Assembly: GCA_025093555.1 (NCBI GenBank)
Contig: JAIWNF010000066.1
Coordinates: 62,001 to 126,000 of the forward strand
Length of the DNA: 64,000 bases
Direction of reading: 5' to 3'
From: Circinella umbellata
Lineage: Eukaryota; Mucoromycota; Mucoromycetes; Mucorales; Lichtheimiaceae
In this document: positions 1 to 64,000 of the stretch, in pieces
Layout: the number at the start of each line of letters is the position of its first letter
Numbering within the stretch: the first letter of the stretch is position 1
Notes under the pieces: generated by a model
Databases searched by the model: none
The model's input: only the letters and a program-made list of their open reading frames with translations
Told to the model about the DNA's origin: nothing
Position numbers and translations under genes: made by a program

Positions 1-468
1 ATACCCTGAGGTTGATATTCCAGCTACCCTTAACCAGAATTCATACCAATGTCTCCAAGTTCATCTGCGTCAACGCACGATGAATCTACATCCTAATACA
101 AGGATTCTTCGCCAACCGAAAAAGCGAGACGGGAAGCACCGCAACACCAAAAGATAGTGCTGAGTACTATTCCGGCAAATAAACCGGAAACTGCACCTAC
201 GAGAAGTAGGTGATCGCACCCACGTGGGAAACCCTCTGTGACGCCTCTCGTACGCCACACGCCAAAACCACAAAGCGCCAGAAAGTCAGACGCCTCTGCG
301 CACCGAGCACACACCCTAGGATGACACCTCAACGAATGGACTTGATGAAGAAAAGGGCTTACAGGCAGTGCAGTCCACACTACAGCTGGTGTACTAGGAT
401 CCAGGGGCTTACTCCATGGCTAACACCCATGGCCGATGACCATGAATGCAGGTTCGGAAGTCCACAGA

Positions 469-852
469 AGTAAGGGAACTTCAGGAACACACGGTCTTTT
501 ATAGGTTCCTTGGCAATCCGCTACCTTCGATCTGGAACAGATGTAAGGCTGATGACAACATTGAAACGGGGAATTAATTATTCTGCTTCCATTATAACAA
601 GCTTGCAACTGTTATAATGGAGTATCTAAAAATCTATAAATTAACTCTTTTAATAGTTAGTAAAATTCCATCAACAAGTTGCATTTATTACTTTCTTTTT
701 CAAGAACAAGAAAAAAGGAAAAATCACTTACAGTCTTTATATCCAAAAGATAAACGCTTGTTGTCATCAGCATTATATCTGTTTCAGATCGAAGATGGCG
801 TATTGCCAAGTAACCTATAAAAGACCGGGTGTTCCTGAAGTTCCCTCACTCT
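469..852. repeat. Nested hairpin element (left arm)
   Basis: About 95 bp at 469-562 (starting near the motif gggaacttcaggaacac) recurs inverted at 757-852. The middle holds a second short palindrome around an AAGCTTG core (593-621). Together they make a foldback unit of about 380 bp inside the left arm. Small ORFs here are shadows of the repeat. It resembles a MITE or foldback element. No target duplication was identified. Confidence 0.8.
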
Positions 853-859
853 GCTTCCC

Positions 860-1060
860 CCCTTACCCACACCCACAGTCACCAACCACGGGGTAGCCAC
901 AGAGTAAGCACCCCTTCACCGCTCCACCAATCATAGTATGAACATACACTACCCTGCCTTTTCTCCACCAAGCCATCCGCCGAGATGCCATCCTCCTCCG
1001 CCCCCACCAAGCGGGACAAACCTACCCGTGACACCACTACGGGTCTATTTAAATAGAAAA
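860..1060. other. GC-rich block at outer side of cassette array (left arm)
   Basis: This short C/G-rich island stands in A/T-rich surroundings and is the mirror of 18,819-19,010 in the right arm. Read on the minus strand it gives a glycine- and tryptophan-rich frame of about 33 codons that joins the last splice-like acceptor of the cassette array before a stop. No known product is recognised. It may be the terminal exon of a decayed transcript. Confidence 0.35.
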
Positions 1061-2355
1061 ATAAATTATAGATTGGTTATACATCGTCCATTCTTATGAT
1101 TCTCATTATTTACACGTTAATATAATTATATTTTACATACCTCCATGGTTCGAAAACCATGTACTGCGCCACCAAAAAGGGCAAAACTCTAGAGGGACTC
1201 AGCTCCACCTAGTTTTTAATAGAATATATAATAATTGTTTCATTAGTTGCTATAGCATAAATCACTAGAATAAACGTTTCTTTATCAATGTAATAAATTC
1301 AACATACCTCTAATAAATAGATATCAAAATTGGAAAAATAAATAGACAAAAACGAGGGAGGAGGGGAACCAGCCCAACCTCGACCTAAATAAATATAAAT
1401 GTGGATTATGATGAATATGATTAGTAACTACAAGATCGTCTCCATTAAACGCCCTTATCCGTATTCATGGCCATCTTCATAATATATCTATATAATATTT
1501 ACCTCAATGATAGTAGCAAAACTTGAAATAAATAGGGTATCTTCTAAAAGAGGGTATATGAAAGAACAAAAAAAGAGGGAGCTTGGTCGACCTATATACA
1601 TGAATGTAAATTATCATAATACTGATCAGTAACTGCGATATCATTTGTATTTATTATCCTATCTATATTCATACCCATCATACTTCTATAGAATATTTAC
1701 CTCGAAAACAACAGCAAAAATTTGGGTATATTATAAGAAGGGGTATATTCTAAAAAAGGTGAGCCAGCTCGACCTACATATATATGGTATGAGTTACGTT
1801 AAATATAATTAGTATTGTAACTACAATATCATTTTAACTTATGAAGCTATTCATATCCATAATTATAATTATGATACAAATATTTACCTTGGTAACAGCA
1901 GCAAAAATTAATGAAATAAATAGGGTATTTGAAATATATACAGGAGGGAGCTAGGTCGACCTAGATATGTATATGGATAGCACAATAAGCTTTTGATATT
2001 AGTACATTGCATTAATACCACTGTCATTAGTTTATGTACCCGATCAAGTAATTACCTCAAAAAAATATGTACAAAAGAAATGGGAGGAAGTGAGCAAAGC
2101 TCTTCAACTACAACCTAAATAACAATAATAATGTTAGAACTACGTAGTAAATTATTGACACTATTATTTCTCTTTTCCATAAATACTCAATTATATTTAC
2201 GTACCTCGAAAGAAAAAGAAAAAAAAAAAAAAAAAAAGTAAAAAGCAAAGGGAAACGAGCCTACAAGAAGAAGAAGATTGTTGTATTAGTATCCAATATC
2301 TTAAGATGCTTCATATCTAATTCATAGAATAGTATTGAAAGGTCACTTACCAAGA
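1061..2355 (-). repeat. Tandem intron-exon-like cassettes (left arm copy)
   Basis: Mirror copy of the array at 17,528-18,818. On the minus strand, short units starting GTCGA or GTTGA and ending GAG or AAG are separated by spacers that begin GTAAAT/GTACGT and end in TAG, with CTAAT/CTGAT-like branch sites upstream of the acceptors. Unit centres lie near 1,175, 1,340, 1,560, 1,735, 1,930 and 2,090, a spacing of roughly 170-210 bp. See the right-arm entry for measured boundaries. Confidence 0.6.
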
Positions 2356-2680
2356 AAAAAGAAAAGAAAAGAAAAGAATGTTTTTTGAGGGTTTTTTTAA
2401 GCTTTTTCGATTTTTTTGGGTTTTTGTGAGGTTTTATGCTTTTTTTTGTTTTTGGGGTTTTTGTTTTCTGAAGTTTTTAGAAGAAAAACGTGTCAGTAAC
2501 AAGTTATTTATTTTTTGACAAGTAAAAAAACATGTTTTAAACAGGTATTTTGCAACTTACTTTTGTATTTTTTGAGGTATAAAAAATCTCTATTACAGAA
2601 TAGAACATTGATAATTAGAGACGATAAAATGGGTTTTTTGTACGCAATAAGACAAAACTTACCTCTTTAGAACCATAACG

Positions 2681-2797
2681 ATGTGGCATTGGGGGGGAGG
2701 ATATCCACCTCCATATCCCCCTCCCACCAATCCACATCCATGTCCTCAGCATCTCCGAACTGCCAATCACATCCATCATATCATTATCGTCTTCTTC

Positions 2798-2832
<35 letters not shown>

Positions 2833-3097
2833 ATTCTTCATCATCATCTTCTTCACCACCACTAACACTACCACCAACGCGACCAACGGAAAAATCAGTA
2901 AAAACTGATGACGTGGACAAGGTTGGAGAACAGGAGGAGAGGGAGCGGGTGAGGAAAGAGGAGAGAGAGCAGGAAGGGTTGAGAGGTCGAGAGAGAGCGG
3001 ATGGAGGAGACAGGAGAGGGGGAGCGGACGAAAAAGGTGAGATCGAAGTAGAATCGGTGGGAAAGCTAAAAGTAGCAACACGAGCAGGGAAAGTCAT
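2681..3097 (-). pseudogene. Acidic low-complexity ORF, deleted copy
   Basis: Counterpart of the right-arm ORF at 16,377-17,207. It starts from the equivalent ATG (near 3,080; an ORF is open from 3,097) and has a Ser/Pro-rich stretch followed by a Glu/Asp run encoded by a GAT/GAA-type repeat. Against the right arm it lacks about 410 bp. A 1-nt deletion just before the W-Q-F-G segment shifts the frame, so the conserved ending P-P-N-A-T-S-L-W-F-stop is still in the DNA but no longer in the ORF frame. A splice-donor-like GTAAGT follows. Non-functional copy of an unknown protein. Confidence 0.6.
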
Positions 3098-4439
3098 ACT
3101 TGTAAAAAAAAAGGAGTAAAGAAAAAAGGTGAAACAAAAAGAAAAAGAAAAAAACGCGCCGCCATGGAAATGAATTTTATTTTATAGCTGCATTACAGTT
3201 ACCCGTTCCTTGGATCCCGCACACAGTCTAGAACCACCTATTTTATTACTATCTCCACATACCTAGATAATTTTTTTTTATATATAATGACAAGATTTAT
3301 TATTATTGTGAAATCTTTTATAAAATCTCTCTATACTGCATTTCAGAAAAGAATGTAATTTATAAAAACAATAAAGTTATAGAAAATGCACGGCCACTAT
3401 AATTTTACCAGAGCCTACTATTTGTCTTTTTTTTTTGAAAAAAGTTTGATTGAGTCATTCTAATTCAGTTAAATGATGTCAGGTTCAATATATCAATACT
3501 AACAGCTGAAATGGAATCCTTCAAGAGAAAGCTAAATTGACAAACAATAATATAATATTATTATATGGACCAGGCCATTTATACTAAGAAATAATATACT
3601 ATTGTATGGAAAATAAAGCCACAAACTTATTTTCTTACATAAAGTTAACAGGTATAAAGTATTTACAATACCTGGTCATGACGAGTATCTCCAATAGAGT
3701 ATTAACAGTAAAGCTTTCGTGTTTTCAAGTGTTATACAAACTGTTAGATATAAATGCTTCACAAGTTAAGAGCTGTCCGATATAAACTTAAAGTATGACC
3801 TTCTGACGTGTTTATGCTCATTCATCTATTATTGTTATCATTTATCAATGATTTTAAAAAGTAGTATTAATATTCATTAATTCCTTACTTATTTGTTACA
3901 TAATCTTCATATGGACAGTGAAATTAACTACCATTGGTATATAGTACTTAGATACTCTAATCGATAATAACAATGAATCCCATATTTAATAGTAATTATG
4001 TATCCATTGTACAGATTACCAATTGGACACAAAGATTAGTTTGACCCTGTTCAGATAACCAATTTATATCATATTGTTCATCTTTTATATGTTATATTTA
4101 TTTATATACATTAAACTAAATACTTTTTAATCTCTAAACAATTACTGTAATGACTATTTTTCTATTGTACGTAGGACTTAAACCAAAATAAATTTATGTT
4201 CCTAATATACCGCCAACAAATCCAACTATATTTTTCTTTACTTGATTGTAGATATAGTTCTGTATGACCATGAACTGTGCTTTACAGCAACTTTAACTAT
4301 ATTAAAAATTATAAAAAAATTTTGACAGCCATTATTTTTATAAGCCAACCATAACACGACATTTCAGGTCCAACTGAGTCGCTCCAGTTTTGGCACTCGC
4401 AATAATATCCTGAACATATAATTTTAATCACCAAAACAC

Positions 4440-6080
4440 GGATCGATTTTTTTAACGCCTTTTACCCGTTTCTAGTATTTGATTTTGGTAGATGGTGGTG
4501 CTGTATATGCTTCCTTGTATCACTTCAAAGTTTTTTCATATCTCTTGCGGACTTTCTGGAAAAAGAACCCTTTTCAGGGCTGGTGGCCATTAGTGTTTCA
4601 GCAACAGCTTCTGCTTCTTCAAATAATCGCTATCTGGACAACAACAATCCTCGAATTAACTTCAGCATCTCGTACAAAATGAACTTCTCTTTCGGGCAAA
4701 ACATGGCATAATGGGGCGTCGATCCTAATCGCTTCAGCAACTTGTAGTTATGCAACAAATAATCCTAAACACTAATTCTAAAAGGTTTTTTTTTATTATT
4801 ATTGACTTGTATCAACAGCCAATTATTTCACACGTTCACTTCTTGTTATAAGAGAATGGTGTCTTCCTCGTGCAATTCCAGACTAAAAGTGTACTTGAAT
4901 GGAGTTATAAAAGTCATCAGCGCCTCACAAGTTCTTTTGGTCTGCTTAACACTTCAACAATGACAATCGCAACAAGTATATAACAAAGTCAATTCAACCG
5001 ATCGATCTATAAAAGCCACTATGAGAAAAAAGCGTTGTATTGATTACCGACAACGTTTGCAGACAACTAGGATGGGTGTGCGATAAGTCTACAAAAGTCT
5101 TAGCGCGTTCTTGGTGGTAAATATAACGTTTTCTTTTTCACCATATTCACCAATAACAATGGATCAAAGCTGGCTTCCGATTCCTGATAACAAAGGCATC
5201 AAATTAAAAGGAAAAAAAGGTCGCACCATGGAGATATACAAAAATATATATGTATGATTGTCCACTTTTCTTATTCTTGATCTTATCGAGATCCGTTTTC
5301 TGTTATCTAGAAGGTTGAATTTTACGGACTCATTGCTGATAGTTTTGGAGGAAATGTCATCCGGTGCAACATAACCCGCTACTAGTCAATCAAAACCTAC
5401 ATCTGCGATAATGTAAACTTGGTCATTTTGCAACTGCGAAAATATCACCACTACAAAATAAAAATTGGATACACACATGTTATGGATCAGGTTCTGTTTC
5501 AACCCTGGTACCTGGGATTCGAAAGCTGTTTCGGATCATCCAGTAAGGGGTCGAAGAAATCACGTCTTGCGGCTTATTGGATCTTGGAAGTAAACATAAA
5601 AGGGTTCTCTATTTGATGCTTTGAATTTATAGTCACAACTGTTATAAAGACACAATTATCGTGGAGTTTTTATTGGACTGAAACTGTAGGTAGTGATCGC
5701 TATACAACCATAATATAATCGCCAGTTTATTCTCGAACAAATGGTCCACATCTTTATATATTTCACCATCACGTTGCCCTTGGTAGTGTCTTTGGATCGA
5801 TATCCCAGTAATGGGAATTACTCTTTTAATGACTGTTTTATGCTGGCTCGGTGACTAACTCTTCTTCTATATATCTAGTTGCTGTACAATGTACACGATC
5901 CGTTGAACTTGTCATCTGGTAAGTGATTTCTTCATCTCTGAGAGGGTGACTGAACAAATAGTTTGGCTTGTAAGGGAATGAGTCACAAAGATGTTGTTTG
6001 AAGAGTATAACTGAGAGTCAAAAGCAATTTTTTCAATTGCATTCATTTCCGGACGCAACACTTAATCTTGTTCGCTTAGG
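4440..6080 (-). pseudogene. Degraded coding region of unknown family (left arm)
   Basis: Mirror of 13,340-14,990 in the right arm. Read on the minus strand it shows protein-like stretches separated by many stops and frame changes, for example a block ending ...ATNPEKDKVRKRYEKTLK in the right copy. Several plus-strand ORFs of 65-67 codons here are antisense shadows. I suspect a decayed transposase of a second element, because of one segment with alternating D and hydrophobic blocks, but I cannot name the family. The left copy has a small insertion near 4,555-4,575 relative to the right. Confidence 0.35.
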
Positions 6081-6347
6081 ACTTATCGGGCCATTATATA
6101 TATTCACTATAGACATTTATATCCTATAATTCATTTTTCCTGTAGAATGGAGAGAAAGGCTCTATTTATTTGAGTTATTCAAGTAGAATATAAGCTTGTT
6201 AAATTTACAATAGTTAGACATTAAAATAAAAAGTATGGAATATGACTCTTTTGATAAGTATGAATGAGTTCTAATCCTATCAGTTTTTACACATGGTTTT
6301 TCATCCCGGAAATCGGAACCTATCCGACCTACCATCAAAAAAAAAAA

Positions 6348-9311
6348 GTTTAGTCTACCACGAAATTATAGCAGTCATAAAAATTCTTTCTGTTATTAAG
6401 AACGCCCCTGTAGTTTTTTTTTTTGTTCCTCCCCCTTTTTCTTTTTATTGTTAAATAACAACCACTATCATACATTTTAACGGGAATCTCAACAAGGAAT
6501 ACTGATTTAGAAATTAAAGATATTAACTACACTCATCGTGAAATAGTATCTTATAGAGAAAGAAAGTTAGTCATAACTTTGAATCAGACGAAGCTTTTAA
6601 AGTGTTTGAAAACAATCTTTTGAGTAAACATGTTACCTGGCGTTATCATCAACAATATAAGTTATCTGCTGCCTCTGTCGCTAGTAACTCTGCCTTCTCT
6701 GGAGCTCGTTTACTTGTTTTGAATGTGAAATACCGATGTGATCATGCTGGCAAACCTAAACATAAAAAGGTATTTGTGAATTCGAAAAGGTGTACTCATA
6801 AATACTGTGTCTATCTCATAGATTATATGGAAATATCATAGATAAAAGCGACAAAAACACCAATCCACTTCCTTCGCTTTCCTGTTATTAAGAAAAGAAA
6901 AGTTTCTCTCTTAATTAAAGTTGGATGTACTGCTTATTATAACAAAAAAACATTTGCAAACGGTGAAGTTCAACTTGTTTATAATTGGGAACACTGTAAT
7001 CATGATTCTACTGATCCTTCGTCATATATTTCGGAATCAAGACTATCTGATGAAATTAAAAAGTGGATTGTAGATGCTGTCGATAAGCATATGGACTGGG
7101 AATCCATCAAAATGGCATTACGTTTAAATGAGGAAGAATTGGATGACCTTGAAAATAACGACACAGTTGCCATGTTTCCACCTCCTCTTCTGATAAATTA
7201 TCACGATGTACAGAATGTTATTATCAGCAAAATGAATAATCTGTCAAGAAAACACTATCAAGACAAAGCGAGTGTTCAACTGTGGTTATCCTATCTAAAC
7301 GAACAAAAAAAGCATCATACTCTATTTCATCAGCATTCTCACAATGACCCATTCCTTGTTTCTTGGCTCTCTCCTTGGCAATTAAAATTATTGAAAAATG
7401 CAAAAGAATGGTGTATAGATGCAACACATAAAACCTGTACTTCGTTCAATAATCCAAATGACTCGTGTTTCTTATTCACTATTGTAATTAAGAGTCCTTC
7501 TACCAATAAAGGTGTACCTGCTTGTTTTTTCATCACGGATGCTGGAAAACAAACAATAATTGTCCAATAATTGAAATGGCTTTTGTATGTCACTGATCCT
7601 CTTCCTGTTAAAAAAATAATGATAGAATGTAGTCAAACAGAGATTAGGGCCCTTCGTGAAGTTTTTGGTGAAGCCGTTAGTGTGTTGTTATGTGATTGGC
7701 ATATCAAGAGAGCTTGGGAAAATCACTTGAAAACTGAGGTAAAAGTTGCTGGTTCTATTATGGAATCAGTTCAAGCCCGTTCAAGTATTCGTTCCATGCT
7801 AGATTGTTTGATGTATGCTGAAGAAGATGAATATGATTCGATGTTTGGTTTGTTTAAGGAAAAATATCAAGATAGCTTTGATAAATTTGTAAAGTATTAT
7901 CACGAACACTGGTATAATAGAAGACAACCATGGGCTTACCGCTGGCGAAAAGAAGCAAGTTTTTTCACAAATAATTTGATTGAATCATATCATAATCAGC
8001 TCAAGTCTAACTACTTTGGCCGTTCAAAAAATACTCGTGTTGATAAAATCGTTTATATTCTTTTTTCACGTCGTTATTGTTGATTATAGACAGGAAGCTT
8101 TTCAAATCCAAATTGGTAGTAAGAAGTTCTATTTGTCACCTCAAGAAAAGCAAAGACAAGATAAAGCAAATGAAATTGATGTTGAAAAAGCTGTTTATAT
8201 GATTGCTGAAACTGGTAACAATGTCCGTATTCACATAAATACATTTCTTGACGGTATTATTAATAATGATTCTTTACTTTTTAATAGTCCTTTTTTTGTA
8301 AATCATTTACAAACGATGACACAGAATATACTGTTTTTTGCTTTACGTAATAATTATCTTTCTTGCTGCACTTGTCCTGATTATGGTGTACTTTGTGAAC
8401 ACATCTTTCTTGTGTCTCGTATCGAAATGATACCATTTTCTGTTCGAAGAACTTACAGCAATAACAAGTCTACCTCTGCCACTTATAATACCCCCGGTAT
8501 AATTACTGAAGATAATTCTCAAAAGCAAGAATTTTTTACCAAGACTCGTGCTCGGGTAGTTGCTAAAATGGACGCTTTCTTTAACAAGTATAAAAATAAT
8601 AATGCTAGTTTAGATGATATGATTGATAATATGACACGATTTGAAAATATACTAGATACTTCCATTTCCGCAAATTCTTTCAATAATAAACAGCAATAAT
8701 ATCTAATGACTTTCTCAAAATAATCTGACCTCTTGGATTTTTTTTTCTAAAGTCCCATTTTTTAGGCGTTCTATACCGAGTTTGAAAGAATTTACAAAGT
8801 CTGTCCGTATCAAACTTAATATTTTTTTTATTTATCATTTATGTACAAAAAATAAAGGCTCCAAAAAGCGCTTCGCGATAGCATACCGCTAAAGCCGGGT
8901 ATGCAGGACTGGCTGAAAGAGCTCCACATGAGGCAACATAAAGAAATAAGAAAAAGTGAACTAATGTAAGGGTAAAATGCTATCTAAAAAAGTCTGTCTG
9001 TCGTTCAGCCACGGTTTTCAGTCAATTAATATTCCGACCTTTTTTTCACTTTCTTTTTCTCATCACCATAGCCAAAATTTTAATACATATATGAATAACA
9101 GGTCAATCTAATTTGATAAAAAAAAAGACCGTTATTTTATTGAGCTTACAGGTGATAATGGAATAGAAGTGGTCAGTATTCACGGCTACAAAAGCTTTTT
9201 TTAAAACTGATAATCACGCCATGAGCGAACAACATGAGTTTCGGAGTATAGAAACGGCTTTTGTCGTTACTCTAATGTTTGTGACGGTTAGATTTTCGTG
9301 GTAGACTAAAG
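6348..9311 (+). mobile_element. MULE-type DNA transposon (left arm copy)
   Basis: A 31-bp imperfect terminal inverted repeat is visible: 6,348-6,378 (begins GTTTAGTCTACCACG) and, inverted, 9,281-9,311 (ends CGTGGTAGACTAAAG). Between them lies one transposase-derived coding region ending at 8,699. Length is about 2.96 kb. No clean 8-10 bp target duplication could be read beside the repeats. The element sits wholly inside the palindrome arm, with its mirror at 10,072-13,047. The last 600 bp contain no gene but include a hairpin around the motif GCATACC...GGGTATGC near 8,880-8,912. Confidence 0.75.
6550..8699 (+). pseudogene. MULE transposase pseudogene (left arm)
   Basis: Joined frames give a Mutator-superfamily transposase. 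The order is an N-terminal FAR1/WRKY-GCM1-like Cys-His region (about 6,700-7,030), then the DDE core with the first Asp in C-I-D-A-T-H-K-T, the second site in I-M-I-E-C-S, the C-x-W-H motif (C-D-W-H-I-K-R-A-W) and the final Glu in T-N-N-L-I-E-S-Y-H, then a SWIM zinc finger (C-T-C-P...C-E-H). Breaks: in-frame TAG at 6,839, TAA at 7,568, and a 1-nt insertion in the T run at 8,061-8,066. The second acidic position is Glu where the related copy near 63.1 kb has Asp. The two stops are shared with the right arm and the frameshift is not. Confidence 0.85.
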
Positions 9312-9629
9312 TCGCCCCTATTGAGACGATGATGATCTGGATGCGGAAGGTAAAAAATGGGGATTGGACAAAGTGAGTATGTGAAATAGGATTTTGGGGT
9401 ATGGTGCAATAATGATTAATTTTTAAAAAAACTATCAAGTTCTTAAAAATAATTATATACGTATGGATGAAAAAAAAGGATACTTTTTTTAAATATTTAA
9501 TATTTGTTACGTAAATAATAGAAGTAAAATATAAAGTGTAAAACGACATTGGTAAAGAAGACGGAATAAAGTTGTATTTATAATATTTTTCCTGAGTATG
9601 TAATATTTGACTTTTTGTGAAATTATAAA

Positions 9630-9763
9630 AACTACTATATACAGTTACATATATAAGCACGTTGCCGGATGATAAAAGTATCACAGTACATATTACAAAA
9701 GAAAAGGCAACATGAATAACTATCAAAGTTCACTAATTAGTAGCATATATATATGATAAAAGA
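9630..9763. other. Spacer at the centre of the giant palindrome
   Basis: These are about 134 bp of unpaired A/T-rich sequence between the two arms. The flanks pair (ending near TTGACTTTTTGTGAAAT on the left). No ORF, tRNA or recognisable recombination site is seen. A non-palindromic spacer of this size is typical of stable natural inverted repeats. Confidence 0.8.
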
Positions 9764-10071
9764 TTTCACAAAAGTCAAATATTACATACTCAGGAAAAAA
9801 TATATAATACAGACTTTATTCCGTCTTCTTTACCAATGTCGTTTTACATTTTATATTTTACTTCTATTATTTACGTAACAAATATTAAATATTTAAAAAA
9901 AGTATCCTTTTTTTTCATCCATACGTATATAATTTTTTAAGAACTTGATAGTTTTTTTAAAAATTAATCATTATCGCACCACACCCCAAAATCCTATTTC
10001 ACATACTCACTTTGTCCAATCCCCATTTTTTACCTTCCGCATCCAGATCATCATCGTCTCAATAGGGGCGA

Positions 10072-13047
10072 CTTTAGTCTACCACGAAAATCTAACCGTC
10101 ACAAACATTAGAGTAACGACAAAAGCCGTTATATACTCCGAAATTCATGTTGTTCGCTCATGGCGTGATTATTAGTTTTAACAAAAGCTTTGTAGCCGTG
10201 AATACTGACCACTTCTATTCCATTATCACCTGTAAGCTCAATAAAATAACGGTCTTTTTTTTTTATCAAATTAGATTGACCTGTTATTCATATATGTAGT
10301 AAAATTTTGGCTATGGTGATGAGAAAAAGAAAATGAAAAAAGGTCGGAATATTAATTGACTGAAAACCGTGGCTGAACGACAGACAGACTTTCTTTAGCT
10401 AGCATTTTACCCTTACATTAGTTCACTTTTTCTTATTTCTTTATGTTGCCTCATGTGGAGCTCTTTCAACCAGTCTAGCATACCCGGCTTTAGCGGGTAT
10501 GCCATTGCGAAGCGCTTTTTGAAGCCTTTATTGTTTTGTACATAAATGATAAATAAAAAAAATATTAAGTTTGATACGGACAGACTTTGTAAATTCATAA
10601 GGCTTTCTTTCAAACTCAGGTATAGAACGCCTAAAAAATGGGACTTTAGAAAAAAAAATATCCAAGAGGTCAGATTATTTTGAGAAAGTCATTAGATATT
10701 ATTGCTGTTTATTATTGAAGGAATTTGCGGAAATGGAAGTATCTAGTATATTTTCAAATCGTGTCATATTATCAATCATATCATCTAAACTAGCATTATT
10801 ATTTTTATACTTGTTAAAGAAAGCGTCCATTTTAGCAACTACCCGAGCACGAGTCTTGGTAAAAAATTCTTGCTTTTGAGAATTATCTTCAGTAATTATA
10901 CCGGGGGTATCAAAAGTGGCAGAGGTAGAATTATTATTGCTGTAAGTTCTTCGAAGAGAGAATGGTATCATTTTGATACGAGACACAAGAAAGATATGTT
11001 TACAAAGTACACCATAATCAGGACAAGTGCAGCAAGAAAGATAATTATTAAAGCAAGAAACAGTATATTCTGTGTCATCGTTTGTAAATGATTTACAAAA
11101 AAAGGACTATTAAAAAGTAAAGAATCATTATTAATAATACCGTCAAGAAATGTATTTATGTGAATACGGACATTGTTACCAGATTCAGCAATCATATAAA
11201 CAGCTTTTTCAACATCAATTTCATTTGCTTATCTTGTCTTTGCTTTTCTTGAGGTGACAAATAGAACTTCTTACTACCAATTTGGATTTGAAAAGCTTCC
11301 TGTCTATAATCAACAATAACGACGTGAAAAAGAATTCAAATGATTTTATCAACACGAGTATTTTTTGAACGGCCAAAGTAGTCAGACTTGAGCTGATTAT
11401 GCTAAGATTCAATCAAATTATTTGTGAAAAAACTTGCTTCTTTTCGCCAGTGGTAAGCCCATGGTTGTCTTCTATTATACCCGTGTTCGTGATAATACTT
11501 TACAAATTTATCAAAGCTATCTTGATCTTTTTCTTTAAACAAACCAAACATCGAATTATATTCATCTTCTTCTTCAGCATACATCAAACGATCTAGCATG
11601 GAACGAATACTTGAACGGGCTTGAACTGATTCCATAGTAGAACCAACAACTTTTACCTCAGTTTTCAAGTGATTTTCCCAAGCTCTCTTGATATGCCAAT
11701 CACATAACAACACACTAACGGCTTCACCAAAAACTTCACGAAGGGCCCTAATCTCTGTTTGACTACATTCTATCATTATTTCTTTAACAGGAAGAGGATC
11801 AGTGACATACAAAAGCCATTTCAATTATTGGACAATTATTGTTTGTTTTCCAGCATCCGTGATGAAAAAACAAACAGGAACACCTTTATTGGTAGAAGGA
11901 CTCTTAATTACAATAGTGAATAAGAAACACGAGTCATTTGGATTATTGAACGAAGTACAGGTTTTATGTGTTGCATCTATACACCATTCTTTTGCATTTT
12001 TCAATAATTTTAATTGCCAAGGAGAGAGCCAAGAAACAAGGAATGGGCCATTGTGAGAATGCTGATGAAATAGAGTATGATGCTTTTTTTGTTCGTTTAG
12101 ATAGGATAACCACAGTTGAACAGTCGCTTTGCCTTGATAGTGTTTTCTTGACAGATTATTCATTTTGCTGATAATAACATTCTGTACATCGTGATAATTT
12201 ATCAGAAGAGGAGGTGGAAACATGGCAACTGTGTCGTTATTTTCAAGGTCATCCAATTCTTCCTCATTTAAACGTAATGCCATTTTGATGGATTTCCAGT
12301 CCATATGCTTATCGACAGCATCTACAATCCACTTTTTAATTTCATCAGATAGTCTTGATTCCGAAATATATGACGAAGGATCAGTAGGATCATGATTACA
12401 ATGTTCCCAATTATAAACAAGTTGAACTTCACCGTTTGCAAATGATTTTTTGTTATAATATACAGTACATCCAACTTTAATTAAGGGAGAAACTTTTCTT
12501 TTCTTAATAACAGGAAAGCGAAGGAAGTGGATTGGTGTTTTTGTCGCTTTTATCTATGATATTTCCATAATAATCTATGAGATAGACACAGTATTTATGA
12601 GTACACCTTTTCGAATTCACAAATACCTTTTTATGTTTAGGTTTGCCAGCATGATCACATCGGTATTTCACATTCAAAACAAGTAAACGAGCTCCAGAGA
12701 AGGCAGAGTTACTAGCAACAGAGGCAGCAGATAACTTATATTGTTGATGATACGCCAGGTAACATGTTTACTCAAAAGATTGTTTTCAAACACTTTAAAA
12801 GCTTCGTCTGATTAAAGTTATGAGTATCTTTCTTTTCTCTATAAGATACTATTTCACGATGAGTGTAGTTAATATCTTTAATTTCTAAATCAGTATTCCT
12901 TGTTGAGATTCCCGTTAAAATGTATGATAGTGGGTGTTATTTAACAATAAAAAGAAAAAGGGGGAGGAACAAAAAAAAAGAACTACAGGGGCGTTCTTAA
13001 TAACAGAAAGAATTTTATGACTGCTATAATTTCGTGGTAGACTAAAC
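10072..13047 (-). mobile_element. MULE-type DNA transposon (right arm copy)
   Basis: Same element as 6,348-9,311 in opposite orientation. Terminal repeats lie at 10,072-10,102 (CTTTAGTCTACCACG...) and 13,017-13,047 (...CGTGGTAGACTAAAC). Length is about 2.98 kb. The transposon pair therefore faces tail to tail across the palindrome centre, with the 3' ends of the two transposase genes about 2 kb apart. Confidence 0.75.
10699..12840 (-). pseudogene. MULE transposase pseudogene (right arm)
   Basis: Same protein as the left-arm copy, with the same TAG (near 12,560) and TAA (11,825-11,827) stops. It also has its own lesions: a TAG immediately after the catalytic-Glu motif (11,402-11,404), a TGA near 11,337, and a 1-nt deletion near 11,228 that shifts the frame before the SWIM finger. 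It lacks the T-run frameshift of the left copy. The two copies therefore died further and independently after they became separate sequences. Both would need trans-supplied transposase. Confidence 0.85.
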
Positions 13048-13339
13048 TTTTTTTTTTTGATGGTAGGTCGGATAGGTTCCGATTTCCGGGATGAAAAACC
13101 ATGTGTAAAAACTGATAGGATTTAGAACTCATTCATATTATTTTCTTTACTGAACATTAGATCAAAAGAGTCATATTCCATACTTTTTATTTTAATGTCT
13201 AACTATTGTAAATTTAACAAGCTTATATTCTACTTGAATAACTCAAATAAATAGAGCCTTTCTCTCCTTTCTACAGGAAAAATGAATTAATAGGATATAA
13301 ATGTCTATAGTGAATAAATATAATGGCCCGATAAGTCCT

Positions 13340-14990
13340 AAGCGAACAAGATTAAGTGTTGCGTCCGGAAATGAATGCAATTGAAAAAATTGCTTTTGAC
13401 TCTCAGTTATACTCTTCAAACAACATCTTTGTGACTCATTCCCTTACAAGCCAAACTATTTGTTCTAGTCACCCTCTCAGAGATGAACAAATCACTTACC
13501 AGATGACAAGTTCAACGGATCGTGTACATTGTACAGCAACTAGATATATAGAAGAAGAGTTAGTCACCGAGCCAGCATAAAACAGTCATTAAAAGAGTAA
13601 TTCCCATTACTGGGATATCGATCCAAAGATACTATCAAGGGCAACGTGATGGTGAAATATATAAAGACGTGGACCATTTGTTCGAGAATAAACTGGCGAT
13701 TATATTATGGTTGTATAGCGATCACTATCTACAGTTTCAGTCCAATAAAAACTCCACGATAATTGTGTCTTTATAACAGTTGTGACTATAAATCCAAAAC
13801 ATCAAATAGAGAACCCTTTTATGTTTACTTCTAAGATCCAATAAGCCGTAAGACGTGGTTTCTTCGAGCCCTTACTGGATGATCCGAAACAACTTTCGAA
13901 TCCCAGGTACCAGGGTTGAAACAGAACCTGACCCATTACATGTGTGTATCCAAGTTTTATTTTGTAGTGGTGACATTTTCGCAGTTGCAAAATGACCAAG
14001 TTTACATTATCGCAGATGTAGGTTTTGATTGACTAGTGGCGGGTTATGTTGAACCGGATGACATTTCCTCCAAAACTATCAGCAATGAGTCCGTAAAATT
14101 CAACCTTCTAGATAACAGAAAACGGATCTAGATAAGATCAAGAATAAGAAAAGTGGACAATCATACATATATATTTTTGTATATCTCCATGGTGCGACCT
14201 TTTTTTCCTTTTAATTTGATGCCTTTGTTATCAGAAATCGGAAGCCAGCTTTGATCCATTGTTATTGGTGAATATGGTGAAAAAGAAAACGTTATATTTA
14301 CCACCAAGAACACGCTAAGACTTTTGTAGACCTATCGCACACCCATCCTAGTTGTCTGCAAACGTTGTCGGTAATCAATACAACACTTTTTTCTCATAGT
14401 GGCTTTTATAGATCCATCGGTTGAATTGACTTTGTTATATACTTGTTGCGATCGTCAATGCTGAAGTAACAAGCAGACCAAAAGTACTTGTGAGGCGCTG
14501 ATGACTTTTATAACTCCATTCAAGTACACTTTTAGTCTGGAATTGCACAAGGAAGACACCATTCTCTTACAACAAGAAGTGAACGTGTGAAATAATTGGC
14601 TGTTGATACAAGTCAATAATAATAAAAAAAAAACCTTTTAGAATTAGTGTTTAGGATTATTTGTTGCATAACTACAAGTTTCTGAAGCGATTAGGATCAA
14701 TGCCCCATTATGCCATGTTTTGTCCGAAAGAGAAGTTCATTTTGTACGAGATGCTGAAGTTAATTCGAGGATTGTTGTTGTCCAGATAGCGATTATTTGA
14801 AGAAGCAGAAGCTGTTGCTGAAACACTAATGGCCACCAACCCTGAAAAGGATAAAGTCCGCAAGAGATATGAAAAAACTTTGAAGTGATACAAGGAAGCA
14901 TATACAGCACCACCATCTACCAAAATCAAATACTAGAAACGGGTAAAAGGCGTTAAAAAAATCGATCCGTGTTTTGGTGATTAAAATTAT
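13340..14990 (+). pseudogene. Degraded coding region of unknown family (right arm)
   Basis: The plus strand shows successive protein-like blocks broken by stops. One is an open 74-codon stretch at 13,356-13,580. Next is a block near 13,600-13,770 containing R-D-G-E-I-Y-K-D-V-D-H-L-F-E-N-K and a hydrophobic L-W-L-Y-S-D segment. Then comes a block near 13,990-14,130, and finally 14,710-14,990 with a Lys/Glu-rich helix-like part. The mirror in the left arm shares most of the damage. The order and scale (about 1.6 kb) fit a second transposon protein, but I could not assign it. Confidence 0.4.
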
Positions 14991-16274
14991 ATGTTCAGGA
15001 TATTATTGCGAGTGCCAAAACTGGAGCGACTCAGTTGGACCTGAAATGTCGTGTTATGGTTGGCTTATAAAAATAATGGCTGTCAAAATTTTTTTATAAT
15101 TTTTAATACAGTTAAAGTTGCTGTAAAGCACAGTTCATGGCCATACAGAACTATATCTACAATCAAGTAAAGAAAAATATAGTTGGATTTGTTGGCGGTA
15201 TATTAGGAACACATAAATTTATCTTTTGGTTTTAAGTCCTAGCGTACAATAGAAAAATAGTCATTACAGTAATTGTTTAGAGATTAAAAAGTATTTTGTT
15301 TAATGTATATAAATAAATATAACAATATAAAAGATGAATATGATATAAAATTGGTTATCTGAATAGGGTCAAACTTAATCTTTGTGTCCAATTGGTAATC
15401 TGTACAATGGATACATAATTACTATTAAATATGGGATTCATTGTTATTATCGATTAGAGCATCTAAGCGACAAAGTACTATATACGAGTGGTAGTTAATT
15501 TCACTGTTCATATGAAGATTATGTAACAAAATAAGTAAGGGAATTAATGAATATTAATACTACTTTTTTAAAATCATTGATAAGATGATAACAATAATAG
15601 ATGAATGAGCATAAACACGTCAGAAGGTCATACTTTTAAGTTTTATATCGGACAGCTCTTAACTTGTGAAGCATTTATATCTAACAATTTGTATAACACT
15701 TGAAAACACGAAAGCTTTACTGTTAATACTCTATTGGAGATACTCGTCATGACCAGGTATTGTAAATAACTTTATACCTGTTAAACTTTATGTAAGAAAA
15801 ATAAGATTTGTGGCTTTATATTTCCATACAATAGTATATTATTTCTTGGTATAAATGGCCTGGTCCATATAATAATAATTATATTATTGTTTGTCAATTT
15901 AGCTTTCTCTTGAAGGATTCCATTTCAGCTGTTAGTATTGATATTATTGAACCTGACATCATTTAACTGAATTAGAATGACTCAATCAAACTTTTTCAAA
16001 AAAAAAAAAAAAAGACAAATAGTTTAGGCTCTGGTAAAATTATAGTGGCCCGTGCATTTTCTATAACTATATTGATTTTTTAGTTAATAATTGACATTCT
16101 TTTTCTGAAATGAAGAATAGAGAGATTTCAACAATAATAATAAATCGTTGTCATTACTATATAAAAAGCAACAATAGTTTTATTATAGAATATGGCTATA
16201 GTGTGTATATGTAGAGATGATAATAAAATAGATGGTTCTAGACTGTGTGCGGGATCCATGGAACGGGTAACTGT

Positions 16275-16300
16275 AATGCAGCTATAAAATAAAAATTCAT
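16275..16300 (+). promoter_or_regulatory. TATA-like box and leader of acidic ORF
   Basis: A CTATAAAATA motif lies at about 16,282, some 90 bp upstream of the chosen ATG (16,377). It is followed by a long pyrimidine tract and a GGATCC-containing upstream block. The same arrangement is kept in the left arm (near 3,180) and in the diverged locus near 40,540. Conservation across copies, not the motif alone, is the argument for a promoter. Confidence 0.4.
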
Positions 16301-16376
16301 TTCCATGGCGGCGCGTTTTTTTCTTTTTCTTTTTGTTTCACCTTTTTTTTCTTTACCCCTTATTTTTTTTAACAGT

Positions 16377-17207
16377 ATGACTCGCTCTACTACTTTCACA
16401 ATCCCTGCTACTGCTCATAACAATGCCCGCAATCCGAATGGTTCGCGCATTCGTTTACAAATTTTTCGTCCTCCTGTTACTCCTCTCCAAACCCGACCTC
16501 CTCGTTGCACCCCACCTCCTCGCCGTAGACCCATTCCTGTATTTGTATCTAGCTCCGGCTGGGTACAGGCAGGTTTGGGCTCGGTAATTCGAAACATAAT
16601 GAACCAAGAGATTGCAAGACGAGAGATTGCACCACGCCGCCGGCTCCGTCCTTCTCGCATGTCTCCATCTCGCGTTGGTTCTTTCATAGCTCCTGCTATT
16701 TCTCGCCCAGAATTTTCTGGTGCTTCTACTCCCATCTCACGTATTTCTTCTGCTCCCCCGTCACCTGTTTCATCAATCTGCTCGCTCTCAACTCTTTCTA
16801 CTCTCTCGACCCTCTCCTCTGGTGCTTCTGCTCCAGCTTCTCCTACTTTGTCCGCTCCTCCTTCCCCGACTTTGTCAACTAGCTCGGTTGTTCATGGTGT
16901 TTATAGTGCTCGTAATAGAGAAGAAGAAGAATATGAAGAAGAACAAGAACAAGAAGAAGAAGAAGAATATGAAGAAGAAGAATATGAAGAAGGTGAAGAA
17001 GAAGAAGCAGAAGAAGAAGAAGCTAAAGAAGATGGTTATGAAGAAGGTGATTGTGAAGAAGGTGAAGAAGAACAAGGTGAAGATGATAATATGATGGAGA
17101 TAGATTGGCAGTTCGGCGATGGTGAAGAAATGGATGTGGATTGGTGGGAGGGGGATATGGAGGTGGATATCCTCCCCCCCCCCAATGCCACATCATTATG
17201 GTTTTAG
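16377..17207 (+). CDS. Acidic low-complexity protein of unknown function
   Basis: Open frame of 276 residues. I use the ATG at 16,377 in place of the longer 16,305 frame. The extra 24 residues are a Phe/Leu run from a pyrimidine tract, and the other copies (left arm, 40.5 kb) preserve only this start (M-T/S-R-S-T-T). Composition in order: Arg/Pro-rich and basic (about 20-110), Ser/Pro/Thr-rich (about 110-185), a Glu run (about 200-255), then a conserved end with W-Q-F-G, D-V-D-W-W and P-P-N-A-T-S-L-W-F-stop. No catalytic motif is seen. A splice-donor-like GTACGT follows the stop by 3 bases. Retention of the C-terminus in four copies suggests past selection. Function unknown, possibly an accessory protein of the mobile unit. 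Confidence 0.5.
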   Translation: MTRSTTFTIPATAHNNARNPNGSRIRLQIFRPPVTPLQTRPPRCTPPPRRRPIPVFVSSSGWVQAGLGSVIRNIMNQEIARREIAPRRRLRPSRMSPSRVGSFIAPAISRPEFSGASTPISRISSAPPSPVSSICSLSTLSTLSTLSSGASAPASPTLSAPPSPTLSTSSVVHGVYSARNREEEEYEEEQEQEEEEEYEEEEYEEGEEEEAEEEEAKEDGYEEGDCEEGEEEQGEDDNMMEIDWQFGDGEEMDVDWWEGDMEVDILPPPNATSLWF

Positions 17208-17527
17208 GAGGTACGTTCTGTCTTGAAATGTATACAAAAATAACCATTTTATCGTGTCTCTAATTATCAAAGTTCTATTTTGTGATAGAGATTTCTTTCA
17301 TACCTTAAAAAATACAAAAGTAAGTTGCAAAATACCTGTTTGAAACATGTTTTTTTACTTGTCAAAAAATAAATAACTTGTTACTGACACGTTTTCTTCT
17401 AAAAACTTCAGAAATCAGAAAACCGCAGAAAACAAAAAAAAAGCATAAAACCTATAAAAACCCAAAAAAAAACTTTAAAACTTTAAAAACCCTCAAAAAC
17501 ATTCTTTTCTTTTCTTTTCTTTTTCTT

Positions 17528-18818
17528 GGTAAGTGACATTTTGATATTGTTCTATGAATTAGATATAAAGCATCTTAAGATATTGAATACTAATACAACA
17601 ATCTTCTTCTTTGTAGGCTCGTTTCCCTTTGCGTTTTACTTTTTTTTTTTCTTTTCCTTTTTCTTTTTTTTTTCGAGGTACGTAAATATAATTGAGTATT
17701 TATGGAAAAGAGAAATAATAGTGTCAATAATTTACTACGTAGTTCTAACATTATTATAATTATTTAGGTTGTAGTTGAAGAGCTTTGCTCACTCCCTCCC
17801 ATTTCTTTTGTACATATTTTTTTGAGGTAATTACTTGATCGAGTACAGGAATTAATGGCAGTGGTTTACTTGTAGTGTACTAATATCAAAAGCTTATTGT
17901 GCTATCCATATACATATCTAGGTCGACCTAGCTCCCTCCTGTATATATTTTTTTAATTCCCTATTTATTTCATTATTTTTGCTACTTTTACCAAGGTAAA
18001 TATTTTATATTATAATTATGGCTATGAGTAGGTTGATAAGTAAAAATGATATTGTAGTTACAATACTAATTATATTGAACGTAACTCATATCCATATATA
18101 TGTAGGTTGAGCTGGCTCACCTTTTTTAGAATATACCCCTTCTTATAATATACCCAAATTTTTGCTGTTGTTTTCGAGGTAAATATTTCAAATGAATAAT
18201 ACGAATATAGATATGGATAGGGTGATAAATGAAAATGATATCGCAGTTACTGATCAGTATTATTATAATTCACATTCATGTATATAGGTCGAGCAGGTTC
18301 CCTCTATTTTTGTTCTTTTATATACCCTATTTATTTTAAAGTTTTGATATACCATTGAGGTAAATATTCTTTAGATATATTATGAAGATGAACACGGATA
18401 CGGGTAATGGCGTTTAATGGAGACGATATTGTAGTTACTAATCATATTGATCATAATCCACATTTATATATATTTAGGTCGAGGTTGGGCTGGTTCCCCT
18501 CCTCCCTCGTTTTTGTCTATTTATTTTTCCAGTTTTATTATTTATTTATTAGAGGTACGTTGAATTTATTACATTGATAAAGAAACGTTTATTCTAGTGA
18601 TTTATGCTATAGCAACTAATGAAACATTTATTATATATTTTATCAACAACTAGGTCGATCTGACTCCCTCTAGAGTTTCGCCCTTTTTGGTGGCGCAGTA
18701 CATGGTTTTCGAACCATGAAGGTATGTAAAATATAATTATATCAGCGTGTAAATAATGGAGGATTATAAGAATGGACCATGTTTAACCAATCTATAATTT
18801 ATTTTTTTATTTAAATAG
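17528..18818 (+). repeat. Array of tandem intron-exon-like cassettes (right arm)
   Basis: Exon-like units, bounded by ..AG| and |GTAWRT, lie at 17,617-17,677, 17,768-17,826, 17,922-17,995, 18,106-18,178, 18,288-18,359, 18,478-18,554 and 18,654-18,721. An eighth acceptor is at 18,818/18,819. The intron-like spacers are 90, 95, 110, 109, 118, 99 and 97 bp long, all start GTAAAT/GTACGT/GTAATT/GTATGT, end TAG, and mostly carry CTAAT or CTGAT 30-60 bp before the acceptor. Units share a start like GTCGAGCTGGCTCCCTC. Several units have one open frame (V-D/E-L-A-P-S...), others have stops, and lengths are not a multiple of three. Best read as duplicated exon-intron modules, now decayed or non-coding. 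Confidence 0.6.
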
Positions 18819-19000
18819 ACCCGTAGTGGTGTTACGGGCTGGTTTGTCCCGCTTGGTGGGGGCGGAGGAGGATGGCATCTCGGCGGATGGCTTGGTGGAG
18901 AGAAGGCAGGGTAGTGTATGTTCATACTATGGTTGGTAGAACGGTGAAGGGGTGCTTATTCTGTGGCTACCCCGTGGTTGGTGACTGTGGGTGTGGGTAA
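18819..19000 (+). other. GC-rich block after the cassette array (right arm)
   Basis: Mirror of 860-1,060. The first about 33 codons after the acceptor at 18,818 are open and Gly/Trp-rich, ending at a TAG. Together with the last codons of the preceding cassette the frame reads continuously for about 44 residues. This may be a terminal exon. No homologue is recognised. Confidence 0.35.
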
Positions 19001-19002
19001 GG

Positions 19003-19392
19003 GGGGAAGCAGAGTAAGGGAACTTCAGGAACACACGGTCTTTTATAGGTTACTGGGCAATACGCCATCTTCGATCTGGAACAGATGTAATGCTGATGAC
19101 AACAAGCGTTTATCTTTTCGATATAAAGACCGTAAGTTATTTTTCCTTTTTTTCTTGTTCTTGAAAAAGAAAGTAATAAATGCAATTTGTTGATGGAATT
19201 TTACTAACGATAAAAGAGTTAATTTATAGACTTTTAGACACTCCATTATAACAATTGCAAGCTTGTTATAATGGAAGCAGAATAATTAATTCTCAGTTTC
19301 AATCTTGTCATCAGCCTTACATATGTTCCCAATCGAAGGTGGCGTATTGCCAAGTAACCTATAAAAGACCGTGTGTTCCTGAAGTTCCCTTG
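19003..19392. repeat. Nested hairpin element (right arm)
   Basis: Right-arm copy of the foldback at 469-852. The motif with GGGAACTTCAGGAACAC occurs near 19,018 and its inverse near 19,372-19,390, with the central AAGCTTG palindrome near 19,258. Small ORFs over it on both strands are repeat shadows. Confidence 0.8.
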
Positions 19393-19849
19393 CTTCTGTG
19401 GACTTCCGAGCCTGCATTCATGGTCATCGGCCATGGGTGTTAGTCATGGAGTAAGTCCCTGGACCCTAGTACACCAGCTGTAGTGTGGACTGCACTGCCT
19501 GTAAGTCTTTTTCTTCATCAAGTCCATTCGGTTGAGGTGTCATCCTAGGGTGTGCGCTGGGTGCGCAGAGGCGTCTGGGTTTTTGGCGTGTGGCGTACGA
19601 GAGGCGTCACAGAGAGTTTCCCACGTGGGTGCGATCACCTACTTCTCGTAGGTGCAGTTTCCGGTTTATTTGCCGGAATAGTACTCAGCACTATTTTTTG
19701 GTATTGCGGTGCTGCCTGTTTCGCTTTTTCGGTTGGCGAAGAATCCTTGTATTAGGATGTAGGTTCATCGTGCGTTGACGCAGATGAACTTGGAGACATT
19801 GGTATGAATTCTGGTTTAGGGTAGCTGGAATATCAACCTCAGGCCATTC

Positions 19850-22800
19850 TTTGGGGTATTTGCAAAACTTCTACTATAACAAGAACGCAAGTAATCCGAT
19901 AACGATTTATTTGGACCAACACAAACTGAATGAGAGGGACATTGGTATTAATTATGTCTTTTCTCTTGGTATTGAATCGAAGCCATCGTAGTGGATCAAC
20001 CAAGCAGGGGTCAAACTCTATATGTCTCAATCAAGAATGTTTTATAAGGCAACATACCATATTTTTTATGTGCACTCACTATCAGCAAAAACCATGGTAA
20101 AAAAAAACAAGGAATGAACATTGGAACCAAAAAAAGAAGAGCATCTCTCAATATTACTCGATTTTATTTTTGTACACCAAAAAAAACACAATTCAAGAAA
20201 AACCATTCAACACTCTAAATTATCAAAATACAACACCAAGTCAAAAAACAAATGACAACGCCATTACTCAATTGATCACTATTAATTATTGAATCAACAC
20301 CATCTTATTATATATTGAAAAAGAACATCAAAATACAACCACTTACAACTTGTGTTTTGGCGACGAACAAAAATCTTTTAATCCGAACCAAACACACACC
20401 ATTTTACAACGTGAAGCAGCGAATGAATTCAAACATATATGACAATAGCAGAAGCGAAATATTTATTTACGACACATAATCTTCACGCCACCTAAAAAGG
20501 AAAACATATTGGGATTTTCAGATAGACGAATGGCAAATATTCAAAAGAGCCAAGAATATTTCAATTATCAAAAACAAGAACAGTATCTCCTTGCAGAGCG
20601 GTCATCGTCATTATTATAAATCGTCATCAAATATATATCTTTATAAAGCAACATATGGATCAGGAAGAAAAAGATGAAGCATATTAAAAAAATGAATCGT
20701 CATGATATATACGCACCACCTATCTTACGAAAACAAAACATGAAATACCAAGATATTATATTCAAGAACAGCAACTATTATGGGGGGTCATTATTATCAT
20801 CAAGATCCAAGTACATTGTCATATTGGGGTTATGACATAAGACAGAAAACATAGACAAGCACACTATTACACACTATGAATCAAAAATCAACAAGTACCA
20901 ATAAGTACATACATCATATTCTTAGTAACAGTAACATTGGTATCAAAAGGAGGAAAGATATAGTATTTCGAGCAGCATAATATTTTCATCACCACCACCG
21001 CGATCTTCAAAAGACAAAGATCAAACAATTCATTATTGAACCACCAGAAAATTACCAACTTTTATTCTATTGGAAATGCACGACAGCCATATTTTGAAAA
21101 CGAAAATTTGATGATATTGATTTTGGACCGTCAACCCAAAAAATCACCAACCAATATTTTTTTTCAAGTAACCAATAATTATCAAGAACCGATCAAGGAA
21201 TGCTATACACAATATTATCAGCTATACATTTCTATAGTAACAGTATGAAAGTTGCTATAATTAAAAAAAACAGCACGTATCACATACAGCAGCAGTAGAA
21301 CCACCACCATTATCATCTTCATCGTCATCACCACAACAACAATCAAAAGGATCAACTATCATTCAATTGAAATTATTATCATAAATACTATTTGTTACAT
21401 AAACAGAGTCGAAAAAGAACAAATGCCGTCATTCACGAATATTCACGGAGAGCAGTAGCTGTCATATTATGCGAAGCACGCTACATTCAGTAGATAGCAA
21501 CAGGGCGAGTAACATCACCACCATCACCTATAACAACTGATTAACCTTTTATAATCGGAATCAACAATTAATTTACTACCAAAGAAAGCACCCAATTAAC
21601 ACATTGTACCTTATTGTTACATATTAATGAAGAACAAGCGACAACCCACAACTAAAAAAAAAGCGCAACATAATAATACTGGAAAAACGGAACAAAAAAA
21701 AAACACCTTGATATATAATGGAGCAAGCAAACACATTCGCGAGCAATAGTGCCATTTTACTGAAGAAAACCTACAATATGAAAACAAGTACCATAAAACG
21801 TCTTGCTGAGGTAATCAAGTACCAGAGAGCACCAACAATGAGAAGACATCAACTATGACCGAAAGCTCAATTACATCGGGGGTATTAGGGCTCAATCAAG
21901 TCATTCCATTTCATTATAATATATCAAAAACATATAAAAAAAACCACATACAAAAAAAAAACTTACATACGTACAAAAAAATCAAAAACAAAAGAAAACC
22001 ACCAAAGTGATCTCTCAAAAGCATCATTTTAAACAGTAAGTCGATTATTTCTTGGATATGGAGAGAATGAAAAATAAGCACATGCAAATTATAGGTATAT
22101 AAAATATTTTGGTGATTAACGAGCAAGACTTTATACAACCTACATTAGAATCAGAGATTTGAAGTACCCATAGGAATGTCGTTACGAACTATCTTAAAAA
22201 ACAAGAGGTAAAATCATTTTACATAGTAGAGTTTACAGGCAAGAGTAAATATTTACTATTCACCTAATAACATAGTTGTATGACGTGTAACTAATAATTA
22301 ACACAAACATTTGCTTAGTTCAATAGTAACTATCATAGAAATGACCTTTGGATCTATTTCAAAACACACATAAAAAACCCTATCCGTACACATATAATAA
22401 AACACGGTAAGCATATAGCATTTAACTATACAAAAACAGTACGTATGAATAAACCTGGTAACTAACAGTTGAATTGTAACAAACATCATAAGAAAATAAT
22501 AGATCAACCAAAAGACATAGCCAAAAAAAAAAGAAGATCAAGTTAAGACTTTGTCTTTATTTATCATAGTATTACTTATTAGCTAGATAATTTAAAGAAT
22601 GTAAAAAGCAAATTCAAAGATCGTAGAAATGATTACGTAATAGTCTTTTTTTTTTCCTTTGTATTAAAAATGATAATGATAATAAAATGAAGAAGTTGTT
22701 ACATTTACTAAAAAGTAGAAAGAAAGAAAAAAAATGGAAACAGAAAAAAAAAAAAATCTGGTATAACTTTTTGTAGATATGAGTGTGTGTATGTTCGATA

Positions 22801-22900
22801 ATAAACAAACAAAAGATGAATAAGAAGAGTAGTTGGGGGGGGATGAATGATAATAATTAGAACGATGATTATGAAAATATAAAAGAAAAAAGAAAAAAAC
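19850..22900. other. Gene-poor A/T-rich stretch
   Basis: No ORF above about 75 codons and no protein-like reading was found. The sequence is rich in CAA/ATCA triplets with scattered A runs and one short G run at 22,836. I see no tRNA, tandem repeat or transposon end. It separates the palindrome from the first conserved gene. Confidence 0.6.
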
Positions 22901-22903
22901 TAA

Positions 22904-25162
22904 TTAATTGACAGTAGTAGGACTATACTTTCTTCTACGAAGATAACTAATAAAAAATGGATAATAATATTTTTGTTAGTTTTTTATACAAAGATTTATA
23001 TTACAAATTTTCATTATTTTTTACCTTTTGGGTCGTGGACGACATAAAACATAAGCCATATTAAGTGCTGGATTACCTTTATTATAAGGATTGACACTTA
23101 GATCCGATTGTTTTGTCATGACTGTTGCACGTAACTAAAAAAAAAGAAAATAAATCATTTAAAAATGAGTTTTTATCGATATAAATCCCCCTCTTCCAAA
23201 GGTACAAAAGAAAAAAAGAGTTTTTACCTGTTCATGTGTAGTGATACCTCGTAGAATTAAAGAACAATGGTATAAATTAAGACCACCCACCATTAAAAGA
23301 AGAATTAAACATACAATGGCCAATACAAAACTCACGGGAGCTGAATTAAATACTGTATTAAATGTTGCTTCCAATCCATGTTCTTTCCATTTAAGTAATA
23401 AATGAACAATTGAAAAAACAATCACAAATAAACATAATAATGTAGCAGATGTAATAAATACGAAAAAAGGTCGATAATTACGTGACCCAATACAATTATT
23501 TAACCAAATACAATGATGATCTTCCACCTCTAGAATAAATATATATAGAATCCCCTCTCAAATTGATCAGTTATCATGCTTCTAATGAATGTATATATAT
23601 ATATATATACAAAAAGTTCATAAAAAAAAGAGAGTCATAGTTACCAACACAATTATCACATTGACGACAATGAGATGCTCTAGGAGGTCGATAAATTCGA
23701 CATGTTTCACAATAACGTAATGTCCAACTTTTATCTTTAATTTGTACTTCTTTTTGAGTGGGTATACCCTGATGCCATATGGAATCAGAATAAGGTGATC
23801 CGGGATCATCATATCTTTCTAATATAGGAAATGGATCCAAATCACGGGGTATAATCTAACAAATAGATATATATTTTATTTATTAGCAACTTGTACATAG
23901 ATTCTTATAATTTAAAAAAAAAAACTTACACCAGGATCAGTCCAAGACGTTTTTATCATGGATGTCAATGATAATACAAATAGATATGCAAATATAATTG
24001 GAATAGCTGGATGAATATGGGTCCAAATAAACGGACATCTATTGTTCATTATATCATTTTATATTAATAACTTGAACAAAAACAAAAGATCTTCGACTCT
24101 CTCTCTCTCTTCAATACACATAGCAAAAAATAAAATAAAATAGAACCCTTCAAATATTTATGAATGAACTTACGTGAAAATTCCAAATAGAATAGAAGGA
24201 ACAATTAATAAAATTAATGCTAAAATAAATGCCCAATATTCTCTACTTGTCATAAACCGACCACCACAAAAAAACTTGTTTTGACCTGGAAAAAGTTTAT
24301 AATTACGAACTAATTTTTTTTGTCGAGTACTATCCATTGTAAGCCGAGGATGATCCATAATAGGTGCATGAATATTATGTTGTTGTTGTTGTTGCTGATG
24401 ATGATGCGAAGAAGAATAATCAAGATTATTTGTAATAATAGGTGAGGGTGTTTTAATTGGATAATGATGATCTTGAAGTGATGTAGGAGATGTAGGTTGA
24501 TAAATAGGATGAGGTGATGTAGGACGAGAAAGAGGAGTAGATGATAAAGGTGATGAAGAACTAGTATATTCTTGAGTTGTTTCCAAGTGATGTAATTGTT
24601 GCATAGAATGTTGGTGAATATTATTACTACGACCAATTAAAGTGGCACTATCATCACTTGTCATATTTGAAACAGTTGTCAGCCCTGAGGAATAAGGAAT
24701 AGGATGTTCATGAGATATTATTACTTCATCAGTTATATTATTTGTTTGTAAACGTTCATGTTGTTGTTGTTGATGATTAGATGAACCGCTCGTTGCTATA
24801 GGTATTGAATTAAAATCAAAATTTTCAAATGAATCAGCTTGTCCTTGTTGTTGTTGTTGTTGTTGTTGATGACGTTCTCTTTTTGATGCAAAACGAATCA
24901 CATTGGAAGATGGGTATGCAAATGAAGTATTATTATTTAATGTTGTAGAAGGATATACTAAATGTTGAGATGGTGGTTGATGTGTTAGGGTTGGTTGTGT
25001 TATTTGTGGTTGTACTTGTTCTAAAGGAATACTACCCAAGGTACTGAAATAAGCTTCTTCCTGTTGTTGCTGCTGCTGTTGTTGTTGTTGAAGTTGTAAT
25101 ATTTGTTCTTCAGTAGACATGCCTATAAGGCCATGTTGTTTGGGTAACTCATTAGGACCCAT
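22904..25162 (-). CDS. ERF2: DHHC protein S-palmitoyltransferase (Erf2-like)
   Basis: Six exons: 25,162-24,174; 24,038-23,930; 23,855-23,645; 23,529-23,228; 23,134-23,025; 22,946-22,904. They join in frame to 587 residues. The first about 300 residues are cytosolic, Gln/Ser/His-rich with polyQ. Membrane segments lie near 308-328 and 339-356. The Cys-rich domain reaches D-H-H-C at about 440-443. Two further membrane segments lie near 455-480 and 503-531, followed by the T-T-x-E-type motif (T-T-H-E). The family transfers palmitate to cysteines of substrates such as Ras at the ER or Golgi. Erf2 normally works with Erf4, which is not in the window. The short last exon (15 codons, Arg-rich) is the least certain part. 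All introns are GT-AG. Confidence 0.9.
24099..24113. repeat. Short CT repeat in intron 1 of the DHHC gene
   Basis: A run of CT dinucleotides, seven to eight units, lies inside the 135-bp first intron. No function is implied. Confidence 0.8.
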
Positions 25163-26724
25163 GTAGTTATTATAATTTTATTTTACTTTTTTTTTCCCTT
25201 TTTGAATCACTGATGTTTACAAAAGAACCGAGAGTTTTTTTTTTAAACTTTTTTGGTTTTTTTTTTCGCAGTTCCTGATTAAAAAAAAAAAAACTCGAAA
25301 CTCCTCTATTTCTTTAATTAAAAAAAAATCTGGAGTATATAATAATTAGACTATTATTTATCATTATTATTACACTACACAGAAGTATTCAATTAACATT
25401 TTCTATACCTCAAAATTATATACAGCCAATTTTGTATTATTACTTTAGAATCTTATAGTTATCTATTTTAATTACTATGGTTGCTATACGTTACGATTCA
25501 ATAAGTGTGCCCCGATCAAGTATATTTCCAAAATGAGAATTGGCAAAAACAAAACTATATTTTCAAGTATTCAACAACAACAACAACAAGAAAAAAGTAG
25601 GATTATTAGTTATTATAATCAAGTTGAAAGTTTACTTTAAGTATTTTAATAAGAAAAAAATTCCTATCAGGTTTTTTGAATTATATTGGTTTCACCAAGA
25701 CCCTGAACTATTACCCATTATGGATTATAAATCCTTTCCCCATCCCCACCTTTTTTTTTTTTTTTTTTTGGCCTGTCAAACAATGTATTCTTGGCACCAA
25801 TAATACCATAAGTGAACTATTACATTTGCCTTTGTTTATAATCTTATTGCCTCAAAAATAACAATTGAATCGCTTTTTTTTTTCTCACATATAACCTATT
25901 ACTATAAATCTTCCTAAAATAGGATGTAGTATTAAACTATAAGAGTATATCAAATTAAAACAAAAATGAGATGGTTAATACGTATATTTTATAGGCAAAA
26001 GATACATAATACACATACACATTCTTTGTCCAATAGGTATATCATTTAGCATGAAATACCTTAATAAAATGAACACTCCTTTTTTCTTATCTTTTGATAA
26101 TGAAATATGTAAATAGATAGAACTACGTAATTGAATACTTGCTTATTTTATATACGTATCTTGAATTTATATTTATCTTATTCACGTAAGGTAATAATAG
26201 CAAGAAATCAAGTATTTAAATAATAAAGGATTAAGCTTTTTTTTTATATAATAATTGAGTTGTGTGACAAAATTTATCCATTTTTGCATAGTTATTATTA
26301 TTGTCCCATTCAAAGAAAAAAAAACACGTGAGATATCTTTCATATATATAATACTTTCATCTTAAAAAAGTAATCTTTTTAATTCATAATAATAATAATA
26401 ATAATAATTGTAAAACGTGCCATGAAGATATGTTCTTCTTCAGAGAGATAAATATATAAATAAAAACACGTGTAATATGGATATATTCAAATTAAGAAAG
26501 AATGGCTGTACTATGTGAATAAACCATGTATTTATATATATTACAAGTTGCCAAAAATGAATGATTGTACTGTATTGTTATTTTTTCTTTTTGGTAAATC
26601 AGTAGTAAGAAGATGTGTGGTGGTGGTGGTAGGGGGAATAATAATAATAATAATATCTACAAATTTTCTTTTTTTTTTATTGTGTAATAGGGCTTTTTTT
26701 TTAAAGGGAGAATGAATAAAAATT
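25163..26724. other. Intergenic region between divergent and convergent genes
   Basis: Upstream side of the DHHC gene (A/T tracts at 25,180-25,330) and downstream side of the PLC-like gene. It contains poly-T at about 25,751-25,769 and ATA/GGT microsatellites near 26,390 and 26,617. No gene is supported. ORFs of 61-87 codons here are low-complexity. Confidence 0.6.
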
Positions 26725-27909
26725 CTACATAAAAGTCATTGCAAGACCTACTAACATTAAAGATAAAGCAGGTGTTGTAATAAATAAAGAAGTAGCTGCT
26801 GAATCTGTATTATCACCCGATGAGTTAGGATTGGCTTTATCACATTCTAATTGTTTTGAAGTATCATAAGTAACATTATTTAATTTTGCAGCAATTTCCA
26901 AAGTATTTCCACGATTATAAAAATCAACAATTAAGAAATTAGGTCTTGAACCAAAAGCTTGGTTACAGTCATTGGCTTGTTTCAGTAAAGAACCTTCTCC
27001 ATTGGTAACACTCGCAGAACCACTTTGAGGAATTTGAATCGTATTACCTCCCCATGGTAATTGACCATACAAGAAATGATTCATACCATACATCATTTGA
27101 TCTACATTAGCAGGTGGAGTTTCAGGTCTATCAATAACACATTCAAAAGAAGTCTCATTTTGGTTATCATAAGGTGTCTCGAACACATAATCAAATTCTG
27201 AGTGTAACCTATAAATTAATTCTTTTTTTTTTAGTTACACAACCTTACATTCGTACACACATACACACATACACACATATACACATAAACACATCCTCTC
27301 CCTTCTCTTTAATAATAATAATATATTTGTATATAAACTTTACCATGGTATTGTGTTTTGATCAGCATTAATATCAACAAAATTTACTAAACGTTTACCA
27401 GAAGAAATCATTTCTTGTAAAGTAGGCCATGTTAAATTTTGTGGAGATTGAACATGAGCATATTCAAGAATACCACTTGCTTCATAAGATGCTTGAAAAT
27501 CTTTTGCATACATATCGTTATTAGGAACATTCCACATAATCGTTAAGACTTCATTAGGATTTTCTTTAAGCCATCCAGAAATATTTGATAAAGTATCTTG
27601 CGCTTTACCAGCATCAAGAATGGAACATGTTGTGTGACATAAATGTAAATCGGTATCGTTTTCACTTTTTACTGCTGATAATCTTAAAGCACGAACACCA
27701 TCCGTCATTTGAGCTTTAATATCACATTGTTGATTGGCAGCAGGACTGGCTGAATAAGCATATGAATTATGGGTAAGAACATAAGTCAAATCACTATAGG
27801 ATCTTGAACAAAATTCACTATATCCATTGCATGCTTGTTGGCCTTGTGCAGATACTACATTAAGAGCAAATAAACTTGCTACGGTTGCTGTTAAAACTCG
27901 TTTAAACAT
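26725..27909 (-). CDS. Secreted PLC-like phosphodiesterase, GPI-type tail
   Basis: Two exons, 27,909-27,344 and 27,208-26,725 (intron 135 bp), give 349 residues. The start is chosen at the Met that opens a signal peptide (M-F-K-R-V-L-T-A-T-V-A.., cleavage after about residue 20). The longer upstream frame is low-complexity. Family features of the PI-PLC X-like TIM barrel are L-T-H-N-S-Y (first His), D-G-V-R-A-L-R-L, L-H-L-C-H-T-T-C (second His), a P-N-E-V-L-T-I-M-W strand and paired cysteines. The C-terminus is Ser/Asn-rich then hydrophobic (A-L-S-L-M-L-V-G-L-A..), as in GPI-anchored proteins. Likely extracellular or wall-bound. The substrate is unknown, and calcium-type PLC residues are not evident. 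Confidence 0.85.
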
Positions 27910-29400
27910 TTGAGGGAGATGGGTTGTTGTTGTTTGTTTTGAGCTCTCGTATATATATAAATATAAATAAATATAAATATAACTGAAATAGATTGAAAAA
28001 GTAAAGAAAGAAAGAAAGAAAAAAAGTAGGAGAAAAGAGATAAAGAAGAAGAAAAAGAAGAAGAAAAAGATAATTCTAGGCAAAAAAATAAGTGGGGACC
28101 TATTTATGGGTCTTTATAACCCGTTTGCTGACTTTTTATTTCTATAAAAAAAAAAAAAGAGCGGAAGTTGTTTTTGGTAATTGTTTCTGTCAAGCTATTT
28201 TTACTCCTAAAAAAAAAATATTCAAGAGACCATCATCATCCTATCTAAATTAGTAAATACCCTCTCTTTTTCATTTTCATCCGATCTATGATGAATAAAT
28301 TTTATTTATGCCGATGACATATATAAATAAAAAGGAGTGAGTAAGCAAAAAAAAAAAAAAGCGCTTGTTTTTTTTAGTCCACACACTAAAACAACAGCTT
28401 GTTATTGTTATTACGTATTTGAAAACAAAAAACTATTTAGGGTAATTAGTATCAAAATAACGCCATACACAACAACAAACATAATTAAGTATTAAATATG
28501 GAAAATCTGTTCCTTTTTATTCTCAAAAACCCTAAACAATTCTTTAATGACAAAAAATTGTTCTTTAGAATAATAATAATTTTGTTTGCTAAGCAACAAG
28601 TATTTTATGTCCTTATTTTACAAAAGTACTTGCGTAGCAACAAATAATCACATTATTTTTCCAGTGGATTATAGAAACAAAAAACATGTGTACACCCTTC
28701 ATTTTGATTCAAGTGTTGAAAAAAAAAAAGAAGGGATTATATGAATCGGAACGGCGTACTTGACTATTTATTATTACTTGCCACATACAATATGATTTAC
28801 ACGTTTTCAAGTAGTTCACGTCATTTACTCTATTACTCTTTTGAAACTTATTAGTTCTGCTCGACTTGTAATATAGAGAGAGCTTTCTTACTTTAATGAA
28901 AATAAAATAAAAAAAAAACTCTGTATATATATATATGATATTATATGGGCTTGGCATGCATTCGTTAAGAAGAAGAAAAAAAAGATCGACTGGAAAAATA
29001 AATAAATAAAAACCTTATAAAAGATCACAAAGTTGAGAATTACTTGTTTACTTGTGGAGTGACGACTAATATTGGTTTTAAGCTTGAAAAATTTATAAAG
29101 TCGGATTATCAGGTTAAACAGTTAAAGAAAAAAATATCAATTTTCTCTCCCCCCTCTCTCCCCCTTTTTTTTTCTTTCCAAGGGGAAGGGGAAATAATGA
29201 AGTCGATCCCTTTACTTTTTTTTTTATTTGAACTAATTTTATACATTTTTATTTTTACTGCCGATTCTTATTTTTATTTTTAAGCTATAAGTATGGATGA
29301 ATAATGATGTTACATTTGTTTATATGTACCTATGTATCCAATAGTAGTAAATAGTAGTAGTGTATAATGCATATGCACACTAAACTGCATTTTTTTATTT
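27910..29400. other. Upstream region of PLC-like gene and gene-free stretch
   Basis: On the minus strand the 27,920-28,070 part is purine/pyrimidine-biased with TATATATA near 27,950, a plausible promoter. From 28,080 to 29,400 there are only A/T tracts, a GTAGTA microsatellite near 29,343, and ORFs of low complexity. No gene is supported. Confidence 0.55.
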
Positions 29401-29402
29401 TA

Positions 29403-29632
29403 CAGTGCTCACGGCGCCAATTTGCGTATTTTTGATTTTTTATACGCATTTTTAAATTTCAATTTGCGCATTTCTCAATTCTCAATTTGCGTGCCTTTGG
29501 CTGGTCCAAATTGTGCTTTACGCGAATTGACCACTAGTGGGAGCGCAAATTGAGAATTAAGAAATGCGCAAATTGAAATTTAAAAATGCGTATAAAAAAT
29601 CAAAAATACGCAAATTGGCGCCGTGAGCACTG
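29403..29632. mobile_element. MITE with TA target duplication (mariner/pogo type)
   Basis: A 230-bp element with terminal inverted repeats of about 90 bp that differ at one site (begins CAGTGCTCACGGCG, ends with its complement). It is flanked by TA on both sides (29,401-29,402 and 29,633-29,634). There is a short unpaired middle of about 50 bp. CAGTG-type ends and TA duplication are typical of Tc1/mariner/pogo elements. It encodes nothing. The near-perfect arms suggest a fairly recent insertion. Confidence 0.9.
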
Positions 29633-29639
29633 TATTGAA

Positions 29640-30416
29640 AGCAAATAACACATTCGGACCAATTTCCCGATTAGATTGAAACTAAACTGATTTTAGTAAA
29701 CCGGATTTTATCAAAAACTGGACTTCAATTGTAAACAAAACCCTATTTCCAGTTTTCTTTTTGAATAGAACCATGAGAAATGAGTTCAAAGGGTCCTTTT
29801 TTTTTTATTGCATGTTCATTATTTTATGTCACTCAAAAAAGAGAATGGATCAATTCAAAAACGCATACGTATGATTTGGCGCTTGTTCAATTTTGCGTTG
29901 GGGGGACTATCACATTGGCAGAAAGATGCTTTTTTACTTGACGCGACGTTTTTTTCAATTTTGGCGTTGAAAATTTTTATGATTTCGCGTAGAATTATTA
30001 TCAATTTGGCGCATGATCAATTATAACTTTGCGTATTGATGACGCACAGTAAATTATAATTTGGTGGTTCATAATCTACCATCTAGCTTTGTATAATATT
30101 TTATTTCTTTAGTGAAAAGTATAAAACAAATAATAGTAACTAGTTTTTTTTTTAGCGAGTCCTTTAATTTCAAAGTGGGAAATGTTAAGTTGGCGATAGC
30201 TCCCATCAGCGCATTGTCGTGTTCACTGGAGATATTAAATTAAAACAAACACATTTTTATCGTATAGTTGGAAACATTCTTTTCTCGTGTTCATGAATAT
30301 ATAAGGTCTTTCGACTCATTATACTTTTTATTATTACCAACAGAATCTTGGTTATGTATATTATTTACGTCACCTTGACATGGTGAGATTTACTCTCTTC
30401 TTTTTTTTTCCTTTTT

Positions 30417-30420
<4 letters not shown>
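29640..30420. other. Gene-free stretch between MITE and microsatellite
   Basis: Apart from the dispersed repeat at 29,866-30,048 there is no supported gene or RNA in this stretch. Confidence 0.6.
29866..30048 (+). repeat. Dispersed GCG-motif repeat, copy 1
   Basis: About 180 bp, inverted relative to 36,790-36,955. The copies share blocks such as TTTGGCGCTTGTTC, TTTTGCGTTGGGGGGACTATCA and CAATTTTGGCGTTG, and the shadow-ORF words N-F-A-L-G-G-L-S-H-W. GGCG/GCG words recur about every 25-30 bp within A/T-rich DNA. No terminal repeats or coding capacity are seen. Probably a non-autonomous mobile sequence. Confidence 0.75.
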
Positions 30421-30488
<68 letters not shown>

Positions 30489-30507
30489 TCACACACACAC
30501 ACACACA
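30421..30507. repeat. CT then AC microsatellite
   Basis: 29 CT units (30,421-30,478) run directly into AC/CACA units to 30,507. The ORFs across it are artefacts. Confidence 0.95.
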
Positions 30508-30763
30508 TGTGAATAAGTAACTTTTTACTTCATGTATAACTCCATTTATTTCAATGCACAATGTCCTCCCAGCATTCATTGTAAGGTATTTCCATGCATA
30601 AATGCTATCTTTTTCCTGTTCCTCTGTTTTGTGCAACGCCATGCTACCTCTTTTTTTTTTACTCTCACATTTACAAGTAAAATATACTTTATTAGTTACG
30701 TCTTTCTCTTTTTCCGTCTCTTTAAATTATATACACCCAAGTTACGAAAAAAAAAAAACCACC

Positions 30764-31080
30764 CAACTTAACAAAGATATCATGACAGCTATGCCATTCT
30801 CTGTGATTGGTTCCACAGATATTGTTGGTACTCCTGATGGACGTCAAGTCCCCGGTCGTGCTTATTCATGGGACGTTGCTGAAGTAGAAAATGAACAGCA
30901 TTGTGATTTCAAGAAACTACGCAATTTAATTATTCGTAGCCACATGTTAGATCTGATTTCGACAACAGAAGAAACTCATTATGAAAATTATCGTCAACAA
31001 CAGATGGCCTCACGTAAATTTGGTGAAGCAAAACAAATCAAGGGTGAAAATAAGCGACATAGAGAAAAGGAGGATTTATG
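30764..31080 (+). pseudogene. Septin C-terminal fragment
   Basis: The frame reads a textbook septin segment: L-N-K-D-I-M-T-A-M-P-F-S-V-I-G-S-T, then a short insert, the septin unique element with E-V-E-N-E-Q-H-C-D-F-K-K-L-R-N-L-I-I-R, then H-M-L-D-L-I-S-T-T-E and H-Y-E-N-Y-R. The P-loop GTPase half is missing upstream, where there is only low-complexity sequence. The C-terminal coiled coil stops after about 20 residues, where the frame enters unrelated sequence. An isolated duplicated or transduced gene piece, not a working septin. Confidence 0.85.
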
Positions 31081-31423
31081 TTGTTGTCATTTTATACTGA
31101 TGTTCATTTATCATCTGTTTGTTGAATGTTTTCAGTTATATGTTAGTAGCTTAAAGGTAACGAGATAAAAAAAAAACTTCAAGACCTGTTTGGTTCTTTT
31201 TTCTGTGGATGCCAATCGAGAAAAAAGAAAGACACTAAACTATCCATTAGAGCTTAGATTGGCAGTGGACACTCTTCCTGCTACGTTGGGTACGGGCACC
31301 AAGTTCAAGCAGTAAGTAAAATAATTGATTTTGTGCTACTGATTAAAAAAACCCAGCTGATTCATTATTTCGCGTTGCTATCTTTGAAATTCCCATCATT
31401 TCTTGTTGCTACGAAACGTCTAT

Positions 31424-33421
31424 AATGGCAGATAACAACGCGAAAGAAGGTAATGAATACACTGCAGCCCTTAAATGTAAACATCCAGAGGAGTGAGTAC
31501 TGATGATATACTAGCAATTTTCTCTTTTATGAGGGATTTGAAAAAAAAGGAAAATATCGAGATTCAAACTTTCATTACTGCTATGCAAAACGAAATAGTT
31601 AAAAGCTTCCTTGATTCCGACCAAAAACTTGATTATAAATCTGTGTGGGTAAAAAGAATTCAAACATGTGCTAGCGATCTTGAAGTAACTTTGGTAAGTA
31701 CAAGAGATTGAAAATATGTTATTTTTTCTAACTAACATATATGCCATTATGGCATTATTTGCATAATATACTTAGAGTAATGCAAAGCCAAACTGGAAAG
31801 CTATTGATGACGAGATTGAACTTCGGCTCAAAACATCATCGGCATCACCACCAGCAGCAAAACCAACTGAACCATCCCCCTCACCAGAATCCTCTTCAAC
31901 AATACCGACTTTGAAAACCCCTCTGGCAATTGCTGATAAAGAGAGAATCCTGAAATTATATGATGAATTGACCCCAGCGTCTTGTTGGTACTTGGAAGCA
32001 ACAAAACAACGAGCTGTACATGAAAACAAGGAACCCTGGAGTGTTGAAAGTAAAATGCGAGAGTTCGTAGCAACCCTTTCATACGTACAGTAAGTGTCGG
32101 TGATTGAGAGAAAAAGAATGAAGGAGAGAAAAAAAATTGGGTTACTAACCAAATTGATCTGCAGTCCCGCTCTATCATTTATTTTAGACACTGGTGATTT
32201 AAATTGGACTGATTACTTCAATGGAGAAGAGTTGAAAGAATTGAAAAAATCTGGAAAGCCTGTACTTCGTCCAATCCCCAATGAATTGAAGCAAAAGTTT
32301 GAAGAACTCGAAAAACTGGTAAAGTTGTTTTAATCAATGTTACTGGGATGAAAGGATGGCTGGTATTGTTATGGTTACTGACTGTGTTTTCATAATTATA
32401 ATTATGTATGTAGAAAGGGGCGTTAGCAGCATATAACTACGGACATACGATTGTTCATCATCCCATCAAGGAACCTTTGTTAGCATGGTTTATCACAAGT
32501 ATTAATGCAAACGTCAAAATTCTACATCCCAGGCTCCACCACATCCGTGGAAAAATTCCTTGAAAGTGATTCAATGTACTACCTTTGGTGTCCGGTCAAT
32601 ACCATCTTCCATAACTCAAAAATTCAAGCTTTGGGGTGAGTACATGATTTTCATTTGCAGCTAGGCCAAACCGATCAATTTTCAAGTAACAACATTAACA
32701 AAATTTTCTTTTTTATTCTTATTTTAAAGCAAAGAAAAAACTTCTATCTCTCACGCCAATCTTTTAAACGCTAAAAGAAAACTGTCAGCTTTAGAAGAAA
32801 TAGAAAGAGAAAAAATAGGAAGACGTCTTGATGTGATTTATGTTGCTAGTGACATAGAACTTGGTGGACTTGAAGTGGGACCTAAAGTAGATAACACCAA
32901 AGAGTTCCAGGACTCGATGCTCAAGCTTCCATTTGTATTAAAGGATATGTTGACAGATCTTATCAACCATCGCCCCTCATTATTAAGAGAAGCTCACGTG
33001 TTAGGGTATAATATAAATGGTACGTGTGCGTAATAATAATAATATAATAGTAATGGCTACCATTATCTTACAATATTCGTTATGGTTATAAGCGTACTAA
33101 TTAACAAATATGTCATTAGGAACGGGTATAACATTGCTTGACATGGATAGTTATAAAGGAAATGTTATACGAGTTCGAAGATCTGATAAGTTGGTTTATC
33201 CTATGACAGATGATGATTATGTCCTCAAGATCGTTTCAATCCTTGAGTTGGCTGCTCATGGCAAAGTTATAGTTGATGACACGTACGATTTGTGCTGCAA
33301 CACTCGGGTACGGCCTTCTGCAGACGGTGAACAGAACGTTGTTCCTCCTTCTTTTATTCCAAATAATAGTCAAGAATCCTCGTCAGCTTCCTCGGCCAAA
33401 AAGAAAAACAAAAAAAAATAA
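31424..33421 (+). CDS. Orphan protein of unknown function, frameshifted
   Basis: Exons by splice sites and reading: 31,424-31,450; about 31,492-31,693; 31,776-32,089; 32,165-32,318; 32,414-32,635; 32,730-33,019; 33,120-33,421. The first intron (about 42 bp) is tentative. The product would be about 500 residues: a helical Lys/Glu-rich N-terminus with a Ser/Pro linker, then a domain with W-C-P-V-N-T-I-F, V-I-Y-V-A-S-D-I-E-L-G and a Lys-rich C-terminal tail. I do not recognise a characterised domain. From memory, similar orphan proteins are expanded in mucoralean genomes. One extra A in exon 5 (AAAA near 32,516-32,519) breaks the frame, so it is either a recent pseudogene or a base-calling error. 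Confidence 0.6.
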
Positions 33422-34380
33422 TTTTGAAAGTTCCATTCCAATTCCATTGTTATCATTCATTATCGCTCCCTGTCCTATTTTGTTTCATTTTTATTGGTTC
33501 TCTTATCATTTTCTCATCAACACACTTCTGTAATCATTTCCTGACAGTCCTTTTTCTTATTACCATTCATTATCATCATACCTCAGTTCTATTTTTTTTT
33601 TATTTTTCATTTCCTTATTATCATTTCTCATCAGCACACTCTTGTCATAGTCATTTCTTGTTACGTCATTTTTCTTATTATTTTCTTGGTACTTTTTTTT
33701 CTTATTGTCATTTTCTTCATCATTTGTACAAGTGACCGTATTCTAATAACAAATAACAAGTTACAATGATTGGTTTTTAAAGCACTAGCAAAGATTGTGT
33801 CGAAGACAAAAGAGATGTTTTATGTGAAATAGGTCCGTATAAGTTGTATAGAGTATATAGATAACGATAAATACTACGATATATAAAAAAATATACCGAA
33901 GGAATATTTATATCCAATTTCTTTTATTTTTTTGTTTAATCTTGCATAATAGATTATTTCCCATTTTGACTACCAAGGAAACTATAACAGCTACCACACT
34001 TATCACAACCTGCGTTCATACACTCACGGACATAGACTAGAATAAACCAAAACTTAAATGACGACTTAATTGTAATATCCGACCAATAATAATTCTTTAT
34101 CATTATCATCGTATTGCCAAGTAAATCAAGATACTTTTACACCATCGTAAAGCTATCCTTAGCTATTGTCAAGATACTCTTAAATAGATACATTACTATA
34201 ATCTTGCCAAGAACAATTTAGATTAGAAATATATAAATACTCCATCTTCCGGGCTACATCTTACAAAAATTAAACTGAGATAACTTATGACTGGTCTTTC
34301 CAAACCGCTGATTTTTAATAACTGAAAAAAAAAAACTTTTCATAGCAAAATTCTTCCTTCACAACTTTTTTTTTTGTCAC
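33422..34380. other. 3' flank, gene-free
   Basis: A TCATTATT/ATTTC-rich tract (33,430-33,730) follows the orphan gene, then A/T-rich DNA. ORFs of about 100 codons here are Phe/Ser low-complexity translations of the tract. No gene is supported. Confidence 0.6.
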
Positions 34381-34406
34381 CAGGATTTCCGAACGTACTA
34401 GGAATT

Positions 34407-34620
34407 CACATCAGATGGCCTTGGGGGTGTCGCCCCTCCAAGATGTTCCTCTCACGGGTGTGCATTACGAACTACATTTGGGAATCCGAGTAATACACAT
34501 CAGATGGCCTTGGGGGTGTCGCCCCTCCAAGATGTTCCTCTCACGGGTGTGTTTTGCGTCAGCATTACCGATGTTACCGATGGCCTTGGGGGTGTCGCCC
34601 CTCCAAGATGTCCCTCTCAT
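34407..34620. repeat. Three-copy GC-rich hairpin repeat
   Basis: Near-identical units of about 55 bp lie at 34,407-34,462, 34,496-34,551 and about 34,578-34,620. Each contains CTTGGGGGTGTCGCCCCTCCAAG, which folds on itself around TGTCG, followed by GATGTTCCTCTCACGGGTG. Spacing is 89 then about 75 bp, and the spacers differ. The GC content is far above the surroundings. Possibly a structured RNA, a protein-binding array or a transposon subterminal repeat. Confidence 0.8.
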
Positions 34621-34639
34621 AGGTAGCATTTCTGCGCTT

Positions 34640-35700
34640 TTTTTTTTTTATGGTTTTTTCTTAGTTGCTTTCACTGAATTGAGGTGCTATATTTTTTTTT
34701 ATCATGATAAGTATGAAAGCTTTTCATTTTAAGCACGTATAAATGACAGTGGAGGATTTGGTAGATTTCACTTTATATGTATATGTATAGATATCTCCCG
34801 TGTGTCAAAGAATTTGCTTATATGGTTACAACTACCAGCGGTTTCTTTTTTTCTCTTAAACATTTCCAATAATCCTTTGTTAACACAAACAAAACAGCTG
34901 TACTTTTTTTTCTTATCCATTAGTAGTAAATTACATATAGTTATATCACTTTTTTTTAATCAACCCTACTCTTCTAAATATGATATTTCTTATTTTTTTT
35001 TTGTATAATACATTTTATACCTCTTTTTTCCGTAAAGCTACTATATATAACAATGTCAATAATATAATCAATAATTCTCTCTCAGAGTGCTTTGCAATTA
35101 TTATATGTGTTCTTTATCAAAAAAAAATTGCTGGGGATATATATTGTCAATAATAATAAACTACCTTTGACCCTCACCAAATCAGATGAGGTCAGCCTAA
35201 TTATTTTCTTAGATGCTTACTTTGTAACAATGGGAAACTTGGTACTTTGTTATGTGGAGCAATTCTTGCAGTTTTGATATACATATCCGATGGTATAATA
35301 ATGCAGAGAAATTTTTCTATCAAAATATGAGTATGTGCTGATGATGCTTTTGCTTTCCTTCAATATTACTAAGATTTACGGCGTTGTGTACATCATTTTG
35401 ATACTTATGCTAAGGTAAGCCTCGTAAAAACTCAAGTCATACCTTTATCCGGTATGCCGCACACGAATGAAGAACCAATTTACTGACGGGTTTGCATTAT
35501 GATATCGCATCCATATTTTTTTATCATTATTTGGAGAAAAGATTGGAAACATACCGTACCCGCTCGTTAAACCGGTACCCTCGATATTCACCGGTTTAGC
35601 GGATACCAGTTTAATGTTTGAGACTCAGTTATCAGTAATAGAACATGCTAGAAGATTGATCATAGTTAAACTAGTCTATGCAATGAAAAGTGTGTTCTTG
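34640..35700. other. Gene-free A/T-rich stretch
   Basis: No supported gene. A more mixed-composition block at 35,390-35,640 has CCGGT words around 35,570-35,610, but no frame and no clear repeat. Confidence 0.55.
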
Positions 35701-35739
35701 TAATAAAAAAATGCCGTTTCTTGATTTTATTTTTATTAT

Positions 35740-35893
35740 CAACATGGGCAAAAAAAGTGCATTGACAAATCGTAAAAAAGAAAGAGAACCAAAGATTACT
35801 CAACCTGAACTTGCCAAATGGAACAAAGACGTGTTCAAATTGGAAAAGATCCGTGTATCATTCAGAGCAATTTATTTGATAAGAAAAGTATAA
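35740..35893 (+). pseudogene. CENP-B/pogo-type HTH fragment
   Basis: An open stretch of about 50 codons (in frame from 35,690) starting M-G-K-K-S-A-L-T-N-R matches the style of the CENP-B N-terminal helix-turn-helix found in pogo/Tigger-like transposases: a basic start, then T-Q-P-E-L-A-K-W and F-K-L-E-K-I. It loses the third helix at the end (normally ..S-T-I-S..) and stops. No DDE catalytic region follows. It is the remnant of a transposase that could have driven MITEs like that at 29,403. Confidence 0.5.
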
Positions 35894-35899
35894 ATAATA

Positions 35900-36785
35900 A
35901 TACACTCCAAATGGTTGAGTATTCGATGGATAGATGAAAATGCAAAAAAAAAAAAAAGACAAATCGATAAAAAGACAGTAATAAAAAAAAAGTACCATGT
36001 TTAAGCATAGTTTTTCAAACTAGCGTTGGAAAAAAAATCATCGAGAGATGATTGGCGTGAAAATGTTTGTGTCTTAAGTTTATCCCCGGAGACGTCGTAA
36101 TGCTTTTTTATATAAAAGCAAAACATAAAGGATTACTTATACTTGTCATAAAAAATATCATTTCCCGTTTTGTGTAAATCCGCTTTTTCTGCATCAATTT
36201 TTTAGGAATTCCTGTGTTGCGAACGTGGGGGTTCACTGAAAAGGAGAACAAAAAACCTTGTTGGGATATAAGGAAAATGATGAAGGAACAGGGAGTTAGT
36301 AATTAAAAAAAGAAAAAAAAAATATAAACGAGAGATTGCAATATGAAGTGTGACCATATGAATTTAGATAAGAGGAGTACAGAAAAAAACCCCAGAGAGG
36401 AAAAAAGCGTGCTATAACCTTTTTTTAGTGAAATTATGAGAATAGCAGATGGTAGATGCATGTCTTAGGGTGACAGCAGGCAGGAAGTTTGATCCGGTAG
36501 GGGCAGATCGTATTTGTCAAGTTGTATTTATAGATAGTTTCGAATGGTCTTTTTGAGATTTTTTTTTTTGTGTTATCGGTATAAAGGTCTAGGGTACTTG
36601 CTGGATTATGAATGAATGATTACAAAGCTTGGTCTGATCCTACTAGATTGTATTTCAAGTGCTGGTTTTAATACCGATACGAGGGCATCATCCTGGAGGA
36701 GTTGTACTCGGTAGATGAATTTGGATTGTAATATGTCAGCCCTTTCTATTATGCTTGGTAGTTTGTTACGGATTCAAACCGCCAA
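35900..36785. other. Gene-free stretch
   Basis: A-rich with several unstable A runs. No ORF of interest on either strand. The block 36,450-36,780 is less A/T-rich and may be decayed coding or repeat DNA, but I cannot read a protein. Confidence 0.5.
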
Positions 36786-36789
36786 GTTA

Positions 36790-36955
36790 TAATACATCAT
36801 GCGCTAAACTAATAATAATTCCAACGCCAAAATTGAAAAAAAACTCGCACCAAGTAAAAAACATCTTTCCGCCAATGTGATAGTCCCCCCAACGCAAAAT
36901 TGAAAAAACTCAGCGTCAACTTGAAAAAGAACAAGCGCCAAATCATAGGAAAAAT
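36790..36955 (-). repeat. Dispersed GCG-motif repeat, copy 2
   Basis: Inverted partner of 29,866-30,048. It shares GATAGTCCCCCCAACGCAAAA (reverse orientation) and GAACAAGCGCCAAATCA blocks, with about 25 bp inserted relative to copy 1. Confidence 0.75.
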
Positions 36956-37159
36956 CCTGTATCCTTTATTATTATTTTTAGATTCTGTCATTGGTGAAAC
37001 ATACACAGATAAAAATAAAATTAGTCTATTGCCAAGAAACTACTATAACCAAACTTATCATCACGGTCTTGTTCAACTTTACCAAGAATGAAAATAATTA
37101 TAACCATGCTAAATAATAATAATAATATTGTTCTATAAAATAGACCTTTTATAAATTTA

Positions 37160-38640
37160 GGTTGACCCAGCCCCCCATGATCCACTATTTTATATCCAGG
37201 ATATTTTTTTTCCTGTTGATTGGCGGAGGTGGGCGGTTGTAATATGCTTAAGTGAGGAAGAATGCTCTTCCTCCAAACTATGTAAGACATCCATTGTTTC
37301 TTTCAAAGCAACCTATATATTCAAAAAAAAACATAAGCAATAAAAAGTAAATGTACATACACCCTAACGTGATATTGAAGTTCAAATATGGAATAATACT
37401 GCTCCGCTTCTTCTTGAAATCTTTAACAACATCGATTTTCTGTTCTTTGTTCATAACATACAGACCGAGAATAGGTGTTGCCATTGTCCAATGAAGAATG
37501 GCACGGTCTATGGAAATGAATGCGACGATGATGAAAAAGAAGAATCAGAAATGAGTCTTTTTATCCACTATAGTTTCGTTATTCAAGTCAAGTCATTCAT
37601 AAATTTCACTTACTGTGTGTATGTATGAAGTGTAGTTTTAATTTTGCAAATGTTTCGGAAGCTTGCATATTTATATGAATCAGCAACGGTTCTTAACATC
37701 GCAAAAAGTCAACCAAACATTTCTTTTGGTAATGGTCAAAGCTGTACTTGACCTGGGTATACCACTAGTTCACCCCACTCCCCCCATATTGAAGACCTCG
37801 TCTTTGCTTTTTGAGGTTACTGTCATGATGAGTTCTTCGAAAATGCTGCCTTACACCGTGCAGTTTTACTTATGATAAAAATGCAGACATCGATCCGTCG
37901 ATTCCCTTTTTTCAGATGCATCGTCATCTTTTATCAACTATAAAGAATTTCTTATTAATTTTATTTCGGCTATTACCTTCAGGTTGGATAATATAATCCG
38001 GGTACTGATTACACTGTACTCACCTATCTACTTGATGTCATTGAAGACATGTATATATGGTAAAACTGGATTTTTAATTTAGCAGCGATTGCTGCTATTT
38101 TTCCTTTTTTGTACGTATTTTCATCAAATGAAAAAGACATTTCAGATCATAGTAGTTTGAGTACTAAGCTCGTCTACACGACTCTTGCGATCGGCATGAT
38201 ACTTCAATCGACCATCCACTCATTCCTTGACTGCGTAACTGGATTGACATAGCACTCCAGTTCAATTTCTCCTGGATATAAAGTCACACCATGACCATGG
38301 TGGGTCAGGAATTTTGTTACAGTTTTTTCAAAGAGCGGGTCAATACACATATGTAAAACCCCAAGCATCCTTCGGATGATGACAAAGTTTTTCCTATGCA
38401 CCTTAATATAATCCGGACCTATATTATTTTGTTTAGTCTACACAATTCCTATTTATTTTTATCTATTTTTTTTCAATTAAAAATAATTAATACTGAATGG
38501 GATGAACTTACATGATATATCCAAACTATTTCATTATCAAATAGTTTTTCTGCAGGTTGAATCGTCTCGTAAGGCAACCTAAGTTTTTCTATTGCTTTTT
38601 TAAAAACTCTATAATGTCCGACTATATACATATTAATATC
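37160..38640 (-). pseudogene. Orphan multi-exon pseudogene
   Basis: Minus-strand blocks in order: 38,640-38,515 (V-G-H-Y-R-V-F-K-K-A-I-E-K-L...) ending in a GTAAGT donor; 38,401-38,204, in phase after a 110-bp intron, with H-H-G-H-G-V-T-L-Y-P-G-E, ending in a TGA; near 37,850-37,700 a broken block (S-K-D-E-V-F-N-M-G-G then a stop); 37,510-37,367 (D-R-A-I-L-H-W-T-M-A-T-P-I-L-G); and 37,314-37,190 (H-S-L-E-E-E-H-S-S-S-L-K). Stops and a phase break show decay. It looks like a lineage-specific family distinct from the 31.4-33.4 kb gene. No domain is recognised. Confidence 0.5.
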
Positions 38641-38869
38641 ATCCTCAGTTCTCGATAGCTAGAACCTACATTATATCTTACCGCATCTGCTGCTTCTGAA
38701 ACGCCTGGGTGGAACGAGGAATCGACTACTTGTCATTGAACACCGGCATTTTTGTTAGTCGATTTTTCATACATGTCTCTTGCGAAAAGAGTACGTCGCC
38801 GTAAATTCTTTTCCACACCAAACAAATAATGGCGCTCAGGACTAAAAAATCGGACCAACGTCTTATTAG

Positions 38870-39190
38870 CTTTTAAAAAAGAAGGTCTTGTATTTGAATT
38901 ACCTTAAGAGATGCAAGTTTGATAGTATCTTGTAAGCCCCCCCCCCAAAAAAAAAAGCTTTTTTTTTTCCAAGCCGATCCAAAGATCACATCATCGTCTT
39001 CGCTACATTCTTCGATATTATTACTTTCTACTTGATTATTTTCCTCCAACAGTATGTGTTCGTTAATGACGTGCATTTTTCCATCTCGTCTACTATTACT
39101 TCTCTAGCCCTTTCATGCGTTTTTAAACATATAGACAAAGTTAACAGAATATTATTATCTTTCGACGTAAATTGGTAAAAACGTTCTTTC
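38870..39190. other. Low-complexity junction
   Basis: Contains C/A/T homopolymers near 38,937-38,970 and no convincing gene. It abuts the diverged copy of the palindrome module. Confidence 0.4.
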
Positions 39191-39233
39191 GTTTTGACAG
39201 GTAAAAATAAATATTATACAACTTACTTTTGTT

Positions 39234-39800
39234 GGCATTGGGGGAGAGGATATCCACCTCCATGGTCCCCCTTCCCACTTATCAGCTGCCATGTCTTCTG
39301 TATCGCCGAACTCCCAATCCACTTTCATTGGGTCATTATTTTTATCACCTTTTCCACCAACACCACGAGAACCACGAGAACCACCACCGACACCGACACC
39401 TGAAAAAAAAAAACACCAGAACCACTGGAAGCAACACCAGCGCTAACACCACCAGAAGGAACAGTGGGAGCAGTGGAAGTAGTAGCGGCAATGTGCATGA
39501 GGAATGAAAGCAGCAAGGGAGACAAAGGAGAAAGAGACACCGATATGGCACGAGCGCAATGTCTCTTTGAGCAATCTCTTCATCCTTGACCTTCCGGACA
39601 ATTTTTTTAAACCTGCTTGCATCAGACCGGAACAATATGGAGGTGTTGAAGAAAGAGGAAGAGAAGAAGAAGGATTTATATATAACCGATTGGGTTGTGC
39701 ATTTTGGGGTCAAGAGTAATGTTGTGACGAGGAAGTTCGGGAACGAGTAATAGTTGACTTAGTAGAGCGAATCATATTTTGAAAAAAAAAACGCGTCAAT
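39234..39800 (-). pseudogene. Acidic-ORF remnant A in diverged copy
   Basis: The 3' end is recognisable (W-E-F-G-D, then a frame change before the terminal part, with A-N-K instead of the usual A-T-S-L-W-F). The Glu run is replaced by GTG/GGT-type repeats (39,350-39,410). The ORFs on both strands are broken. A copy of the family at 16,377-17,207. Confidence 0.45.
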
Positions 39801-39911
39801 AAAAAAAAAGTTATAGTTTTTGAGGGTATATAAAAAAAAAGCTAGAATACACAATAGAATGTTTTTTCTTTTGTATGTGAAAAAGACAGAACTTTACCTT
39901 CTTCTTTAAAA

Positions 39912-40498
39912 CCACAATGCGGTTGCGTTGGGTGGAAAAATATCCATGTCCGCCGACCCACGTACAAGTCCTTCGCGTCACCCTATTTTCAATCAATGTC
40001 TTTATTGGGTCTTCATTGACCCCTTGTTCAGCTCCAGCACCATTACCATCACCAACAGACCTGCCAACACGAGGAGATCCATACCATCATCATCAGCAGC
40101 ACGAACAGACCAGAAGTGACAGTACCATGAGTTGCAGCCGGAGCAGCAGAAACTGCAGAAACTACAGGACCAGAAGAGAGAGCTGTAGCAGCAGGAGTAC
40201 GATTCGATGACGGTGGAGGAGTGAAATAAGTTGCCAAAGCAACTGTCATGCTAGAACAATGAGAGCGACAAAGAAAAGCAATGTCCTCTTCTTGAGATCT
40301 CTTCATCTTTCGCCTTACGAATTACTCTTTTTAATCCTGCCTGCTTGAGGCTGGAGCCACATGCCGGACGAGTCGGGGTGGAATGCCAGGCGGAATGAAA
40401 CGAGCAATGGGGAGCAACCAAACGAATGTGAGAAACAACGTTGATGTGAGTAAAAAGTAGGTAGTGTACTAAAAGGTGTCGTAGAACGACTCATGCTT
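39912..40498 (-). pseudogene. Acidic-ORF remnant B in diverged copy
   Basis: Starts M-S-R-S-T-T at about 40,492, matching M-T-R-S-T-T of the right-arm ORF. It ends P-P-N-A-T-A-L-W-F-stop near 39,915, followed by a GTAAAG donor-like site. The middle is frame-broken (a separate frame at 40,306-40,049 keeps a Ser/Ala/Pro-rich part). The ending is conserved although the middle is not. Confidence 0.5.
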
Positions 40499-41856
40499 TG
40501 AAAAAGAAGGTGAAACAAAAGCGCGGGCCCACTATAAAAATAAATTTTATTTGCATTGTTGCATAACCTTTGGATCCCGCACAGCTATCATCCTCGCATA
40601 TGTACACAGTTACGCACTAGAGTCATAGTGTTATGTATTCTTTATATAATAATGGCACATATATATATAAAATTTTATAAACAAGTGAATTCTCTTTATT
40701 CTTTTTTTCTAACAAAGAATTGGTCAGTTGTAACTAATTCAAAAACAACAATAAAGTTATAAAAAGTGGCACGGACCACTATGGTTTTTTTTTTTTTACC
40801 TGATACTCAATAATTATTATTTCCATTAGTACCTTGAAATGACGTTTGATCAAGTGACTTTAATTATATGTAATGGTCTCAAGTTAAAAAATAAGAATAC
40901 TAGCAGCTGAAATAGAGTCTTTTAAATTGAAGAAATCAAAAACAATAATATAATATGGCTATTATGGACCAGATATCCGAAAAAAAAATATTATAATGAA
41001 ATAAAAGCCAGATTTTCTATCGATCAAAGCTTACATAAAGTTTAACAAAGTAATGGAATTATATAAGAGATTTAAAGTATCTATTCTACTCATTAAGAGT
41101 ATATCTCCTATAATAAAGTTTTCGTCTTTTGGAAGCATTACGAAATGTTCGATAATTATTTCATATATTGAAGGGTGTGGATTATGCTTGAATATACAAC
41201 TATGATTGCTGTTGTTATCAATAATTTTGTACATCACAGCTGATTTAATATTCATTGATTTCCTGATTCACTTTGTTACAACAGATTCATTTTAATCCTA
41301 AAAGTATTATCTAACATCATTCGTATATAATGGTACTCTCTCGCTAAGATGTACTTATTGGCAATAACAATGGATAGATCTATCTTTAATGGTTATAAAA
41401 TATCACACTGAATACACAAAGATTGATCTAACACAATAACAAAAGTTATTCAAATATCCAATTTTATGATTTATTTATATAGGTATACATCAAACTGAAT
41501 ATTATAAAAGTTTTCATAATATTTACGTATATATCCATTAGCACGAGTGTACAACGTTTTTCTGAAAGATACATACTCAATTTCTAAACTTTCTTTTCTT
41601 TTTTAGACGATTGGGGTTAACAGTCATCTCCACAAAAATAAAATAATGAACATGGCACGTTATTTTGGATATATACTCTTCGGTGTCAAACCAAAAACGG
41701 ACTAAATATGCATTAATCCCTCCCCCCACTCAACAAAAACAACATTCCACTCCGCCCCAAATATGAATTAACTTAATTAAGAAAAGTTCTCTACTCAACA
41801 AAAAAAAAAAACGCGACTCCCATTCTTTTTTTCTTACCTTTTCTTAAAAAAAAAAG

Positions 41857-43185
<1,329 letters not shown>

Positions 43186-43506
43186 ATATGATAATAATAA
43201 AATGAGGATATCCCTCATTCTTTTGATATAAATGTTGTCATAATTTTATTGGCTCATTTCTTTTTAAACGATTGGGTTCATCCTTTAAAAAAAAAGGGGG
43301 GGGGAACTTCCAACTTTTTTATATAAATATAATGAAATGGGGAACTCATCTCATATTAAAAGTACGAATATGCAGTTTTTATTATATAGGCATCCCCCCC
43401 TTTCCCTCTCTCTCTTTCTTTTTTGATTATTAAACGCCTCCCCCCCCCTTTCTTTTTCTTTTTCTTTTCTTTAAATCTCTTTCTTTAACTAAAAAAAAAA
43501 AAAAAG

Positions 43507-44451
43507 ATGTCCAATATTAAAGATCAAGTAGAAACATTTAGTTCAAAAGCGGAAGATATTGTTGACAAGATTGGTCAACCTTTAAAACCTTACATTCCTG
43601 TTTTTGGACGATTTTTAATTGTAGCTACTTTTTTGGAAGATGCTTTGAGAATTACCACTCAATGGTCTGATCAAATCTCATATATGGAAGATTATCGTCA
43701 TTTTCCAAAAGGTCTTAGTCACCTTTTCCTTGGTTTGAATGTTTTGGTAAGTTTTCATATAGAAAAAAAAAAGTTGGTGTAATGGTTACACTGAGACAAT
43801 TCAAAAGTGTGTATATGGCATGAATTTTTTTAATATAAAATAAAATTAAAACATAATATATAGGTCATGTTGGTAGGATCAGGATGTGTCATTGGAAAAA
43901 AATATCAAGACTATGCAGTCTATGGATTATTAGGTGTTGTAGTTGCTCAAGCATTAGGTTATGGATTAATTTTTGATCTCTCATTTTTCTTACGTAACTT
44001 ATCTGTTATTGGTGGTCTTGTCATGGTGTTATCCGATTCGGTGGCAAAACAACGTCGTATGTTTGCTGCTTTACCTCAACTTTCAGAAAGCAATCGTCGT
44101 ACTTATTTACAATTAGCTGGACGGATTCTTTTAATCTTTTTATTCATTGGTTCGGCTTTTCACGGTGAATGGTCTCTTATTCGTATTGTTACTTCTTTAT
44201 TGGGTTTAACTGCTTGTATTATGGTGGCTGTTGGTTTCAAGGCAAAATGGTCGGCCATGTTTTTAGTATTGTTCTTATCTGTATTTAATGTTATTATTAA
44301 TAACTTTTGGTCCGTATCACATAATCATTTCAAGCGTGATTTTCTCAAGTATGATTTCTTTCAAACATTATCCATTGTAGGTGGATTCTTATTATTGGTG
44401 AATATGGGTCCTGGTGGTTATTCAATTGATGAAAAGAAAAAGGAATTTTAA
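43507..44451 (+). CDS. ERV29: ER cargo receptor Erv29/SURF4
   Basis: Two exons, 43,507-43,746 and 43,864-44,451, give 275 residues, the usual family length. The cytosolic N-terminus contains G-R-F-L-I-V-A-T-F-L-E-D-A-L-R, a SURF4 signature, followed by several hydrophobic spans (L-S-H-L-F-L-G.., V-Y-G-L-L-G-V-V-V.., I-L-L-I-F-L-F-I-G..) and a late N-N-F-W motif. The C-terminus ends K-K-K-E-F, so Lys at -3 and -4 fits a COPI di-lysine retrieval signal. It packages soluble secretory cargo into COPII vesicles. The leader is a long pyrimidine-rich tract. An A run directly precedes the ATG. Confidence 0.95.
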
Positions 44452-44620
44452 AAAAGAAAAGGATGATCCAATTACTATATAAAAACGTACTTTCTTCTTT
44501 TTTTTTCTTCTTCTTTAATATATATATATAATCATACATGTTGTTGTTATTTTCTTTTTCGTATATGTATAAAATGAGGGATCCTCATTAAAGTTGTCAA
44601 AATGGAAAAAAAAGTTATAT

Positions 44621-44663
<43 letters not shown>

Positions 44664-45143
44664 AATAAATTAATATATTAAATTGAACCAGTAATTCTGT
44701 GTACGTAAATGTATCTTAATATGTAGATCTTTAATAATAATGTAATTAAGAATGATGAAGGAGTATATAATAATTAACCCTGATAATAGTAAACCCTTTA
44801 AATTTTTGGTGGTGGTGGGTGGGTTTTATCCGCCGTAACATAACACACTACTTGGTTTTCTTTCATGATTCATTCTTGAATGTATTTTCTCTTAATTATA
44901 ATCTAATAAACTATGCGTAAGATACGTACCCTGTTCTTATCAAGTTTTCACTATTTCAGAACTTAGTATAAGACATCAATATGGAAGAATATATATATAC
45001 CAAAAAAAAAAAGAAAGATTACGTAATAAATACTATATAAACTCTCTCTTTGTTATTATTACATATGTGAGGAAGAGGAGATTTTCAATATATATATATA
45101 TATATACAGATGGTTGTTGTTAAGGGGGGGGGATTCTTTCTTT
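44452..45143. other. Intergenic between convergent genes, with AT microsatellite
   Basis: 3' flanks of Erv29 (plus) and PKA (minus). An (AT)n run lies at about 44,620-44,660, with A/T tracts and a GGTGGTGGGTGG run near 44,810. No gene. Confidence 0.7.
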
Positions 45144-47233
<2,090 letters not shown>

Positions 47234-50200
47234 TTAATATTAAGAAATAAAAATAAAAAAGACAGAGAGAGGGGTTTTATTAAAAAAAAAAAAGGAAAAA
47301 AAAAAAGTTGTATACAGGAAAGAAGAAAAAGAAAAAGAAAAAAAAAATCCCGTTTTGGTTTCATCGTTCCATTTTTTTATGCAAACGATATTTGTTGCCT
47401 TGTTTCACTTGAATTGAGTTTGAAATGTTTCATTGTACGAGTTTTTGATCATGCAATAAAAATAATAATAATAAACCAAGGCAATTGTTGTCAAATGCTG
47501 GGCTTAAAATCATTTCATCTGTCTATAATAAATTGGATATCATCTTTTATCTAAACGTATCCCATAGAACTCTGAACAAACGAGCTAAATTATTTACTGA
47601 AAACGAATGGAGGAACATTAGATAACATCATTACATATTCAATTAAATGTCATTAATGTGGATTTAAATCTCTTCCACCAGTAAGACTTTTCTGAATTGA
47701 AGACTTCTCTGAATACTTGAGCTTTTATGGCATTCATTGCAGCGCCTATATGTAATCTTGAAGTTAGATACGTACTTTATGGGTTGTCATGATTTCATAT
47801 GAACTATACAGGTATGGGGAGCTATTGAGCAAACACAACGATCTAGTTGAGAGAATATTGTTCATGAAAAATGAAACTTAATAAAACTATTAAAGATGTT
47901 AAAATAGTGTATAGATAAAAAGGATATGGCATCAGACTGTTATTCATCTTTGTATTAACCGTGGGTTCGAAAATCAGAGATTATTTATTACAATTTTCGT
48001 ATCTTTATTTTTTGGTTGTTTAAAATGATGATACCCGAAACATTTTCGCCATTGTGTATTTAATAGATGCACATCATGTCTTTTTTAAATGGTATAAAAT
48101 GATCTCAAAAATCTGATTTAAATAATAACTCTTATAATTGAATTGTATATAAATATTGATGTAAATTTGCAGTCTAAAAAATAAATGGTCTCCTTATATT
48201 TTTAACGCTTCAGAAGCATCTACGTATTAAGAGATACTTACTTGCAACTTTGTTTTGTAAAAAAAAAACATTGATTGAAGAAAAATAAAAAAAGAGGAGG
48301 GGAGTTCATATGAGAATGGGATCGAAGAAGCCATTATCATAAAATGTACTTTACGTTAAAATGGTCTTCTTTAAATTCTTTTTTTTGGTCGTTTATAAAT
48401 CTATATATTTTTGTCTAAAGAACAAACCCAGGCGCTCTCCCTTATGCTAATCAGGCTATGTAAGCCTGAGGGTTATTGAGTCTTTTTGATATACGGAGCA
48501 GACTTCCTCTTGTTAAATTTCGTTTTCAAATACGTAATGAATACATTGTTTTTGATCGACGTGAGTAAACCTTGTTAATTATAAGAAAACTGCGGGTTAA
48601 TGAGAGTTTGGAAAAAGAGCAAAAAAAACAATCAGGGTAAAAATAATACATAAGTGAAGCTGTAATTGCCAATCCATATTCCAGTACGGGTCGAATTCAT
48701 GCGGCTCTAATAAGCTCCAAGCGCTGACTAAGAATGAGTTCCATATTAATGTATAATTATATATTTCCTATCGTTTGAGTAATATATTAGCTAGGAGACG
48801 TGAATAGAATGATCTAAATTATAAAGCCATAATCTTCTTTTTGTGCCAAGGGATAAATGGACTATTACTCTTGAAGGACTAGTGGCTATGAGCAGTAACT
48901 ATCATTTGAAACTTGTTTGTTTTTATTTTGATCTTGTTGGGTAGTAAAAGCTGCTTGAAACAGTAGCAGAAGCTAAAAGAGCTATGATGATGACGGTCAA
49001 TGAAAGGAAACAGAGTTCGTTAGAAGAGTTTCTATCGTTGTTTTATATTGCCTCACTAATCAATTTACGACACACGTTTCAATTTTGTTTCTTTAATAAT
49101 GTTTTTTTCGTGATGCTATCTTTTAATTTGTTACATAAACATTTTGATAAAGTCTTAAAATTCTTGGATAAGTTCTAGTTGCTCTTGTATTTCTTTATCA
49201 ATCTTGCGGAATAATATTTGTGGATGTGAATACGTAGAAAGAATGTAGATACGTATCAAAAATAAATTACAATTGGTTTTATATCTCATTATCAGTCCTT
49301 GCTGTCTTTAGAGTAGCAATACATTCTCAAGCTATAGTCTTTTTTATTTCTTATTATCGGACCATTCTTGTGTTTGAAAGGAGAACTTTATATTTTTTAT
49401 CCTATTTCTTTTATGTCCTTTACTACGTATACAAGAAATACGTAAGAAAAGTTATCAATACGACATAGCACCCCTTTAGTGTTTTTTTCCTCATTAATTT
49501 ACTGGGGAAATTGAAGAAAGTACAAGAAACTACTGTGTTCATACTTGTAACTTTTAAGTATTAAATATAGCTTTACGCCTAGTACTCCTAATCACGATCT
49601 CCCGTTATATACCTCCAATATATTTAATCCGTCTAGCAGTTTGTCAATAACTTCTTTGTTCAACTGCTCTGAGATAAATGCGAGTACGTAGTAAAATAGA
49701 AAGATAGAACTAGCTGAGAATCTGTTTATTCCTAAATTATGTAACTATCTTATTTTATCCGATCATGGCTTAACTATGTTTTATACGCATGAATGAGAGG
49801 ACCTATTATGTTTGTTCTATTATAAATATGAATTCTAGATTATTCTCTGAAAGCGTTTATGACATTTGTTACTAATTGCATTCTTTCTTTGTTGTTCCTT
49901 TTTTACCCGGATAATAATAAGAACGAATCAGAATATATAATATGATAATGGATTTGGATTCATCGGGAGGAATATTAGTCAGTAATGAAAAAATGTACAA
50001 AGTTAAAACAATCGTTACACATATTAAAAAGGCTGCAACTTTTTTTTTGGCATGCCAAGATCATAATTACGTAGGATGTTTTACTTTGAAAGTCACTTGA
50101 AAATGAGCCATCCAATTTTGTTTTAAACGAATAATATAAGCTACTAGATAATAAAAATGAATATGCTTCAAATGAAACGTAATAATATTTGTTATACGTA

Positions 50201-50541
50201 TTAATCTTTTTTTTTTCGCTTACCACGCAATTATCCTAAAACGTCAAACAGTGAAGGCTTAATCAAAGTTTGACAACCTTAGGGCTTAAATTTGTTACTA
50301 TGTAATGTATCCCATTTTTTGTAGACTCGTATCATACAAAGAAAAAAGTGACCAATTTAAAAAACTTCTGTTATTGTGTCACTAGATCAAAAACTTGAAA
50401 GAAGTTGTTCAAAAAAAATATATAAACAAGCAACTTTCACAACAAAATATTTATTTCTTCACTTGTTTACAGTCTTTATATTCATCTTTTGTCTCAAAAG
50501 AACGAAAGCTATACTTTTTCAACCCAATTCAAAAAATAATA
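47234..50541. other. Long gene-poor stretch
   Basis: About 3.3 kb with no supported gene. Noted features: pyrimidine/purine tracts just upstream of PKA (47,280-47,350), a TCAGGC...GCCTGA hairpin near 48,451-48,469, and an isolated 64-codon ORF at 48,984 without recognisable features. Nothing resembles a transposon end. Confidence 0.55.
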
Positions 50542-50772
50542 ATGTTTCCATTCATACGATCCAACAAGAAAATTAAGAGTGAGATTAACTCCTCATCAAA
50601 GAAAGTAACTAAGCGTGAACAAAATAAAAATAGACCTATCGCGTCTTCTAAATTTCTCAAAGATCCAGTGAGAAATAGTAATGTTCCTGATATTCTGGGT
50701 CAATCTATTGATCCAATGGGTGGTCGAGCAACTTATACTCAAGGCATTAATCCAACTAATACAGGTGCTTAA
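50542..50772 (+). CDS. Small hypothetical protein
   Basis: A 76-residue frame starting M-F-P-F-I-R-S-N-K-K. It is Lys/Ser/Asn-rich and basic in the first half, with a less biased C-terminal half (D-I-L-G-Q-S-I-D-P-M-G-G-R-A). I chose the ATG at 50,542 over the longer frame from 50,395, whose upstream part looks like leader. No domain or signal peptide. It could be a real small gene or the last exon of something larger. Confidence 0.4.
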   Translation: MFPFIRSNKKIKSEINSSSKKVTKREQNKNRPIASSKFLKDPVRNSNVPDILGQSIDPMGGRATYTQGINPTNTGA

Positions 50773-53700
50773 TAATAATAACCAAACTTATACACCCTCA
50801 TTATACCCCTAGCTATACTCCCAAGAAAAAAAAAGTAATTTTCCTTTTTAGTCATTATTTCATTCTTATTGTTATATACCATTTTCCTCATGATAAAAAG
50901 CATATCACTATCATTATAAAAAGATTATCATTTATCATTACTTGTATTTTTATTAACTATTATACTATTATCATTACTATCATATTCCCATCAATATTAG
51001 TATCATGTATTGTCTATTATATTATATCTCAATAAAAGCATATTCATCTTTTTTTTTTCATCTTTCAAACGAGATAATAATTGTCCATCTTTAAACAAAT
51101 TGCCTTTTTAAAGTAATTTATTGCCATATTTGAATTAATATGTTAATTATGAAGAATGATCATGTAAAGAATCTCCTTTTTAATCATTATTGCTATGTGA
51201 AACCAAGATTGGATATTAGATATGTGATTTTTCATTCATGAGATTCTTTAATAACTATAAAATATTAAACTAGTTATCTGGATATAATTACGCAGTCAGC
51301 AAAATATACGTGAAAAATAAGAGTAAACTATTTTTGTTAAATATTAGAATGGTAAGTTACATACTATTATTACTCTATGAATTATAATATCGTCATTGAC
51401 CATAGAATAAAATGTAAGATTAGTTGTGGATCATAAGACCTTCAAAAAAAATATCTTGAGAACAATAAAAAAATGATTTACTAACACTCACCAGCGGCAA
51501 GTATATAGTTTTTTGCCTGAGACTTGTTGAAACATTTAGAAGTTTTAATAAAAAAACTGGAAATATTTAAATTCTACCACGAATTCACACAATGGAGATC
51601 TGTAATATTTTTATCTTTGGTTCGAACAAATGGCATTTCGTGAAAAGAAAAGAAAATGGAGGTCAAAAAAAAGAAATTCAAACGCGTGTTTTTATAATGT
51701 CACGCGCATTATTATACCAGCAAAAAATTAAAATTAAAAAAGAATTCAACTCATCGTCATACGCAAAAAAAAAATTATTATTCATTTATTTATTATATTG
51801 TGTTAACTAAGTAACTAGCTGATACTCCGATCATCCTAACGCACTTCAGCCCAGGCAATTAGATTGCTAACAGTATTTTACATTAAAATGTCCATAGGAT
51901 CGTACACTCAACATACTTTCCAAATTAAGGAGGTGACCAAATCAAATAAAATAACCGAAGCTATTTTACTCAATCTGGCCCATTCCTTAACCAGAGAGCA
52001 CTTCATGAGTGTAGTTCACCCTGAACTTTTAAAGGTAAAAAGCTGATTGCAACTAATTGCCTGGGCATGAAGCCGGGCCGAAGCAAGGAAAAGAAAAAAA
52101 AAAAGAGGGAAAAAAAGGGAAAAAATGAGCGTCTTTTATAACTTTTTTTTGGGTGCCATAATTTTTGGGTACTTCTCCATTTTTAGTAATAGAAGTAACC
52201 CAAGATTTTAGTGCACCCCTTTTTTTTACGTGACCGCTTTAAATTTTTTTATTTTTCAAGCTTTTCATTGGCTCAGTTAATTTCAAGTACAGTGCAGAGC
52301 GATAGGATTACTAAGTATAGTATAAGCTTGTGTGAATAAAAATGGAAGGGAGTGATGATTTAAAAGTAAAGGAGCACGGTTGCCATGGTAATGAAGAAAG
52401 TAACAAGCTGTTTCTTTGCATTATGAGCACACACTGTTTCACACCCAACTCCGAAAAAAAGCACAGACCTCCTCCATTCCATTGTTTTTTTTTTTTTTTT
52501 TACTTTGGCAAGGGCACAGAAAAAACAAAGTTTTTGATTATTATAAGTTTATATAGTTTAATTAAAAATATTTTTGACCTGATTCATAATTCGTTCAAGA
52601 TCTCTCGACTCATTATTGTCTTGTTGGACATTCGCAATGGTGCTATCAAGGGGAAAAAAAAAGCAATTGTCGGATCGCACACAAGTTTTTTTTTTTTGTG
52701 CCACTCAGAATGTAACCATAATTTTTAACTGACGCTGGATATGACAAATAAAACATCCATTCGCGTGAGCATAGTAAAAAAAAACTACACATTGAAAGCT
52801 AAAACTGAGATTCTTTTATGGTGTGTCGATTCGCTGTGATGAAGAATAATTAATTGTTATAGACTCTCATTTTGTGCAGTTGAATGATAAATATAAAGTA
52901 ATTTTTTTTTGTAGATACGTACGTACGTCATAGTTTTTATCAAAAATGGGTTCAATCTACAGAATAGAAGAGCAACGTTATAATTTTATACGTGACAAAA
53001 ACAATAATCATAATGTTATAAAAACATACTGGTACATTAACGAATTTATTCGGATGAACAGAATGTTGTCATGATGAGTTAAGGGTATAGAAATCAAAAA
53101 AATCCGTATGAGTTTATATATAGGTTGAAAAAAATGAATATAATGACATAAGTTATTAATGGTGCTAAGATGTTCTGGTGATGTGTAGTAAAAAAAGGGA
53201 AGACGTTGGTATAGTATAAGATCGGTACAGCTATTGGACTAACTTGTTGAATCAAACTCATCTCTAGATCTCTCGATGGTACCTTTTTATTTGACGACGT
53301 GAGTAGTGTTTATCTGGGTTTATCATTGGATTATACGGGTTTGACAATGTCACAAGGAAAAGCAGCTAGGCGCCAATTCAGTACACAATAAATTCTCTTG
53401 CCGTATTATTAGAAAAAACATAAGCTATCATTAACAAAGTTGTAAAGGTAGAAAATCTCTATTTTGGTATTGAAAGAAAAAAATAATTAAATACGGTCGA
53501 TTCATTTATCAATGTTGATAATTACAATAAATGTAGCAGTATTATTGTAAAAGAACTGAGTGACGATAAAGATGAAAAGAACAGCCATATTCAAGAGGCA
53601 CATATATTAACGAACATGAACATAACCTGAATAAATGCATTCCAATTTACAAAATTTGTGTATGTGTGCTTATATATATATTAATAAACATCAATTTTCT

Positions 53701-54790
53701 TCTCAAATTTTTTTCTCCAAAATTAATGTTTCATCACGTACGTATGTACATATAGTGAAAATTAGCAAGGCATAGATATTTACGTATACAAATGTATTTC
53801 ATAATAGTAATAACAGTATTACTAATGAAAAAAGCAGTTCGCGTAAAGCTATAGAGCAGACTGAAATCTCTATTATTGTATGTTTAACATATAACCTAAA
53901 TTAGTAAAATAGGTATTTAGCGTGGACTTTTCACACCTTTTCATATAATACCATTATTTGGATAAATTTACGTGAGATCAATGTCCTCCTTCTTAATTTA
54001 TGTATACGTAGTTACTAATTATACACATAAGATAATATGTTATGAAAATGTTATCTGTAAGGATATATTTAACTAAACGAGATCTGTTAACCATGTTTTC
54101 TAATTGCTTACGTATTGATAAAAAAAAAATAGCACTATGCATCTATAATGTTAATAGTATAGATGCGTACATTCAGAATAAAAAATGTAGAGTTACATAG
54201 TTTTTTTTTTTACCCAGTATCGGGTACAGTAAATTTCGTTACGTACTATAGGTAAATCGTATGCAAGGTTTAATAGCTACTTGGTAAACAATACGTATAT
54301 CAAAGAAAAAAATAGCTGGCTGCACTGCATTAAATATTGAATCAAGCTTAGAAAGTATTGTAAATTATGTACCACGTTTGTTTCAATTAAAAATAAATGA
54401 AAGAATTCCGTGGGATGGCCTTCCATCTTCCCAACAAAAATCAGCCGAGAACCCTATCGTCTTCTTTTTCCTCTTCAAACTCCCGGCAACATTGTCCCGA
54501 CTGAAGACTTTCAAAGATTGCTGCTGTAAGCTCTAATTACGATGTTCGTTTCTACGCATCCTATTTCAGATGCCTTGAAAAGTAATATCCATAAAATGTT
54601 CCCATAATTCCATACGTATCCCCATCTGATATATATTCATTTACTATATTTTGAATGTGTCTCATATCCTTGGAGATGAAGATAAAAAACGAAACCAAAC
54701 TAGTATCCCCAACATGTATATAAATATAAATCGTGTTCGTCCCAAATAACAATGTTATAATAAATTCATAGTAGTAGAAAGGATAAAAAA
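50773..54790. other. Long gene-poor stretch
   Basis: About 4 kb with almost no coding signal, rich in TATTA and A runs. The only protein-like piece is at 51,888-52,045. The stretch 52,050-52,330 is unusually homopolymer-rich. ORFs at 51,592 and 52,342 are low-complexity. Confidence 0.5.
51888..52045 (+). other. Possible coding fragment
   Basis: About 50 codons of non-repetitive sequence starting M-S-I-G-S-Y-T-Q-H-T-F and containing I-L-L-N-L-A-H-S-L-T-R-E-H-F, followed by a GTAAAA donor-like site just before the stop. It reads like a first exon, but no second exon could be found. Unknown. Confidence 0.25.
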
Positions 54791-54791
54791 A

Positions 54792-55313
54792 AATTCAAGA
54801 TTGTGAAAACCGAAACTGACACCCAAGGTCATCCACTTGGTGCTACTGGTTTGGCTCAATGTACAGGTAAAGAAGTGAAAAATTTCAATATTTTTGGAGA
54901 ATGAGGTTATTTTTTGTATCCATTCCCACTAATCTAAATAATAAATATAGAACTTACATGGCAACTCAGAGGATGGACTGGTGATCGTCTAATTCCTAAT
55001 GTCAAATATGCTCTTCAGCATAATGTAGGTCTTGGTGGTGCCATCGTTATTCGTATTTATAAGAGACCAGATGGCAATACTACTCAACCTCATCTTGGAT
55101 ATAATCCTGTATGTATACATAAATATATTATATGGACGTCTTCCTTTCAATCTTTAACTATTATTATTAGAAAACGTGGTACTAAACGTAAAATAATGAA
55201 TCATTAATTAAGTATATATATAGGCTACTGACGCACGTTCTATTACTCAAGAAGATTATAACAAGGCTTGCTCCAAAACCAAGAGAGCTAAATTTTTGAA
55301 AGCTAAACTTTAA
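54792..55313 (+). pseudogene. SCPx-type peroxisomal thiolase, C-terminal fragment
   Basis: Three exon pieces (54,792-54,866; 54,951-55,108; 55,224-55,313) give the last about 105 residues of an SCP2/thiolase-like protein: G-H-P-L-G-A-T-G (the His of this loop is catalytic in thiolases), [16 protein letters not shown], and a final A-K-L, a type-1 peroxisomal targeting tripeptide variant. The N-terminal about 300 residues with the nucleophilic Cys are absent. The sequence just before G-H-P-L-G-A-T-G does not match the usual N-P-x-G-G preamble. All introns are intact, so it arose by DNA-level duplication or truncation, not by retroposition. Confidence 0.8.
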
Positions 55314-56220
55314 ATAACCCCCAATATATCTTTATTTTCCTCATTACTCATATTTATATAAGTATATCTAATAATTCCCGTCCTTCTTCCGCACATCCAT
55401 GTTCTATTATGAGAACAAAAGTTCAGTAATACGTATACTTAATTTGTTTTTACAATTAATAAAATAAAACAAGAAGATGTGTGATTCAGTTTAATTTATA
55501 ATAAATAACTCTTTTTTATTTATTACTGACCGACTTGTTATAATGGCACGAACTGTCATCACATTTATCATGATATGAATACTGAAAATTGTGGCAATCA
55601 TTATTTTTTCACCACCTTTTTCTTTTCACAAGGACTATAGTGTACACAGAAATATTGAATATTTAGTGGCCGTAATTATTTCTTTCAGGTAAAATGAATT
55701 TGCAAAAATAATCCTGATGTACAGTACTAAGTTTCCTACGTATCAAAGATACACTTGTTTATAAAATAAATGTCTAACTTATTATGCTACTTGTATTAAA
55801 CAAGTCAACTCTCCCCTTTGTTAGGAAACACAATTTACTTTTCATACGTAATTAACAAAAGATATTTTGATATAGGACATGGGGGTACGTAATTGTTATC
55901 ATACAGTCGCTGTTATGCTTTTAATTTAACGACTTGTTTAACACTTCGGTAATTGTTACAGTGTTGTTGATGTTAAAAATTTCCTCATTCTTCAATACGT
56001 ACGTACGTACGTACGTACGTAAAAAAAAACGTTACTCTTATACGCTTTTTCCTATTGTTATCTTATTCTTTAAAATGGGCAACGCTACTATTGTTACCAA
56101 TATCATAGCTTTAAATTTGCTTTGCTCGTGGCTCAATTTCGTTTAAACAGCAACGTTTAACGCCTGTATATACAATTAACCTCATTAGTTCAAAAAAAAA
56201 AGGACCTGAGCTGAAATCGA
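55314..56220. other. Intergenic, with ACGT microsatellite
   Basis: A/T-rich. An ACGT tetranucleotide run of six units lies at about 55,996-56,021. No gene seen. Confidence 0.7.
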
Positions 56221-56579
56221 GTGAATTTTGACAAAATATATTTTATCAAGTATACATTTATAATAATATTGAATTACATATTCAATTTCAAATATGGGTT
56301 GAATAAAATATAAGAACTTAATTCATTGAATGAAGGAGGCATAATAGACCACTTTCTGACATTAAAAATCAACAACCCAAACCAAATAAACAGGTGATCC
56401 ATGGAGTTCGTCATAAAAAAAATATAATTCACATAAAAAAAAACTGAAGTCAGCGCACAGCATAAATTTTTTTCATGTTAACCAGAAACAAAAGAAACAA
56501 GTACTTACTTCACCCCAGTTATTTAATACATGAATGCCAGCACATCTTTACTGGCAGTTTTAGTTTTCTTTTATAGCTA
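56221..56579 (-). ncRNA. Candidate guide-RNA region downstream of the Fanzor gene
   Basis: In TnpB and Fanzor loci the guide RNA is usually transcribed from the end of the gene into the adjacent element end. Here the first 50 bp after the stop codon contain a hairpin, CTGCCAG...CTGGCA (56,535-56,556), in a sequence not otherwise explained. No conserved guide scaffold can be demonstrated from one copy, and the element boundary is not visible. Inference from position only. Confidence 0.25.
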
Positions 56580-59500
56580 TTATTCTTCTTCACTCGCAAT
56601 TTCTTCTCGAACAAGTTCTTCTTCTTGCATTTGTGCATTAATATGTTGGTTTTGATTATCAGGACGTCGAAGGTATAATGGTCTTGAGTTAGGATCACCA
56701 TTGCTATTGATATAAGCTGTAAATACTCGTCCAATATTATTTGCAGCGTTAAGATCCCTATCTATTACACGACCTAATACATTTTCACCATTCTCGTCAA
56801 TTCCTCGTTCACAATGTCGACACCATCGATATGGATATACATTACGCCTATAACCAGCTATATATACAATATTATTATTACGTATTATTTTAAAAAGAGA
56901 AGAGAAAGTATGATCATTTAGTTTTTAAAATATTCAATAGTAGCGTGATATTTTTTCTTTTCAAAAATCATCAAGTTGGAAACGATACAAACCAGCACGC
57001 ACGCGATCAGGACATTGTGATGTACGTGTTAATGGATTATTTTCTTCATCACAGCACCAAAGTATCTTTCTTCCCTTTCTGTTATTTCCAGTAGTTCTTC
57101 TTATTTTTTGTTTTCTATATTTTAAGAAGAAATAGAGTTAGTTTCTCACTTGAATAAAAAGAAAAACAATTAATATGATTTATCTTACCGATGATTTGTA
57201 CATATCCACATATCTCTATCTGGATCACCCCGACTTTGATGAACTAAAGATACTGTACGATTATGACATACAGAACACATTATACTTGTGTAAGACTCGT
57301 TAGTTAATATAACTAAAGTCCGACGTGCCAACACTGCACGAAATGTCTATATAATAATAAAGAAAAAGAGGTTGAAAAATGATTAAAATCCTGAATTTGT
57401 ATGATATGATGCTTTAATGTATATAAATGGTCACATACTTCCACTGGAGTAGGTTCATAACCCCTCATACTTGGTCTAAGCCTACCGTCACCATAAGCAA
57501 CAATGGTTGGCAAGGGTGGCACATATCCAGGTTGTCGTCGTCGTTCTCGACGAACTGCTCGTCGATGATTTTTACGTTCTTTTTTTGAATGTCTGAAAAA
57601 GGTAGGGAGTTGAGGCGGAAGTTGTGGCTGTAAATAACACAAAAAAAATTAGCAATTTCATACCAATGAATTTAATAATACAAGTGGATATACATACATC
57701 GTTTTGTTCATCCACACCAATTAGCAAGTTGGCTAACATTTCCAAGGCACTACGATGTGCTCCAAAATATCGCATACGCATTTCACGATGGCGGTAATGA
57801 AAATTAAAGTTTTCATATATTCTATAGTAAAGAATGTTAGCTATTATGAAGTGTTGCGTGCAATATAGACTTTTTTTTTAAAAAAAGAAAAAAAAAACTA
57901 CTCACTCTGTATGAAATTCACCTATCATACGAATGTATTGAATGAAATTTCCAGTTGTAGTCACTGTTGCTGGAACAAATCCCATCATATGGTAAAGCAG
58001 ATGTAAGTCGGTAGCTTCTCGACCACGTAATGCTTCTTCAGCGACGTATTGACGTCGGTTTTCAAGCTCTCTGTATTGAGACCACTTGAACAAAGATTGG
58101 ACTCTATTATTTAGGTAAATAGTTATAATATAATTAATGTATGCCAATTATAATAAATTATTATCTTAGTTAATATTACTACATATTAAAAGAAAAAAAA
58201 AACATACTGATATTGTCCGTTATGTAATTTTATTGTGTGCTGTTCACGTTGTTGATCTGTTTCCAGCGCATCCAGTGTATCCACAGCAGTGACCAAAGAA
58301 CGAATGCCTATTTGTTTTATTAATATAGATAATTTTTTAAATAACAGTAAGTACACATTTGCTCTTTGGTAAAGCACAGTTATAGCAATGTAACAATAAG
58401 TACGTTTATTACTGTACCTGGATCAATATATACTAAGCGAGAGTCAGCGGCGCGTTGTTGAGTTAATCCCTGAGGATTTTTAGAGAGATGATACATCCCA
58501 CGTCGCCATGCTGTCAAGTCTTGATTACGAGGATATCGTACAACTTCTCTAGAGGACTGTGGCAATCGCTCTAAAATCATATACGATTAAAGTTAAAAAA
58601 AAAAATAATGGGATATAAACATTTTGGTACAACATCAAAATAAAGTTGTAATAAGCAGTATATTTACCACCACGGATAGTTGCGATTGGTCTTCTGAACG
58701 TCAGTGACACCCCAACACCATCAGTTTCAATATAATTGTTGAACAAATACCGTTCACGATGTTGAGATGGAAACATACCGGCTTCTATAAATTAAAAGGA
58801 CACTCGTGCTATTCATCAGTTTTTGCTACGCCTTGAAGAAAATCATTGAAAAAGATCTTATTTCAAATAAAGAATACTTGCCGTCAGTTTCCCAATATGT
58901 ACAGCGGCGAGGTATAACGTGATTCAAATTAAATATATCCTCCCATATTTGTTCCATTTGAACAGAAGAAAGTGCTCGAAAGGCAGCAATTGTGATTAGT
59001 CGATGTTGTCGTCTTCCTCTTGGTGGGTTAGGTGACTAATAGCATGTATCCAACGTTTATATTAGAAGATACTCTGTTTAAAATATACATTGAATATTAA
59101 TAATACAATAGAAAATGCTTACCATGATATGAGGAGGCATGTGGGCGTTAGGGTACTGAATTGAATAAATTTTTAAGATATGATATAGTGACCGTTGATC
59201 GATTGGCATGTAAGCCACTTGATGCTTTGCAACAGGAAGTACAGTCCACCGTCTTACACCATTTTCTTCTATTTGGTTCAGTAAATATACTAAATAAGTA
59301 GGCAATCGTTGATAAATGTTTACTTGTTGCACGCTACTTGGCCTTTCAATGATACTTTGGGCATTTTCATCAGCAAACGCTGTTTGAAAAGCTTGATGAT
59401 GTTCTCTGCGTGATGTAAAGCAAAAGAAAAGAAAATAAGTTCGTTAAATACATAGAATAGTATTATACAGTAAAAAGTATCAGGTACTGTAATAAAAAAA

Positions 59501-61039
59501 AAGTGACACTTACGCGTAATAATTATTTACTCTGTTTCGGATGGCAGCGGGAAACATAGAAATAATATTGTTCGGGAGATGATCAGATCGGTCCACGAGT
59601 TGCTTGTAAATTTTATTTGCTGTTAGATTAAAAAAAAAAGAAAGATAATAAGAAGTTATTATTTATTAATTTCAGCAATGTTAACAGTAAACATAAATTA
59701 TAATAGCAAAGCATGATTTAATACGTTACCCAAAGTATTAGGTGATTGTCGTAAGTTTATATTAAGCTCGGTAACCAATCCATTAATGTAAGATAACCAT
59801 ACTCTTTTCAAAAAGTCAGGAATATTCATAAGCAAGTGATTACGGGCATCTATTATAAATGGTAATAAATGACAAAAATTAGACTCTTGTATAGGTAACA
59901 AAATAAAATATAGAATATCAAGGGACGACGATAAAATTCAACAATACATACTTGTCATCGCTTTTCTGGCAAAATTTCTTCTAACTTCGGCACGTAAACC
60001 AGGATCCCATGCAGGTACTGCGTAATAAGCTAATAGTATTTAATTAGAGCCTATTACAGTACATAATCATGCACTATTTGGTAATTCATAAAAACAAACG
60101 TAAAGCTTACCTTGACCATTATTTTGTACACGAGCAGGATTAAAGTGATTTGTAAATGTATTATCAAGTTCAGGGTAAGGTGTTGGCTAAACAATATATG
60201 TATATATGTATATGGTTAATAAGTTATTCATGTTAGGCATGTGGACAGTCAATACATAACTCTATAAACAAAACTTACTCGAGCAAGAGCTTCACCAGGT
60301 GGTGTCGTCACCAAATGAAAGGCATTTTCCCAAAAGTTTTGATCTGTTAATGCAGGACGAGTGACATTGGCAGGATCTTCAACAGATCGTAACACATGTA
60401 ACGTTACAAGGTTCATTGCATCCCGTCGAAGAATAGTATATTCTTCTGCAAGTCGACGTATGAAATTCTATAAAAAAAACCACAATTCAGTAAATACTTT
60501 TCATTATATATTTGCACGTGAAGTTTTAACTACAACAAAAAAAAAATGCATATATAATTACCAACATATCTGGCGTACCAGGTGGTGGCTGCCTTGCACC
60601 TGCCAAATAAGGATTTTCTAGAATGGTTTGGAGTTTACATTTACGTGTAACAACTCTGTTACGTCTTCTTGCTGCTCTGTGATTATCGGGGAAAATTTCT
60701 CTCAAATATGCTCTAGCTCGTTCTCGTCCTGATAAAACACATAATAAAAATAAGTAAATACATCTAATATTGTTATATTGATATGCGTGTGTGTATAACA
60801 TAAAGTACTACATTATCCAAATACTTACGTTCCGCCAATGTTTCCGGTCTTGGATTTGGACCCCGTGTTACGGGGAATACCACTTCTTGGTCTTCAATAA
60901 TATCAGCATCAGATCGATTACTTAGAAATGAAAACCCTGACCCGTTTGAATTAAATGAATTTATGGAATCGATTGACATGGCATCCTCAGTGTCGTCATC
61001 ACCTACGCTGTCGGCACTATCAATATCCATAGGCTCCAT
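56580..61039 (-). CDS. Fanzor-like RNA-guided nuclease (eukaryotic TnpB homologue)
   Basis: Eighteen exons (5' to 3'): 61,039-60,829; 60,728-60,562; 60,467-60,279; 60,186-60,111; 60,029-59,952; 59,885-59,730; 59,619-59,514; 59,405-59,123; 59,035-58,882; 58,784-58,668; 58,570-58,418; 58,307-58,208; 58,103-57,906; 57,821-57,698; 57,627-57,439; 57,346-57,189; 57,114-56,993; 56,857-56,580. They sum to 2,859 nt, 952 residues, unbroken. RuvC-I is I-D-P-G-I-R-S-L-V-T-A-V-D (Asp about 562). A basic run lies at about 715-735. The RuvC-II-like part has V-A-Y-G-D-G at 747-752 with Glu at 762, 767 and 784. Zinc-ribbon cysteines are C-S-V-C (791/794) and C-R-H-C (873/876). RuvC-III is D-R-D-L-N-A-A-N-N (Asp 895). 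Acidic N-terminus and C-terminus. Known Fanzors make RNA-guided DNA cuts. Activity here is inferred. Confidence 0.8.
58785..58881 (-). other. GC-AG intron in the Fanzor-like gene
   Basis: Intron 9 begins GCAAGT instead of GTAAGT and ends TAG. Both flanking exons are in phase only with this junction, which gives ..E-T-D-E-A-G-M-F-P... The other 16 introns are GT-AG. Confidence 0.75.
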
Positions 61040-61069
61040 GGCTGGAGAATAAGAACAAGTAGCAATAAA

Positions 61070-61130
61070 GAAAATGTAAGAAAATGTAAGAAAATGTAAG
61101 AAAATGTAAGAAAATGTAAGAAAATGTAAA
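61070..61130. repeat. Decamer tandem repeat just upstream of the Fanzor start
   Basis: Six copies of GTAAGAAAAT end in an A run, starting 31 bp upstream of the ATG. It would lie in the 5' leader or core promoter of the minus-strand gene. Confidence 0.9.
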
Positions 61131-61221
61131 AAAAAAAAGAGATGATGAATAATTTTATGAGGTTTGCAGAAACCGTTCTTTTATACTTAACCGTTGGCTA
61201 AATAGATCATTTTCAGAACAG

Positions 61222-61956
61222 CCATTTTATCAATGACTATTTTTTATCAATGACCATTTATCAATGACTATTTTTTATCAATGACCATTTTATCAATGAC
61301 TATTTTTTATCAATGACCATTTATCAATGACTATTTTTTATCAATGACTATTTTATCAATGACTATTTTTTATCAATGACCATTTATCAATGACTATTTT
61401 TTATCAATGACCATTTATCAATGACTATTTTTTATCAATGACCATTTATCAATGACTATTTTATCAATGACTATTTTTTATCAATGACCATTTATCAATG
61501 ACTACTTTTTATCAATGGCCCATTTTATCAATGACTATTTTTTATCAATGGCATTTTATCAATGACTATTTTTTATCAATGAACATTTTATCAATGACTA
61601 TTTTTTATCAATGACCATTTATCAATGACTATTTTTTATCAATGACTATTTTATCAATGACTATTTTTTATCAATGACTATTTTATCAATGACTATTTTT
61701 TATCAATGACTATTTTTTATCAATGACCATTTATCAATGACTACTTTTTATCAATGACCATTTATCAATGACTATTTTTTATCAATGACCATTTTATCAA
61801 TGACTATTTTTTATCAATGAACATTTATCAATGAACATTTTTTATCAATGAACATTTATCAATGAACATTTTTTATCAATGAACATTTATCAATGACTAT
61901 TTTTTATCAATGAACATTTATCAATGACTATTTTTTATCAATGACCATTTTATCAC
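61222..61956. repeat. Minisatellite of TATCAATGACTATTTTT-type units
   Basis: About 735 bp of alternating units of about 14-18 bp built on TATCAATGAC followed by CATTT, TATTT or TATTTTTT, over 40 copies. Higher-order pairs (long plus short unit, about 31 bp) are visible. Variants include AACATT near 61,820-61,900. It is a non-coding spacer between the Fanzor leader and the MULE remnant. Confidence 0.95.
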
Positions 61957-61959
61957 TAA

Positions 61960-62713
61960 AAATAAAGATAGGAAAAGAGAGAGAAAAAGCCAATGAGACC
62001 TCAAAAGAACAAAATTTAATTGTAGCCAATATAATTGAGGTGTAGTCAATTAAAACAAAATATCCTCTCTATTTATACATGAGATCCTCATCATCACTTC
62101 AGCAGGATGTATCAATTATGTTTCTGAGAATTGTGATAATAAAGAAAATGATTTTTAAATTAAACTTTGTGCGGTTGACGACATGATCCGTCTACACAGC
62201 TGTTACCCATTTGTAGGCGAAGGTCATTGTAGTCTCCCATTTTAATAAATATAACTTTTAACCTTTTATCATTTTTAAAGACCGCGGACGTCCGTATTTC
62301 TGAAACACCCAGTCGTCAGATTAACAGCACCAGACATACTTGTGATTATATCTTTTACTTTAAGCAAGAAAATATGTGTACCATAAAAAGAAAGGGAACA
62401 AGATAAATGGTGTACGTACAATAATTACGTATTGTACCATTTAGTATAAATGTTTTGATTTAATTATGAGTATATGATATAATGAAAGCAAAGAATAATG
62501 GTTAATTCCATTACCGGAAAAAGATTTATTGAGAAAAACAAAGAGTTACTTTGAATACTACTTTTTGTTTGTTGTTATTCAATATAATAATTATACAGTA
62601 GAGGAAAAGTGTTTGATTGTTATTGTTACTACGTACCAACAAATATTACGAATACTTTTCTACAGTATTTCTACGTATACGTACATGTTGTTATTAAAAA
62701 TTATGATACATAC
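61960..62713. other. Spacer between minisatellite and MULE remnant
   Basis: A/T-rich with a less biased block at 62,160-62,340 (GCGGTTGACGACATGATCCG, CCGCGGACGTCCG). No gene or clear repeat end. It could include an element terminus. Confidence 0.5.
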
Positions 62714-64000
62714 AGGTCTCCAAGCTTTACACCATTTCTCTCTTTTAGGGTACCAATATTGGTACATATAATCATAGAATTCAACATAACCATTTACATC
62801 GTGCCACATTGATTTAAACGAATCCTATAGAACCTCAAACAAATCAATACTATCACAATTCATCAAAAGATTCAAAGAATTACGAGCTTGCCGTTGTTGT
62901 TCTTTTGTTTCATGTGTAGAATTTTCGACTTTGATCTTATAGAAATTAAAACAATGAGTTACAAGTTAATACATCGTACCAAAACAAATAATAACGTTTC
63001 ATATATAAAATAAAACCAAATTCACTTACCATTTTTTTATATGTTTCTCCCATGCTCTTTTAATGTGCCAATGACACAAAAGAACCTGAACAACATCACC
63101 CTATACTTGGTTTATAGCATTTATTTCAACAGGACTACAATCGATCATTATAGACTTAGGGACAAAGTTGATGACACTTTTTAACCATTCAAACCAACTA
63201 GCAACAGAGACTGTGGTTTCCGAGTTTGTTATCATAAACCCAACAGGACAACCTTTGTTTGTATCAAGATTTTTGCAAACAATGGTAAATAAATAGCAAC
63301 TATCAGAACTTCGAATAAATGATTTACATGTTTTATGTGTCGAATCAACACAAACAATATCCTGCCTTTGAAGAATCTAAAAAGAAATACCATAATAATC
63401 AATATCGAATCAATCATCAATTAACAACAGATCATTTTTACTTACTGGTTTTTGCCATTTGGATATCCAAGCAATTGTAAATCTATTATTATCTTCATCA
63501 ATATTTGACAATACATCATATCCTTCATCATCAAGATACTTAAGCCAAAGACGTACACTATCTTTATCAAGTGCTGCTTTTTTTGAAAGTCGAGCAAGTT
63601 TTGTTTGAATGAGATTTTGGACGTCTTTATAATGAATAAGTTCTGACACAGGCAACAAGTTTGGGTTATTATCAAGCTATACATTTGTTTTTTTATAACA
63701 ATTAGTATTACATCATTATTATCATATATTAAGTTTACAAAACATACGTAATCTCTTTCTTTACGCGTCAAACGCAATGCATTCTGTATAGCTTCCCAGT
63801 CCATATTTTTATCAACACGTTCAATAATCCATTTGCGAGCTTCTTCAGGTAAACGAGATGCAATAATACTTTCTGAATTTGTAGGATCATGATTATGGTG
63901 ATACCAATAATAAACAGCTTCGTATGAATCATCTGAATACTTATACAAATCAATCTTAGCAGGACAATCAACTTTAGGAATCATTTTGGATGGATCACGT
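62714..64000 (-). pseudogene. Second MULE transposase pseudogene, 5' end outside window
   Basis: Exons: beyond 64,000 to 63,748; 63,676-63,446; 63,376-63,030; 62,935-62,714. It shares motifs with the palindrome transposases: M-D-W-E-A-I-Q-N-A-L-R-L, V-C-V-D-S-T-H-K-T-C (first Asp), G-C-P-V-G-F-M-I-T, I-M-I-D-C-S (second Asp, intact) and C-H-W-H-I-K-R-A-W. Only moderately similar overall. Two TAG codons interrupt it (in ..I-N-Q-V-stop-G-D-V-V.. near 63,109, and ..F-E-V-L-stop-D-S-F.. near 62,826). Coding after 62,714, including the catalytic Glu and SWIM part, is missing. Unlike the palindrome copies it has recognisable introns. Confidence 0.8.

Follow-up and report, generated by a model that had tools for sequence, protein, structure and literature searches.

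A probable divergent Fanzor1-type nuclease gene on a non-autonomous, MULE-derived transposon of Circinella umbellata

The window, the whole 64,000-nucleotide stretch of Circinella umbellata DNA that was analysed, carries on its minus strand an intron-rich gene for a predicted Fanzor-like nuclease, which lies between the 3' end of a transposable element and the damaged remains of a MULE transposase. The features of the locus are:

56580..61039, minus strand: Fanzor gene, 18 exons, 928 (or 940) aa, from a splice-aware dynamic programme and junction enumeration
60829..61039, minus strand: exon 1, acidic N-terminus
60562..60728, minus strand: exon 2
60279..60467, minus strand: exon 3
60111..60186, minus strand: exon 4
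59952..60029, minus strand: exon 5
59730..59849, minus strand: exon 6
59514..59619, minus strand: exon 7
59123..59405, minus strand: exon 8
58882..59035, minus strand: exon 9, GC donor
58668..58784, minus strand: exon 10
58418..58570, minus strand: exon 11, RuvC-I Y-I-D550-P-G
58208..58307, minus strand: exon 12
57906..58103, minus strand: exon 13
57698..57821, minus strand: exon 14
57439..57627, minus strand: exon 15, YGDG
57189..57346, minus strand: exon 16, NE772SYTS and first CxxC
56993..57078, minus strand: exon 17, alternative start 57114
56580..56857, minus strand: exon 18, second CxxC, DRDLNAANN and acidic tail
56403..56579, minus strand: 3' noncoding tail to the element end, putative candidate region for a guide RNA scaffold, from a 19-copy alignment
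61222..61955, no strand: tandem repeat of a 31/63-bp unit, lying between transposase remnant and Fanzor gene
62660..64000 and past the window edge, minus strand: MULE transposase remnant, 3'-truncated, with in-frame stops, from PF10551, a six-copy alignment and L049
56403..64000 and on to C174:127006 (= window 65006), minus strand: Fanzor-bearing MULE-derived element, with ends common to other copies

Joined, the 18 exons give a single open frame that runs on the minus strand from 61039 to 56580, as found by the splice-aware dynamic programme with enumeration of the doubtful junctions, and this reproduces the extent and exon join of the initial annotation. Its length of 952 residues was not recovered: exon 17 may start equally well at 57078, giving 928 residues, or at 57114, giving 940, and the 96 joins of exons 16-18 that use legal splice sites yield 887-943 residues, none of them 952. 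Residue numbers throughout are those of the 928-residue model. Sixteen of the 17 introns are GT-AG and one is GC-AG, and GC content is 40.6% in the exons vs 23.1% in the introns. All of the introns are kept in the five other recent copies that contain the full set and in a decayed copy, C15; the C195 copy is cut by a contig end.

The C-terminal part of the protein displays the pattern of the Fanzor/TnpB type, with D550 of RuvC-I within YIDPG, E772 within NESYTSIMCSVC, a CxxC...CxxC ribbon with CRHC as its second pair, and DRDLNAANN as RuvC-III. By motif position the RuvC triad D550, E772, D869/D871 is thus all present, with 222 residues from D550 to E772 and 97-99 from E772 to D869/D871. The published Fanzor/TnpB motif, D-X(125,275)-[TS][TS]XX-[C4 zinc finger]-X(5,50)-RD, applied with the finger spacing widened to 5-80, is found in the protein and in 0 of 20,000 shuffled versions of its sequence. 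Together with the open frame and the 17 introns this bears out the initial annotation of a predicted Fanzor-like nuclease that is intact and intron-rich, and the D-P-G, ribbon and DRDLNAANN motifs that it named are present in exons 11, 16 and 18. It had also assigned RuvC-II to a G-D-G sequence, an assignment that is probably to be moved. E772, in NESYTSxxC adjoining the first CxxC, occupies the same alignment position as the glutamate of NEYLTT in the TnpB-like L79, whose structure is solved (PDB 9b0l, NEYLTTKTCSNC), and it also lines up with further Fanzor-like ORFs from the genome examined here, one of which reads QEERRTSVTCSSC at this place; because of this alignment with other Fanzor/TnpB sequences, E772 rather than the GDG motif is likely the RuvC-II glutamate. 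The acidic extensions noted earlier are real at both ends, with 15 D/E vs 2 K/R among the first 60 residues and 10 vs 4 among the last 40.

Judged by sequence comparison, this Fanzor is very divergent. In the TnpB/Fanzor profile check proposed with the initial annotation, the window protein itself scored 19.6 bits (23.5 for its C-terminal piece) with the TNB zinc-ribbon profile PF07282, below the cut-off of 26.3, and its Circinella umbellata relative P0002 scored 30.6 bits, above it. The window protein matched zero models of NCBIfam, and a PDB sequence search gave no match between it and the solved Fanzor structures; that no profile reaches its cut-off with this protein counts against the explanation favored below. 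Profile comparison with three Fanzor/TnpB-like pieces aligned just 15 residues, around DRDLN. A search of 5.8 billion proteins, in which the best 8000 candidates by shared words were scored, yielded two relatives, one each from Circinella minor and C. umbellata, whose gene models seem mis-predicted in both cases, and a search with the C-terminal query (597 candidates) returned one match, already among these two. The AlphaFold models of the relatives P0002 and P0001 have pLDDT values of 29.5 and 32.5 and are unusable for the WED/REC fold, a further point against that explanation.

In gene orientation the 3' end of the element is at window 56403 and its 5' end is outside the window at C174:127006. 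The initial annotation overlooked that the gene belongs to one copy of a multi-copy MULE-derived transposon with a broken transposase adjoining. The genome examined (50.8 Mb, 210 contigs) contains at least seven recent copies (window, C101, C136a, C136b, C195, C197 and C5), plus fragments, and C15 is an older, decayed copy of the same element. The recent copies have their introns in common and diverge by 0-1.1%, and the Fanzor frame is intact in five of the seven. Without nested insertions the element is ~8 kb long. The window copy has acquired an insert of ~425 bp with inverted ends near the element 5' end, and 22 bp including AATAAA are missing near its 3' terminus, a loss that bears on the suggestion that this copy is active. 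The earlier statement that no disabling mutation is present holds for the Fanzor frame and fails for the carrier element, whose transposase is truncated and interrupted by stops.

The element ends share short blocks by eye, and a single local alignment, run on the window copy minus its true ends, detected no terminal repeat. In gene orientation the window copy is flanked by the 8-bp target duplication ATGGATCA (56395-56402 and C174:127007-127014), C136b by ATTAATCAT and C197 by ACTATGATG. Matching duplications (8, 9 and 9 bp), of the approximately 9 bp expected of MULE/MuDR elements, are therefore found in three of the six two-ended copies, and the flanks of the other three (C5, C101 and C136a) are mismatched, which also counts against the favored explanation. 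A further 9-bp duplication pair is split between contigs, the 3' flank of C101 being the same as the 5' flank of C37, so that recombination or assembly joins are likely. C136a and C136b show 0 differences over 4668 positions of the aligned Fanzor region, yet fall into separate groups in the transposase part, a conflict from which it follows that recombination or assembly joins exist and that the copies are not independent. An extra 5.9-kb segment of C197 was considered as the lost transposase part and rejected, because the segment is an insertion nested in that copy and contains long helicase-like ORFs, putatively a Helitron. Rfam and tRNA scans of the 64-kb window gave no matches.

The transposase remnant occupies the 5' quarter of the element and stops short of the 3' exons. 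The MULE domain PF10551 scores 22.6 bits in it at 63104-63373, below the cut-off of 27.6. An in-frame stop is common to all six copies of the transposase alignment, from which C195 and C15 were left out, and the group that includes the window copy has added damage. Because of this shared stop and the 3' truncation, an autonomous MULE that also carries a Fanzor was rejected, and since the transposase is broken, movement of the element would be in trans; MULE relatives are numerous in the genome. Two copies of a related MULE with identical flank lie on the C57 contig, and searches of the genome found neither a Fanzor nor the Fanzor-side end in them. One of the two, L049, is ~95% identical to the Fanzor element over the first 1.87 kb, retains a sense codon at the position of the shared stop, and still includes the 3' part, in which a SWIM finger scores 22.8 bits (cut-off 19.6; the PF10551 score of L049 is 21.8, cut-off 27.6). 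On the basis of this match and of the 3' part of L049, the Fanzor element appears to be a MULE in which the tandem repeat and the Fanzor gene have taken the place of the 3' half of the transposase and of the 3' end.

The two genes of the element appear to differ in the selection acting on them. In the Fanzor exons of the seven recent copies there are 42 changes, 25 synonymous and 17 nonsynonymous, compared to 12.05 synonymous changes expected when the same mutation types are placed randomly, and none of 5000 simulations reaches 25; the counts are small, and the simulated P values hold for changes that are independent of one another. C195 contributes much of the synonymous signal, in a cluster, and without this copy the effect persists but is weaker (12 synonymous and 11 nonsynonymous of 23, 6.9 synonymous expected, P 0.015). 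One of the 25 synonymous changes is stop-to-stop. In contrast, the six copies of the transposase remnant have 9 synonymous and 19 nonsynonymous changes (n=28, 5.9 synonymous expected, P 0.10), one of the changes being a nonsense mutation, and the Fisher test of Fanzor vs remnant gives P 0.03. From the synonymous excess in the Fanzor, not clear in the remnant, it thus seems that the Fanzor was under purifying selection during the recent spread, whereas the remnant is near neutral and not clearly kept. Relative to the window copy, four of five copies (C136a, C136b, C197 and C5) have no exon indels and 3-5 intron indels each; C101 has two in exons and seven in introns, and its frame is broken. 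The decayed C15 evolves close to neutrally, with 30 synonymous changes of 111 (24.3 expected, P 0.12), and C>T and G>A changes are many.

The 3' tail is found, whole or in part, in 19 aligned copies, and AATAAA is present near the end in 16 of them, being missing from the window copy, L047 and L048. In complete copies it is 7 nt before the terminus, so that transcripts of the element could run into flanking DNA. The tail folds no better than shuffled sequences (four tests, z +0.33 to -0.86), changes on both sides of a predicted pair occur in 1 of 31 pairs among 13 copies (covariation term +0.21), and its conservation is not clearly higher than that of exon 18 in four copies. The folding and covariation results count against the favored explanation as well. 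According to a proposal outlined in NAR 2023 (PMC10711439), duplications become part of the RNA scaffold, and if the scheme as outlined there applies to this element, its guide would begin only beyond the 9-bp site.

The insertion sites share the pattern CCC|A-N8. CCC directly precedes the duplicated site in seven of eight distinct 5' flanks (window, C136b, C197, C5, C101, C37 and C46; C136a is negative), and the site that follows is 9 bp (8 in the window copy) with A as its first base. With a CCC background frequency of 0.5% the binomial P is ~1e-15, a value uncorrected for the choice of the motif after the sites were inspected. Of 19 aligned rows, 17 show the 3' terminus, and in 16 of these the next base is A; C183 and C185, both among the 17, look identical. 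The pattern is a candidate either for a Fanzor TAM or for a transposase preference, and the chances are about even that it reflects transposase target choice alone, with no TAM. Transposases have site preferences and the pattern surrounds the duplicated site; the lone independent site of the Fanzor-less parent-like MULE, the same flank in both C57 copies, is without CCC, and one site cannot decide. A TAM, on the other hand, is expected directly 5' of the guide-equivalent sequence by the description in PMC10432273, which is where CCC stands. That CCC could be a transposase preference alone likewise counts against the favored explanation.

The locus is best, and quite probably, explained as a MULE-derived, non-autonomous DNA transposon that encodes a divergent RNA-guided DNA endonuclease of the Fanzor1 type. 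The gene, the motif set, the ends, the target duplications, the recent copies, the selection on the Fanzor and the decay of the transposase are established by sequence, and from these we infer the following mechanism. A MULE transposase acting in trans would insert the element at CCC|A-N8 sites. Either the transcript of the Fanzor gene or an RNA arising in the 3' tail would continue beyond the element end into the flanking DNA, and the resulting RNA would consist of a scaffold and a guide that comprises target duplication and flank. The nuclease would cleave the element-free copy of the site, using the CCC side as TAM, and repair would then copy the element back in, as proposed for TnpB. A putative activity of the Fanzor is supported indirectly by the apparent purifying selection among the recent copies. 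A further step, in which the Fanzor and not the transposase sustains the element by C-rich TAM (CCC) cutting, break-induced copying and selection on the nuclease, is doubtful; if true, a transposase-dead MULE would persist while its nuclease stays intact beside a rotting transposase.

An appreciable, though still unlikely, possibility is that the Fanzor is plain cargo of an element recently spread by a MULE transposase in trans, with no present role in movement, as would accord with the MULE-like ends and duplications, with a genome rich in MULE relatives, and with a guide RNA structure not demonstrable by the folding and covariation tests of the 3' tail; against it stands purifying selection that is seen for the Fanzor and is not clear for the adjoining transposase remnant. 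Some TnpB derivatives are nuclease-inactive DNA-binding regulators, and the high divergence, the acidic extensions and the long RuvC-I-to-E spacing (222 residues) would suit such a role here, which is nevertheless improbable in that D550, E772 and D869/D871 are present and unaltered by any of the 42 changes in the seven recent copies. A host-domesticated gene with a cellular role would fit the intact frame and the purifying selection, but is highly improbable and was rejected, being contradicted by at least seven near-identical dispersed copies with element ends in common and by the target duplications.

The preferred explanation, an RNA-guided Fanzor1-type nuclease on a MULE-derived element, bears on the unsettled role of Fanzors for eukaryotic transposons. 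One element combines an apparently selected Fanzor beside a decaying transposase with defined ends, a Fanzor-less parent-like relative and a consistent insertion motif, a setting that makes the idea that the Fanzor aids persistence directly testable, and a divergent nuclease family gains a predicted TAM and guide boundary. A literature search for Fanzor together with Circinella found no paper in the collection covered; the Circinella family may be listed already in another 2023 Fanzor survey.

In 2013 Bao and Jurka (PMC3627910) described Fanzor1 from MuDR-type elements in Rhizopus, Phycomyces and Mucor that have 9-bp duplications and, by the account given there, lack a MuDR transposase, as well as Mucor MCi-2 elements whose Crypton transposase is truncated. 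RNA-guided cutting by Fanzor1 is reported by Saito et al. 2023 (PMC10432273) and in a Cell 2024 structure paper (PMC11423790) that includes PpFz1 of a Mucorales fungus. As Fanzor1 in Mucorales MuDR-type elements has been published since 2013, the Circinella family is a new, divergent one that adds to a known kind, and the initial designation of an undescribed system was too strong. Like ROr-4, PBl-3 and MCi-4 (PMC3627910), the Circinella element combines a Fanzor1-type protein, a Mucorales MuDR-type element, ~9-bp duplications and a nonfunctional transposase. Unlike these, compared by their published description only with a window sequence too divergent for the searches used, it keeps a MULE transposase that is still recognizable though truncated, and a parent-like relative with no Fanzor survives.

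MCi-2 of Mucor circinelloides, as described in PMC3627910, is similar in its near-identical Fanzor-bearing 3' part and in that the transposase gene of one subfamily is without its C-terminus; it differs in its Crypton, rather than MULE, transposase and in having duplications of 11-12 bp, ATAATTNNNN(N). The Parasitella parasitica protein PpFz1 (PMC11423790) is likewise a Mucorales Fanzor1 with a RuvC insertion, which in the window protein is predicted from the spacing and may correspond to the FRI domain; the TAM reported for PpFz1 is ATN vs the CCC candidate here, and the PDB search gave no sequence match between the two proteins. SpuFz1 of Spizellomyces, as presented in PMC10432273, shares the D...E...D RuvC triad (D383, E541, D606), with a spacing of 158 + 65 residues vs 222 + 97-99 in the 928-residue model and a TAM of CATA vs the candidate CCC.

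The 5' terminal region of the Fanzor element copy in the window is interrupted by a short insert, probably a non-autonomous DNA transposon, and the recent copy on contig C197 carries a longer nested insertion that, judged by eye, we take to be Helitron-like:

C174:126536-126960 (L040:536-960), just beyond the window, ~425-bp insert with inverted AGGGTGTCTCAAACAT ends
C197:100978-106858 (L034:4978 to L035:858), 5.9-kb nested insertion whose long ORFs resemble helicases

C>T and G>A substitutions are abundant in the old copy on contig C15 (L039, C15:1-10000), as expected under methylation- or RIP-like decay. Flank comparison showed that the recent copy on C101 is bordered on its 3' side by the same 9-bp site that borders the copy on C37 on its 5' side, which indicates a single insertion that was split by recombination or in assembly.

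A parent-like MULE that lacks the Fanzor gene is found twice on contig C57, and its two copies are mutually inverted with identical flank and thus represent a segmental inverted duplication:

C57:697800-702300 (L049), first copy
C57:720316, second copy, inverted relative to the first

The window itself holds, together with the Fanzor element, two further MULE transposase relics on mutually opposite strands:

6893-7663, + strand, 44% identity to the transposase remnant of the Fanzor element, in-frame TAA
11732-12505, - strand, 44% identity to the same remnant, in-frame TAA

Another Fanzor-like family, quite unlike that of the window, is present in the same genome on contigs C200 (L001) and C156 (L002), and the zinc-ribbon domain (TNB, PF07282) is clear in both on profile search (50.6 and 37.5 bits, respectively; cut-off 26.3 bits).
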